Origin: Termitomyces sp. T153
Lineage: Eukaryota > Basidiomycota > Agaricomycetes > Agaricales > Lyophyllaceae
Reading direction: 5' to 3'
Assembly (NCBI GenBank): GCA_018296165.2
Contig: JACKQL020000045.1
Coordinates: 62,001-126,000, forward strand
Length of the DNA stretch: 64,000 nt
The notes under the pieces were generated by a model that did no database searches, was not told the DNA's origin, and saw only the letters and a list, made by a program, of their open reading frames with translations. A program made the translations under genes and the position numbers. This document shows positions 1 through 64,000 of the stretch, piece after piece. Positions within the stretch are counted from its first letter, which is position 1; the number at the start of each line of letters is the position of its first letter.

Positions 1-443
1 CTGGGACATCTGGGGCCACCAGTAGTTCTATGATACTAACTCTAGTATCCTCCACTGCTTGGAGTGCCCTACAATGTGGGAGTCATGGTGTTGCTTCACA
101 ATCCTCTGACAGAGCTCTGGGATGTTGGGGATATAGATATGGTCTCAGAAGGTCAGGATTCCATCTTGGAGGGCCCATTCATCAGCACAGACTGCCTTAA
201 CATCAGTAGCATGCCCTGACCTCAGTGTTCAAGTGGCCTGTGCCACAAGCTCCTGTTGACCATCCCTATTACCCCATCAGATGTCCTGGAGAATGTCCAC
301 CTCTGCTCTGTTGACAACTAGGCCCTCCATGGCTTGGATTGTGAACAATTTGGGGCAGAGAAGCATGATGTTACTATTATCCCCTTCCTCCATTCTGTAG
401 TCTGCCCTCTAAGACAGGGTGTCTAGTTTCCCCATGCTCTGGC
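1..443 (-). mobile_element. Gy2-a Gypsy element, 3' part (RNase H to integrase remnant)
   Basis: Minus-strand remnant of a Ty3/Gypsy polyprotein (RNase H end to integrase zinc-binding region). It aligns with the integrase/RNase H part of Gy2-b at 42700-43100, starting with the same integrase segment (reverse complement of 'catctggggccaccagtagt'). It stops at the target duplication 439-443 (CTGGC) and resumes at 20435, so 1-443 and 20430-24453 are one element split by Gy1-outer. The reading frame has many stops and the sequence is nearly free of CpG. The rest of the element, including its 3' LTR, lies beyond the window start. Confidence 0.85.
439..443. repeat. Target site duplication (left) of Gy1-outer
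   Basis: CTGGC at 439-443, immediately before the LTR start TGTCA, is repeated exactly at 20430-20434, immediately after the LTR end TGACA. Removing the insert and one copy restores the Gy2 sequence seen uninterrupted at about 43088. Confidence 0.95.
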
Positions 444-1403
444 TGTCACAACCTGCTCCCTAGACCCCAACACTGCCCCCAGCCCCCCCAATGCTCCGCC
501 AATGCTCCGCCAAACTCCCCAACCCTTGCCCACCCTCCACACCCACTTTGGGCAACTCCAACACTTCCTCAGCAGACCCCGACGGCTCCTTGATCAACTC
601 CAACGCCTTCTCCACAGCAGTTGATGCATCCCCTGAATTTCCCTGGACTCCTGAGGCTTCCTCTGACCCCAGAACGATCTGCTTTCCAACTGATCCCATC
701 AGAATGTCACTGCAACCCAATCCAAGATCACACCCAACAACCGTCAACTCTGCGCAGTTCTGTCAAACCTGCCGCCATATCCTCTGCCCTCCAGAGCCGC
801 CCAGTAGTAAGTATATAAGTTGTAGAGTAACCCCTAGTACTTTAGTCTTGATATTGCATTTACTGGTTTCTTATGTCTTGTCTTTCGTCTCATCACTGTC
901 TCTATTTTTAGTTTTGAATCTATCTCTGTTCTCTGTCTTGTCTCGCCTTGTCTCCGCCTTGTCTTGACTGTGTATAGTTCCTTTGTCTTCCTAAGTTCCT
1001 TTCATCTCCAATGACAGTACAAACTCTGTGCATGTGCTACAACCTGAACATTCCTATGACAATCCTGGACCTCACTCCCCGCTCAGCCCAGGAACCCCTC
1101 ACGTCTTGGTGATCTTCCATCAAACTCTGGCTCTGCCCCCATCAACCGCGAAGCCTCCGCTTACCCTGCATTCTATTTGTGCACCCACAAACTTGTTCCA
1201 GCGCCCATCCAGATTTGACAACTAGTATACTTGGTCTTAGACGCCCCCAAACCACTCCAAACTTGCTTGGACTGCCCCCTAGCTCCCCCTCGCAAGTCCC
1301 TCTGCGCCAATACTGGATGCTTGGTTATAAGCACAGGACATTGCATCTGCCTAGTAAAGACTCACCAGTGTAGCTGAGCCCCCGTTGTCAGCAGAACCTG
1401 ACA
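444..1403 (+). repeat. Gy1-outer 5' LTR
   Basis: 960 bp, starts TGTCACAACC and ends ACCTGACA. It pairs with 19481-20429 (949 bp); the length difference is an 11-bp duplication of 'aatgctccgcc' near 490-512. It holds a TATA box at 812-819 and, 32 bp downstream, the predicted transcript start and self-primer at 844-855. Confidence 0.95.
812..855 (+). promoter_or_regulatory. Gy1-outer LTR core promoter with self-primer at predicted start
   Basis: TATATAAG at 812-819 is followed 32 bp later by AGTCTTGATATT (844-855). Its reverse complement AATATCAAGACT lies at 1405-1416, directly after the LTR. A transcript starting near 844 could fold back and prime its own reverse transcription, as described for the Tf1/sushi group. 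The start site is inferred from TATA spacing, not observed. Confidence 0.75.
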
Positions 1404-1416
1404 TAATATCAAGACT
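1404..1416 (+). promoter_or_regulatory. Gy1-outer primer-binding site (self-priming type)
   Basis: AATATCAAGACT at 1405-1416 is a perfect 12-nt complement of LTR positions 844-855. The flanking T1404 could add a G-U pair. It abuts the 5' LTR end, where a tRNA-primed element would show a TGG... tRNA 3'-end complement; none is present. Confidence 0.8.
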
Positions 1417-1436
1417 CTACTCTTACCCCATTCTCA

Positions 1437-2468
1437 ATGTCTGCATATAACCCTGCGTACAACCCCACCGGCTACCTAACCGACATCTATGATCGACCAG
1501 TACTGGAAAACCCCTATGCTCCATTCTACCCAGGCCCCTCCACAGATCAGTACATCCCTCGTCACTGGACTCCTGACCCCAACCAGGCATTCTACGCCCC
1601 CTCCATCAGCCAGAGAATACCTCTGGGCTAGTGCTGCCCTCCCACGTTCTCCGCCAATGGCAACAATCCCCATATGTACTCCGGAGGATACTCCGCAGCA
1701 CCCCCTAACCCCACCTACCTTCCTCCTGCCCACTATTACGCGTACCCAGTCTCTGCTGCAGCCCCAACCCCTCTGGGGCCTATGGATAATTTTCCCCCCC
1801 TCGTATGCCATTCCCTGCTCAAGCTCCTCCTTCTCCCAGGCAGCAAAGGGTCAAAGCTTATGCCCAACAACGCAACAAAGTCCTCTGCTTCCTCCGCCTC
1901 TCTCCCATGGAGTTCACAAGATGCACCTGCACCCTCCTCACCAACCTAGGTTACCCCGACACCTCCGCAACTCTGGAAGTCTGGGCGGATTGACTCCTCA
2001 ACTTCCATGAGCGCTATCTGCAAGGAAACCTCCTGAAGACTATGCAAGGCACCCTGGGCATTGACGATAACTTACAGAACGAGCTCCACACATTGGTCAA
2101 AGGAATCCACACCAGCCTGAACCCCCACCCCTTCAAAGACCCTCTAGACCCCACCCACTCCTTCTATGTGCAATGCGAGGAGCCCATCAGAACATAAAGC
2201 AAAGCCCCACCTTCCATTTCCCATCAGCAGGAAGAACTCAATGTGGCCTCCAGCATCTTGAGGAACCTCAACCCCACAGGGGGATTGTTTGACCAACCAG
2301 CCACCCATACCTTAGCCCTCTCTGCTTGCCCCTGGGCCAACTCCATCCCCAGCGCCTTCCAAACCTGGGACCAGCCCGCTGTCTCCAAACCCCACTCCAA
2401 TGGCCGCTCCCACACATTGATGATGACAACCAGACTCTCTCCTACATTGATGAGCCTGGTAACCCTGC
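1437..2468 (+). pseudogene. Gy1-outer gag N-terminal region, broken
   Basis: The first ATG after the LTR (1437) opens a frame for a Pro/Tyr/Asn-rich protein beginning MSAYNPAYNP, the same start as gag in Gy1-inner (MSAFNPAYNP). A TAG at 1629-1631 replaces the tryptophan codon TGG kept by Gy1-inner, a change expected from deamination. Frameshifts follow near 1800. The frame is cut at 2468 by the Gy1-inner insertion and resumes at 13265. Only the N-terminal, non-capsid part of gag is present here, and it has no recognisable domain. Function as gag is inferred from position. Confidence 0.7.
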
Positions 2469-3466
2469 TGTCACAACCCACTCCCTAGCTCCCTAGACAC
2501 TGCTCCCAACCCCTCCTGATTTCCCGCCTAACTCCCCTGAACCCCGCCCACACTTTCGCGCCCACACTGGACAACTCCAACGCTTCTCCAGCAAACCCCG
2601 ACGGCAACTCCCTCTCTGTAGCCATCAACACCCCCTTGAAACCTTCCCCCACCGTTCCTGGCCACGTCATACGTCCCCGACCCCCTACCCTAGTTTACCT
2701 GACCCGTCCCGGAGTGTCACAACGTCCCCGGAGCGGCTGTGCCCCCAACTGATCCCATCAGAATACCGCCACGGCCCAACATTGGATTGTACCCGACACC
2801 TGTTGACTCAGCACAGCTCCGTCGACCCCCGCCATCATATCTGCCACCCTCGGAGGCACCCAGTAGTCGGTATATAAGTCATAGAATAACTCCTTGAACT
2901 TTAGTCTTGATATTACATTTACCGGTTTCCTATGTTTCGTCTCTCATCTCGTCTCTATTTCTGTTTTTAGGTTTCAAATCTATCTTTTCTCAGTCTCGTC
3001 TCATCCCTGTCTCGTCTCAACTGTACATATTTCCTTTGTTCCTCTGAAGTTCCCTTGCTCCCTATGTCAGTACGAACTCTGCACACGCGCCACAACCTGA
3101 ACATTCTTAACGACAACTCCGGACCTCGCTACCCGCTCGGCCCTGGAACCCACCCAACCCCAGTAACCCCCCGTCCAGCTCCGACCCTGCCCCCATCAAC
3201 CGAGAAGCCTCCGCCTACCCGCAAACCCTTTGTGCGCCCACTAACTAGCCCCTGACACCTGCCCTGGGTCAACAACCAGTACCTTCAGTCTTAGACCCCC
3301 CTGAATCACTCAGGACTTGCTCAGGCCGCTCTCCCTAGGGACCCCCTTGCAAGCTTTCCCCACCTCTGCTCCAACTCCGGACGCCTGGTTATAAGCGCAG
3401 GACATCGCATCCGCCTAGTAAGGACTTGCCAGTGTACTGAGCCCTCGTCGTCAGCGGAACCTGACA
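2469..3466 (+). repeat. Gy1-inner 5' LTR
   Basis: 998 bp, TGTCACAACC...ACCTGACA. It is an almost exact copy of 12262-13259. TATA (TATATAAG) begins at 2871, and the predicted start and self-primer AGTCTTGATATTA is at 2903-2915. A pyrimidine-rich tract with repeated TCGTCTC lies downstream (about 2935-3035); I cannot assign it a role. Confidence 0.97.
2871..2915 (+). promoter_or_regulatory. Gy1-inner LTR core promoter and self-primer
   Basis: TATATAAG (2871-2878) with the 13-nt block AGTCTTGATATTA (2903-2915) starting 32 bp downstream. The same 32-bp spacing is found in Gy1-outer. The block is the exact reverse complement of the PBS at 3467-3479. Confidence 0.8.
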
Positions 3467-3479
3467 TAATATCAAGACT
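3467..3479 (+). promoter_or_regulatory. Gy1-inner primer-binding site, 13-nt self-complement
   Basis: TAATATCAAGACT starts at the first base after the 5' LTR and is perfectly complementary to 2903-2915. Tf1-type elements use the 5' end of their own mRNA, folded onto such a site, as primer. No tRNA-like complement is visible here. Confidence 0.85.
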
Positions 3480-3498
3480 CCCCCTTACCCCATTCTCA

Positions 3499-5893
3499 AT
3501 GTCTGCGTTTAACCCCGCATACAACCCCATCGGTTACCCAACCGACGCCTACGGCCGGCCCATACTGGAAAATTCCTATGCCCCATTCCACCCGGGTCCC
3601 TTCACGGACCAATACGTGCCCCGTCATTGGACCCCTGACCCCAACCAGGCGTTCTATGCCCCTTCCTTCCATCAGCCAGGGAATACCCCCAGGCTGGCGC
3701 TGCCCTCCCGCATTCCACACCGATGGCAACAACCCCCGTATCAACCCCGGAGGATACTCCACAGCACCCCCCAACCCCGCCTACCTCCCCCCCACCCATT
3801 ACTATGCATACCCAATCCCCGCTGCAGCCCCAGTCCCTCTGGAGGCCACGGATAACTATTCCCCCCCCCCCATTCACCGCTCAAACCCCTCCTTCTCCTA
3901 GGCAGCAAAGGATTAAAGCCTACGCCCAGCAAGCGACGAAGTCCTCCGCTTCCTCCGCCTGTCCCCGCGGAATTCGCAAGGTGTACCAGCACTCTCCTCA
4001 CCAACCTAGGCTACCCCGACGCCTCTGCAACTCCGGAGGTCTGGCGGATTGACTCCTTGACTTCCACAAACGCTACCTACAAGGGAACCTCCCGGAGAAA
4101 TCACAGCTGCTAGATCGACAACTTACGGAATGAGCTCCGGCTTGGTCGAAGAAATCCACACTAGCCGAACCTCCGCCCCTTCGAAGACCCTCTGGATCCG
4201 CCCGCTCCTTCCACTGCCGCGAGGAACCCGTTGGGACCTGAAGCCCCATCTTCCGTTCCCTGTCAGCAGGAAGAACTCAACGTGGCCTCCAGCATCTTGA
4301 GGAACCTCAACCCCGCGGGGGGTTGTTCGACCAACCCGCCGCCCACACCCTGGCTCTCTCCGCCCGGCCCCGGGCCAGCTCGGTGCCCAGCGCCTTCCAA
4401 ACCTGGGACCAACCGCCGTCCCCGAACTCTGCTCCCAACGGCCGCCCTTATACGTTGACGACGACAACAGGACCCTCTCCTATATCGGCGAGCCGGGCAA
4501 CCTTGCCGATGAACACCCCGCGCAATGGGCCCCAACGAGACCGACCCCCACTTTGATCTCCGTGCCCCTCGTAGCAATGCCCCTCCGCCCCGTCCCAACG
4601 CCCCAGTTCCCCGCGACAGCCCATAGGCCCCGGGGCGCCCCGACCCCTCTTTCCGTCAACTCCTCTTGTCCCCCGCCCACCCGATGCCTAATCCCCCACC
4701 GATGCAACTATTGGACCCCCAAACCCCAGAGGACCCCCTCCCCCTCGATGGGCCCCAGGACCTGCCCCGGGTAATGTAGGTCAAAACCCCGGTGGGGGAC
4801 CACCCAATGGCAGACTCCCGGGAGGATGGGGCCCAGCAATGGACAGCTTTACCCCCCAGCGTGGAAATGGAAATAACTACTACTACTACTACAACGCCGG
4901 ACCCCCACCTCGAACTCAAAATTCACAGGACGATACCCGCGACGCACTGGCCCGGGAAGGAAAGCTCAACATCCAGAAGCCCAAACCCTTCACCGGCCAC
5001 GACCCTCGAAAGTGGCAAATCTTCCTGACCCAGTGTTTAACTATGTTTCAAGCTAAGCCCATCACTTTTCAGCTTGAGAGCTCACGAGTGGCTTTTGCCG
5101 CATCATACTGACAGGGCATCGCCTTCGACCACTACACTGCGCTACTCCGGTTTGACCCAAACAATCCCATACTCTCCCATTCGCTCGCTTTCACCCAAGA
5201 GTTCTCGAGTAAGTTTGGCGTCTTTGACACCATAGCGGAGGCGGAGGAAAATCTCTTCAACCTCCGAATGTGCAACAACAAACGCTTCACGACCTTCATT
5301 GTACGATTCGAACAAGAGGCCTACGAGACCGGCTGGAATTACAACGCCCTCCGGTTTGCCCTCTGTCGTGCCCTACCCCAACGGATCAAGGACATCCTTT
5401 GCCTCGCGCCCAAACAAACCACCTACAACGGGTACAAGGCGCTCGTTACCCAGGTCGACCAACGTTATTGGGAAGACCGCAGCGAAAACACGGCGCCCCG
5501 GACCTTGTGGAACACCTCCAGTAACACCAACTGGCAGGCCGGGGCAACCAATGGCATCCGATCCTCAATCCCCGCTAACCCTGCTAACCCCGCACCCCGC
5601 TTCCCCCCGGGCCGAGGGGTCCCCAACACTAACTGACCCCCGGGGCAACGCCCACCCGCCCAGCTCAACGCCGCCGACCTCCATGACACCCCAGTACCCC
5701 TGGATACCAACCCCGATGATTGCGACGACATCCCGGGCCCCGCCAACGATCAGGAAGCCCTATGCGCAAACAGAATCCAGGACAGCCAGTGGATTGACGT
5801 GCCGGAGGAGACGCAGGAGAAATGACGGAAGGAGGGCGCGTGCATCCTATGTGGTGAGCAGGGACACTTTATTCGCAGTTGCCCTAAACAACA
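3499..5893 (+). pseudogene. gag: Gy1-inner gag (N-terminal region, capsid, zinc knuckle), disrupted
   Basis: Starts at ATG 3499 (MSAFNPAYNP). A 4-bp duplication (ttccttcc, about 3662-3669) relative to Gy1-outer, an 11-C run at 3861-3871 and further small indels break the first 1.3 kb. From 4839 a single frame encodes a retrotransposon Gag/capsid-type domain (about 4960-5500) with a KPFTGHDPRKW segment. A TGA at 5109-5111 replaces an expected Trp codon. That frame ends at 5634-5636. A CCHC zinc knuckle (C-X2-C-X4-H-X4-C) is encoded at 5841-5882 in the same frame, after further breaks. The product would package RNA in the virus-like particle. Whether the indels are real or assembly errors cannot be told here. 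Confidence 0.75.
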
Positions 5894-6043
5894 GGTGATG
5901 GGACGTGCCATGTGGATGATCGATGGAGAAGACTGTAACTACCAGTTCATGGAAAACGAGTCGGCGGTTTAGGTCTGGAAGACGCACTAGACTGCGGACC
6001 ACATCCCAACGTCTTCTCCACCCCAGCCACACTCCTCCGTGCA

Positions 6044-6588
6044 ATGATGCTCGCCCCAGACAACCCCCCAGCACACCTCCCCTCCCACTCCTCCACAAAT
6101 CTCCTCCTCCGCACCACTCTCCCCTTCACCGACACACCTGTCCCCACACTAGTCGACAGCGGCGCCACCAATAACTTTGTTGACAAATCCCTGGCAGCGC
6201 TTGCCCCACAACCCCTCCGCCACCTCCCCGCCCCAATCCCCCTCAAACTCTTTGACGGAGACTCTACCCCAGCGAGAGACATCACTCATTGCCTAGAAAC
6301 GACTCTGACCTTCGCCGACGGACAACAGCAAGAACTCCGACTACTCGTCACAAAATTACACCCTCCGCCCCCGTCGTCTTAGGATTCTCATGGCTCCGCT
6401 CCACCAATCCCCGCATCGATTGGCCCAGTCTCACCCTACGCCTCGACCGGGACAACCCCACCGGCTCCGGACTGGTACTCTTCCATGTCTCACCCCCCTC
6501 CGAGAGCTCCGAGACCATGATCAACCAACCCCGGACCCTGCCGCAACTTCGCTCTAGGTCTGCACGATTGTTCGTCATCTATGTCTGA
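6044..6588 (+). pseudogene. Gy1-inner first retropepsin-like domain (PR1)
   Basis: Encodes an aspartic-protease core with the catalytic triplet in LVDSGATNNFVD (Asp codon 6155-6157). A beta-strand-rich body follows, then a shift to the pol frame near 6370, the typical VLGFSWLRSTNP flap-end motif, and a TGA at 6586-6588. The sequence is clearly homologous to the second domain 470 nt downstream: LKLFDG matches LKLQLFDG, and WLRSTNPRIDW matches WLRDVNPDINW. Retropepsins normally occur once per polyprotein and act as dimers. The region is absent from Gy1-outer because of its deletion. Confidence 0.75.
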
Positions 6589-9500
6589 CTTGGCGGCTCG
6601 CTCAAGGTACTCCCCGCCCTTGTAGACAGTGGCGCCTCCGGTGTCTTCGTCAGCAACCAACTCGACCTCCGATGCAACGACCTCGACAGACCCCTCAAGC
6701 TCCAACTCTTTGATGGGAGCCCCGCCACGACAAGAATCACGCAGTACCACGACAACACCCTCACCCTCGATAATGACCTGCAGTTCCAGACCCGACTCCT
6801 CGTCACCCAACTACCCCCGTCGACCCCGATCGTGCTTGGACTCCCGTGGCTGCGAGACGTCAATCCTGACATCAACTGGAAGAACCTCACCATGCAATTC
6901 CCCAGCCCCAAAGCAAGCTTAGCGGCCGCCATCCACCTCCGCTTCCAGTCTATCCCTGACCCCGACACCACCCCGGACTCGACTGCTACACCTACGGTAC
7001 CCAACCCCATTGACTCCAGAAACCTCGACATTAAAATCATCGGCGCCGTCCCCTTTGCGCGCCTCCTACAAGAAGGCACCCCCGCCTTCCAGTTGCAAGT
7101 CACGCCAGCCCTACCGGAGGAATACCTCCGCGCAGGGACTACCATGCCAGAAAAGAAGATGGAGGAACAGATCCTATCCAAAGTAGTTCCCCCGGAGTAT
7201 CATAAGTTTGCTGACGTGTTCTCTGAAGGAAGTGCCAAGGAACTCCCTCCGCACCGCTCCTATGACCACCAGATCGACCTCGAAGAAGGCACCTCACCCC
7301 CGTTTGGCAAGATCTACAACATGTCTGAAATCGAGCTCCGGGCCCTGAAGGAATACCTTGACGACATGCTCGGCAAAGGTTTCATACATCCCTCGATCTC
7401 CGCGGCTGGCGCTCCGGTTCTGTTTGCCAAGAAAAAAGACGGATCCCTCCAACTCTGTGTGGATTATCGGGGACTCAACAAAGTCACCAAGAAGAACCGG
7501 TACCCCCTCCCCTTAATCGGAGACCTTGTTGATTGCCTTTGCAGCGCCAAGATTTACATGAAAATTGACCTTTGTTCCGGCTACAACAACATCCGGATCA
7601 CCCCGGGACATGAATGGAAGACCGCCTTTCGCACCCGCTACGGCCTCTTTGAGTATCTCGTAATGCCCTTCGGAATGACTAACTCCCCCGCCACCTTCCA
7701 GTACTTCATGAACGACATCTTCCATGACATGAACGACGTCTTTGTCATCGTATATTTGGACGATATCCTGATCTACTCGAATTCGCTGGCGGAGCATTTG
7801 GAGCACGTCCGCCGTGTCCTGGAACGACTCCGAGAGTATCACCTTCATGCTAAACCCGAAAAGTGCTCATTCCACACAGCGGAAGTCAAATATCTCGGGG
7901 TCATTGTCACCCCTGATGGTGTGCGCATGGACCCCGCCAAGGTCGACGCAATACTCAACTGGCCCTCTCCGCGGAACATCAAGGAGGTACAGTTGTTCTT
8001 GGGGTTTGCTAACTTCTATCGCCGCTTTATCGACAACTACTCCGGAATCACCAAACCCCTCAACCGGCTCACACAGAAGGACACCCCTTGGAATTGGGAC
8101 AGCAAGTGCCAGAGCGTATTCCTTCTCCTGAAGAAGGCCTTCACCTCTGCTCCGGTCCTCCGCCATTTTGACCCCTCCCTACCGATCATGCTCGAATGTG
8201 ACGCCTCCAACTATGCTATCGCCGGGATACTCTCCCAGTCGGACTTGGGAGGCAAGGATCTCTGCCCCGTCGCCTTCTACACCCGATCAATGATCCCAGC
8301 AGAACTCAACTATGACATTTACGACAAGGAACTCCTCGCAATCGTCGAAGCCTTTTGTCAGTGGTGGGCCTACCTCGAAGGGTCCCCGCACCACATCCAA
8401 GTCTACTCCGATCACAACAACCTGCAATATTTCACGACCACAAAACAGCTCAGCCGCTGCCAGGCTCAATGGTCCAAAACCCTTTCGGAGTACGATTTTA
8501 CCATTCACTACCGCCCCGGGCAACTCGGCGCAAAGCCTGACGCTCTCACTCAGAGACCCGACGTGTATCTGAAGAAATCGTTTGAAACCGAACGAAATGC
8601 ATTCAACCATCGAGTGGTAATCCCACCCAAACATCTACATGCTGTGCTGATTTTAAAAGAAGAAGGAATCCTCCAGCAAATCAGGAATTCACCCCCGGAC
8701 CCCTTCTTCAACCAGCACAACCCCCGCAACAACCCCGATGAGTCGAGCATAGACAACCCCTTTTTGCTATCCCCGGACCACCGCCTGCTGCTCCGGAACG
8801 GACAAATCTATGCCCCGGACCACAAGTCAATTCGCCTCAACATACTCCGGCAGCACCACGATCACAAACTCCGGGGGCACCCAGGAATTCGTAAGACCCT
8901 TCAACTCATTTCCTGGACTTATTTTTGGCCAGGAATGAAGAAGGACGTTACGCAATATGTAAGAGCCTGCAAACCCTGCCTACGGGCCAAAGTACCCCGC
9001 CATCGCCCCCATGGATTATTGAAACCCCTCCCCGTCGGTTGCCGCCCCTGGTCTTCAATATCGATGGATCATATCGTTGAACTCCCCGACTCCAAAGGTT
9101 TCGATGCAATCCTCGTTGTCGTCTGCCGCCTTACCAAGCAAGCCTTCTTTATTCCCTGCCACACCACTGACACTGCCCCGGATTTTGCCAAGCTATTTCT
9201 AGAACACGTATTCTCCAAACACGGACTTCCCAACGACATCGTCTCCGACCATGGACCCCTATTCGTATCTCATTTCTGGCAATTGCTGTGCAAGGCACTC
9301 GAGATCAAAACCAGCCTCTCTACCGCCTACCACCCAGAAACCGACGGGCAAACCGAGCGCGTAAACCAGATGTTAGAACAGTATCTTCGCCTCTACGTTA
9401 ACTATTTACAGAATGACTGGCGCGCGGAGCTTCCCCTCGCCGAATTCACCTACAACAACACACCTCACTCCGCCACCGGAGTTTCCCCCTTTTACGCCAA

Positions 9501-9852
9501 CAAGGGCTACAATCCTCGACTCACGCTGTCCCTCAAAGACATCCCCTCCCACGTTGCCCACAAAGTCACCAAGGACCTCCAATCCCTCCACCAATTCCTC
9601 CGGGATGAGATCGACACCGCCAACCAAGCCTACTCCAAGCACGCCGACGCCCGTCGCAAGCCAACCCCTGACTGGCCCCCCGGCACCTTGGTCTGGCTCG
9701 ACCAACAAAATCTTAAGACCCGGAGGCCTTCCATCAAACTCGACCACAAACGCCTCGGCCCATTCAAGATCCTCCAGAAGGTCTCCACCCACGCTTACAA
9801 GCTCAACCTGCCTCCGGGCCTGAAGGGCCTCCACCCTGTGTTCCACGTTTGA
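6589..9852 (+). CDS. pol: Gy1-inner Pol: second protease, reverse transcriptase, RNase H, integrase
   Basis: Open from the TGA at 6586-6588 to the TGA at 9850-9852; the first ATG is 6832 (1,006 residues from there), but the protease lies upstream of it, so translation as part of a Gag-Pol chain is assumed. In order it encodes a second retropepsin (DSGA, Asp codon 6625-6627); RT with LPLIGDL, LCSGYNNI and the catalytic YLDD at 7753-7764; RNase H (ECDASNYA, DKELLA, YSDHNNL); the integrase HHCC zinc domain (about 8850-8990); and the integrase core. In the core, D 9067, D 9247 and E 9355 give a D-X35-E spacing. A GPF-type module precedes HPVFHV. All visible catalytic residues are intact. The stop replaces the Arg codon CGA that Gy1-outer still has (CGA to TGA at a CpG), cutting off the chromodomain. 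Confidence 0.93.
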   Translation, partial: LGGSLKVLPALVDSGASGVFVSNQLDLRCNDLDRPLKLQLFDGSPATTRITQYHDNTLTLDNDLQFQTRLLVTQLPPSTPIVLGLPWLRDVNPDINWKNLTMQFPSPKASLAAAIHLRFQSIPDPDTTPDSTATPTVPNPIDSRNLDIKIIGAVPFARLLQEGTPAFQLQVTPALPEEYLRAGTTMPEKKMEEQILSKVVPPEYHKFADVFSEGSAKELPPHRSYDHQIDLEEGTSPPFGKIYNMSEIELRALKEYLDDMLGKGFIHPSISAAGAPVLFAKKKDGSLQLCVDYRGLNKVTKKNRYPLPLIGDLVDCLCSAKIYMKIDLCSGYNNIRITPGHEWKTAFRTRYGLFEYLVMPFGMTNSPATFQYFMNDIFHDMNDVFVIVYLDDILIYSNSLAEHLEHVRRVLERLREYHLHAKPEKCSFHTAEVKYLGVIVTPDGVRMDPAKVDAILNWPSPRNIKEVQLFLGFANFYRRFIDNYSGITKPLNRLTQKDTPWNWDSKCQSVFLLLKKAFTSAPVLRHFDPSLPIMLECDASNYAIAGILSQSDLGGKDLCPVAFYTRSMIPAELNYDIYDKELLAIVEAFCQWWAYLEGSPHHIQVYSDHNNLQYFTTTKQLSRCQAQWSKTLSEYDFTIHYRPGQLGAKPDALTQRPDVYLKKSFETERNAFNHRVVIPPKHLHAVLILKEEGILQQIRNSPPDPFFNQHNPRNNPDESSIDNPFLLSPDHRLLLRNGQIYAPDHKSIRLNILRQHHDHKLRGHPGIRKTLQLISWTYFWPGMKKDVTQYVRACKPCLRAKVPRHRPHGLLKPLPVGCRPWSSISMDHIVELPDSKGFDAILVVVCRLTKQAFFIPCHTTDTAPDFAKLFLEHVFSKHGLPNDIVSDHGPLFVSHFWQLLCKALEIKTSLSTAYHPETDGQTERVNQMLEQYLRLYVNYLQNDWRAELPLAEFTYNNTPHSATGVSPFYANKGYNPRLTLSLKDIPSHVAHKVTKDLQSLHQFLRDEIDTANQAYSKHADARRKPTPDWPPGTLVWLDQQNLKTRRPSIKLDHKRLGPFKILQKVSTHAYKLNLPPGLKGLHPVFHV

Positions 9853-10087
9853 CTCCTTGAAAGGCATGCTCCAGACCCCTTCCCCGGCCAACGCCCCAGC
9901 CGACTGCCCCCCGTCAAAGTCGAGGACGAGTATCACTATGAGGTCGACAAGATCCTCGACTGCCCGGGTAGTTCGCGGCTGGCTCCAGTACTTGGTCTGC
10001 TGGAAGGGCTACGGACCTGAGGACAACATGTGGGAACCCCAAAAGAACCTTGACAGAGCCCCCGACAAACTCCAGGACTTTCACTGA
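9853..10087 (+). pseudogene. Gy1-inner chromodomain, detached by stop and frameshift
   Basis: Continues the Pol frame after the TGA ([12 protein letters not shown], then [13 protein letters not shown]). A +1 frameshift near 9965 follows, after which [20 protein letters not shown] and NLDRAPDKLQDFH are encoded to the TGA at 10085-10087. The Y-V/W-KGY-W-EP pattern is the chromodomain signature of integrase C-termini in chromoviruses, thought to steer integration to heterochromatin. Gy1-outer has the same domain at 17068-17226. Confidence 0.85.
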
Positions 10088-10352
10088 CGGAATCCCACCA
10101 AGCCCCAGAACCCCCGGGACTGACCCAACACAGATGGCAATAGTGGGCGTAACCCCCGCCTCTGGGTTCACCAGGGATTCAACTCCCACCAATACTCTCC
10201 TATGTGTTTCCACTTACTCCTTTCCTCGCTCTATCTGAAACTTCCCACACTCAGCAGAAGGACCAAAGACTGTATAGGAACAAGTAGTGTACAGGTATAT
10301 ACTCGAACAAGAAGGGGCAGGGAACAAGTCAACGACGGGGTCCGAATTCCCC

Positions 10353-12048
10353 TCACTCTCCCTCCTCCTCCGACCCTAACCCCGCTACCCTTCCCACCAT
10401 GAACACCTCCAACTGTGCCACTACCGCCGCCAGAACCTTGGGTTGCCCGGGGAGCGGTTCCCCCACGTCCGTCGCTATCTCCCACCATGCCCTGGGATCT
10501 GCTGTCGCCCTCTGCTGATGCCCTGCCAACAGATGCCCCATCTGCGTAACCCCTTGACCCAACTCCAGTGGAAGGTCCCTGGGCATCCTCACCAACCCAT
10601 CATGGATGGACCCCAGCGCTGCCGATGCTCCGTCAAGAAGGATGCGATGCTCCCTGGCCCAGTCTGTGGAACCTGAATCAGCGCTTAGGAGAAGAGAGCG
10701 GGGAAACCACTCATGAAGCACTCCTCGCCAGCCCAAAGCTGTCTCATTGGCAAGCCATTCCTCCCGCCGCCGTGCCCTCTCCACCGCCGCCCAGACTTCC
10801 TCAGCGCTGGAACCCTGCTGGGTCTCCCGCACCCCCGAGCCTCCTGCCTGCTGCGTCGCCACCTCCGCTGCCTCCACCCGCACCTGCAAATGCACCGTCT
10901 GCACCTCCAACTCCTGCAGACAAGATAACCGCTCCGCGGCAGTCCCGACGGCGACGTCCTTGTCTTTCCGCACCAGGTCCCGTTCCCTCCGAACTCCGTC
11001 CAACTCCTGTTGAGCCCCGTCCCTCTCCTCCCATACCCCCTGAATCTCCTCCTCGCATGTGACCAACAACCGTTCCAAGCCCTCTACCCGACACCGCAGA
11101 TAGGCCTCCGCAACTGACCACGACCTATCCGCAGACTGCTCAATGGGGGCTCCGGACGTAGGGGAATACACTGCGGAACCAGGGGGGCCCCCCATCACCT
11201 GCTCGCCCTGCGCCCGCTTACTGGGACCTGCCTTGGGTGAAGGGGGCGCTCTCCAGTTCCCTTTCTCCTGCCTGGAAGGGGCCCCTTCCCTCCGTCCACC
11301 CCGCAGAGGGCCCACCTTCATGACAGGCGCGCTAACCCGTTTCCCTTCCCCAGCCCCGGAGCCCCTCCCCAACACCCTGCCCTTCCGCCCTTCCTCCAGC
11401 TGTGCTGCGACCCAACCCTGATCCCACCCTTGCTCCGCCGCGACACAAACGGCCTGCCAACTCAGGGTGACGGAGCACTTCTCATGCCGTGAACAGCACG
11501 GAAGGCACACCAACGTGTTCCGCCGTACCCCTGATGCCAGTTCCTCAAACTCACACTGCTCCCCTCGTTGGGTACAAGACGCACACTGCAGGGGCATGTT
11601 GGTCCAGGAAACATGAAGCTAAGTGGCCACTCACTGGGGCCGCCGCCTGACACCACTCAAGGGTGGGGGGACCCCTCGCCTGACCCACCGCCTCGGCAAA
11701 CTGCTCCGGTGTCACCTCCGCCTGTACCACCCTCGAACCCTCTGGGACAAGCTGGACCACCCCCAGGTGAATGCCAGACTTGGAACGCGTAGAAGTGACC
11801 ACGCCTGCTGGGGGCTGCGTTGCATCCGCACCAGACAGTGGCCCTGAGGGACCAGCCATGGCCGCGGACAACTCTGCGAAGGGACAATCAGTGTTCTGGG
11901 GTACATGGAACGGACCGCACTCACGACTACGGTACATTGCCTCGACCTGACAGCAATCTCGGCGACCCTCTAAATCTTCGGAGGACGACGGCTGGAAAGG
12001 CGGGGACGGCGACCTAGATGCTGTGGGAGAATAAGCTGAAGAAGACAT
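10353..12048 (-). CDS. Antisense spliced gene of Gy1-inner: Cys6-motif, coiled-coil protein
   Basis: Minus-strand gene between pol and the 3' LTR, convergent with pol. Exon 1 is 12048-11635 (138 codons from ATG, MSSSAYSPTA...). Intron 1 is 11634-11586 (49 nt, GTGAGT...CTGCAG, phase 0). Exon 2 opens with CASCTQRGEQC. A second intron is predicted at 10714-10664 (51 nt, phase 1, CTGAT branch-like site, CACAG acceptor), but its donor reads ATGAGT. Retention keeps the frame (548 residues); splicing would give 531. The motif C-X2-C-X6-C-X15-C-X2-C-X6-C resembles the fungal Zn(II)2Cys6 cluster, with a longer middle loop than usual. A Ser/Pro-rich N-terminus and a coiled coil (SWSVAEAYLRCRVEGLERL through the RRERDLVRKDK region) are visible. 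I do not recognise a described family. A regulator of the element or its host is inference. Confidence 0.8.
10664..10714 (-). other. Second intron of the Gy1 antisense gene, donor lost by CpG change
   Basis: Read on the minus strand from 10714 down to 10664, 51 nt. The homologous intron in Gy1-outer (17854-17802, 53 nt) has donor GTAAGT, branch CTGAC and acceptor CTGCAG. Here the donor is ATGAGT after a C, as expected if CGTGAGT became CATGAGT. Intron length is a multiple of three without stops, so retention adds 17 residues. Confidence 0.65.
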
Positions 12049-12261
12049 TGCAACAAGCTGGCGGACTCCTGGATGTGTCCACCCCTTTTAATAAATTAAG
12101 AAGGGGCCGCTGACAAATGGCAGCTGCACCTCGACTTCCTTCCCCACACCGCCACCGCTCGCTGCGGTTTGATCAATATTGATCAACTTCGATTCCCACA
12201 CCCTACTGATCCCTGACTCACTCCCCGCATCTCGAGGGTCTCAACACTGAAGGGGGGGTGA
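12049..12261 (-). promoter_or_regulatory. Putative antisense promoter region and sense polypurine tract
   Basis: The 213 bp between the antisense ATG and the 3' LTR. On the minus strand an AT-rich block (TTAATTTATTAAAAGGGG, about 12087-12106) lies 40-60 nt upstream of the antisense ATG and could act as a TATA element. On the plus strand GAAGGGGGGGTGA (about 12249-12261) is the polypurine tract that primes plus-strand DNA synthesis; the same tract precedes the Gy1-outer 3' LTR. Promoter activity is inferred only. Confidence 0.5.
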
Positions 12262-13259
12262 TGTCACGACCCGCTCCCTAGCTCCCTAGACACTGCTCCC
12301 AACCCCTCCTGATTTCCCGCCTAACTCCCCTGAACCCCGCCCACACTTTCGCGCCCACACTGGACAACTCCAACGCTTCTCCAGCAAACCCCGACGGCAA
12401 CTCCCTCTCTGTAGCCATCAACACCCCCTTGAAACCTTCCCCCACCGTTCCTGGCCACGTCATACGTCCCCGACCCCCTACCCTAGTTTACCTGACCCGT
12501 CCCGGAGTGTCACAACGTCCCCGGAGCGGCTGTGCCCCCAACTGATCCCATCAGAATACCGCCACGGCCCAACATTGGATTGTACCCGACACCTGTTGAC
12601 TCAGCACAGCTCCGTCGACCCCCGCCATCATATCTGCCACCCTCGGAGGCACCCAGTAGTCGGTATATAAGTCATAGAATAACTCCTTGAACTTTAGTCT
12701 TGATATTACATTTACCGGTTTCCTATGTTTCGTCTCTCATCTCGTCTCTATTTCTGTTTTTAGGTTTCAAATCTATCTTTTCTCAGTCTCGTCTCATCCC
12801 TGTCTCGTCTCAACTGTACATATTTCCTTTGTTCCTCTGAAGTTCCCTTGCTCCCTATGTCAGTACGAACTCTGCACACGCGCCACAACCTGAACATTCT
12901 TAACGACAACTCCGGACCTCGCTACCCGCTCGGCCCTGGAACCCACCCAACCCCGGTAACCCCCCGTCCAGCTCCGACCCTGCCCCCATCAACCGAGAAG
13001 CCTCCGCCTACCCGCAAACCCTTTGTGCGCCCACTAACTAGCCCCTGACACCTGCCCTGGGTCAACAACCAGTACCTTCAGTCTTAGACCCCCCTGAATC
13101 ACTCAGGACTTGCTCAGGCCGCTCTCCCTAGGGACCCCCTTGCAAGCTTTCCCCACCTCTGCTCCAACTCCGGACGCCTGGTTATAAGCGCAGGACATCG
13201 CATCTGCCTAGTAAGGACTTGCCAGTGTACTGAGCCCTCGTCGTCAGTGGAACCTGACA
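12262..13259 (+). repeat. Gy1-inner 3' LTR
   Basis: 998 bp, TGTCACGACC...ACCTGACA, with TATA, and self-primer copy AGTCTTGATATTA at 12696-12708. By-eye differences from the 5' LTR are CA/CG twice in the first 15 bp, CA/CG in 'ccccagtaacc', CG/TG in 'atccgcc' and CG/TG in 'cagcgg': five transitions, all at CpG. Confidence 0.97.
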
Positions 13260-16200
13260 CCTGCCAATGAGCATGCCCCATGCAATGGACCTTCACAAGA
13301 CCGACCCCTCCACTTCAACCTCCGTGCTCCTCATGTCAATGCCTCTCCGCCCTGTCCCAATGCCCCAGTCCCCCCGCGGGCCCAGCCTCACCCTCCACCT
13401 TGACCGGGACAACCCCACTGACTCTGGGCTGGTACCTTTCAATGTCTCACCCTCCTCCAAGAACTCCGAGACCACAATCAACCACCCCTGGACTCCTCTG
13501 CAGCTCCGCTCTAGATCTGCATGGTCATTCATCATCAATGTCCAACTCGACAACTCTTCCAAGGTATTCCCTGCGCTTGTTGACAGCGGCGCCTCCGGCA
13601 CCTTTGTCAGTAATCAGCTCGGCCTCCAGCGCAATGACCTCGACAAACCCCTCAAGCTCCAACTCTTTGACAGAAGCCCTGCCATGACAAGGATCACTCA
13701 ATACCACGACAACACCCTCACCCTCAACAATGACCTGCAGTTTCAGGCCCAGCTCCTCATCACCCAATTACCTCTGCCGACTCCAATCATGCTCAGACTC
13801 CCATGGCTGCAAGATGTCAACCCCAACATCAACTGGAAGAACCTCACCATGCAATTCCCTGGCCCTGAAGTGAGTTTAGTGGCCACCATCCCCCTCTGCC
13901 TCCAGTCTATCCCGGACTCTGATGTCTCCCACCCTGGCACCAGCACCTCCAGAGCAACCCAGAGTCCCTCAACCTCTGACGACAACCCCAACAAAGAAGG
14001 AGATGCCACTCTGCCTCAGTCACCCTCAATCACATTATGACAGCTGCCTCCCAACATACTCTGGAATCAATACAAAGGCCCGCGGTACCCCGACCAGCAA
14101 TGCTTGAGGTCCCTGACCAACTCCGCCACCACTCTGACATCCAACTCCATCAACTCCGGAAACCTCAACATTAAAATCATCAGTGCCGTTCCCTTTGCAT
14201 GCCTTCTATAAGATGGCACCCCCACCTTCCAGTTACAAATCATGCCAGCCCTACCCAAGGAGCACCTCTGCACAGGGACCACCATGCCAGAGAGCAAGAT
14301 GGAGGAACAGATCCTATCCAAAGTAGTTCCCCCGGAGTATCATGAGTTCTCTGACATGTTCTCTGAAGGGAGTGCCAAAGAACTTCCCCCACACCACTCC
14401 TACAACCACAAGATTGACCTTGAAGAAGGTACCTCACCCCCGTTTGGCAAGATCTACAACATGTCCGAGGTTGAGCTCTGAGCCTTGAAGGAATACCTTG
14501 ATGACATGCTCGGCAAGGGCTTCATACGCCCATTGATCTCTGCTGCCAGCACTCCGGTTCTGTTTGCCAAGAAGAAGGATGGGTCCCTCCAACTCTGTGT
14601 GGATTATCGGGGACTTAACAAAGTTACCAAAAAGAACCGGTATCCCCTCCCCTTGATTGGAGACCTCATTGATTGTCTCCGCAGTGCCAAGATTTACACA
14701 AAGATAGACCTATGCTCTGGCTACAACAATGTCTGGATCGCTCCGGGACATGAATGGAAGACTGCCTTTCACACCCGCTATGGCCTCTTTGAGTACCTTG
14801 TAATGCCCTTCAGAATGACTAACTCCCCCGCCACTTTCCAGTACTTCATGAATGACATCTTCCACGACATGAATGACATTTTCGTTATTGTATACCTGGA
14901 CAACATCCTGATCTACTCGAATTTGCTGACAGAGCATCTGGAGCATGTCCACCGCATTTTAGAATGACTCTGAGAGTACCACCTTCATGCCAAACTCAAG
15001 AAATGCTCCTTCCACATGATGGAGGTCGAATATCTCGGAGTTGTCGTAACCCCTGATGGCATGCGCATGGACCCCGCCAAGGTCAATGCAGTACTCAACT
15101 GGCCCCCGCCACGGAACATCAAGGAGGTACAATCATTCCTGGGGTTTGCTAACTTTTATCACCGTTTCATCGACAACTACTCCGGGATCACCAAACCCCT
15201 CAACCGACTCATGCAGAAGGACACCCCTTGGGATTGGGACAGCAAGTGCCAGAGCGTATTCCTCCTCCTGAAGAGGGCCTTCACCTCCGCTCCAGTCCTC
15301 TGCCACTTCAACCCCTCCCTGCCGATCATGCTCAAGTGCGATGCTTCTGACTATGCTATCCCTGGGATACTCTCCCAGTTGGACTCGGGGGGCAAAGATC
15401 TCCATCCCATGGCCTTCTACACCCAATTGATGATCCCAGTGGAATTCAACTACGACATCTACAACAAAGAACTCCTTGCAATCGTCAAAGCCTTCTGTCA
15501 GTGGCAGGCCTACCTTGAGGGGTCCCTGCACCGCATCCAAGTATACTCCAACCACAACAACCTGCAATACTTCATGACCACACAACAGCTCAGCCGCCAC
15601 CAAGCCCGATGGTCTGAAACCCTCTCGGAGTACAACTTCACCATCCACTACCGCCCCGGGCAACTCGGCGCGAAGCCCAATGCCCTCACTCAAAGATCTG
15701 ACGTGTACCCAAAGAAGTCATTCAAAGCTGGACAGAATGCATTCAACCATTGAGTGGTAATCCCCCCCGAACATCTACATGCCATACTGATTTTAAATGA
15801 AGAAGGAATCCTCCAACAAATCAGAAATTCACCCCCAGACTCCTTCTTCACCCAGCACAACCCTCGCAACAACCCCAACAAGTTGAGTGCTGGGAACCCC
15901 TTTTTGCTGTCTCTGGACCACCGCCTCCTGCTCCAGAGTGGACGAATTTATGCTCCAGACCACAAGTCCATCCGCCTTGACATACTCTGGCAGCACCATG
16001 ACCATAAGCTCCAGGGGCACCCAGGAATTCGTAAGACCCTTCAACTCATCTTCCAGACTTACTTTTGGCCAGGAATGAAGAAGGATGTCATGTGATATGT
16101 AAGCGCCTGTGAACCTTGCCTCTGGGCCAAGGTACCCCATCACCGCCCCCACAGATTATTGAAACCCCTCCCCATTGGCCGCTGCCCCTGGTCCTCCCTA

Positions 16201-17226
16201 TCAATGGATCATATTGTCAAACTCCCCAATTCCAAAGGTTTCAACGCGATCCTCGTTGTTGTTTGCCACCTCACTGAGCAAGCCCTCTTCATCCCCTGCC
16301 ACACCACCAACAATGCTCCAGAGTTTGCCAAACTATTCCTCGAACACGTATTCTCCAAGCACAGACTCCCAGACGACATCGTCTCTGACCACGGACCCCT
16401 GTTTGTATCCCACTTTTGGCAATTGCTATGCAGGGCGCTCAAGATCAAAACCAGCCTCTCCACCATCTATCACCTGGAGACTAATGGACAAACAGAACAA
16501 GTGAACCAGATGCTGGAGCAGTATCTCTGCCTATACATTAACTATTTACAGAATGACTGGCACACAGAACTCCCCCTCGCTGAATTCACCTACAACAACA
16601 TGCCCTACTCCACCACCAGAGTCTCTCCCTTCTACGCCAACAAAGGCTACAACCCCCGACTCACCCTGTCCCTGAAGGACATCCCCTCCCACACTGCCCA
16701 CAAAGTTGCCAAGGACCTCTGATCCCTTCACCAATTTCTCCGGGACGAGATCAACACCACCAATCAAGCCTACTCCAAACATGCTGATGCCCAATGTGAT
16801 CCCACCCCCAACTGGCCTCCTGGCACCTTGGTTTGGCTTGATCAACACAACCTCAAGACCCAGAGGCCCTCCATCAAATTAGACCACAAATGCCTTGGTC
16901 CTTTCAAAGTCCTCCGGAAGTTCTCTATGCATGCCTATAAACTCGATCTACCTCTGGGCTTGAAAGGCCTCCACCCTGTGTTCTACATTCGACTCCTTGA
17001 AAAACATGCCCTGGACCCCTTCCCCAGCCAGCACCCCAGCCAACCACCCCCCGTCAAGGTCAAGGATGAGTACCGCTATGAGGTCAACCAGATCCTTGAC
17101 TCCCGCTTGGTCCGTGGATGACCCCAGTACTTAGTCCACTGGAAGGGCTACAGAGCTGAGGACGACATGTGGGAGCCCCAAAAAAACCTTGACAGAGCCC
17201 CCAACAAACTCTGGGACTTCCATTGA
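13260..17226 (+). pseudogene. Gy1-outer residual gag, protease, RT, RNase H, integrase, chromodomain
   Basis: Resumes the gag frame after the right CCTGC duplication. At about 13378 it jumps to sequence that matches Gy1-inner 6420, so about 1.8 kb (capsid, zinc knuckle, first protease) is missing. The remaining protease (LVDSGASGTFVSN, Asp codon 13582-13584) and pol follow at about the spacing of Gy1-inner. Stops include TGA 14479-14481 and 17119-17121, and the RT catalytic motif is YLDN instead of YLDD. The chromodomain ([18 protein letters not shown]) is readable to 17226. Most differences from Gy1-inner are CpG to TpG or CpA. Confidence 0.9.
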
Positions 17227-17490
17227 CAACACCCCACCAAGCCCCGGGACCCCTGGGACTAGCAAGTGCAGATGGCATCAGTGGGCATAACCCCCACCTC
17301 TAGATTTATCAGGGATTCAACTCCCACGAATACCCCCCCTATGTGTTTTCACTTACTTTGCCCCTCACTCATTCTGAAAACTTCTCATGCTCAGCAGAAG
17401 TGCAGGAAGTCCAATGTTAACAAGGCTACAAATACAAAATATAGAAATAGGGGAGCGCGGGGCAACGAGACACCAGAATCCAGAAAGCCC
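17227..17490. other. Gy1-outer spacer between pol and antisense gene
   Basis: Matches 10088-10352 of Gy1-inner. It separates the two convergent genes and has no ORF worth reporting. I see no defined terminator motif. Confidence 0.6.
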
Positions 17491-19272
17491 CTACTCCCCC
17501 TCCCACCCCGAATCCACCTCCGCTATCCTTCCCACCAGATCCACCTCCAGCTGCGCTACTACTGTCGCCAGAACTTCAGGATGCCCCAGGAGCGGCTCTG
17601 TCATGTCCATTGCCACCTTCCACCATGCTCCAGGGTCCGCTGTCACCCTCTGCCAATGTCCCGTCAGCAGATGCCCCATCTGCATGACCCCCTGCCCCAA
17701 CTCCAGTGGAAGATCCCTGGACATCCTCACCAACCTGTCGTGGATGGACCCCAGTGCTGCTGATGCTCTGTCGAGGAGGATGCAATGCTCCCTGGCCCAG
17801 TCTGCAGAATTGAATGTCAGCTCATAGTAAATGGGAGATGAAGGGAGCACTTACAGAGCACTCCCCACCACTCTGAGGCTGACTTGTTGGCAAGCCACTC
17901 TTCCCACCACCATGCCCTCTCTGCTGTTGCTCGGGTCACCTCTGCACTGGACCCCCGCTGAGTCCCCCGCATCCCTGACCCTTCAATCGTTGCCCCGCCA
18001 CCTCCACCCATGCCTCCAACAGCCTCATGCGCACTCGCAGCTCTTGAAGATGTGACAGTCACTCCATGGCAGTCCCCATGGCGATACCTTTATCCCTACA
18101 CACCAAGTCCCATTCCTTCCGAGCCTTGTCCAGTTCCCTTCGAAGCCTGTCCCTCTCCTCCGCCATCCTACAGACTTCCTCCCCGCATGTGGCCAACAAC
18201 CTCTCCAACTCCTCTGCCCAATGCCACAGGAAAGCCTCAGCGACCGACCATGACCCTCCCACAGACTGCTCAACCAAGGCCCCAGAAGTCAGGGAATACA
18301 CTATAGGACCCAGAGGGCCCACCATTGCCGGCTCCCCCCATGCCCGCTTGCTAGGCCCCGCCTCTGGCGAGGGGGACGCCCTCCATTTACCCTTGTCACG
18401 CGTCACGGGAGCCCCCTCCCTCCACCCACCCTGCAGGGGCCCCCTCCCTCCACCCACCCTGCAGGGGCCCCCTCCCTCCACCCACCACATGGGGGCCCAA
18501 TCCTCATCAGGGGCCGCCCCATGCCAACTCCTCCCTCTACCCTGGAACCCCTCCCTGAGACCCTCCCCCTCCGACCCTCCTCCAACTGCACTGCAACCTC
18601 CCCCTCCAACCCTCCTCCAACTGCACTGCAATCCACTCACGGTCCCAGCCCTGCTCTGCCGCAATGCAAGCAGCATGCCAATTCAGAGTGACGGAGCACT
18701 TCTCATGCCGCAAGCGACATGGGAGACACACTGACATCTCCCACCACACTCCCAGCATGGGCTCCTCAAACTCGCACTGTTCACCCCGCCAGGTACAGGA
18801 TGTGCACTAGAAACGTGGGTTAGCTTGATAGGGAAGGGACATGCCAATGATGCACTGGGGCCACTGCCTGACACCACTCCAACATCGGGGAACCTCTTGC
18901 TCGCCCCGCAGCCTCTGCAAAGTACTCCGGTGTCACGTCCACCTGCGCGACTCTTGACCCCATAGGGACGGGGCAGACCACCCTGGGGACAATACCAGAC
19001 CTGGAACAAGAAGCGAGGACCATTTTCCCTGCTGACTGCGCTGGGGCCTCCCCTGACATAAGCCCCGAGGGGCCCGCCACTGCCGCTGACAACTCTGATG
19101 GGACTTATTCAAGCACTCCAGCCACAACAAGCAAGAGACAGTACTTATGACTATAGTACATTGCCTGCACCCACCTACGGTCTCGCCGACCCTCAGAGTC
19201 CTCCAAGGAAGAAGTTGAGGTATGTGCCAATGGGGATGGGGACGCTGCTGGAGAATACATGGAAGACGACAT
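17491..19272 (-). pseudogene. Gy1-outer copy of the antisense spliced gene, decayed
   Basis: Homologous to the antisense gene of Gy1-inner over its whole length. Exon 1 is 19272-18856 (ATG, MSSSMYSPA...), intron 1 is 18855-18807 (49 nt, same length and phase; acceptor TTTCTAG, donor altered to GTGCAT). Exon 2 begins with the CxxC of a Cys6 motif that is still complete (C-X2-C, C, CLPC, HEKC). Intron 2 is 17854-17802 (53 nt, GTAAGT, CTGAC, CTGCAG, phase 1). The C-terminus ends in EGE at 17491, as in Gy1-inner (EEEGE). A 29-bp repeat (about three copies, 18413-18490) has expanded the middle. Conservation of both introns, the Cys residues and the C-terminus shows the gene belonged to the ancestral element. 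Confidence 0.8.
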
Positions 19273-19480
19273 TGAAAAAATTTGGGAACCCCAGAGTACA
19301 TCTGATCCTTTTCAATGACTAGAAAAGACCCCCTGAGCGGCAGCCATGCTTTGACTTCATTCCCCACACTGCCACTGCTACTGCAGTCTAATTAATATTG
19401 CTCAACTTTGATTCCCATGCCCCACCAATCCCCAAACTGTGCCCCACGTCTTGAGGGTCTCGACACTGAAGGGGGGGTGA

Positions 19481-20429
19481 TGTCACGACCCGCTCCCTAG
19501 ACCCCGACACTGCCCCCAGCCCCCCCAATGCTCTGCCAAACTCCCCAACCCTTGCCCACCCTCCACACCCACTTTGGGCAACTCCAACACTTCCTCGGCA
19601 GACCCCGACGGCTCCTTGATCAACTCCAATGCCTTCTCCACAGCAGTTGATGCATCCCCTGAATTTCCCTGGACTCCTGAGGCTTCCCCTGACCCCAGAA
19701 CGATCTGCTTTCCAACTGATCCCATCAGAATGTCACTGCAACCCAATCCAAGATCACACCCAACAACCGTCAACTCTGCGCAGTTCTGTCAAACCTGCCG
19801 CCATATCCTCTGCCCTCCAGAGCCACCCAGTAGTAAGTATATAAGTTGTAGAGTAACCCCTAGTACTTTAGTCTTGATATTGCATTTACTGGTTTCTTAT
19901 GTCTTGTCTTTCATCTCATCACTGTCTCTATTTTTAGTTTTGAATCTATCTCTGTTCTCTGTCTTGTCTCGCCTTGTCTCCGCCTTGTCTTGACTGTGTA
20001 TAGTTCCTTTGTCTTCCTAAGTTCCTTTCATCTCCAATGACAGTACAAACTCTGTGCATGTGCTACAACCTGAACATTCCTATGACAATCCTGGACCTCA
20101 CTCCCCGCTCAGCCCAGGAACCCCTCACGTCTTGGTGATCTCCCATCAAACTCTGGCTCTGCCCCCATCAACCGCAAAGCCTCCGCTTACCCTGCATTCT
20201 ATTTGTGCACCCACAAACTTGTTCCAGCGCCCATCCAGGTTTGACGACTAGTATACTTGGTCTTAGATGCCCCCAAACCACTCCAAACTTGCTTGGACCG
20301 CCCCCTAGCTCCCCCTTGCAAGTCCCTCTGCGCCAATACTGGATGCTTGGTTATAAGCACAGGACATCACATCTGCCTAGTAAGGACTCACCAGTGTAGC
20401 TGAGCCCCCATTGTCAGCGGAACCTGACA
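19481..20429 (+). repeat. Gy1-outer 3' LTR
   Basis: 949 bp, preceded by polypurine GAAGGGGGGGTGA (about 19468-19480). It ends TGACA at 20429, followed by the target duplication CTGGC (20430-20434). The self-primer copy is at 19870-19881. Confidence 0.95.
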
Positions 20430-20434
20430 CTGGC

Positions 20435-22250
20435 CAGGCTTATAGTGCAAGGAGAAGTCAAAGTTGGCAAGATAGAGGGACCATCAGGCCTGCTGGCAAT
20501 TGAGCTTCTTGGCTGTCCAGAAGTATTCAAGGTTCTTGTGATCCATCCAAACCTCGAACTTGTGCCATGTGCCTTTCAAGAAGTGCCACCACTCCTCAAA
20601 CAACCAGATGATGGCCAACATCTCCTTGTCATGGATCTTGTAGTTCTGCTCCACTGCATTCAGGCTTTTGGAGTAAAAGGCCACCAGGTGCCACTTCCTG
20701 TTCTCTGGAGATTGCTGTGAGAGCACCACTCTAGTGGCAAAGTTGGAGCTGTTGGCCTCTATGCAGAAGGCAGAGTTGTCATCTGGGAAGAGGAGAACAG
20801 GTCTGGAGGTCATGGCATGCTTGAGAGTGTCAAAGGATATCTGCTTCAGAGGCCCCCAGCTCCATGTAACATCTTTTCCTGTGAGGTCGAACAGCAGGCA
20901 GGTGTGATGCAAGAAGTCCTGGATGAATCTCCAGTAGAAGTTTGCAAAACCAAGGAATGCCTGTACTTCCTTCTTGTTCTGAGGCTCTGGCCACTCCATC
21001 ATACCTGCCACCTTTACTGGGTCCATCTTTGCAGTTCTGTAGGAGATGATCAGGCCAAGGTACTCAATCTGGGTTTGTTTGAACTTGCACTTCTCCAGCT
21101 TGAGGTAGAGCTAGTGCCAGTGGAGGTGTTCCAGAACGAGATGAGTGATTCAATAGTGTTCCTCCAGCATTTTGGTGTAGATAAGGATGTCGTTGAGGTA
21201 CATGCATACTACACCCTCTGCAATGAGGTCCCAGAAGATGTTGTACATCATGGTCTGGAAGGTGGCTGGGCTGTTGGTGAGATCAAAGAACATAACAAGT
21301 GGCTCAAACAATCCCTGGTTGGTCCAGAAGGCTGCCTTCCACTCGTCTCCCTCCTGAATGTGCACATTGATGTAACCCCACCAGACATCCAGTTTAGTGA
21401 AGTATCATGTGCCCTGGAGGTTGTTGATGAGCTTGGAGATGAGGGGGAGAGGGTAGCAATTCTTCACCGTCATGGTGTTGAGTACCTGATAGTCCTGTAC
21501 CAGTTAGAGGAAGCCATCCTTCTTTTTGATGAAGAAGACTGGAGAAGCCATCAGAGATTTGAATGGATGGATATGACTGGAGTTCAAGTTCTCCTGGAGG
21601 AAGGCATCAAGCTCATCCTGCTCTCTGGGTGCAAGGAGGTAGACCTTACAGCTGGAGGGTGCTGAGTCAGGCAGCAGTTTGATGGCATGGTCCCACCTCT
21701 TGCGCTCTGGGAAGAGGCCTTGGAGAACACATCTTCAAATGCATGTAAGTAGGGGGGTACTACATCCCAGCACTCTCGAGGTGTGGCATTGGCAGCAAAG
21801 GCCTGGGCCAGCCACTGGGATGTAGTCTGGCTAGCCCTGATCTTCACAATGGAGGGCAACAGGTGGACAGTAGTAACATAAATTCAATCCCTTGCCTCTA
21901 TTGCTTCATCTGGGAGCTCTGATTTGCATATACCACCAAACTCCTCTCCATGCTCCTCTGGAGCTCCACTGTTGCTCTGATTATCCTCATAGAGGGCCTC
22001 CCTATGAGGGAATGCCAGAGGCAGGAGGTCCAGGAGGTCTAGATCAGCAAAGGGAGAGGGCCAGCATGATATGCTTGGATGGCTGCATGCTCTCAGACTT
22101 GAGTCCAATGCTCCACTCTGGCCTCTGCGGCACAGGCAGAGCACTTCTTGGGGCATCTACTCATAGTCACCTCTCCTTTGGTCCAATTGACCTTGGGGTT
22201 ATGCTTCCAGAGCCATGTGAACCTGAGGATCATGTCTTGACTTCCCAAGC
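20435..22250 (-). pseudogene. Gy2-a RT and RNase H remnant
   Basis: Minus-strand fragments encode the end of RT and RNase H (EVQAFLGFANFYWRFI, DLTGKDVTWSWGPLKQISF, FCIEANSSNFATRVVL, DKEMLAIIWLFEEW, WMDHKNLEYF) and upstream RT (HIQEGDEWKAAFWTNQGLF, MYLNDILIYTK). The catalytic YLDD has become YLND. Frame breaks at about 21150, 21400 and 21580 rule out a functional product. Confidence 0.85.
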
Positions 22251-22274
22251 TGGTGACAGCAAATATAGTGCACT

Positions 22275-23998
22275 CTATGTGGTTCTAATAGCAGAGAACC
22301 AGGTTGACCACAGAGCTAATTGCACTGGCTTTGTTGGGCATTCCATCAATGTTGTAGACAGAAGTGGGCTTGGGAAGAGCTGCATGGTCAGGCCATGGCA
22401 TTTGACAAACTCCGAGTCCAGGGAAAGTCCCATTGCTCCACTGTCCAGAAAAGCTGCAACTCTGTGGTTTTGCTGGGTGTCCATCATCTCAATCTCCACA
22501 TTGAGGTGCAAGAAATGGGTGGATGAGCTAGAGGCCATTATGTACTGTCAGGGCATTTGGTGCACCCAAGTGGGGCTGCACTGTTGGACCTTTGGAGGTG
22601 TGGGAGAGCTTGGTGGGGACTCCAGAGTTAGTGTTTGTACATTTGGAAGGGGGCTTTGAGGTGCTTCTGTCTCAGAATGAAGGGCATCAGAAAAGGCAGT
22701 TTCATTTTCTATCAACAGACAAGAGAACCTGTTAGCACCTAGCAATGGAGGCATACACCTCATCCATTGCTTGACTAAAAATCCCCCTTTAGCTCTAGAG
22801 GTGAGGTGCTCACATTGGCTTCCTCCAGGGTCAACTCCAATGAGGGCTCATCCAGTGATGGAGCTCTGGCAGCATCTTTTGCAGCCAGGAGCTGCAGGAG
22901 AAGTTCCTCCTGCTCTGCTACAGAAAGGTAGCGGACTTCCAGGCCCAGAGGACAGTGCCATGCAAAGTGCCCAGGCTTCTTGCATCTCTAGCATAACAGT
23001 GGGGCTGCACAGAGTTGTTGGGCCACATCCACATCCATGGGAATCTCCAGGAGTAGGGGACAAGCAGTGGGGGCAGCTGGAGCAAGGGCCAGCACTAGGT
23101 GAGTAGGCATAGGGTGGTGGAAGTTGCTGACCAGAACAGGGTGCATCATAGAATGGGGGTGGCAGAGCTCCCTCTGTATCTCCATGAGCTGCCATTGGTC
23201 CCAGGCTACCTTGTACCATGACACAATCTTTTCATTGTTGGGGTGACCCTCTGCTAGGTTGTCAATGCATTCCACCAAGGCAGGGTGCAAGCCATCCTAA
23301 AAGGTGAGGCACAGCTAGAGGCCATTGGGGTAGGCAGCCTGTTTAACTAGGGCTTGGAACAAGTCAATGTACTCATCCAACATATGCTTCCCTTGTTCAT
23401 ACTGCTCTCTGTCATGCAGTGTCAGTGCTGCTGTCTTGGCAGGGTCCAACAGAAAAAACTCCATGCAAAAGTCCTTCTTGAAGGCAGCCCAGTCCAGGAA
23501 GCTCCCCACACCTCTGGGATGGCAGAAAACTCACAGCGCATAGGTGGAAGCATGTCCGGTCTTTATGTATGACAGCACCCAGGCTATTTTCAATGCATCA
23601 GAGTCAAAAGCATCCCTACTGAGGTGGATATAGGTGAGGCAGGACTGTAGGAATTGCTCCCTGCTGGAGTGAGCACTGTCATATGTGTCTGGCAGTGCTG
23701 GGCAAGGGATCTGCAGCTGCAGGGTCACTGGAGCCACCAGAGCAGGTGCCATGGCAGGCAGAGCTGGTTCCTCAGTCATAAGAGGGGCAGAGTTAGGGCT
23801 TAGGCATTCTAGCAATGCCTGGAGGGACTGGGAGATAAGATCCATTGTCTGATGGAGAGTAAAGAGCTCAGTTGTATAGTGGGTGAGAGATAATTGCATT
23901 AATTGCACCTAGGGTTCTAGGTGGAGCAAGCAAGTTCAAGCTTTATCCTGCAGGGCTGGGGCCTCTGAGGGTGTGTCTGGGTTGGCGAGCTGAGACAT
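22275..23998 (-). pseudogene. Gy2-a gag and protease remnant
   Basis: From a gag ATG near 23998 (MSQLANPDT..., shared with the other Gy2 copies), minus-strand fragments encode a coiled Gag N-terminus, a Ty3-type capsid (SFLDWAAFKKDFCMEFF, EQGKHMLDEYIDLFQALV), a zinc-knuckle region near 23000, and a retropepsin with LDSGAMGLSLDSEFV (about 22420-22460). Several stops interrupt it. Confidence 0.8.
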
Positions 23999-24104
23999 AG
24001 AACTCCACAATGCTCAATCCTGGTAGAGAAGTGATGGATAGCAGCTTGGAGGCTCCTTGCGGCTATATGGGGCTTCCAGGCCAGTTTTAGGAGACTTGTT
24101 CTGC

Positions 24105-24453
24105 TGTAAGGGCAACCTCTGGAGCGACAGATCAGAGTCATGCAGCTAGCAGAGGGGAATCTGAAGCATATTAGCAGAGTAGATGATGATACAATCAGTA
24201 ACTGATCACCTAGCAGAAGGGAATCTGAAGAGAACAAGTCTAAGGATCCCTGCTGCTTAGCATGGCACATTAGCAGGCAGCAGAGGCATGGAAACTACTG
24301 TACAGGTGACTGGAGCTACTCCTAACCCTAGGGCAATGGTTGCTGAGGTAATACAGAGAACTCCAGAGTTCTGGAAAGAGCCCCAGAGATGTTGAACAAG
24401 CTGCAGAGGTGCTGGAACCAGTCATGGAGATTGAAAATGGAAGTCCCCTGACA
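24105..24453 (-). repeat. Gy2-a 5' LTR with self-priming signal
   Basis: 349 bp; on the minus strand it reads TGTCAGGGGACTTCC...CCCTTACA. The PBS following it (minus strand GCAGAACAAGTCTCC, plus positions 24104-24090) is complementary over 11 nt to AGACTTGTTCT inside the LTR (plus positions 24231-24241). Confidence 0.85.
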
Positions 24454-24543
24454 GGAGTGCAGGTTATAAGTGCAGGATGTTGTGTTTGCCTAGTAAGGAC
24501 TCACCCAGTGAAACTAAGCTTCCATGGTCAGCAGAACCTGACA
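24454..24543 (+). repeat. 3' end of a Gy1-type LTR (fragment)
   Basis: 90 bp ending 'gtcagcagaacctgaca', matching the last part of the Gy1 LTRs (gttataagc..., gcctagtaaggact, cctgaca). It is cut on the left by Gy2-a and adjoins Gy3 on the right, so a Gy1-type element had inserted into Gy3 before Gy2-a landed in its LTR. The rest lies beyond the window start. Confidence 0.8.
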
Positions 24544-26793
24544 GTTGGCATCTCAAAGGTTATTGACAAGTTCAGATATAAGTGGCAAGGGATAGTGACT
24601 CTTTATCATTATTGCATTTGGGACTCAATAGTCCTGAACCAGACAAAGAGACCCATCCTTCTTCTTAAAAAAAAGACTGGGGAGGCAATTGGGGACTTAG
24701 AGGACTGTATCTATCCAGAGCTAAGATCCTTCTGTAAAAATGTGTCCAGCTCATCCTGCTCATGGAGTGCAAGCAGATAGACCTTGCAGCTGGAGGGTTC
24801 TGCATCTGGTATCAGCTTAATTGCATGATCCCACTGCTTGTACTCTGAAAGTGAATCAAAGGATGCTTTGGTGAATACATCCTCAGAATTGTGAAGGTGA
24901 TCAGGAACTGTGCTACAAAAGGGCTTGGGCTGGGAATTTGCTATAAATACCTTGGCCAGACACTGAGAAGTTGTCTGACTAGCCTAGATCTCTGCCACTG
25001 TAGAAGGGGAGCAGAGGTTGTAGCATAGATTCTGTCACCTACCTCAATGTTTTTGTCTGGAAACTCTGGGGGTGGAGTACCAGTAGATTTTTCTTTGCAT
25101 TCATCTTCCTTCTGAGCTTCACACTCAACACCTCATACATCCTCATAGAGGGCCTCTCTATGCAGGAATTCCAGAGAAGTGGGACCTAGAAGGTCAAGGT
25201 CCACATAAGGAAGATGCCCAACATGACAGGCACACATGGCAGCATGCTCACAAACCTTTGCTCTATACTCCTTATGTGCTTCTTTAGTACAAGTCATGCA
25301 ATGGTCAGGGCAGTGACTCATCTTCATCTTGCCCTTAGTCCAGTCAATCTCAGAGTAATGTTCCTGTAACCAGGTGAACTCTGAGAGTGAGAGGCTGGTT
25401 GGAAATAAAGAAACAAGATGATACTTCAGACATGTGAGGTCCCCTGACACTTATCATCTTGGTGCCCCTCAGCTATACTATTGATACAATTCATGAGGGA
25501 GGGTGGAGTCCATTGCATAAGGTTAGGCAAAGCTGCAGCCCATCTGGATATCCAGCCTGCCCAACTAAGGCATGGAATGAGTCAATGTACTCATCTACTC
25601 ACCACTTCTCTTGACCATACTGGATTCAGTCACAAAGGGAGAGGTGTACAGTTTTGGCAGGGTCAAGGGGAAAGAACTCAGCTTGGAACTCCTTTTTGAA
25701 CTCCATCCAGCTAGAGAAACTCTTAACTCCTTTGAAGCATCAAAAAATGCACAATGCATGGAGTTGAAGCTCAGCCTACCTTCATGTAGGAGAGAACCAA
25801 GGCAATTTTCAGGGCATCAGAGGCAAAAGCTTCACCACTCAACTGGATATAGATGATGCAAGATTTGAAGAAACATTCTCCAACCTACAGTCCCCATTAA
25901 ATATGTCAGAGAGTGCAAGGCAAGGAAGTTTGGAACAGGATGCTAAACATCTGAGCTAGGTGCAGAAGAGAACCTTCCTGCAGCTGCTGGGGGTCTAGGG
26001 GGAGGAGTAGATGTGAGGGGGAGGCATTCCAGGAAGGCTTGGAGGGAGAGGGAGACTGCTTCAGTGGTTTGATGGAGTACAGTGAGTTTGTCAGTGTGGG
26101 AGGTAATGGAAGCTTGGGTAAGTTGAACCTGTGTCTCCAGAGACAGCAAACAACTCCAGGCATTGTTCTAGGGGCTCGAAGCATCAGAGGAAGGTACTGG
26201 AGGGGTTGATTGGGTCATAGGAGAAGCACAGGGGGTAGTAAGACACTGGTAGAGGAGAGACCTTTTGGAAGAACTAAACAGGAAACTCAGGCAATCAAAA
26301 AGGGGGGTCCCAGACTAAATCTAGAGACTTGTTCTGCTGTAAGGGCAACCTATGGAGGCTGTGGCTCAATCACACAACTGGCAGAGGGAAGTCCAAAGTC
26401 TATTAACAGTAGTGGCACAGCAGGAACTAACTACATACCTGGCAGAGGGAAATCCAAAGAGAACAGGTCTGAGGATTCCAATTGCCAGGACTGCATATTT
26501 ACAGAAATAAACTGTGGAAAATACTGTGGGAAATATGACATCAGACTTTGCACATGCATAGAGCCCAATGTCATTGTCAAAGCCATTATCAAATTCATGT
26601 GACTTGAAAATAGAAATCCATTGTAAATGGCTTTGACCTCAATCCAAAAATCATGTGAGGCTACTGAAATAGTACTGTCAGATAGCCATAGATTGAGAGT
26701 ACTTGTGACCAAAAGATGGGAGTCCAAGAGTGTGAGGCTGGCTGAGAATAATGGAAACAAGATGATACTCTGGACATGTGAGGTCCCCTGACA
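24544..26793 (-). mobile_element. Gy3: Gy2-related Gypsy remnant (LTR, gag, protease, RT start)
   Basis: Minus-strand element with 5' LTR 26338-26793, gag (about 25480-26190), a protease-region fragment (FTWLQEHYSEIDWTKGKMKM, about 25300-25400) and RT (24544-25000). It is related to Gy2, but the LTR is longer and divergent. A short copy of its own LTR start lies inside the body at 25382-25453, next to a deletion of the zinc-knuckle and protease region. The 3' part is lost. Confidence 0.75.
26338..26793 (-). repeat. Gy3 5' LTR
   Basis: 456 bp; minus strand TGTCAGGGGACCTCAC...CCCTTACA. The PBS-like AGAACAAGTCT follows (plus 26324-26337 region). It is nearly complementary (one mismatch) to AGACCTGTTCT within the LTR (about 26459-26470). 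Its outer edge cuts the Helitron helicase frame. Confidence 0.75.
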
Positions 26794-29700
26794 CTGATGT
26801 GGGTGACAATCATTCTTGTCCCATTGCAAAGTCCTTTAGTTGTATCCAGATTCCTGAGCAGCATGACAGGGACACCAATCTTTAGAGCCAATTTAGCCAA
26901 AGACAAACTACTGGCTCTGAGAGAGTCAATGTATCTCATTGGATACAATCCAAGGCCATTAGGATTTCCATTATCAGATATGATAGAGTCTGCATTCTGC
27001 AAGATTTTCTCTTCTCCTGGACATTTCTACAGAACTTCTGAATTGATATCCTCTACATCAGAGTTCTTGCCAGAAAGAATGGTATGTTCCAGGTAATATT
27101 GATTATCTTGAGAGTGATCAATATGAGGATAAGTGGAAGAGATCAATCTAGTGACAGAATTGTCATCACAGATCATAGTTTCTGGAAGTTGTACTGTTTC
27201 TCCAGGCCCAACATTTTTTCCAGCACCAACATCCAATAACCAAGCTACACGAGCAATGTTATCAGGATTCTGATCCAATCTCATTTTTTGAACCAAGTAG
27301 TGGACTTGAATCTGATCCAAAAGTCTTCCTCTTTTGAGTGAAGCAGCAATAATCTGCTGCCTAAGTCCTTATTGGATAACTGGGAGAGATTTTCAAAGAT
27401 CTCCTCCAAACACCACAGTCACTCCACCAAGAGGAACATCCTTTCCCAGAATGTCTCTGAACTCTCAATCCACAGAACCAATGGCATTTTTGTGTTGCAT
27501 TGGGACTTCATCCCAGATGACAACTTTGGTCTAGAGTAAGAGTTGAGACAACCTAGTTCCTCTCTTGATATTGGCAATGGATGTATCCAGAGCAGCAATG
27601 GGGATTTTGAAACTTGAGTGTGCAGTTCTACCACCCTCCAGCAATAAAGCAGCAATTCCAGATGAAGCTACACATAATGCTACATTTCCATTGGACCAAA
27701 CAGCAGAAGCCAAAGTGTTGCAGACAAATGTTTTGCCATATCCACCTGCACTGTGAATGAATATCATCTTGCCCAAGTTGTTGTCCACAGAGTCCATAAC
27801 TTCATTGAAGGCCCCCAGTTGTTCACCATTAAACCTGGCCTTGTTTTCATCCACCCTTCTCTTCAACTCCTCAATATCATAATCTGTTTCTTCTTGCAAC
27901 AGTCTATTCCCTAAAATCATTTGATCAGCATCAATGTCAAATCTTTATACAATGGCCAACTTACCTGGAATCACATTCCAAACTTGTTGGGGTTCTGGCA
28001 TGTTGAGAAAGTGTTGAAGAATCTTGCCAAAATTCTTTAAGTTGTCCTTGATCAGATGAATTCCTTGATCAGATAAATACCATAGTCATAGACATCTTCA
28101 TCAGTAAAGACTCTGTCCCTGTACTGCCAGATATTCTCCAGTCTGTATTGAAGATCATCACAAATAGAGTGCTTAAATTTGTCACATAAAGCCTCTGGAG
28201 TGGTAGGAGCACAATGGAATAGGATAGTGCAAAAGAGCTGTCTGAAAGCTGATCCTGATTGGATTGCAGCAGCTTCAGCAAGACATTGCCTCCATTCTCC
28301 ATCATCTTTGAGAAGACCAAGGGCCTTACATGCCTGTTCATAAGTAGGATAGGTGTGGCCATTGACTGTCCTGAGATCAGCCCATGATGTTGCATTGGTC
28401 ACAACTGTCAGGAGCATCCTGAGGTAGAACCTTTCTCCCTGTTGGGGTAAAGCAAAGTACATCCTTCCAATAGCTGTTCCTCTTTTCCTCTCCTTCCAAG
28501 TCCTTTTGGAAGCTTCATAGAAAAACTTGGTTGCAAAGCTTTAATAGGTTGTGTTGTTATTAGGGAATGTGGCATTGGCTGCAAAGCAAGCAGTGAGTGC
28601 AGTCTTGTTTGCATTAGGCCCAGCAGCTACCATCTCCAAAGGGTCATTATCTTGTGGCCCTCCAAATGCACAGGTAATTGATATACAGGGGAATGTTTTC
28701 CATGCATATTGAATTCAAAGATGTGCCAGCAAGCCTCAGGTGCAGAGATGTATCTAGCATCCAAGTGTTCCTTGATTTCATCCATCTGCTCTCCAGCAAT
28801 CTCCAAAGTTGTCCTATCATGACATTTGTGAATGCATTTGATGGCTTCCACTGAAGCACAGACCTCCATATTGATGTAGCAATTGTACTTGGCTGAGAGA
28901 TCAGGATTGTATGGGACAACATCATGATTGTCATAACAATGACCATTATTTTCAAAGAAGCATCCATTGTCAGGTCTGGCATATTGAGGATAGCCATTAT
29001 CCCCATACTGGATAGCCTCTTGAAGTTCCTTTGGGTATTTCTTGGAACATTTGCCATCTACCATGCACTTAGCATGGGGTTTGGCAGCTCCACATGGACC
29101 ATGGACTATGTTGGTAGTAACAACCTGATAATAGAGATAAGTAACTGAATCCAGGATACAATTGAGACTCAGCAACTGGATCTAGAATTTGGGCAGAGAT
29201 AATGGAATCGACATCAGGTGCATCCTTAATCCTGTGATGACAATGGAAAAAATCAAGATGTGCATATGTAGAAGTCCTCTCTTTTGGAATTCAGTGGTAT
29301 GAACATAAGCCACACAGCTGCTAAAGAGACCTTCCTTAATCTTCTTCACCACAGCTTTTATCTCAAGTTCAAACTCTGGCAACAATATCAGGCCAATCAG
29401 CAGCTGTTTGCTTATTCCCATTGACTGCAGGTTTCTTCAAAAGAGCTTCTTCAATTTATGACCACTTTGGATTAACAGTCATAGTCAAGAAGAGATCAGG
29501 TTTGCCAAAATTCCTGCAGATAGCAATCAAGTCCTGGAATAATGGCTGCATCTGTTGATCACTTCCAGTGTGAGAAGAAGGGATGATACAATGATGGCTT
29601 TGTGGGATGACTTCTTCATCTCCAGCAGCAGCACCCACTACTCCCTGATAGACTTCAGCTCTGGTCTTCTGATTGTGTTGAATCTGATTCAACTTGTTTT

Positions 29701-31388
29701 GTTCAGTGGAAGCCTGTGCATCCACAACATATTGTTGAAATAGCCTCCTACTCCAGAGTAAAAGTGCATTGAATTCCAAAGTTCTTTGCTGCAGCCTATA
29801 TGCATAATATGCTGTTTGGGTGATCTTTGCTAATCTTTGTTGATTATGTTGTCCAAAATTGGAGCAAATGTTGGAGTGAAATCCAGGCTGTCCAGTGGGA
29901 AAGATGATGGTATAATGCAATGGAGTGTAATATGGGTGCAAGTGACTGATGTGCTTCAATTGACCTCAGACTATATCACAATGATTTGATTGCTCCTCTG
30001 AGACATCTCCAGGAATTACAGCTGCAATCCCCTCCTGTTCATTGGGGTCATTATAGCATTGAGGGTCTCCAAAATCAGCTGTAAGCTTGACAGAAAGCCT
30101 TTGCAGTTGGCCTTCTGGAACTTCTCCCATAATTTGCCTGGCCCACTTGTATAAGTCAATGAAGGGATTATTTGAGGATTGAGCCTGGGATTGTTCTGTT
30201 GACAAAAAGCCAATTGCTTGTTGTGGTCATAAAAGTAGAGTTGTGCATACACAGGAGGATTACCTTAGATAGGAAGCAAGGCACCTGTCAGATGATGAAG
30301 TTCCCCATTGATCCTAAAGATGTATGGTCCAGGAGCATTGGTAATGGCATGGTCAATCTTAACTCCCAGAGATGTGAATACAAAGGCTGCATTGTATTGA
30401 TAGATAGATGTTTGAAAAGTGTTAGAGAGAGGGTGGTGGTCATGGAGTAGTTTGAGTAAATCTGCTGGAGCATCTCAAAGCCTGGGCAAATTTGCTTGGC
30501 CTTGTAAGCAGCACATGCCAAATTTTGGATTGTTTCTGGTAGACTTGGTGAGCTTTTCAGCATAAAAATGTAGAGCTTGGCAGTGTGGACATATGACAGT
30601 CATGGGACCAAGATAATGTGATGCCATCAAGTAAGATTGCCTTCCTCTTGGATTAGGTTGAACAGGGCCAAGCTGTGGTGGGATAGAAGGGTGAATGTGA
30701 AGCTCTGGCTCTTTTGCTGATATATTTTCAGCAGGATTTCCTGGTTGTGGTGGATGATTGGGTAGGGCAGGGTTTAAGTCCTCTGCTGGTAAATTTACAG
30801 CAGGATTTTCTGGTTGTGGTGGAAGATTGGGTAGGGCAGAGTCCAAGTTTTCTGCAGGTCTCTGTTGAACAGGATCAACATATTCCAAGTCATCCTCAGA
30901 AGGCATGTCATCCTGAGTGCCTAATGGATCATCAAGGAGAGGTCCAATTGCTCTGCTGGCTGATCACCAGCAAGATCAACATATACCAAGTCATCCTCAG
31001 AAAGTATATCATTCTGAAGACCTCAATCATTGAAATCCTCTTCCAGATCAGCTTCATGTTGCTTTTCCCAACCTTGAAAGATTCTTTGAGCCATAGCTAC
31101 ATACAAACACCTATATTCAGGATTCAGATCAATATGAAATTGAACTTGGTTATGCAAAGTAGCATTTCAAAGATGTGTTTGACTGACCTCTTGTTCCTGT
31201 TGCCTCAATCTTTCCTCCTCTTTCAGCCTTTCTTGATGCAAGATGGTCAAAGCTTGTTGTTGCCTCTCCTGCTCTTCAACCATAGCAATATGTCTCAGCC
31301 TTTGCTGCTCCTGCAATGCTGCTAGTGGGGCTAGCATTAAGATATTAAAATCATCAAAATCCATGAACTCATTCCAATATATGTTCAA
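26794..31388 (-). pseudogene. Helitron Rep-helicase remnant 1
   Basis: Minus-strand pieces of a Helitron Rep/helicase in order: a Gln/Arg/Glu-rich N-terminus (31388-31167); CPHCQALHFYAEKLTKS (about 30600), the usual Cys-rich start; the Helitron-like N domain (30252-29456) ending in PDLFLTMTVNPKW; the HUH endonuclease motif HMH at 29260-29268 (RGLLHMHILIF); a segment with VPYNPDLSAKYNC where the catalytic tyrosine region reads CIHKCHDR, apparently without its Tyr; and SF1 helicase with Walker A HSAGGYGKT (27730-27746) and VIWDEVPMQ. It stops at GTRMIVTHIS, where Gy3 begins, so the last helicase motifs are missing. Many stops and frameshifts are present. Rolling-circle transposition is known for the family; this copy is dead. 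I could not define its 5' TC or 3' CTRR ends. Confidence 0.85.
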
Positions 31389-31600
31389 AACAGGTTTATG
31401 GAGTATTTGTCAAGGAATAAATACAGCAAGCAGTTGTAGTCTAACATAATATTTCAGATGCTCAGAGTATGTTGGAAGCTCAAGTGCCTTTGCAATGACT
31501 TTCTAAAGCTCCCAACCATGAAGCCATCACCCTTGGTCCTAGTGTCAATGAACTGTGGGTAAAACTGGTTGCTGACTTAACTACTGGCAAATTGTCAGCA
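31389..31600. other. Gap between Helitron remnant and hydrolase pseudogene
   Basis: I see no gene here. It may contain the 5' end of the Helitron, but I found no clear terminal hairpin. Confidence 0.4.
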
Positions 31601-31871
31601 TGAAAAGGTGACAATTTGGTCATGCCAGTCCAAATCTCTAGCTATTGAATACATAAGGAGGGATACAATATCAAAGTGGGGACTGTCCCTACTTGAGAGA
31701 AAATTCTCTATCATCTCCATGGAGGAAAATACATCCATCTCTCTGCACACCCATTCCACCCCACAGCTGCAATTGCACATGGAATCTGCAACAAACTGAA
31801 TCATTCCACCATGTATTTGTGCTCAATTACCATCTCCCCTCAGCTGTGCCATTCATGATTGATGCTCCCTT
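31600..31871 (+). pseudogene. Alpha/beta-hydrolase pseudogene, 5' part
   Basis: The frame just before the Copia LTR encodes FHHVFVLNYHLPSAVPF and then DAPF, which resembles the 'F.L.YRLSS..PF..PFPAAL.DA.AGY' stretch of fungal HSL-type (alpha/beta-hydrolase fold-3) esterases. The continuation lies at 36734 beyond the Copia element. Stops upstream and CpG loss indicate decay. The N-terminal exons with the HGGG oxyanion motif are not recognisable. Confidence 0.5.
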
Positions 31872-32215
31872 TGTTGGATTCTGATGGTGCCAGTGGCCAC
31901 CATATACAGTCATTATGTTGGGCCATGCATTATCCTCTTTGTTCCTCTTTGTCACACTACAAACAATGATTCATTGTCTGCATATTCACATATATATTCA
32001 GACTCCCCATAGATAGCACCCTCAGTCACTTATATCAGACTGAAGGTGAGTACTTATATTTTGCATACTTTACACACTTACTGATTGTACTGTAGCATCA
32101 CACTCACATTGATCTCCTAGGTACAGTCTAATATTAGTCACTTATATTGGACTGAGGCATCACACTCACATTGATCTACTAGGTACAGTGTGTATACTGG
32201 TCTAGATTTCCAACA
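31872..32215 (+). repeat. Copia 5' LTR
   Basis: 344 bp, the same length as 36390-36733. It has lost CpGs still present in the 3' copy (for example tcggac/tcagac). An internal repeat, TCACACTCACATTGATCT-[A/C]-CTAGGTACAGT, occurs twice in each LTR. Confidence 0.93.
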
Positions 32216-32230
32216 GGTTATGGGAGATTG
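32216..32230 (+). promoter_or_regulatory. Copia primer-binding site, probable half-tRNA initiator-Met type
   Basis: GGTTATGGGAG directly follows the LTR. It is complementary to the anticodon-loop region of eukaryotic initiator tRNA-Met (CAUAACC). Internal cleavage and use of this tRNA part is known for Drosophila copia and some fungal Copia elements. Assignment by inspection. Confidence 0.55.
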
Positions 32231-32354
32231 CTGCTCAACAACTTTCTGAAGTGTCCAATGTTCAAATCTGAGCCCATCAATCCAATCTTATACATGTCAC
32301 ATCATGTACACTCATATCTGCTTTGTCTCCTCTACCTACAGTTCTATCTGCACC

Positions 32355-33300
32355 ATGAATTCTGTCACTGCTTCCATCATCTCTTCTTCCGATGCATCTA
32401 TGCCCTCCATCTCTGAGCAAATTATTTGCCACAAGTGGGAGGGCACTAAATATAGCCACACTGATGAGAACTTCCATCAGTGGACCAAAAAGCTCAAGGA
32501 CACTCTAATTCTGAACAGCATCTACACCTACATGTTTAGTCCCATCCTTGATTGCCCTAATGCCACCATCAAACCTCAAGCTCATGCCAACTGGCAGTTA
32601 AACAATTGCCTTGCCATCACCTTCATGAAGTCTGCCCTCAACAACAATGAGCATTGTGATTTGAGCACAGGAGAAGGGGCAGTGCACTGTTTTGATGACC
32701 TGAAGACATGTACGCAAAGGGAAGGGCCCATTAAGCAAGTCAGTCTTCTTCAAGAAGCATTATCCACATACTGTTCTCAATCTGGACCCCTGCCAACCAC
32801 CACTGGATGAATTGAAGACATTGTCAAGAGAGCTTTTGACATAGGAACCATCAATGCAGATCTCTTCACTTGCATTGCCCTACTAAACAGCTTGAATGAT
32901 CCCATGTTTGAGGCCCTGCAGCACTCAATATCTACTATTCTTAGCAAAAGTACAACAGAGAAGCCATGCATGCCCACCAACATCCACCTCCTGATGGAGA
33001 ACATGCAGAATATTATGAATTCAAAAGCTGACTCCAACTCAGCCACAGCTCTAAATGCAAAAGGGGGGAAGAGTCTTGCAACACAGATTTACTAGGACAC
33101 AACCATGGTCCTGGTGCAGCATGTTGCAAGAACTGTCATTCACTTGGATGCCTGTGCAAAGAACACACAAAATCATATTGCATTCAGAAAGGAGGGGGTA
33201 TGGCTGGGAAGTCACTTTTTGATGCACACATAGCCCAGAAGACAGCAAAAACCAAGTCAGACTCACCTACATCCAACCCCAATCCCTTCACAGCAAAATC
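32355..33300 (+). pseudogene. Copia gag remnant
   Basis: ATG 32355 (MNSVTASIISSSDASMP) opens a frame with WEGTKYSHTDENFHQWTKKL, typical of UBN2-type Copia Gag, to a TGA near 32810; gag-like sequence continues to a degenerate zinc knuckle (CCKNCHSLGCLCKEH, about 33120-33170). Stops and shifts prevent a full product. Confidence 0.7.
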
Positions 33301-33394
33301 ACTTGTTGCAGTGACTGGACTAAATGGGAAACTTTGATACATTGACCCATCCAATCTTGGACAGTGCCCCACTCCACCAGAGAATGCAGCCTTT

Positions 33395-34260
33395 GTGGGT
33401 TTTGTCACTCCCACTGCATCTGCATCCACAGACAAATGTTCTACAGAGTATTGGGAACACATTGGATTCATGGCATTCAAAGAAGCAAGGATGACTGTTG
33501 ACTGGAATGAACACACAAAACCCATCCAAGATCACATCTTAGCCACAGACATATCTCCTATGCTTCAGTCACAACATGCACAACTCATCTCAATAAATTC
33601 AACTCTGTTCCTTGTTGATTCTGGTGCAACAGTACATATCTCCATGTTGCAAAGATTTCCTTACACTCTGCCCCATTCCACCTTAAAACATCAAGGAACT
33701 CAGAGGATCATCAGTTGCTGCAATAGGGATAGGAAATATCCACCTCCATGTTGCAAAAGGAGCCAACATCCTTCTCAAAGATGCTCTCTATATTCCAAAC
33801 TCCATTGTCCACCTAGTCTCAGTTAGCTTGCTTGCCACTCACTTAGGCCTTGACTCTCTATTTGATGATACATCCATCATAATCTTTGACAGATCCACAG
33901 GTGTGCTTGTGGTGCAAGGCCCACTCATCCCAAACCAGCACCTCTACTTGATTCTGTGCTCACCAAACACCATGCATTCCCCATACAACACACTGCCAAC
34001 CTGGAAACCTGGCATTGTCATCTCAGACATGCCAACTACCAGACAGTCATACATATGGCCACAAGAGCAGATCTTGAAAATGCTCCACCTTCATGAGTAC
34101 AGAGGGAAGTACAAGAATCTATTGAGGCAGGCAAACACTTACAAGCACAGCAACATGGAGCAGATGCTACACTGGTACCTGATTGTCCAAGGTTGCTCAA
34201 TCTTGCCAATATTGCATCAATGGAGGATGTTGAGTACCTGCTAGCTGCAGCCAAAGAACT
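33395..34260 (+). pseudogene. Copia protease and pre-integrase remnant
   Basis: Encodes FLVDSGATVHISM (about 33607-33645), the retropepsin active site, then a pre-integrase-like part with a WK..GH-type segment, shifted between frames. The integrase catalytic core that should follow is missing. Confidence 0.65.
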
Positions 34261-36248
34261 CAGAAATGACCTCTTAGTATTAGAAACCAGCAACAAACCC
34301 CATATGTAGGCCAAGGCCAAGCAATCAAGAGACACAGCCAAATGGGAGGCAGCATACTGCAATGAACTCAATTCCCTCCATGAGATGGGAGTATACAGAC
34401 TTGTTCCATAATTTGCAGTACCAGCTGGACAGAAGGTGAGGACTGGCCATCCTGTATTCAAAATTCAAATGCAATGAACATGGAAATGCAGTCCAGTTCA
34501 AAGTCAGGCTGGTATTCCAGGGGTATGAGCAAGTTCATGGATGCAATCTCTAAGCTTGGCTTGAGATTTCATTTTGTCTCCCTTGTTTACTCTATATCTT
34601 ACTCTTCGTTGACAACAACTTAGCAACAAGTCTTGCTGACTCTGACTTTGACTTTGCATGGTACCAACTATGGGTGCCCTTAGCATTATTTTGACTCAGA
34701 GACACTAGCAACTATGGCTAGCAATTAGTTTGTGTTTGTCCCCCATTGAGTTTCCCTGTTACCACTCCTCCATTCCTTTCTCTACCCCACTCCTCTTACA
34801 TCATTACAGTTCACTTTGCCTTGGCAATGTATTTGTCTTCACCTGTTTTATCACACTAACAACCCTCCATTGCTATCTAGTGACTTAGGTTAGTGCTAGC
34901 AATCCTTCCAAATTCACACTTCACACTCCTGTTTGCTCTTGTTCTCTGGAATGGTCACTGACTCACCCTCAACTATTAACCTCCTACTGCCAGCTACCCT
35001 ATCTAGTGACTAGTGTTAGATTCTCTTTTTAGCTTTCCTGCATGGCACTAGGTGGCATAGGAGCACATCAATGCAACTCAAATTGATGTCAAGACAGCAT
35101 TCCTCTATGGTGTCCTTCCAGAGGATGAGGTGCAATACATGAAATAACCAGAAGGATTTGAGGAAGAAGGAAAGGAGGACTGGCTCTGGATGTTGGTGTG
35201 AGGGTTGTATGGGATGAAGCAGGCTGGATGGATTTGGAACAAGACTGTGAATGACAAAATGGTAGCATGGGGGTTCCAGTGCCTTATGTGCAAGTCTTGT
35301 GTCTATCATTGAACAACTGACTAGGGCATGGTTATTGCAGCACTCCATGTTGACAATTTTCTATCAATTGCAAGCAGTAAAGAAGAGAACAAACACTTCA
35401 AAAACCAGATGCACCAGGTTTGGACAATTTCTGACCTAGGTCCACCACAATTTGTCATTGGCATTGCAGTAGAATGGAGTTGTGGTATTTTCACAGTCAA
35501 GCTCTCGCAGATAGCGCTCATCAATAAAATTGTGAACCAGTTTGGTCAGAAAGATGCTATGCCACTCTTGCTACCAATGGACCCCAACTCAAGACTGCGA
35601 CAAGTCAATCACAACACATTACCTCAGGAGGAGCAACATACTCTAGAACGTACTCCCTATTGCCAACTAGTTGGCTGTCTTCTATACCTTGCAATCTCAA
35701 CGCGTCCAGATATAGCCTTTGGGGTTCAGCAACTCACACAATTCCTTGATTCCTATGCAACCCCTTATTGGAATGCAGCCATATGCCTAGTTCAATACCT
35801 GAAGGGCACTTGCAACCTACAACTACATCATGGAGACCAGAGCAATGATGTCAATCTCACCAGCTTCACTGACTCAGATTGGGCCAGCTGTCTTGACATT
35901 AGATGGAGTGTCAGTGGGTACTTTTGGAATCTTGGTACTGGAGCGATGTTGTGGGCAGTCAGAAAACGACGGACAGTTGCCATGTCATCATGTGAAGCAG
36001 AGTACATGGCAGCCTTTGAGAGTGCTCAGGAATGTATCTGGCTTCGGGCATTACTAAAGGATATCAGACACAACCCTACATCTCTGCCCTCACAGATATT
36101 CTGCAACAATTATTCTGCAACAATGACTCTGCAATTGTCTGCAATTGCATTATCTGAAGATCCCCTTCTCCATGCTCAAGTCAAACATGTTGATATTAAG
36201 TATCATTTTCTCTGTGAACGAGTCCAATCTAATGAATTGATGCTATGA
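34260..36248 (+). pseudogene. Copia reverse transcriptase and RNase H remnant
   Basis: The RT start is readable near 34310-34550 (WEAAYCNELNSLHEMGVY, GHPVFK, GYEQVHG). A roughly 480-bp insert of unknown origin (34557-35040) follows, then DVKTAFLYGVLPEDE, LYGMKQAGWIWN and a 306-residue frame 35328-36248. The catalytic motif there is HVDNFLSI in place of YVDD. RNase H shows TDSDWASC, SSCEAEYMA and KHVDIKYHF. The loss of the second catalytic Asp and the internal breaks mean it is inactive. Confidence 0.85.
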
Positions 36249-36389
36249 CGAGTGCCATCAAAGGAGAACACCGCTGACATCTTTACTAAAGCCCTCCCTG
36301 CTCCTGCTTTCCAGTACCTTTGTCCCTGCCTTGGCCTACAGTGAGTGTACCACAATTCCATGCAAGGAAGAGTGTCTGGTGAGGAGGAG

Positions 36390-36733
36390 TGTTGGACTCT
36401 GATGGTGTCAGTGGCCACCACATACACTCATTGTGTCGGGCCATGCATTATCCTCTTTGTTCCTCTTTGTCACACTACAAACAATGGTTCATTGTCTGCA
36501 TATTCACATATATATTCGGACTCCCCGTAGATAGCACCCTCAGTCACTTATATCGGACTGAGGGTGAGTACTTATATTTTGCATACTTTACGCGCTTACC
36601 GATTGTACCGTAGCATCACACTCACATTGATCTACTAGGTACAGTCTAATATTAGTCACTTATATCGGACTGAGGCATCACACTCACATTGATCTACTAG
36701 GTACAGTGTGTATACCAGTCTAGATTTCTAACA
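36390..36733 (+). repeat. Copia 3' LTR
   Basis: 344 bp, TGTTGGACTC...TTCTAACA, preceded by the polypurine-like GAGGAGGAG (36381-36389). Confidence 0.93.
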
Positions 36734-37325
36734 CCGTTCCCAGCTACTCAACGCCCTTGCTGGGTGTAAGTTTTTTGTTGATGTAGTCCAGTTTCCACCT
36801 GCAAACATAATCATAGCTGGCAATTGTGCCGGCGGAAACCTTACACAAGCGCTCACATGTTACCTGGTCAAATACCAAGGGTTCAATAAGCTGCCAGAAC
36901 TACCTGGTGGTATGATCCTTCTTTCGCCATGGAGTGACCTCGGTGTGTCCTACGATAACCCAACAGGATCAAGTGACATGTTCCTCACAAGTGACATGTT
37001 CCTCACTTCAGACTACACCAATAGTAGCATAGTCATAGTGGGAATCAACTATTCCGAAAAAGTATCTTTGACAAAGATGACTCTGAGCCCGAGTTTGATT
37101 TTGTGCTACCCATGATTTGCACCGCTTCTTTGGATCTTGATCTTGTCATTGATTTCAAAGGTTTCCTTCACACTTTCCTCATGGCTGGTGGTGTGGGGGT
37201 CTTATATGACCAAATTACTCTTTGGGACAGGGATAGTGAAAGACCTAGGTGACCAGTTCACTTACTATGAGGCAAAGGATGCTTTTTATGACTACTTCAT
37301 CTTTGAGAGGCATGAACCATAACGG
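36734..37325 (+). pseudogene. Alpha/beta-hydrolase (esterase-like) pseudogene, 3' part
   Basis: Encodes NALAGCKFFVDVVQFPPANI, then IIAGNCAGGNLTQALTCYL (about 36816-36850) and LPGGMILLSPWSDLG. This matches the HSL-type hydrolase core, but the nucleophile elbow GDSAGG has become GNCAGG, so the catalytic serine is gone. Frame breaks follow, then KDLGDQFTYYEAKDAF.DYF, where the catalytic His position (usually DA.HDY) reads DAFYDYF. A perfect 18-bp tandem duplication (36971-37006) repeats SDMFLT. Joined across the Copia insertion it continues from 31871 with a one-base frame difference. Confidence 0.65.
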
Positions 37326-37826
37326 ACCGAAACCCTCAAGGCCATTGTGAAATGGGAGTAATGACAGTATACATTATCTGTATATGAATCGAAATATAGT
37401 TTGTGAGACAATCTTTTGCTGAAGATAGACGATTTCCCCGTACAACCATTCAGAAGAACTACATTTTTCCTTGGCTGGTTGAAATGACTGCAATGACCTT
37501 GCCCTCAAAGTCATTTAAAGTTCAATTTTGACATTGAATGCGGGGATTCTACCTGATTAGACCCAAAAACCTGATTCAGTTCCAGTCCTATTATAGTCTG
37601 GTAAATACTCAGGCCGAGCCAAGACGATTATGTACCAAGACAAAGACAAAACGGCAACTCCTCTTTTCCTATGGCTATGGAACTCAGTCTCCACCGACAA
37701 CCTCCATATCTCTCTTCACCACACCACCGACACACCCACGCTGTGTGACACGGTCCATTTGACCACAATTCCTACAAAAAGTGCATCCTTGAAGAGCTGG
37801 AATAAAGTAACGACTTTGTACTTGTG
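37326..37826. other. Intergenic, between hydrolase pseudogene and Crinkler-like gene
   Basis: About 500 bp without a supported gene. Codon-like stretches are short and unrelated to known families. It presumably contains the 3' untranslated region and poly(A) site of the minus-strand gene ending at 37827, but I see no unambiguous signal. Confidence 0.5.
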
Positions 37827-39682
37827 CTAGACAAATAGGTAAGATATCATCTCAATATCGTGTGTCTCTAGAATGAGCTTCCCGCCTTGAACCTCCTTTG
37901 GACGTATTACCGTTTCGCAGTTCAGTCCGATGGGATATCGCACTTCTCCAGCACGCCCCCCCCAGTCGAAATCGATTAAATGAACCTGTACGTCATCAGA
38001 ATTGAGGGAGGTAGGATCGATGAGAAGGTTAGCGGCTCGTATATCACCATGCACGAATCCATTTTGATGAAGTGTTCGAACAATTCTTTTCACCTTGTTT
38101 TTCACCTTTGCCTGCAGTTCTTTTGATAACGGATAACGATGAAGAATGTGGTACTTTGACTGGTCCATGATTACCACTTTCCACCCTCCGGGGATCTCAA
38201 TGATTTTTTGCAACTTCGGTGCCATTTGATGCATCACAAGGAGATTATGTGCGTCCGCGGAATACTCATGTTGTGTAAATTTGACAATGCACTCTCTGAG
38301 ACCAGGTTGGTCGGAAGTGGCGGCGAAGAGCAACTTGTCTGTTTCAAGTTGCGCGGTATAGTGCAGGGCGACTTCTTGGTTATTGTCATTACGATATGAT
38401 GTTACGTATGGGTATCGGGGAATGGCTCCAAGGTTGGATCGCTCGACAGGGCCAACCGTGGATTCGAGAAGTGCGTAATGTGCTTGAATAAGATGGACTG
38501 CTTCCAACAGGGCATCCAAGGTAGCCGCCACCTCGCATCGTGAATGTAGTTCCTTCCAATTGGCAATCAGGTCAATGCCTCGGCACAATGGCTCGACTTT
38601 GACACGCTGTCCATCCCAAATAGCGGCATAGAAGCCGAAATTTGACCCTGAGTATCCTATGAGACAGTATGTACTGATGAAGGTGCCGCCATACCTACCT
38701 GAATCGACGACAAGGATAGAGGGGAAACACGTATTTCGATTACCGAAGACAGGCAGTGCACACTTGAAAAAGCTGACATAATATAATGCCGCTTGGAACA
38801 GAGCAGATCCATTTTCATTTTTACACTCTCGTATTGCTGCCGGTATGATGCTATAGGCGAGGTGTCCATCCGTAACGTATTCAGTATCACCTATCTTCTC
38901 TGCGTGAAACTGTAAGCCCAGGCACTTGGAGAAAACCTTTGCAATAGCTTCCCTCCGGAGGGCTTCCACTGGATACCACTCACATCCAACTTGTGTAAGT
39001 TGGATAAGGCAGTTCATAGCCTTATCTGAGGGAGGTTGTTTGCAACGATCCCTGAAGATACCGAAGGCGCGTTCGTATAGTGCAATAGGGATGTTACTGG
39101 TCTCATAGGGCCGGTTGACAGTGATCAGTTTGCCTTCGCCTACAACATTCTGAAAGTTGCTAGGCCGAGCCAGAGATGACGGCGCATCGTCGGTCACTGT
39201 TTTCAAGCGTTTTACGAGCGCTGTGGTGTCGTCTTCCTCACGTTGATGTTTTTTCGGCAAGTTGACTATGAAAAGATATGTGCGAGAGAGTCATGTATCA
39301 ATAAAAGGACTCTACCCTGTGGAATTTGCACGATAACTTGGAGAAGCTCCATGTCAGGAGCCGTGTTCCAATACTTAGAAACGAGCGCAAGGTCTATGAG
39401 GCGCTCGACATCAATACTATTTGCGTCGATCGAGAGACCATCGATAATCTCTTCTAATTCATCAACCGCAACGACAGCGCCAATGTCTTTGGTAGGCTTC
39501 CAGAGTGTCATCGATGTCTGATCGTGTGCGGCGAGTAATCGTGGAATCTCGGAGTGAATTTCTTTTTTCAACGCAGAAACACGGGTGTCAGAACCGACTT
39601 CGACGAAGAAAGGGCAAGAGCCGTATAAAAGTTTGCCTCTTGCATCCACGACGACGCAAGCCATTGTCCACTTCGCAGACAT
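37827..39682 (-). CDS. Crinkler-like protein: ubiquitin-like header, nuclease-fold middle, kinase-like C-terminus
   Basis: Two exons: 39682-39316 and 39265-37827, with a 50-nt intron (39315-39266, GTAGAG...CATAG, phase 1), giving 601 residues. The ATG at 39682 (MSAKWTMACVVV) is the first of the open frame. Residues 1-120 resemble the beta-grasp header of fungal Crinkler-type proteins (PFFVEV..., LKKEI, TLWKPTKDIG). After a basic linker (PKKHQREEDD), a middle region holds an E-x-K triad in RECKNENGSA (about residue 267), as in PD-(D/E)XK nuclease folds. The C-terminal half is a divergent kinase: hinge MDQSKYHILH, catalytic loop HGDIRAANLL (about 527) and DFG-like DFDWGG (about 552). The three-part order is known from Crinkler proteins of fungi and other eukaryotes; roles proposed there are conflict or effector functions. 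It is CpG-rich and unbroken, the only intact host-type gene here. Confidence 0.8.
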
Positions 39683-40250
39683 CAGAAGTTGTTGTTTCAG
39701 TTGTTTTTACGAAAAAACGAGGTAATTGGTTTCAAACCAACGTGTTCATCAGCTCTTTACCACGAGGTTACAACTATCACGTGCTACTGTCGTGTGGTCC
39801 ACGATTGTCATGATCAGGGGCATCTTGCTTCACAACGTGCGGTAGCGCGGAGAGCCCCGCAGAGCACACCACTTAGAAACAGCTTTGCATGCAAGTCTAG
39901 TCCATAGTGTAGCTACGAAAATTCTCAACTTTGGCCTCCCTTTCGTGGACGCGCTAGGAAGTGACGTCACACGTTTCACGTCACAGTCACCAAATTCAGA
40001 ACAACAAATTCGGTCCATACAGTCCTCGTAAATTAGGGCTTGGTGAATAATTCTTCAGGAGATGGTTACACATGTTACCAACTCCTGGGTTCTGAAGGGT
40101 TTTTTTGCCACAAGTAAATAACAATAATCACATTATTATTAATAACATGTGACTAATGAGTTAATCGCAGCTGTGAATAACGTTTTACATTCAAAAAATG
40201 TAAATAATTTTAGAAGTTCCATATATTCTCATCATCATCTGATACTGCCT
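39683..40250. other. Upstream region of the Crinkler-like gene
   Basis: No ORF worth reporting. It contains 'cacgtttcacgtcacagtcac' at about 39969-39989, with two CACGT/ACGTCA-like sites, and AT-rich sequence with ATTATTATTAATAA from 40130. It is still relatively CpG-rich up to about 40020, then becomes AT-rich, suggesting the host locus ends near there. Promoter function is inferred from position. Confidence 0.45.
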
Positions 40251-41055
40251 TGTAAGTAGGCTGCATATAGTCAGACATATCCAAGTGTATCAATGGCTTC
40301 TCAGATATCATGTCGAGCAAAGCAAGAAGATCTTGATGGCAAGGAACTACTATGTGCTTCAGTACTCTGTATTGATGCCACACTGATAATTAATGCCTTA
40401 CTGCAAGTACTCAGGCATGAGGATACAGCTCAAGCCATTCCCACCAATGCAAAGGATCCTCCACTGTCTGACTTCAGCTTAGCAAATGGCCACTCTTTCT
40501 TCCAGTAAGATTTAAGTTGTTTTTTCATCTCCAATGCAGCCCCAGCTACTCCCAATTTTGTTAGTATGTCATATGTTCTACCTCATTGGGATATTCTTTG
40601 ATTTTTCCAAATGTGTTTTGTAGAAGATTCTTCAAGTATTCTTTTGCATTTTGATATGCCTCAGGGTAGTTCATGGAGGTAACATAGTACCCAGTATTTT
40701 GGGTCAAGAGCAGGAATCAGTCTTGTATGCATTGACAAGGCCAGTAAAAGCTTTAGGTAATCTTCAAATGTGTATACTGACAATTATCATAGTCAATTTC
40801 AATTTCAATTTCAATTTGTAACTGAAAGATTTCAGAGCTGCCAATGTGGATCAAGTGCAATGCTGTAAAATAAATATTATTTTGAAAGATTTCCTTGTAT
40901 CTTTCATTGTAGATCATAAAATAAATATTATTTCTAAAGATTTCCTTGTATCTTTCATTGTAGATCATAAAATAAATATTATGATTAAAGATTTCCTTGT
41001 ATCTATCATTGTCAAAGTATGTTTGTATGTGAGTACCTCACCTATGGAATGGGGA
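40251..41055. other. Non-coding, possible tail of Helitron/PIF1 remnant 2
   Basis: No supported gene. The last bases before 41060 join directly to 45447 once Gy2-b is removed, and 45447-48181 is a PIF1-helicase remnant, so part of this stretch may be its degraded end. It contains the 51-bp tandem array listed separately. Confidence 0.4.
40867..41015 (+). repeat. 51-bp tandem repeat, about three units
   Basis: Units begin AAAATAAATATTAT at 40867, 40918 and 40969 and continue AAAGATTTCCTTGTATCT. Period 51 bp with few differences. The apparent minus-strand ORF with repeated YNERYKEIF is only a reading of this array. Confidence 0.85.
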
Positions 41056-41060
41056 GCTTG

Positions 41061-41429
41061 TGTAAGGGCAACCTCCAGAGCAGCAGATTGGAGTCATGCA
41101 GCTAGCAGAGAGGAATCTGAAGTATATTAGTGGAGTAGACAATAGTTCAATCAGTAACTAATCACCTAGCAGAGGGGAATCCAAAGAGAACAAGTCTAAG
41201 GATCCCTGCTGCTTGGCATGGCACATCAGCAGGCAGCAGAGGCATGGGAACTACTGTACAGGTGACCAGAGCTACTCCTAACCCTAGAGCCATGATTGCT
41301 GAGGTAAGAGGGAGAACTGTGCAGTTCTCCAGAGATCTCCCAGGCTCCTTCCAGAACCTCGGAGACATCAAACAAGCTGCAGAAGTGCTGGAACCAGTTA
41401 TGGAGGTTGGAAATGGAGGTCTCCTGACA
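41061..41429 (-). repeat. Gy2-b 3' LTR
   Basis: 369 bp; minus strand TGTCAGGAGACC...CCCTTACA. On the minus strand the preceding GAGGAGGGGGTGA is the polypurine tract (plus 41430-41445). Confidence 0.92.
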
Positions 41430-41599
41430 TCACCCCCTCCTCTAGCATGTGGTGTCTTGACATGCAGGGTAGAAGAAGTCCCTGATTGCCTGGTCTGCTG
41501 GCAAGATAGGGAAGATTCCTCATATGGCATGCAGAGCATCTGGATGTCTCCAGTGGAACTCTTTGACAAGTCTGGAGGCATGTATGTTCTCCTGTGGCT

Positions 41600-43915
41600 C
41601 CCAAGAGATATCCTTAATCCTGTAGCCTTTCTATTTCACCTTGTATTGTAGTCATCTCCAGAATAAATGGCTGTCCAGGATTTCCTCCACTTCATACTCC
41701 TTGTTGTGTTGACCACCATGGGAGGCAGCAGAGGTGACAGATGTCACCCCAGGATAGAATCTTTTGGGGCTGGGGTTAGTTTGACCATGTTGAACACCAG
41801 ATGAAGCTGGCACATCCCCATGGGGAGCTAGAGTCTATAGGCCAAGGGCCTCACCTGTCGTTCCACTGTGAATCGTCCCAACTGATGGTGTGACAGCTTT
41901 TTTGAGGGTTGGGTAGTTGTAATATCAGAGGCATCCAGGTAGACTCAATCTCCAGGCTGATACCTGCACTCTGGGGTCCTCCCACAGTTGTAGTATTGCA
42001 CCATGTCATCTTTTGCCTTTGCCAGTGCAGCATGGGCCTCTTCTTGTGACCTCTTCATCCAGTCCACAAATTTGTTTACAGCCTCATTCTCTGAGGGTCA
42101 GGCCCAGAGTTCAAACCCCATGCATGGGTGCCATCTGGTGTCAAGGAAGAATGGGGAAAACTGGGTGGACACATGAACATGGTTGTTGTACTGGAATTTG
42201 GAGTTGGGGAGGAGTTTATCCCAGTCATCCTGGCACTTGTTGCAGAAGAGGCAGAGATACTGCTCCAACTCCTAGTTTATGTGTTCTGTCTAGCTGTCAA
42301 ACTGTGGGTGGTAGGCAGTGGTGGTGTGGAGCTTCACTCTGAGCAGTTGGTAGAGCTCCTAGGTGAACTCCACCACAAATTGTGGTCCCTGGTCTGAGAC
42401 GTAAGCATCAGAGAGGCCATGGAGCTTCCAGACATTTCTCTGGTACAGGTTTGTGGTGCCTATGGCAGAGCAGGTGGTGTGGGTCAGAATGAAGTGTGCT
42501 CTCTTGCCATACAGGTCTACCACCACTATGATCACATTGTAACCATGGGCATCAGGGAGCTCTATGATGAAGTCAATGGATGCTATGCTCCACCATTCTG
42601 CAGGCACTAGTAGTGGGTGTAACTGTGCATAGGGGAGTTGGCACTGGGGCTTGGTCTGGAGGCAGAGATTGCAGGTACTAGTGTAAGACCCAATATATTA
42701 GGACATCTGGGGCCACCAGTAGTTGTGTAATACTAGCTCCAGTGTTTTCCATTGCCTGGGGTGCTCTGCAATGTGGGAGTTGTGGTGTTGCTCCACAATC
42801 CTCCAATGGAGCTTCAAAATGTTGGGGAGGTAGATATAGTCTTGGAAGGTCAAGATTGTAGTATGCCCCAGCTTCAGCATCCGAGCAGCCTGTGCCACAA
42901 GCTCCTCCTGCTGACCATCCCAATCACCCTGCCATATGTCCCAGAGAATGTCCACCTCTGCTCCATTGACAGCAAGACCCTCCATGGCTCTGATCACAAA
43001 CAATTCAGGGCAGAGGATTCCAATGTTGCTGTTATCCCCTTCCCCTGTGCCATGGTCCACTCTCTGGGACAGGGTGTCTGGCTTTTCCATGCTCCAGCCA
43101 GGCTTGTGGTGCAAGGAGAAGTCAAAGTTGGCAAGGTAGAGGGACCACCAGGCCTGCTTGCAATTGAGCTTCTTGGCCATTTGGAAGTATTCAAGGTTCT
43201 TGTGATTGGTCCAGACCTCAAACTTGTGCTGCGCACCTTCCAGGAAGTGCCACCACTCCTTGAACAGCCAGATGATGGCCAGCATCTCCTTGTTGTGGAT
43301 CTTGTAGTTCCACTCCACCACATGTAAGCTCTTGGAGTAAAAGGCCACCAGATGCCACTTCCCATCCTCCAGAGATTGCTGCAAGAGCACAGCCCCAGTG
43401 GCAAAGTCAGAGCTGTTGGCCTCTACATGGAAGAGAGAGTTGTTGTCCAGAAATAGGAGGATGAGCCCAGAGGTCATGGCATGCTTGAGAGTGTCAAAGG
43501 CCATCTGCTCTGGAGGTCCCCAGCTCCATGTAACATCCTTTTCCATGAGGTCAAACAGTGGGCAGGCATGGTGTAAGAAGTCCTGGATGAATCTCTAGTA
43601 GAAGTTTGCAAAACCAAGAAATGCCTGCACCTCCTTCTTGTTCTTGGGCTCTGGCCACTCCACTATGCCTGCCACTTTCACTGGGTTAATCTCCACAGCT
43701 CCATGCAAGATGATCAGGCTGAGATACTCAATCCAGACTTGTTCAAACTCACTTCTCTGGCTTGAAGTAGAGCTGGTGCTGGCAGAGTCATTCCAAGACA
43801 AGGCAAGTAATCCAATGGTGTTCCTCCAGTGTTTTGGTGTAGATGAGGATGTCATTGAGGTACATGCACACTACACCCTCTGCTATGAGGTCCCAGAAGA
43901 TGTTGTTCACTCCAC
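41600..43915 (-). pseudogene. Gy2-b RT end, RNase H and integrase remnant
   Basis: Minus strand. The longest frame (43546-42698, 282 residues) covers RNase H (EANSSDFATGAVLLQQ, NKEMLAIIWLFKEWWHFLEG, NHKNLEYF) and the integrase zinc domain. The integrase core at 42607-42359 has SIDFIIELPDAHGYN and VSDQGPQFV, two of the catalytic Asp. The integrase C-terminal part is readable in short pieces to about 41650. Upstream RT contains MYLNDILIYTK (YLND for YLDD). Inactive. Confidence 0.85.
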
Positions 43916-44998
43916 CATGGAAATGTAGCATACCTCCAGGCCCAGGAGACAGTGCCATGCAAAGTGCCCAGGCTTCTAGCATCTCTGGCACAGCAGCAGG
44001 GCAGCACAGAGTTGTCAGGCAGTATCCACATCCATGGGGACCTCCAGCAGCAGAGGGCATGCTGCCAGGGCAGCTGGAGTAAGGGCCAGCATTGGGTGAG
44101 CAGGCACAGAGTGGTGGAAGTTGCTGACCAGAGCAGGGTGCAGTGTGGAATGAGGGTGGTGTAGCTCCTTCTGGATCTCCATGAGTTGCCATTGGGCCTG
44201 GGCCACCTTGTACCACAATGTGATCTTTTCATTGCTGGAGTGACACTCCACCAGATTGTTGATGTGTTCCACCAGTGCAGGGTGCAAGCCGTCCCAGAAG
44301 GTGAGGCATAGTTGGAGGCCATCAGGGTAGGTGGCTTGTTTGACTAGAGCCCAGAACGAGTTGATGTACTCATCCAATGTATGCTTTCCTTATCCATACT
44401 GTTCCCTATTGCACAGCATCAGTGCTGCCATCTTGGCAGGGTCTAATGGAAAAAACCCCATGTGGAAGTCCTTCTCAAATGCAGTCCAGTCCAGAAAGCT
44501 TCCCACACCTCCACAATGGCAGAAAACTTGCAATGCATAGGTAGAGGCACATCCAGTCTTCATGTATGACAGCACCCAGGCTATTTTCAATGCATTGGAG
44601 TCAACAGTATCCCTGCTAAGGTGGATGTAGGTGAGGCAGGACTGCAGGAATTGCTCCCCACCAGAGCAGGCACCATCATATGTGTCTAGTAGCACTGGAC
44701 ATGGGATCTGTGGCTGTAGGGTTACCAGAGCTGCAGGGACAGGTGCAGTAGCAGGTGGGGATGCGTCCACAGCCATGGGAGGGGCAGAGCTAGTATTGAG
44801 GCATTCAAGCAATGCCTGGAGGGATTGGAAGATAAGATTGATTGTCTGACAGAGGGTAGAGAGTTCAGTCATATGGTGGGTGAGAGATGATTGCATTAAT
44901 TGCACATGGGTTCCTAAGTAGAACAGGCAAGTCCAGGCTTCATCTTGCAGGGCTGGGGCCTCCATGGATGTGTCTGGGTTGGCAAGCTGAGACATCAA
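43916..44998 (-). pseudogene. gag: Gy2-b gag remnant
   Basis: ATG 44998 (MMSQLANPDTSMEAPALQD) opens a 202-residue frame with a helical N-terminus, a Ty3-type capsid start (PCPVLLDTYDG, LQSCLTYIHLSRD, VGSFLDWTAFEKDF) and a stop near 44390. The rest (HTLDEYINSFWALVKQATY...) reads in another frame to the deletion junction. It is the best preserved Gy2 gag in the window. Confidence 0.8.
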
Positions 44999-45101
44999 AC
45001 TCTGAGGTGTTTATTCCTGGTGGGGAAGCAACAGGTAGTGGCTCAGATGTTCCTTGCAGCTATGAGGGGCTTCCAGACCAGTTTTAGGAGACTTTTTCTG
45101 C

Positions 45102-45441
45102 TGTAAGGGCAACCTCCAGAGCAGTGGATTGGAGTTGTCACACAGCTAGCAGAGGGGAATCCAAAGTATATTAGTGGAGTAGACAATAGTACAATTAGTA
45201 ACTAATCACCTAGCAGAGAGGAATCCAAAGAGAAGAAGTCTAAGGATCCTCATTGCTCAGTGCAGTGCATCAGCAGGCAGCAGAGGCATGGGAACTACTG
45301 TACAGGTGACCAGAGCTACTCCTAACCCTAGGGCAATGGTTGCTGAGGTAATACAGAGAACTCCAGGACCCTGGAGACATCAAACAAGCTGCAGAGGTGC
45401 TGGAACCAGTCATGGAGGTTGGAAATGGAAGTCCCCTGACA
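45102..45441 (-). repeat. Gy2-b 5' LTR
   Basis: 340 bp, minus strand TGTCAGGGGACTTCC...CCCTTACA, ends at the GCTTG duplication. It is shorter than the 3' LTR because of a deletion near 45360. Confidence 0.92.
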
Positions 45442-45446
45442 GCTTG

Positions 45447-45835
45447 CTGCATCTGAATAAACACACAGTGTAACTTCATCAAGAGTAAGATCCTGGCTTT
45501 TGTGAATAATAATGGCCTAAGCCAGTGTCAAGGGAAACTGTTGATGAGAAAGCTGATTCCCTGACTTGTATTCCTAAGTAGCAGTCACAGATGGAACAGG
45601 AACCCATGATGGATCCACACCATGCCATCTAGAAGTTGGAGGGCCTTGAGACTCAATCAGCAAAGATACTAGTAAATATTTTGAAGCTTTGAACTTACCA
45701 GTATATCCTGGGCATTCCACAAATACAATAGCAGGAAGTTTATAGCTTCTTTAATCACTGGAATTCTCTTTCCTCTTTGACAGGAACAAATAGTCCAAAG
45801 TTGATAGTCCATTCTTGGATGCCAAAAGCAGAAAT
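45447..45835 (-). pseudogene. Helitron/PIF1 helicase remnant 2, C-terminal piece
   Basis: Minus-strand fragments encode WHGVDPSWVPV and, in a shifted frame, INSFPLTLA.AIIIHKSQDLTLDEVTLCV, matching the last PIF1 helicase motif (HKSQG.T). It joins 46969 upstream once the solo LTR is removed, and is cut after CVYSDAAS by Gy2-b. Confidence 0.65.
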
Positions 45836-46963
45836 TGTCAGGTTCCGCTGACCTCGGGGGCTCAGCTGCACTGGGCGAGTCCTTACTAGGCGGGTGTGAT
45901 CCCCCTGCATTGGTAACCGAACACTTGAAGACATTCCGGGCCCTGGTGGCTTGCGCGGGTAGCTGGGGAGATGTGATCCAGACGGATCCGGGAAGGTCCG
46001 GAGAAGTCAGATTGTGGGGAAACGAGACGGTCTTGGCGGGGTTCAGGCAGAAGGCCGTACAGGAGATTTGCAGAAGCAAGGGAGTAGGTGGCTGTGTGAT
46101 CCATGGGGACGGAGCCGGGGTTTGATGGGAGATCATTTGGAGCTGATGGAGTCCGGGACCGAGCGAAGAGTGGGGTTTGGACCTGGTAAAGGAGTGTCGG
46201 GGTTCGTAATCGTAATCGCGGAGGTCGTTAAGGTTGATGAAGACTTGGGCACAATGGTCTGACGGAGTCACCGAGACAGCGTCAGACGAGACAATATGGA
46301 ACAGGAGTAGATTCGAGTGGGGATACGAAACGATAACGAGAATGATAACGAAATGGAAACAAGACAAGACCGGGAGACTGAGATAAGACCGGGAGACTGA
46401 GAGTAAGGAGAATGGGACATGAAACATGAAAACACGAAAAGGAAACAATCAGACCATAGGTAACGTTAAGCAATATCAAGACTAGAGTACGAAGAGCTAC
46501 TCGATGACTTATATACTGACTACCAGAGGACTTCGGGGTACGTCGGCTGTGGCGGCGGGGCTTGGCGGGGCTTGACGGAGTGGGCGGGTGTCGGTTGTGA
46601 TCGAAGATCGTGCCGCGCTGATATGTTGATGGGATCATTGGAGAACGTGGGTTGCCCCGAGGTCGTCGTGATACTCCGGAATAGGTCGGAGGAAGCAGGG
46701 TGTTGAGTTAATGATGGGGGGCGAAGATCGGGAACAGCGGGGGTGGTTCTCGGGGTTTGGGAAGCCCAGGGTAAGTGTCAGTGGCTGCGGGGCAGGCACC
46801 AAAGTTGGCCAGGGGGCCGTCGGAGTTAGCCGGGGGGGGGGCGTCGGAGTTAGCCAAAGTAGGCGCGGGGCATGGGCGGAAGTTCAGCGGAGCGTTGGGG
46901 GTCCTTTGGGGGTTTGGGGGTTTGATGAACGATGTGCGGGGTTTCGGGGAACGGGTCGTGACA
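45836..46963 (-). repeat. Gy1-type solo LTR inserted in PIF1 remnant
   Basis: 1,128 bp; minus strand TGTCACGACCCGTTCC...GGAACCTGACA, with perfect target duplication GAAAT (45831-45835, 46964-46968). TATA (plus-strand cttatata, about 46506-46513) and the self-primer (plus AATATCAAGACT, 46472-46483) are conserved. CpG-rich, so recent. Formed by recombination between two LTRs. Confidence 0.95.
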
Positions 46964-46968
46964 GAAAT

Positions 46969-48181
46969 CCCTGTAGGAGCTAGACAAACAACAAGATCTT
47001 TTCCTTGAGGTTCATCTTTGAACATTTATGGAGTGCAGTTGTTATAGCCCAAATGAAAAATGATTTTCCTGTACCAGCAGTTCCATCAACATTAGACTGT
47101 AAAGGAGGAGGTTTTGAATCACTGTCTTGTGCATGAAGGTTTTTAAAATAAGCCATGAGTTAGAGAAAGACATTTGATGCTCTACCTTGAGATTGGCATA
47201 ATGCACTTTTGGGAGAGTTTGAACATCATCATTAGGAGATGCTTTGACTTGGCTAGTAAGCCACTGAGATGCATCATGAATGATTCCAGCTGAAGGAGCT
47301 ATATATGCAATTTGCTGAAGTTGCTGAAAATCAATGTGAACTGCATTGTTATGGAAGGTTGGATAGTTGTCTTGAAGATAGTGAAGCCAAGTTTCAATAT
47401 ATCCACAACAAACACAGAAATCTTCATAAGCAGCAAAGTTTGTTTGTGGGTCTATTCCAGCACATCACATAATAATGACATCACAATCTTTAGGAAGTCA
47501 AGGGAGCTTTTGATGAAAGACTGTATTTTTGTGAGGAAAGTTGCAGATATGGCCAGTGTATTTAAATTGACCACCACAAACTTGCCAGAGTTGGATCAAT
47601 GAATGAACTGGAGAAATAAGCATTTCCTCCATTTGCATAAGCTGAAGCAAATGAGCAGGATAGATTCCAGGATATATTTTGTTTGAAGCTTGGTATTTTC
47701 TGCTTTTACAACACTTAATGCAAGCACCATCAATAACATTGAAGCCAAACCACTTCTCATGGCACAATTTGCATTTTTCCATTTTCATATCCATGATTTA
47801 TAAACACACATCATCCAACATATGTTTATCTTCTCCTGAAACTGCAGGTTCAGCCAGAGTATCACCTTTAGCAGGAGTTGTGGAAGAAGATGCAGAAAGA
47901 GATGGAGAATTGGGAAGTGGAGGGTGAACCAGTTGCATATGATCAATATCCAGTTGCTCTTGAGCATGAGCCTCAGAAACTTGCTGTGCAGCACATTGAC
48001 AACTTTCATGTCTTTGTTGTTTGCAACAATTACAGTTTGATGTAGTACTGAAGATCTCTTTTGGCACCCAATGATATTTGGGAGTACACCATAACTTGTT
48101 TGAATTTGGAGAATGTTTGTAACATTTCTGTTGTGAGTTGTGCTGCTTACTGTCCACACACTGTAAGTCAAAACCAGTCAA
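46969..48181 (-). pseudogene. Helitron/PIF1 helicase remnant 2: Cys-rich N-terminus, DUF6570-like, Walker A
   Basis: Minus strand. ATG 48181 (MTGFDLQCVDSKQ...) starts a Ser/Pro- and Cys-rich N-terminus. 47794-47498 encodes CKLCHEKWFGFNV, CIKCCKSRKY, YPAHLLQLMQMEEMLISP and LIQLWQVCGGQFKYTGH, the conserved segment that precedes Rep in a group of Helitron PIF1 proteins (DUF6570-like, from memory of the family). Next comes Walker A DGTAGTGKSFFIWAI (47063-47084) and VVCLAPTGIS, broken exactly there by the solo LTR. The Rep domain that should lie between is absent, so this is an internally deleted copy. Confidence 0.7.
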
Positions 48182-48301
48182 TAGGTCTGTCTATGATGTA
48201 TGAAGTAAGGCACTGCCTTATGTAAGTACTAGTAAGATACTTTTAAGGACAGCATCATGTGATGCTATTAGTGTAATTAGATAATAGATAATATATGTAT
48301 G
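48182..48301. other. Short AT-rich spacer
   Basis: No gene seen. The left limit of the neighbouring inverted Gy4 fragment cannot be fixed, because its partner reaches the window end. Confidence 0.4.
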
Positions 48302-48795
48302 CAAGTAATGGGCGCTCTGTCACATACCCCACTTTTGAGTCCATCAACAGACTCACTTCTACACACAGCTAAAGTCAAAAAATAAAGGGGTGCAATACAG
48401 CATCCCACCCAAGGGTGTGCACTGGAATTCACATGCAAATTCCTACATATATTTACTAGTAGGATCAACCAATCCTATGAGGACAAGTATACTTGCATGA
48501 TATAGGCTGCTCAAGCCCACAGACAATTCATCAAATTTTTTTGTGATGAGCTACATTAGTAGCTCACCCTGCTTATTCATCCATCTTCGAGGCCTCTGCT
48601 TCCTCATTGCTCACCATGTCCACCCAGCACTCTGATATAGAAATCAACTCTCTCATAGTCACCTTAGATCTGCTAATCCAAATGAGTTTGAGGATTGCAA
48701 ATCTGCTCTGGATTCATGGGCATCCCTCAAGGAGCCCACCTGTAAAGTAATTTTTAGTGTGGGGATATATGGGATATCCCCACCATCTGGAAGGG
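48302..48795 (-). mobile_element. Gy4 fragment in inverted orientation
   Basis: 48302-48641 is the inverted counterpart of about 63645-64000 (for example 'cacttctacacacagctaaa' on both, opposite strands), and 48650-48795 is the inverted counterpart of 53937-54092. The two blocks are adjacent here but about 1.2 kb apart (without Gy2-c) in the plus-strand copy, so this is a second, deleted, minus-strand copy of the same element tail. Confidence 0.75.
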
Positions 48796-51745
48796 GTATG
48801 GCAATTGACCCCTCAAGACAAACTGTATAGACTGGCTATGGAGGACAAAATATCTAAGCCTAGTGAGTTCAAATACTCATGGAAAGAAGCAAGAGGGAGG
48901 ACAGTTTGTAGTGTTGCTTGACTGATCATATCAGAGAATCAGAAATTTGTTTGATGGCATTGCATGACAAGTATGCAAAGCCTGTACCACCTGCAAAGGC
49001 AAACAAACATAGAGAGCATTGCTCTCTGCCAAAGACAGTTGGGGGAAAGTTACAACCTTCCAAGCTGTCAGAAGGCAATATACCATGCCTTTGTCAGCAG
49101 TGGTACAACAAGTTCCAAGACATGGTCAATGGAACAAAGGAGGAACTTCCTCCTTGGTGCAAAGTAAATCATGAGATAAATTTAATTGATGATTCCAAAT
49201 AGTACTCATACTTCATGCCAAGGTGTCCTAAGTCACTTCAGCAGCAATTGCAGGACAGAATTGACTGCTATGTGTGGGCTAAGTGGTAGGAGCCATGTGC
49301 AGCCAACCAGGCTGCACCACTGTTGTGCATTCCCAAAAAGGATAGATCCTTGTGGACAGCCTTAGATGCTTGTCAGTGCAATGACAATACCATTAAGGAT
49401 GGAACACCCTTACCAAGCCAAGAAGTTATTAGGGAAGATGTGGCTCATGCACCAGTAAGGTCTAAGATTGACCTTACTGATGCATATGAACAAGTTAGGA
49501 TATGTACATCAGACATACCTAAAACTGTGAGAGGACAAGCATGACTATGGATAAACTCAGCTAGAGCAAGCAGGCACAGGTGACAAGTGAGCATCAAAGG
49601 AGCAGGAAGCAGCTAAGAAGCAGACAAGGGGCAAGTGCAGCAAGCTAAGCTAAGGTAACAACACAGGGGCTCTCACAGTTGATTCACCGAATAGACCTGG
49701 GTAATGCTGCTATTGATCAGTCAAAGGATATTCTATCCTTGCAACTGGCTTATATACTACATCTGTGGCTATGCTATGACTAATGCTATATGTGGTAAGC
49801 AACCCAGGTATGCTAAGCAGTAATGACTATCAATATGTCAAAAGGAGAAATAGAGTCTGATGACTACAAAGGACTGACTAATACTGTCTGGAGGGTGCAG
49901 GGGCTTAGTGACCAGTTGGTCAGATATGCTAGAGATGATGCTATACCTGTGACTAAGGCTGGATAGAGTTGGAGTTACCTGTAAAGGGGTCATCCCCTTA
50001 CAAAAACTGTATTTATGACCATTACTGGAACATATCGCAGTAACATCATGCAGATTGGTGATTGTAGTGTGCCAGCCACATTCCAACACCTAATGACATC
50101 CATATTCAGAGACATCATTGGCAAATGGATGCATGTTTACCTAGACAATATATTTGTCTTCTTGGACTCTATTGAGGAACATGAGCAGCACCTTTGAGTA
50201 GTCTTTGAAAGACTATGGAAAAACAAGCTCTACCTCAAATGGAAGAAGTGCAAGCTATATGCTGAGTGCATAGAGTGCCTCAGCCATATAATTGTTTTGC
50301 AGGGAATACACTCTGACATGGAGAAGTTGAATAGGATCCAGGAGTGGTGTACTCCTAGAATGTACAATGACATCCAACAGTTTGTTGGGTTGTTGAATTA
50401 CATTGGGAATTTCTGCCTGATGTATCTGCATACACAGGGCCACTAATGGCCATGATGCAGAATGGGTTGCCAATGGATTGGCAACCCATCTACCAACAGT
50501 GTTTTGACATGATCAAGAAGATCTGTGCCAAAACTCCAGTCATATGCCTGATTGATCCTTGACACAAAGGTCCTATCTGGCTGATCTGCAATGCCTCCAA
50601 GACAGGTGTCAAAGCAATGTATGGACAAGGACCAAGCTGGCAAAAATGTTGGCCAGCAGCATTCATGTCCAAAAAGTTCACTAATGCACAGTAAAATTAT
50701 GCCATGCATGAACTGGAAATGCTGGCTATCTTAGAAGCCCTCCTCAAATGGGGGGATAAGCTTCCTGAATATAAGGTTGATGTGATAATGGATCATAAAG
50801 CACTTGAGTTCTTCATACCTCAACAGGACTTGTCACCATGCCAGCAATGGTGGACACATTATATGTCAAAATTCAATTTTGACATCATGTATGTGAAAGG
50901 AGAACTCAACAAGGTAGTGGACTATTTATTCTGCTACTTTGAGAAGTGACTCTCCATGGGACATGCATCACATCCATGACTATGTATGTGCAGATGCTCA
51001 TAGGTCAGATTCTGTGTACTGTGATCTGACCAGACCAAAATGACTGGTCAAGTCAAAGTGACTTAATGGAATTTGTGATAAATGCAAGCATTTCAGAGAT
51101 GACACAATTTGCACCATTTGAGTTGAATGGTGGATATATGCTGTCCATGATAAGAGAGATTAGGGCAGATACTTCAATTCCAAAGGGAATCCAACAGTTT
51201 ACCTGCCAAGCTCTGGAGAACCTGGCAGTGGTGCATGATGCAATTATTGAGGCACATGTCTTTCAGACATGTCTGGCCAATTCATGTTGCAGGCCTGACC
51301 CCAAACTTGAGAAAGGTGCACTGGTGTACCTTTCAATAAAGAACCTTGACTTACCAAAAGGCAGAGCAAGAAAGCTCTGCCCTAAGTGGGTTGAGCTGTA
51401 TAGAATTGTGGAGGCCTTTAGTAAGACCTCCAACAATGTGTTGGAGTTGCCAGTGGCACTCCAGGAATAAAGGATTCATTCTAAGTTCCATGTGTCATTG
51501 CTGTGCCTGTATAAGGCCAGTGACAACACTTTGTTCCCCAATAGGGCAATGCCAGAGGCTTACAACTTTGGTGCCCCAGACAAACAAGGGGTTCATTGAT
51601 GACCTGATAGGTCATTGTTGGAAGGGTAAGAACCTTGAGTTTGAGGTTCACTAGAGTCTAGGGGACACCACTTGGGAGTTTCTCAAGACATGCAAGGACC
51701 TTGAGGCCCTTGACAGATATCTGAAGCTGCAGGGCCTATAGCACC
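48796..51745 (+). pseudogene. Gy4 Pol remnant: RT, RNase H, integrase end, chromodomain
   Basis: Plus-strand fragments: LPPWCKVNHEINLIDDSK before RT; LLCIPKKDRSLWTALDACQC and KIDLTDAYEQVRI; then an orphan solo LTR; then TGTYRSNIMQIGDCSVPATF and HVYLDNIFVF (YLDN for YLDD). RNase H (LICNASKTGV, HELEMLAILEALLKW, IMDHKALEFF) ends at 50949. Most of the integrase core is gone. From 51066 the integrase C-terminal part is a 134-residue frame (APFELNGGYM, LPKGRARKLCPKW), and a chromodomain-like end follows (LEFEVH, DTTWEF; about 51590-51740). All parts carry stops. Confidence 0.8.
49526..50002 (+). repeat. Orphan solo LTR in Gy4 RT
   Basis: 477 bp starting TGTGAGAGGACAAG and ending CCCCTTACA, flanked by AAAAC at 49521-49525 and 50003-50007. 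Removing it restores the RT frame ...PKTVFMT.... It matches no other element in the window. Orientation is uncertain because both ends obey TG...CA. Confidence 0.8.
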
Positions 51746-54700
51746 CTGCACAGCTTGCTAGAAGGTCTAAGTTAACTTGACTTAGCTTTAGAAGTCAACA
51801 GGCCACTATGCCGGTAGCCATCAATGATTAGATCAGCCAGTTTTTTGGCTGGGCACAAAGTCCAACTGGACTTTGTCTTCCTACACATCATTGGTGCAAC
51901 ACCAACATTATTAGAGAGGACACAACCCTTGCTTTATGGGCAAGAAGAAAAAGTGGCCAGGCAAGGCAGACACAGATCTGCCAGGATATTTGATGAGCAC
52001 TGGGCAGAGCTCAAGAGGAGGATAGTCAGGGAGTAATGTGCTCTCTGGCTTTGGTAGCTTTGCTGCATTGGCAGGAGGCTTGGTGCTGAGGGACATAGCA
52101 CTCTCAACAATGAGAAGAGTGGCCCCAGCTCAACAGGACACAAGGCCTGTGAGTGGGGGACTGCCCATAGTGCCAGGAGATGTAGCTCTGCTGAGCTACA
52201 CCATTTGCCCCTCGACAAGGCAGAGCAGGCAGAGGATGTGGGGGACTTTCAGCCCCCTCTTAAGGAGCAGGCAGAGAACATGGGGGACCACTGGCCCCCC
52301 CTCAATTCAACTTTGGATACCCTGTAGCTGCACAACCAGTGTGGTCCCAGAAGTTCCAGCAATCTGTTATGCTACAGTTTGTTGTGGCCCCACTTCCAGT
52401 GGCTGGTCCTGGTCATACCATGGGCATGGCAGGTCAGCAATGACCTGCCACTATTTTGTTGCAGGTAGAGATTTCAGTCCCTGCAGCATCAACAGCTGAT
52501 GCAATGGAGGTGGATGACAACAGCCCAGAGTTGATCATGGCTCTGATGCAGTTGCTGGCACCTCCATGGCAGTTGCATCTGCCATTGCCTACTGGAATGT
52601 GTTTGTCAAATGTGCCCTCAACATCATGAAGTACATTGGGGTAATCTATAGTTGCCTCCAGGGGAGTAGCACTCCCCATCAACTGCCTAGAAGAAAGTTG
52701 ATCAATGCTTCTCTGTGAAGGAGAAGGGCAAGGGCAAAGCAAAAGAACCTGAGCCTTTGACTGCCATGGATGAGCAGGTTGCTCATCTACTCCAGCAGCT
52801 TTATGAAGCTAGAGTTTTAGAGGACATTGGTGCTGATGTCCTCAATAATCTTGTAGTGCTGTTGGCACTGGCTAAAGTTCTGAATGAACTTAATGTTGTG
52901 CAAAATCAAAGGGATGAGGCCTATGCAGACCTCTTTTGTGCAGCATTGAAAAAGGGGAAGAGGGTAGCAACCCCTCCCAACTCTTCAGAGACAAAGAAGG
53001 CTTACTTGATGTTGTGTAAAATCAAAGGGATGAGGCCTGTGCAGACCTCTTTTTTACAGCATTGGGAAAGCAGAAGAGGGTAGCAACCTCTCCTAACCCT
53101 TCAGAGGCAAAGAAGGCTTGTACTAAGCCTTCTTTGTTTGTTGAGGGATCCTCAACTCAGAGAGCACTACTCATGCCCTACAATGATATTAGGCCTGCTG
53201 GTGATGACCAGAGGATGGATGAGTGCTCTAATTTTGAGGTGGCCTCATCCTCAGCTGGGCCATCCAAGCCAGTGGTGGCTAGAGTAAAGCCACCAAAACC
53301 AGCAGCAACAAAGGAGGGATTGTCAAAGCCCTTCACAAAGAAAGCTAGCACTGGGCAGCCTTCTGCCATAGTGACAGAGGCAGACAACTCTACAGTCGTC
53401 ACCACAACAATTGCTTTCCTGGCTAATGTTCCTTATGGAGCAGAAGCTGGTGTCATCAAGGTCCTCAAATTGAGGACTTATAGTATGCCTGGTATGCTCC
53501 CTCAGGAGTTTAGGCCAACAGTGCATAGAGATCCACATGATGAAGAATTTTTTGTCACCCAGCAGGCAGCTGCCCAGGCAATGGCAGGTCTCTTCTTGGC
53601 AGTGATAATGAGGATGATGATGTGCCTATGTCTAAACAACATATCCTGGACAGTGACTCAGACAACAATGCTAATGAGTGTCATTGCAAGAAGCAGCACA
53701 ATGCTAATGCCAAATGGCTGTTAGCCATTGATGCTGAGAAGTCCAAAATGGACCACAAGCATCTAAATGACACAGTGCCTGGCTGCCTACCAGATAGCTA
53801 GGACACAACCTTAGTTTGTGGGCATTTTGAGTGCCAGAATGACTCCTGGGGTATGCTGCACCCCAACTTCTACTGGTTGCCAGTAACCAATGCAGTTTTC
53901 ATTGGTGATGAAGCAGTCTTTGCCTGCTCTACTGAGATGGTGGGGATATCCCATATATCCCCATGTTACAAATTACTATACAGGTGGGCTCCTTGAGGAA
54001 TGCCATGAATATGGAGCAGATTTGCCTGATTCTCAAACTCATTTGGGTTGGCAGAATCAAGGTGACTATGAGAGAGTGGATTCATGCCACTCTCCTCCTT
54101 CAGGAGTTCTATTGAATCTCCTTTTTCACAGCTCCACCATTGAAAGACCACACAATGAGGTGGGCTATGGAGCTAAGTCCAGCAGAGTTGGAAACAACTC
54201 TGCCTAAGGGGAACCCCAATTGGGTACTGGTCCCCCTCTCTTCATGGTTGTTGGCCATGCTCAGCTGCACCAATAACAATATGCAGGGTGTGGGACTTAC
54301 TCAAGTCCTAATCAGCTGCCACTTCAACATTGATGCATGGGTGCAGTACATCATGCACCATGGCCACTCAGATTCACAGACCTGTATTCAGGTGTGGCTA
54401 TCAATGCCTCCTTGCATCTTCAGCTACATTCTGGGTCAGGTGCTAGCCCCAACTGCTCTACACACATGAATGGCCTATATGAGGCTGTTTACCATGTTGG
54501 TTGCCCAACTGCATCTCTATTGGGAAGTGGTAGACAACTACCAATTTGGTGTAGGAGAATTTAATGGTATTACTTCCCACACCTTCACTCCATGTAGGCT
54601 GCAAATTACCAGTCTGAGCAAGACAGAGGTAATATGTCACCTCCTAGCAAATCATGTGCCTCCCTCCTGGGTAAATCATGCATATACTTTTGGTATACAC

Positions 54701-54975
54701 TTTCTTGATCACCACTGGACTGGAAGCATTATGCATGTGGACCTGTTTACACAAGTTAACAATGAACATCATCTTTGACTCTAGACTATTGGGGTACCCC
54801 CTCCCTCACCAGAGTACAATGAGTGGTACATCCCCATTGCTGATGGCCAGGAGTGCTTCCATATGCTCCTGCAAATTTATGAGAGCAGATGGCACTCTCC
54901 TTCTAGCACAGCCACTCACTTTGGTGAGGATGGTATCTTCACCCATCTCATACATCACCTGGCACAGGTTGTAAG
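51746..54975 (+). pseudogene. Gy4 downstream ORF region, function unknown
   Basis: Plus-strand coding fragments follow the chromodomain end. They include a Pro/Gly-rich part (about 52250-52440), an acidic stretch with MEVDDNSPELIMALMQLLA, then frames 52715-53083 (KEKGKGKAKEPEPLTAMDEQ, with helical heptads) and 53062-53724 (Lys/Ala/Pro/Ser-rich). A later part has WWGYPIYP and FHSSTIERPHNE. A tandem duplication of about 116 bp (52893-53124) shifts the frame. I do not recognise any domain. Its presence in two copies (see 48302-48795) shows it belongs to the element. The coding region ends with MDEQAG at 63712, beyond Gy2-c. Confidence 0.5.
52893..53124 (+). repeat. 116-bp tandem duplication
   Basis: ATGTTGTGCAAAATCAAAGG at 52893 recurs as ATGTTGTGTAAAATCAAAGG at 53009. 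Two units, period 116 (not a multiple of three), so the second unit reads in a different frame. Confidence 0.85.
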
Positions 54976-55340
54976 TGTCAGGTAACTTTCATTTCCAACC
55001 TCTGTAACTGGTTCCAGCACCTCCACAGCTTGTTTGACATCTTGGGGGCTCCTTCTAGAACTCTAGAGATCTCCAGAGAACTGTGGAGTTCTTTGTCTTA
55101 CCTCAGCAACCATGGCCCTAGGGTTAAGAGTAGCTCTGGTCACCTGTATAGTAGTTCCCATGCTTCCACTGCCTGCTGATGTGCTGTGCTGAGCAGTGGA
55201 GATCCTTAGACTTGTTCTGGGTTCCACTCTGCTAGGTGATTAGTTACTGATTGTATCATCATTTACTCCACTAATATACTTTGGATTCCCCTCTGCTAGC
55301 TGCATAACTCCAATCCACTGCTCTGGAGATTGCTCTTACA
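54976..55340 (+). repeat. Gy2-c 5' LTR
   Basis: 365 bp, TGTCAGGTAAC...TTGCTCTTACA. AGACTTGTTCTG at 55208-55219 is the self-primer candidate. Confidence 0.93.
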
Positions 55341-55355
55341 GCAGAACAAGTCTCC
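55341..55355 (+). promoter_or_regulatory. Gy2-c primer-binding site, self-priming type
   Basis: GCAGAACAAGTCTCC directly follows the LTR; CAGAACAAGTCT (55342-55353) is the exact 12-nt reverse complement of LTR positions 55208-55219. The same pairing, with 11 matches, is present in Gy2-a. Confidence 0.75.
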
Positions 55356-55446
55356 TACAACTGGTCTAGAAGCCCCCTGTAGCTGTATAGAACCCCCAAG
55401 CTGCTACCTGTCACTTCCCCACCAGGAATAAACACTCCAGAGTTTG

Positions 55447-56940
55447 ATGTCTCAGCTTGCCAACCCAGACACACCTTGGAGGCCCCAGCCCTGCAGGACA
55501 AAGCCTGGACTTGCCTGCTCCACTTAGAAACCCAGGTGCAATTAATGCAATCATCTCTCACCCACTATATGACTGAACTCTCTACCCTTCATCAGATAGC
55601 CAATCTTATCTCCCAATCCCTCCAGGCATTGTTTGAATGCCTAAATGCTAACTCTGCCCCTCCCATGGCTGCAGAACCAGCCCTGCCAGCCACCGCACCT
55701 GTCCCTGCAGCTCTAGTGACCCTACAGCCATGGATCCCATGCCCAGCACTACCTGACACATATGATGGTGCCTGCTCTGATGAGGAGCAATTCCTACAGT
55801 CCTGCCTTACCTACATCCACCTCAGCAGGAATACTTTGACTCCAACACACTGAAAATAGCCTGGGTGCTGTCATACATGATGACCAGACATGCCTCTACC
55901 TGTGCATTGTGAGTTTTCCACCATCCAAAGGTGTGGGAAGCTTTCCTGACTGGGCTGCTTTTGAAAAGGACTTTCATGTGGAGTTTTTCTCATTAGACTC
56001 CACCAAGACAGTAGCACTGACACTGTGTGATAGGGAACAGTACAGACAAGGAAAGCATAGGTTGGATGAGTACATTAAGTCATTCTGAGCTTTGGTCAAA
56101 CAGGCCACCTACCCTGATGGCCTTCAACTATGCCTCACCTTCCAGGATGGCCTGTACCCCATGCTGGTGGAACACATCAACAATCTGGCAGAGGGCTGCC
56201 CCAGTGATGAGAAGATTGCATTGTGGTATGAGGTGGCCTGGGACCAATGGCAACTCATAGAGATCTGGAGAGAGCTCTGCCACCCCCATTCCATGCTGTG
56301 TCCCACTCTGGTCAGCAATTTCCACCTCCCCATGCCTGCTCACCCAATGCTGGCCCTGACTTTAGCCACTCCCATGGCATTGTCCCCTGCCACTGGGGAT
56401 CCCCATGGATGTGGATGCTGCCCAACAACTTCATGCTACTCTGCTGCTGTGCTGAAGGATGCATGATGTACAACGTTCTCAAAAGTCTTCCCAGCAGCAA
56501 GTGTATGATCTGGGCCACCATATTCGGCAAGCACGACTTTAGCTGTGGCTGTCTGCATTTCCACTCTGAGACTCATTGCTTTGACATCAAATTGGGCTTC
56601 GTTATTCACACATAGACAACTTGAGAATGTCTCTCCCAGCTGTATCGATCTAAACAAAGAAGGAAGAGCAAGGATATTAGAAGCATGAGTAAGGTCTCTG
56701 GATGTCCAGGTAGTGGTGTGGTACCTTGGCAAGCCTGGGCACTTTGCACAGCACTGTCCCCTGGGCCTAGAGGTACACTACCTTTCCATAGCAAAGCAGG
56801 AGGAGCTCCTTCTGTAGCTCTTGGCTGCAAAAGATGCCTCTGGAGCTCTGTTGCTGGATAAGTCTACACTGGAGTTGACCCTGGAGGAGGCTGGCATGTG
56901 CCCCTCACCTGTGGAGCTTGAGGGAGATTTTTAGTCAAGC
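55447..56940 (+). pseudogene. Gy2-c gag remnant
   Basis: From ATG 55447 (MSQLANPDT) with the Gy2 Gag N-terminus and capsid (LPDTYDGACSDEEQFLQSC, LDEYIKSF, VKQATYPDGLQLCLTF), shifted by small deletions near 55840 and stops such as 56087. The zinc-knuckle region is split by the 56466-56728 insert. Confidence 0.8.
56466..56728 (-). pseudogene. Captured host-gene fragment (TRAPPC13/DUF974-like exon with intron end)
   Basis: Inside Gy2-c gag, a minus-strand exon encodes LGETFSSCLCVNNEAQFDVK, then SLRVEMQTATAKVVLAE and LAAGKTFENVVHH. The pattern GETFSSY-x-NN...VK.VS...EMQT...L..G....VVHHE is that of TRAPP complex subunit 13 (DUF974), from memory of the family. Upstream on the same strand is intron-like sequence ending TTTGTTTAG, so the fragment came from genomic DNA and not from mRNA. 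It keeps CpGs (caacgtt, ttcggc, gcacga) absent from the surrounding element. Confidence 0.6.
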
Positions 56941-57504
56941 AATGGATGAGGTGTATGCCTCCATTGCTAGATGCTAACAGGTTCTCTTGTCTGTTAATAG
57001 AAAATGAAACTACCTTTTTCAATGCCCTTCATTCTGAGACAGAAGAACCTCAAAGCCCTCCTCCAGATGTACAAACACCAACTCTGGAGCCCCTGCCAAG
57101 CTCTCCAACACCTCCAAAGGTCTGTTGGTGTGGCCCTGCCTGGGCATGTCAAATTCCTCAACAGTACATAATGGCCTCTGCCCTGTCTGCCCACTCCCTG
57201 TGCCTCAATGTGGAGATTGAGACCATGGACACTCAGCAGACCTGCAAAGTTATGGCTCTCCTGGACAGCGGAGCAACAGGACTTTTCCTGGATTCAGAGT
57301 TTGTCAAATGCCACAGCCTGTCTATGCAGCCCCTCCCCAAGCCCATTTCTGTCTACAACATTGACAGAATGCCCAACAAAGCCAGTACTATTAGCTCTGT
57401 GGTTGACCTGGTTCTCTGCTATGAATGTCATGTAGAGTGTGCTGTATTTGCCATCACCAGCTTGGGAAGGCAAGACATGATCTTTGGGTTCACATGGCTC
57501 TGAG
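56941..57504 (+). pseudogene. Gy2-c protease remnant
   Basis: A 185-residue frame (56946-57503) with IETMDTQQTCKVMALLDSG then ATGLFLDSEFV (Asp in LDSGA near 57262) and FGFTWL at the end. It reads intact through the retropepsin domain and stops at TGA 57501-57503. Confidence 0.8.
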
Positions 57505-59907
57505 AGCATAGCCCCAAGATCAATTGGACCAAGGGGGAGGTTACCATGAGCAGGTGCCCCTAGAAGTGCTTTGCATGTGCTGCAGAGGACAGGGCAGAGT
57601 GTTGGACCCAAGTCCAAGAGCATGCAGCCATCTATGCATATTGCACCAGCTGTTTCTTCTTTGTTGAGCTAGACCTCCTAGATCCCCCACCTCTGGCATT
57701 CCCTTATAGGGGGGGCCTCTACAAGGACAATTGAAGCAATGGCAGAGCCCTGGAGGAGGAGTGAGGAGGGGAGCTTGGTGGCAGATACAAGCTAGAGCTC
57801 CTAGATAAAGCAGTAGAGGCGGGGGATCAAATCTATATTACCACCATCCACCCGCCACCCTCTGTTGCGGAGATCTGGGCTAGCCAGACCATGTCCCAGA
57901 GGCTGGCCCAGGCTTTTGCTACCAACACCATGCCTTGAGAGTTCTGGAATGTGGTACCCCCCTACTTGCATGTGTTTGAGGATGTGTTTTTCAAAGCCTC
58001 CTTTGATTTTCTTCCAGAGTGCAAGAGGTGGGACCATGCCATTGAACTGCTGCCAGACTCTGCACTCTCTAGCTGTAAGGTCTATCCACTTGTACCCTAG
58101 AAGCAGGATGAGCTTGACACATTCCTGCAGAAGAACTTGGACTCTGGTTGGATCTGTCCATCTAAGTTTCTGATGGCTTCTCTGGTCTTCTTCATTAAAA
58201 AGAAGGATGGTTCCCTCCAACTGGTGCAGGACTATTGAGTACTCAACACCATGATGGTGAAGAACCATTACCCTCTGTCATGTTCCACTGACCATGGGAG
58301 CTCAGCTGCACTGAGTGAGTCCTTACTAGGTGGACATGATGCTCTGCACTGACAACTAGGCACTCAGAGGGGTTCTAAACATGGGGAACATGTGAGGAGA
58401 AGTGAGGGGAGTGATCCAAACAAGTCTGGGGTGGTCCAGAGAAATCTAGGACAAGTTGTGGGGAAAGGAACAAGCTTGGCAGAGTGTCAGGTATAAGTCC
58501 AGAAATGAGTACTATAGATGTGGAAGAAGCAGAGGCTATGTGAGTGATGGGAGCAGAGCTGGAGCTTGATGGGGGATCAACAGAAGTTGATGGGATTTGG
58601 AGCTAAGCATCTAGCAAGGTCCAGAGTTGGTTTAAAGAATGTGTGTTGTTTGTAATCATGAGTGCAGAGTTCATAATGGTGTTAAGATCGGAAAAGACTT
58701 GAGTATGAGGGAGGAAACAGATCAAACAAGGCGAGATGGAGCTGAACAGAATGAAACAGAGTTGAGATGAGATTGAGACAAGAATGAAATAGATTCAGGC
58801 AGAGATACAAAATGATAACAAGAATGATAATGGAAAAGAGATGAGACAACACTGGGAGTTTGAGATAAGACTGGGAGACTGAGAGTAAAGAAAATGTAAC
58901 ACAGAACATGAAACATGAGAGAGAAACAATCAGACCATAGGTAACATTAAGCAATATCAAGACTAGAGTACTAGGAGCTACTCTACAACTTATATACTAA
59001 CTACTGAGGAGCTCTGGGGGACAGTGGATGTGGCAGCAGGGCTTGGTGGCACTCAGTGGAGTCAATGGGTGTTAGTTGGGATTAGAGGTGGGCCACATTG
59101 ATATGTTGATGGGATCAGTTGAGAATGCGGGCTATCCTAAGGTCATCATAACACTCCAGAGTAGGTCGGGGAAACCAAGGTGATGAGTTGGTGATGTGTG
59201 ATGGAGTCAGGAATAGTGGGGGATGGTTCCAGGGACTCAGGAGAGCTAGGGAAAACATTAGCAGCTGCAGAGAAGATGCTGGAGTTGGCCAGGAGGCTGA
59301 TGGAGTTAGCCAGAGATGCATTGAAGTTAGCTGGAGTGGGTGCAAAGGGTGGACAATAGTTGGGGGAGTTCAACAGGGCATTGGGGGAGGCTCCATGGGA
59401 GCAGGAAGGTTGGGAACAATGTGCAGGGGTCCAGGGAGCAGGTCATGACACCCTCTCCCACTCATCTCCAAGCTCATCAACAACCTATGGGGTGCACAAT
59501 ACTTCACTAAACTGGATGTCTGTTGGGGTTACAACAATGTGCGCATTCAGAAAGGAGATGAGTGGAAGGCTGCCTTCTGGACCAACTGGGGATTGTTTGA
59601 GCTGCTTGTTATGCTCTTTGGTCTCATCAACAGCCTGGCCACCTTCCAGACTATGATGAACAACGTCTTCCGGGACCTTATAGTGGAGGGCATAGTGTGC
59701 GTGTACCTTGACAACATCCTCATTTACATCAAGATGCTGGAGGAACACCAGCAGATCACTTGCCTTGTCCTGGAACAACTCTGCCAGCACCAGCTCTACC
59801 TCAAGCCCGAGAAGTGTGAGTTTGAACAAACCTGGATTGAGTATCTTGGCCTGATCATCTTGCACAGAGCCATGGAGATTGACCTGGTAAGGTGGCAGGC
59901 ATGACAG
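57505..59907 (+). pseudogene. Gy2-c RT remnant, split by a solo LTR
   Basis: RT N-terminal part at 57800-58275 (FKASFDF region, [19 protein letters not shown]) and 59456-59907 ([46 protein letters not shown]), joined once the solo LTR is removed. The catalytic motif is YLDN. It is cut again at 59907 by a 1.1-kb insert. Confidence 0.8.
58276..59450 (-). repeat. Gy1-type solo LTR in Gy2-c
   Basis: 1,175 bp; minus strand TGTCATGACCTGCTCCC...CAGTGGAACATGACA, flanked by perfect CCCTC duplications (58271-58275, 59451-59455). The self-primer (plus AATATCAAGACT, 58953-58964) and TATA are kept, but CpGs are mostly lost, so it is older than the solo LTR at 45836. Confidence 0.93.
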
Positions 59908-61005
59908 TGATATGATGTTGTCACACCATTGGGAACATAATAAACACCAGAAGTCAAAACAAACATTTATTAAGGCTGAAAACTGTAAGCCTCCTGGTAA
60001 AACAAGTTCCAGCAACATTATCCCTTTAAATACACCAGAAAAAATACAGAACAGGATAGGACAAGGACTATACTAGACTATACACTCAATAATAGTCCAA
60101 TCACTGTAATGGGAGGGGAAGCATGGGACTGGCAAAAGCACCTGAGTAGCATCAATTCTAGCAAGATCTAGATCTGATCTAAGAATAACCAGATTGGAAT
60201 GTTGACTGAAAGGAGGTAAAGGGGGAATGAATGAGAAAGAATGGAATGAAGGGAAGAGAAAGGAAGATGAATGGAAGAATATGAAATGAATGGAATGAAG
60301 GGAAGGGAAAGGAAGATGAATGGAAGAACCTGAATGGGAAAGAACCTGAAAGGGGAAGAATATGAAATGAATAAAGGAAGATGAATGGAATGAAGGGAAG
60401 GGAAAGGAAGATGAATGGAATGAAGGGAAGGGAAAGAACCTGAAAGGGGAAGAATATGAAATGAATAAAGGGAGATGAATAGAATGAATGGGAGGGGACA
60501 GATGAATGGAAGAACCTGAATGGAAAAGAACCTGAATGGGGAAGAATATGAATGGAAGAAATACAAAGGAGGGAGAGATAAATGGGGCAAATGGAAGCTA
60601 AGAATGCAAAAGAGGAATGATGGAACCAGGAACTGGCCTGTGGCACTGAAACAGGCATGCCAAAAGGGAGAATTAGAATAACAGTTATGAATAAGGAGCT
60701 GGAAAGTATGGAACCAAAAGTCACATTAGGGAGTGGTCTGTGCACTGTAGAAAGAGGTATAAACAGCCCAAGTAGAGTAGCAAATAGACAGACAATTAAT
60801 AGGCAAAGGCTTGGTGGTTCCCAGGGAGTGAATCACTTAGGCTGGAGTTTGTTGAAACTCCTCTGCATTCAGAATAGAAATATTTTGGAAGTAAACCACC
60901 TCAACTTCAAGCATTTATCAAGACATCAGTGTGGAATTGGAGTAGACTTCCTAAGTCTTCAAGAAAGCCCCAGAACTATCAGTATTACTGTGATCCAGTA
61001 CTACA
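59908..61005. repeat. 1.1-kb insert with GA-rich minisatellite, possible solo LTR
   Basis: Interrupts Gy2-c RT between 'ggcatgacag' and 'cagagtggccag', which are contiguous in other Gy2 copies. It begins TGATATGATG and ends TACTACA. Flanking ACAG/GCAG might be a 4-bp duplication with one change. 60220-60560 is a degenerate array of GGAAGATGAATGGAA and GAACCTGAAAGGGGAAGAA units. It has no gene and no relative in the window. Confidence 0.6.
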
Positions 61006-62932
61006 GCAGAGTGGCCAGAGCCCAAGAACAAGAAGGAGGTGCAGGCATTTCTTGGTTTTGTGAACTTCTACTGAAGATTCATCTAGGACTTCTTGCACCA
61101 TGCCTGCCACTGTTTGACCTCATGGGAAAGGATGTTACATGGAGCTGAGGACCTTCAGAGCAGATGGCCTTTGACACTCTCAAGCACACTGTGACCTCTG
61201 GGCCCATCCTTCTATTCCTAGACAACAACTCTCCCTTCCATATAGAGGCCAACAGCTCTGACTTTGCCACTTGGGCTGTGCTCTTGCAGCAATTTCTGGA
61301 GGATGGAAAGTGGCATCTGGTGGCCTTTTACTCCAAGAGCTTGAATGTGGTGGAGTGGAACTATGACAACAAAGAGATGCTGGCCATCATCCAGTTGTTT
61401 GAAGAGTGGCAGCACTTCCTGGAAGGTGCATGGCACAAGTTTGAGGTCTGGACCAATCACAAGAACCTCAAATACTTCCAGATGGCCAAGAAGCTCAATC
61501 ACCAACAGGCCTGGTGGTCCCTCTACCTTGCCAACTTTGACTTCTCCTTGCACCACAAGCCTGGCTGGAGCATGGAAAAGCCAGACACTCTGTCCCAGAG
61601 AGCAGACCATGGCACAGGAGAAGGGGATGACAGCAACATTGTGCTCCTCTGCCCTGAATTGTTTGCAATCAGAGCCACAGAGGGTCTTGCCATCAATGGA
61701 GCAGAGGCAGACATTCTCTGGAACATACGACAGGGTAATTGAGATAGTCAGCAGGAGGAGCTTGTGGTGCAGGCTGCTTGAACACTGAAGTCAGGGCATA
61801 CTACTGGTGTCAAGGTGGTCTGTGCTGATGAATGGGCTCTCCAAGACAGAATCTTGACCTTCCAAGACTATATTTACCTCCCCAACATTTTGGAGCTCCA
61901 TCAGAGAATTGTGGAGCAACACCACAACTTCTGCATTGCAGGGCACCCTAAGCAATGGAAAAAACTGGAGCTAGTATCATGGAACTACTGGTGGCCCCAG
62001 ATGTCCCAGTATATTGGATCTTACACTAGTACCTGCAATCTCTGCCTCCAGACCAAGCCCCAGTGCCAACTCCCCTATGGACAGTTACACTTGCTACCAG
62101 TGCCTGTAGAACAGTGGAGTGTAGCATCCATTGACTTCATCATGGAGCTTTCTGACACTCATGGTTACAATGTGATCATGGTGGTGGTAGACCTGTATGG
62201 CAAGAGAGCACACTTCATTCTGACCCACATCACCTGTTCTGCCATGAGCACCACAAACTTGTACTGGAGAAATGTCTGGAAGCTCCATGGCCTTGTGGAC
62301 CAGATGAAGAGGTCATAGGAGGAGGCCCAAGCATCACTGGCAAAGGCAAAAGATAACATGGGACAATACTACAACTGTGGGAGGACTCCAGAGCACAAGT
62401 ATCAGCCTGGAGATTGAGTCTACCTGGATGCCTCTGATATTAAAACTACCAAACCCTCAAAAAAGCTGTCACACCATCAGTTGGGACCATTCATAGTGGA
62501 ACAACAGGTGGGGCCCTTGGCCTATAGACTCTGGCTCCCTGTAGGGATGCACCAGCTTCATCTGGTGTTCAACATAGTCAAACTAACTCCAGCCCCAAAA
62601 GATTCTATCCTAGGGCGACATCTGTTACCTCTGCTGCCTTCCATGGTGGTTAATAACAACAAGGAGTATGAAGTGGAGGAAATCCTGGACAGCTGTTTAT
62701 TCCAGAGATGATTACAATACAAAGTGAAGTGAAAAGGCTACAGGATTGAGAATATCTCTTGGGAGCCACAGAAGAATGTACACACCCCCAGACTTGTCAA
62801 GGAGTTCCACCAGAGACATCCAGATGCTCTGCATGCCATATGAGGAATCCTCCCTATCTTGCCAGCAGACCAGGCAATCAGGGACTTCTTCTACTTTGCA
62901 TGTTGAGACGCCACACGCTAGAGGGGGGGTGA
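61006..62932 (+). pseudogene. Gy2-c RNase H and integrase remnant
   Basis: RNase H in a 192-residue frame (61164-61742: IEANSSDFATWAVLLQQ, NKEMLAIIQLFEEW, NHKNLKYFQMAKKL) and integrase in 61815-62318 (zinc domain, then SIDFIMELSDTHGYN). A C-terminal piece follows at 62481-62711 (GPFIVEQQVGPLAYRLWLP, HLVFNIVKL). A chromodomain-like end reads in pieces to TPRLVKEFHQRHPDALHAI. The second integrase Asp region is deleted near 62290. GAGGGGGGGTGA at about 62921-62932 is the polypurine tract. Confidence 0.8.
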
Positions 62933-63301
62933 TGTCAGGGGACCTCCATTTCCAACCTCTATGACTGGTTCCAGCACCTTTGCAGCTTGTTTGACATCTT
63001 CAAGGTTCTGGAAGGAGCCTGGGAGATCTCTGGAGAACTGCACAGTTCTTCCTCTTACCTCAGCAATCATGGCCCTAGGGTTAGGAGTAGCTCTGGTCAC
63101 CTGTACAGTAGTTCCCATGCCTCTACTGCCTGCTGATGTGCCATACCAAGCAGCAGGGATCCTTAGACTTGTTCTCTTTGGATTCCTCTCTGCTAGGTGA
63201 TTAGTTACTGATTGTATCGTCATCTACTCCACTAATATACTTCAGATTCCCCTCTGCTAGCTGTATGACTCCAATCCACTGCTCCAGAGGTTGCCCTTAC
63301 A
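62933..63301 (+). repeat. Gy2-c 3' LTR
   Basis: 369 bp, TGTCAGGGGACC...TTGCCCTTACA; clearly diverged from 54976-55340, including indels, so this insertion is old. Confidence 0.93.
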
Positions 63302-63712
63302 GGAAGAGCCTCACTGGCTGCCACTGCAGAGCCCTCATCAGTGGCTCTCACCATGAGTGCAGCCCTAACTGAGGAGGACCCATCATTGTCAGTAGCTGTG
63401 GCCACATTCACAGCCAATCCACCATTATCAGGCTCTGGTGCATCCTCTGATGATGCACTCTCAGAGAAGTCCATGGAGCTGGACTATGCTAACAATCCCA
63501 TGGTGCCCATGCCCATCCAACTAGCAACAACACTACAAGTTGTCCCCAGTGCTATGGAGGCAGTAGTAGCAACTAACATTGCTACTCCTACTGCTCCTGA
63601 AGCTGGAACCAGTGGCTCCAAAGATATAGCTAACACTGTATTGGAGCACTGGGTGGATATTGTGAGCAACAAGGAAGCAGAGGCCTTGAAGATGGATGAA
63701 CAAGCAGGGTGA
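63302..63712 (+). pseudogene. Gy4 downstream ORF, C-terminal part
   Basis: Frame 63341-63712 (Ala/Thr/Ser/Pro-rich, ending VLEHWVDIVSNKEAEALKM then DEQAG and a stop). The same ending is readable on the minus strand at about 48650-48560 in the inverted Gy4 fragment. No domain recognised. Confidence 0.55.
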
Positions 63713-64000
63713 GCTATTAACATAGCTCATCACAAAAAAATTGATAAATTGTCTGTGGGTTTGAGCAGCCCATATCATGCACACTTAGTGCAGTTGGACA
63801 TTGCACTGAAGTATACTCATCCACACAGGATCAGTTGATCCTACTACTAAAGATATGTAGGAATTTGTATGTGAATTCTGGTGAACACCCTTGGGTGGGA
63901 TGCCATATCCCACCCCTTTATTCTTTGACTTTAGCTGTGTGTAGAAGTGAGTCCATTGATGGTCTCAAAAGGGGGTTAGTAACAGAGCACCTGTTACTTG
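63713..64000 (+). repeat. Gy4 terminal non-coding region, probable 3' LTR part
   Basis: Non-coding and homologous, inverted, to 48302-48590. It includes a conserved short inverted motif GAGCTATTAACATAGCTC (63711-63728). It runs off the window. Confidence 0.6.

What the first reader, a model, noticed from the sequence alone, without database searches (positions are those of the whole stretch)
10353..12048. Retrotransposon carrying its own antisense, spliced, Cys6-motif gene
Seen: on the strand opposite to gag-pol, between pol and the 3' LTR, a long ORF pair becomes one protein after removal of a 49-nt GTGAGT...CAG intron. The splice brings a Ser/Pro-rich N-terminus next to C-X2-C-X6-C-X15-C-X2-C-X6-C, followed by a coiled coil. 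The older Gy1-outer copy has the same gene (17491-19272) with intron 1 of the same length and phase, the six cysteines and the same C-terminal end. Established: Zn2Cys6 clusters are fungal DNA-binding modules, with a shorter middle loop. A cis gene in antisense orientation would not be spliced out of the genomic RNA because its splice signals are on the other strand. Inference: it could regulate LTR transcription, silence competitors or serve the host. I know of no described family with this layout.
Basis: partly seen in the sequence, partly recalled or inferred. Interest (0 to 1): 0.88.

Follow-up and report, generated by a model that had tools for sequence, protein, structure and literature searches.

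The report
Spliced antisense gene inside a retrotransposon
A jumping element in a termite-farmed mushroom carries an extra gene on its opposite strand, with three introns, and natural selection has kept the gene's protein intact; similar extra antisense genes are known in a few plant and fungal elements and in a human retrovirus, but what they do in such elements is an open question.

Summary
Opposite gag-pol, between pol and 3' LTR of a Ty3/Gypsy chromovirus in a Termitomyces genome, lies a gene with three introns, not one, giving 514 residues. The outer element's family has introns at the same three sites: exons are 71% identical, introns 34-52%, splice sites are kept, and one intron differs in length so that only splicing keeps the frame there. 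Over 98 copies, codon positions 1 and 2 vary about a third as much as position 3, introns most. Counts without CpG changes give omega 0.27 on the stem, 0.20 on deep branches, 0.74 at tips. Of 114 scored integrase hits, 93 have the gene downstream on the opposite strand. A C-X2-C-X6-C-X15-C-X2-C-X6-C motif is kept at about 30% identity, but Zn2Cys6 membership is not established. Homologues were found only in Termitomyces. The layout is known: Grande, RIRE2, Retand, fungal Boty (brtn), HTLV-1 HBZ. Three introns and this Cys6/coiled-coil protein are the new part. Most likely role (inferred): nuclear regulator of the element. No RNA evidence was available.

The parts
2469..13259 (+). inner Ty3/Gypsy chromovirus that carries the gene; 5-bp target duplication CCTGC on both sides
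   Evidence: LTR pair and target duplication; RT, RNase H, integrase domains; chromodomain at the pol end of copy L058
2469..3466 (+). 5' LTR, 998 bp
   Evidence: 5 differences of 998 to the 3' LTR, TGTCAC...CTGACA ends
12262..13259 (+). 3' LTR, 998 bp
6832..9852 (+). open part of pol in this copy (RVT_1, RNase H, integrase, SH3_Tf2-1); ends at a TGA
10353..12048 (-). antisense gene, four exons, 514 aa when fully spliced
   Evidence: selection
11925..12048 (-). exon 1 (Ser/Pro-rich N-terminus)
   Evidence: outer family has a 54-nt stretch of unrelated sequence at the same site; donor GT in 73 of 95 inner copies, AT in 22; outer donors 4 GT and 17 AT by exact pattern
11635..11873 (-). exon 2
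   Evidence: donor GT 94 of 95, acceptor AG 95 of 95
10715..11585 (-). exon 3: six-Cys domain, basic stretch, coiled coil
11475..11585 (-). C-X2-C-X6-C-X15-C-X2-C-X6-C, residues 122-158
   Evidence: each Cys kept in 94 or 95 of 95 copies; whole motif in 37 of 73 homologues with the WCQ/WCH anchor, loop of 15 in all 37
   Evidence: 53 nt in all 5 outer copies fetched, so reading through would break the frame there; donor GT 78 of 95, acceptor AG 94 of 95
10353..10663 (-). exon 4: helical C-terminus
12169..12186 (.). 18-bp perfect palindrome TTGATCAATATTGATCAA, 121-138 nt upstream of the antisense ATG; candidate dimer binding site (inference)
   Evidence: exact in 88 of 98 inner copies; only partly kept in the two outer copies shown
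17491..19272 (-). the same gene in the older outer element, decayed

Best explanation
The feature is an accessory protein gene of a Ty3/Gypsy chromovirus, encoded antisense between pol and the 3' LTR. Shown: conserved splice sites of three introns, a conserved six-Cys motif, purifying selection before and during the spread of the family, constant placement relative to pol and LTR. Inferred: an antisense RNA starting in or just inside the 3' LTR is spliced and makes a 514-residue protein with a Ser/Pro-rich start, a metal-binding six-Cys module, a basic stretch and a long dimerising coiled coil; it acts in the nucleus as a regulator of the element, most likely binding the LTR or the leader between LTR and gene and tuning sense transcription or the fate of the incoming DNA, as antisense HBZ does for HTLV-1 transcription. 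Because the introns are antisense, the sense genomic RNA does not lose them and each new copy inherits the whole gene.
For: Selection on the protein: stem N112/S156 against an expected N/S of 2.7, deep branches N34/S77 against 2.25 (P 3e-27 and 9e-21 under the cruder null); codon 1/2/3 variability .0157/.0162/.0539, introns .0798, similar in exons 1-2, which were not in the search query. Introns. Placement: pol end in place 91 of 98, LTR 93 of 98, both 86 of 98; 93 of 114 integrase hits. Six Cys kept in 94-95 of 95 copies and in 7 proteins of the distant T32_za158 strain. Helix 273-369 in the P0001 model, blocks at pLDDT 71-97. A KGKR...KRAR-like stretch matched in 86 of 132 homologues by a loose pattern. 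Precedent: Grande gene23 nuclear with own promoter, Boty, HBZ.
Against: No RNA or protein data could be examined. Zn2Cys6 is below the Pfam cut-off (best 19.3 bits against 21) and the better matches cover only part of the profile; no fold match at E<=0.001; models are weak (mean pLDDT 58.9 and 65.4). The upstream palindrome is only partly kept in the outer family. In the window pair omega is 0.42 for the gene and 0.27 for pol, so the gene is less constrained than pol. CpG-type changes alone show little constraint (0.78-0.97).
Confidence: 0.5

Rival explanations
1. A nuclear helper of replication or integration (pre-integration complex import, chromatin targeting) rather than a regulator of transcription. 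The protein would dimerise through the coiled coil and tether the element's DNA or integrase to chromatin.
For: Same sequence evidence as the best explanation; PMC7264820 discusses nuclear import of the pre-integration complex for such genes.
Against: The element already encodes a chromodomain at the pol end; antisense expression uncoupled from gag-pol would be odd for a particle component (inference).
Confidence: 0.25
2. The antisense RNA itself is the functional part (antisense or double-stranded RNA regulation) and the protein matters little.
For: Antisense RNA roles are proposed in PMC7264820.
Against: Codon-structured constraint and lack of constraint in the introns point to the protein.
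Confidence: 0.07
3. A host gene captured in antisense at DNA level, kept for a host role or as a passenger.
For: Three spliceosomal introns look like a host gene; antisense capture would preserve them (inference).
Against: The best hits sit in elements at a fixed place; no non-element relative was recognised, though 15 of the 27 extra hits of the distant query that I listed could not be placed next to a scored pol hit; no homologue outside Termitomyces was found.
Confidence: 0.13
4. Chance open frame or shadow of a sense-strand gene.
For: A sense ORF of 164 aa overlaps and the mirror frame shows a low apparent omega (0.44 and 0.25) because its third positions coincide with those of the gene.
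Against: Discordant changes favour the antisense frame 43 to 10 on the stem, P 2e-7 (10 to 3 on deep branches, P 0.047; 68 to 67 at tips); the mirror frame has 7, 7 and 13 stops in L058, L055 and L009. The three conserved introns are on the antisense strand.
Confidence: 0.02

Closest known systems
Boty (Botrytis cinerea) and its antisense gene brtn
   Same: fungal LTR element with a chromodomain and an extra antisense gene between pol and 3' LTR (PMC7264820; PMC8365987 and PMC4227169 passages; the original Zhao et al. 2011 seen only as a cited title)
   Different: no Botrytis protein among the hits, and brtn itself was not compared; introns and a Cys6 motif are not mentioned in the passages seen; ascomycete host
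Plant antisense aORF-3R genes: Grande gene23, RIRE2, Retand (TRP28), PvRetro13
   Same: [quoted passage not shown] PMC11963269 passages)
   Different: Retand is a non-chromovirus lineage and its gene has a TRP28 domain; the word intron does not occur in that paper's main text; no TRP28 match in the Pfam scans
HTLV-1 HBZ
   Same: antisense, spliced, nuclear protein of a retroelement, expressed from the 3' LTR (PMC10186651 passages)
   Different: HBZ is a bZIP protein with spliced and unspliced forms; here three short introns inside the coding region, a six-Cys motif and no bZIP match
Fungal Zn(II)2Cys6 transcription factors (PF00172)
   Same: C-X2-C-X6-C...C-X2-C-X6-C order and a coiled coil downstream (definition recalled)
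   Different: middle loop of 15; below the Pfam cut-off, best 19.3 bits against 21; no fold support

Membership tests
Antisense accessory gene of LTR retrotransposons (aORF-3R) | lies between pol and 3' LTR on the opposite strand | tested here: met
Antisense accessory gene of LTR retrotransposons (aORF-3R) | present in most copies of the family | tested here: met
   93 of 114 scored integrase hits; both lists are the best-scored part of larger candidate sets, so this holds for close relatives of the window element only
Antisense accessory gene of LTR retrotransposons (aORF-3R) | conserved about as well as gag-pol proteins | tested here: met
   purifying selection; weaker than pol in the window pair, 0.42 against 0.27
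Antisense accessory gene of LTR retrotransposons (aORF-3R) | antisense transcription from an own or 3' LTR promoter | not testable with these tools
   no RNA data
Ty3/Gypsy chromovirus | RT, RNase H, integrase order and a chromodomain at the pol end | tested here: met
   (PF00385 66.5 bits in copy L058)
Fungal Zn(II)2Cys6 cluster (PF00172) | score above the Pfam gathering threshold of 21 bits | tested here: not met
   10.8 bits for the one-intron form of the window protein; best of all scores seen 19.3 bits, P0092; 9 of 31 members match at E<=1;
Fungal Zn(II)2Cys6 cluster (PF00172) | six Cys in C-X2-C-X6-C-Xn-C-X2-C-X6-C order | tested here: met
   loop n = 15
Fungal Zn(II)2Cys6 cluster (PF00172) | binuclear zinc fold | tested here: inconclusive
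   weak models and no significant fold match
HBZ-type antisense retroviral regulator | bZIP domain | tested here: not met
   no bZIP family among the 8 families matched by 31 members at E<=1
HBZ-type antisense retroviral regulator | represses sense transcription from the 5' LTR | not testable with these tools
   needs reporter assays

The most novel reading that the evidence does not exclude
A fungal retrotransposon family carries its own multi-intron, spliced, antisense zinc-cluster regulator that controls the element in trans, an HBZ-like latency circuit evolved independently outside retroviruses, with introns that survive retrotransposition only because they are antisense and whose CpG-bearing donors decay as copies are methylated.
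Probability: 0.3. Interest if true: 0.82.

Novelty: new variant of a known kind. Interest (0 to 1): 0.62.

Why it matters
The function of antisense accessory genes in LTR retrotransposons is an open question (PMC7264820 says so and asks for a look at antisense and spliced transcripts). Here is a case with many copies, three introns that would give unambiguous strand-specific junctions, clear selection on the protein, and copies whose pol frame is open over 1394 residues, in a genus that can be cultured (recalled). It makes the question directly testable and shows how introns can be carried through retrotransposition.

Tried and rejected
Reading the gene with one intron only: rejected, because at the sites of A and C the outer family has stretches of other lengths (54 and 53) and unrelated sequence.

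Telomere targeting: several copies lie about 1.65 kb from contig ends, but the three ends read (L005, L006, L008) stop inside the element near the LTR end, so these look like assembly breaks.

Zn2Cys6 by fold: Foldseek gave no match at E<=0.001 in PDB or BFVD; most VIA-align rows cover only helices around 292-403; no Zn2Cys6 chain is listed, which excludes nothing. PDB sequence search gave no match for P0001 at E<=1 and only coiled-coil pieces for the profile of A3, E 0.23-2.9.

Homologues outside Termitomyces: none (89 hits; 34; 14); the search needs shared 5-residue words, so distant relatives may be missed. Literature searches: (all ten allowed); in the listings and passages seen none describes a multi-intron antisense gene of an LTR retrotransposon; most subscription papers are not held.

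Biases: the 98 copies are the best-scoring of 2438 first-look candidates by protein similarity, which can lower apparent omega at tips (0.74; tips also depart from the null, P 1e-11); exons 1-2, outside the query, show the same codon pattern. Only 5 of the 40 outer places listed were fetched. Fitch parsimony with CpG changes set aside is crude. Parts of the leader (-185 to -60) vary nearly as little as codon positions 1 and 2 (0.020-0.031) and the pol end varies at 0.037, so low variability alone is not specific to the gene; the codon pattern is.

Full report
Setting. The window lies in a 72.4-Mb assembly. All 89 protein homologues of the antisense gene are from Termitomyces, the best at 81% identity, so the host is taken to be a Termitomyces (Agaricales, Lyophyllaceae). 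Two Gypsy elements are nested. The inner one runs 2469-13259, with 998-bp LTRs differing at 5 sites, all transitions, and a 5-bp target duplication CCTGC. It sits inside an older one with LTRs near 444-1403 and 19481-20429, 96.8% identical. The open pol part has RT, RNase H, integrase and Tf2-type SH3 domains; in copy L058 the pol end carries a chromodomain (PF00385, 66.5 bits), so these are chromoviruses.

The gene. Alignment with the outer family shows two further introns. At the same three sites the five outer copies have 54, 49 and 53 nt (inner 51, 49, 51). Exons are on average 70.8% identical between families but introns A, B and C only 37, 34 and 52%, while within the inner sample introns are 88-92% identical (7 inner by 5 outer copies). 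Donors (GTGAGT or GTAAGT; GTG in outer intron B), branch-like motifs (CTGAT or TTGAAT in A, CYAAC in B, CTGAY in C) and AG acceptors are recognisable in both (motifs read by eye). Intron C has 53 nt in the outer copies, so only splicing keeps the frame there. Fully spliced, the window gene gives 514 residues, the length of an annotated homologue, P0001.

Splice sites across copies. Of 98 inner copies, 95 were complete enough to score: donor A is GT in 73 and AT in 22, B GT in 94, C GT in 78 and AT in 17; acceptors are AG in 93, 95 and 94. The AT forms stand where other copies read CGTGAGT, as CpG decay would give. All five outer copies fetched have AT at donor A and three of five at donor C; an exact pattern search over the genome found 4 outer donors CGTAAGT and 17 CATAAGT for intron A. 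CpG observed/expected of the gene is 0.97 and 0.96 in L058 and L055, 0.66 in the window copy and 0.30-0.42 in outer copies. The window copy itself has a decayed donor C.

Selection. Of the 95 copies, 41 are in frame without stops, 36 in frame with stops and 18 frameshifted; 3 more are incomplete. At sites outside CpG-type contexts mean variability is 0.0157, 0.0162 and 0.0539 at codon positions 1, 2 and 3, 0.0798 in introns, 0.0537 in the LTR piece, 0.0444 in the downstream flank, 0.0366 at the pol end and 0.020-0.081 in pieces of the leader. Exons 1-2, not part of the query that chose the copies, give 0.021, 0.0167 and 0.0536. Parsimony counts on a tree of 101 sequences (2 short copies dropped), CpG-type changes set aside and expectation matched for change type, give omega about 0.27 on the stem between families, 0.20 on deep branches, 0.57 on shallow ones, 0.74 on tips and 0.99 within the outer branches. 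This is the pattern of a protein needed by active elements and released after insertion. CpG-type changes alone give 0.78-0.83 on stem, deep, shallow and outer branches and 0.97 on tips. In other frames the non-CpG values are 1.1-2.9 except the mirror sense frame (0.44 stem, 0.25 deep, 0.77 tips), whose third positions coincide. Discordant changes reject it (43 against 10 on the stem, P 2e-7; 10 against 3 on deep branches, P 0.047; 68 against 67 on tips) and it contains 7, 7 and 13 stops in three copies checked. In the window pair omega is 0.42 for the gene and 0.27 for pol.

Indels. Per kb and copy the rate is 0.76 in exons 1-2 with intron A, 0.44 in intron B, 0.22 in exons 3-4 with intron C, and 3.1 and 3.2 in the two flanks, but 4.8 at the pol end, where 91 of the events are 1-nt losses against the window copy, presumably one shared difference (92 copies, 6 dropped). 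Shared single differences inflate the flank figures too.

Placement. Of 98 copies, 91 have the pol end and 93 the LTR at the expected place, 86 both. Of 114 scored integrase hits, 93 have a scored antisense-gene hit downstream on the opposite strand, 71 of them 503-510 nt away; 5 of the 114 have a hit nearby in some other arrangement; 21 have none among the 165 antisense hits listed, which are themselves the best-scored part of larger candidate sets. A more distant query from Termitomyces T32_za158 also finds older relatives with in-frame stops in this genome at 26-34% identity.

The protein. A Ser/Pro-rich start, the six-Cys motif at residues 122-158, a basic stretch and a long coiled coil followed by a helical end. 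Each of the six Cys is kept in 94 or 95 of 95 copies, and W115, C116 and W179 in 95. Among 132 homologues, 73 have the WCQ/WCH anchor; 37 of these show the whole motif, always with a loop of 15; the other 36 lack some of it, in the listing often because the annotated model skips part of the domain. Seven T32_za158 proteins keep the motif at about 30-34% identity between P0125 and inner proteins. Pfam's fungal zinc cluster is the commonest hit (9 of 31 members at E<=1) but the best score seen is 19.3 bits against a cut-off of 21, and the better matches cover profile positions 13 to about 35 only. AlphaFold models are weak outside the coiled coil and fold searches inconclusive. DNA binding and zinc binding are therefore inferences.

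Mechanism. The gene faces pol, and a 213-nt leader separates its ATG from the LTR, with an 18-bp perfect palindrome exact in 88 of 98 copies. A basic stretch and a coiled coil fit a nuclear dimer acting on the element's own control region. The palindrome contains no CpG and is only partly kept in the outer copies shown, so it is a lead, not evidence. I rate a regulatory role at about one half, a helper of nuclear entry or integration at one quarter. That the gene is real, spliced and selected I hold at about 0.93.

Known precedents. [quoted passage not shown] their function is unknown; Grande's is transcribed from its own promoter and its product is nuclear. PMC11963269 (passages) adds TRP28 in Retand. 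PMC8365987 and PMC4227169 (passages) mention brtn of Boty, an element with a chromodomain; PMC5987419 (passage) mentions a BRTN-like transcript in Monilinia; the original paper was seen only as a cited title. PMC10186651 (passages) covers HBZ, spliced and unspliced. PMC10974842 (passages) reports sense and antisense RNAs of a mussel element. So the kind is known; three introns, the six-Cys coiled-coil protein and the basidiomycete host are the new part, within the searches named under Tried and rejected.

Noticed in passing
12169-12186: Perfect 18-bp palindrome TTGATCAATATTGATCAA in the leader between antisense ATG and 3' LTR; exact in 88 of 98 inner copies, partly kept in the two outer copies shown.
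   Followed up: partly
L005, L006, L008 and hits near contig ends: Many copies lie about 1.65 kb from contig ends; the three ends read stop within the element near the LTR end, so assembly breaks at this repeat.
   Followed up: partly
9850-9852: Pol frame of the window copy ends at a TGA before the chromodomain region that copy L058 still reads.
   Followed up: partly
10353-12048 and fetched copies: CpG observed/expected falls from 0.97 to 0.30 over nine sequences compared and in-frame stops are mostly TGA, suggesting methylation-driven decay; splice donors A and C contain a CpG and are lost this way.
   Followed up: partly
17491-19272: The outer copy carries 35- and 56-nt extra stretches relative to L108 and L110, the second looking like a short tandem duplication.
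   Followed up: no
G000 C21:158350, C53:248340, C83:45115, C49:25569, C26:735521, C141:40977: Older relatives of the antisense gene with in-frame stops (26-31% identity to P0125), possibly from further element lineages.
   Followed up: no
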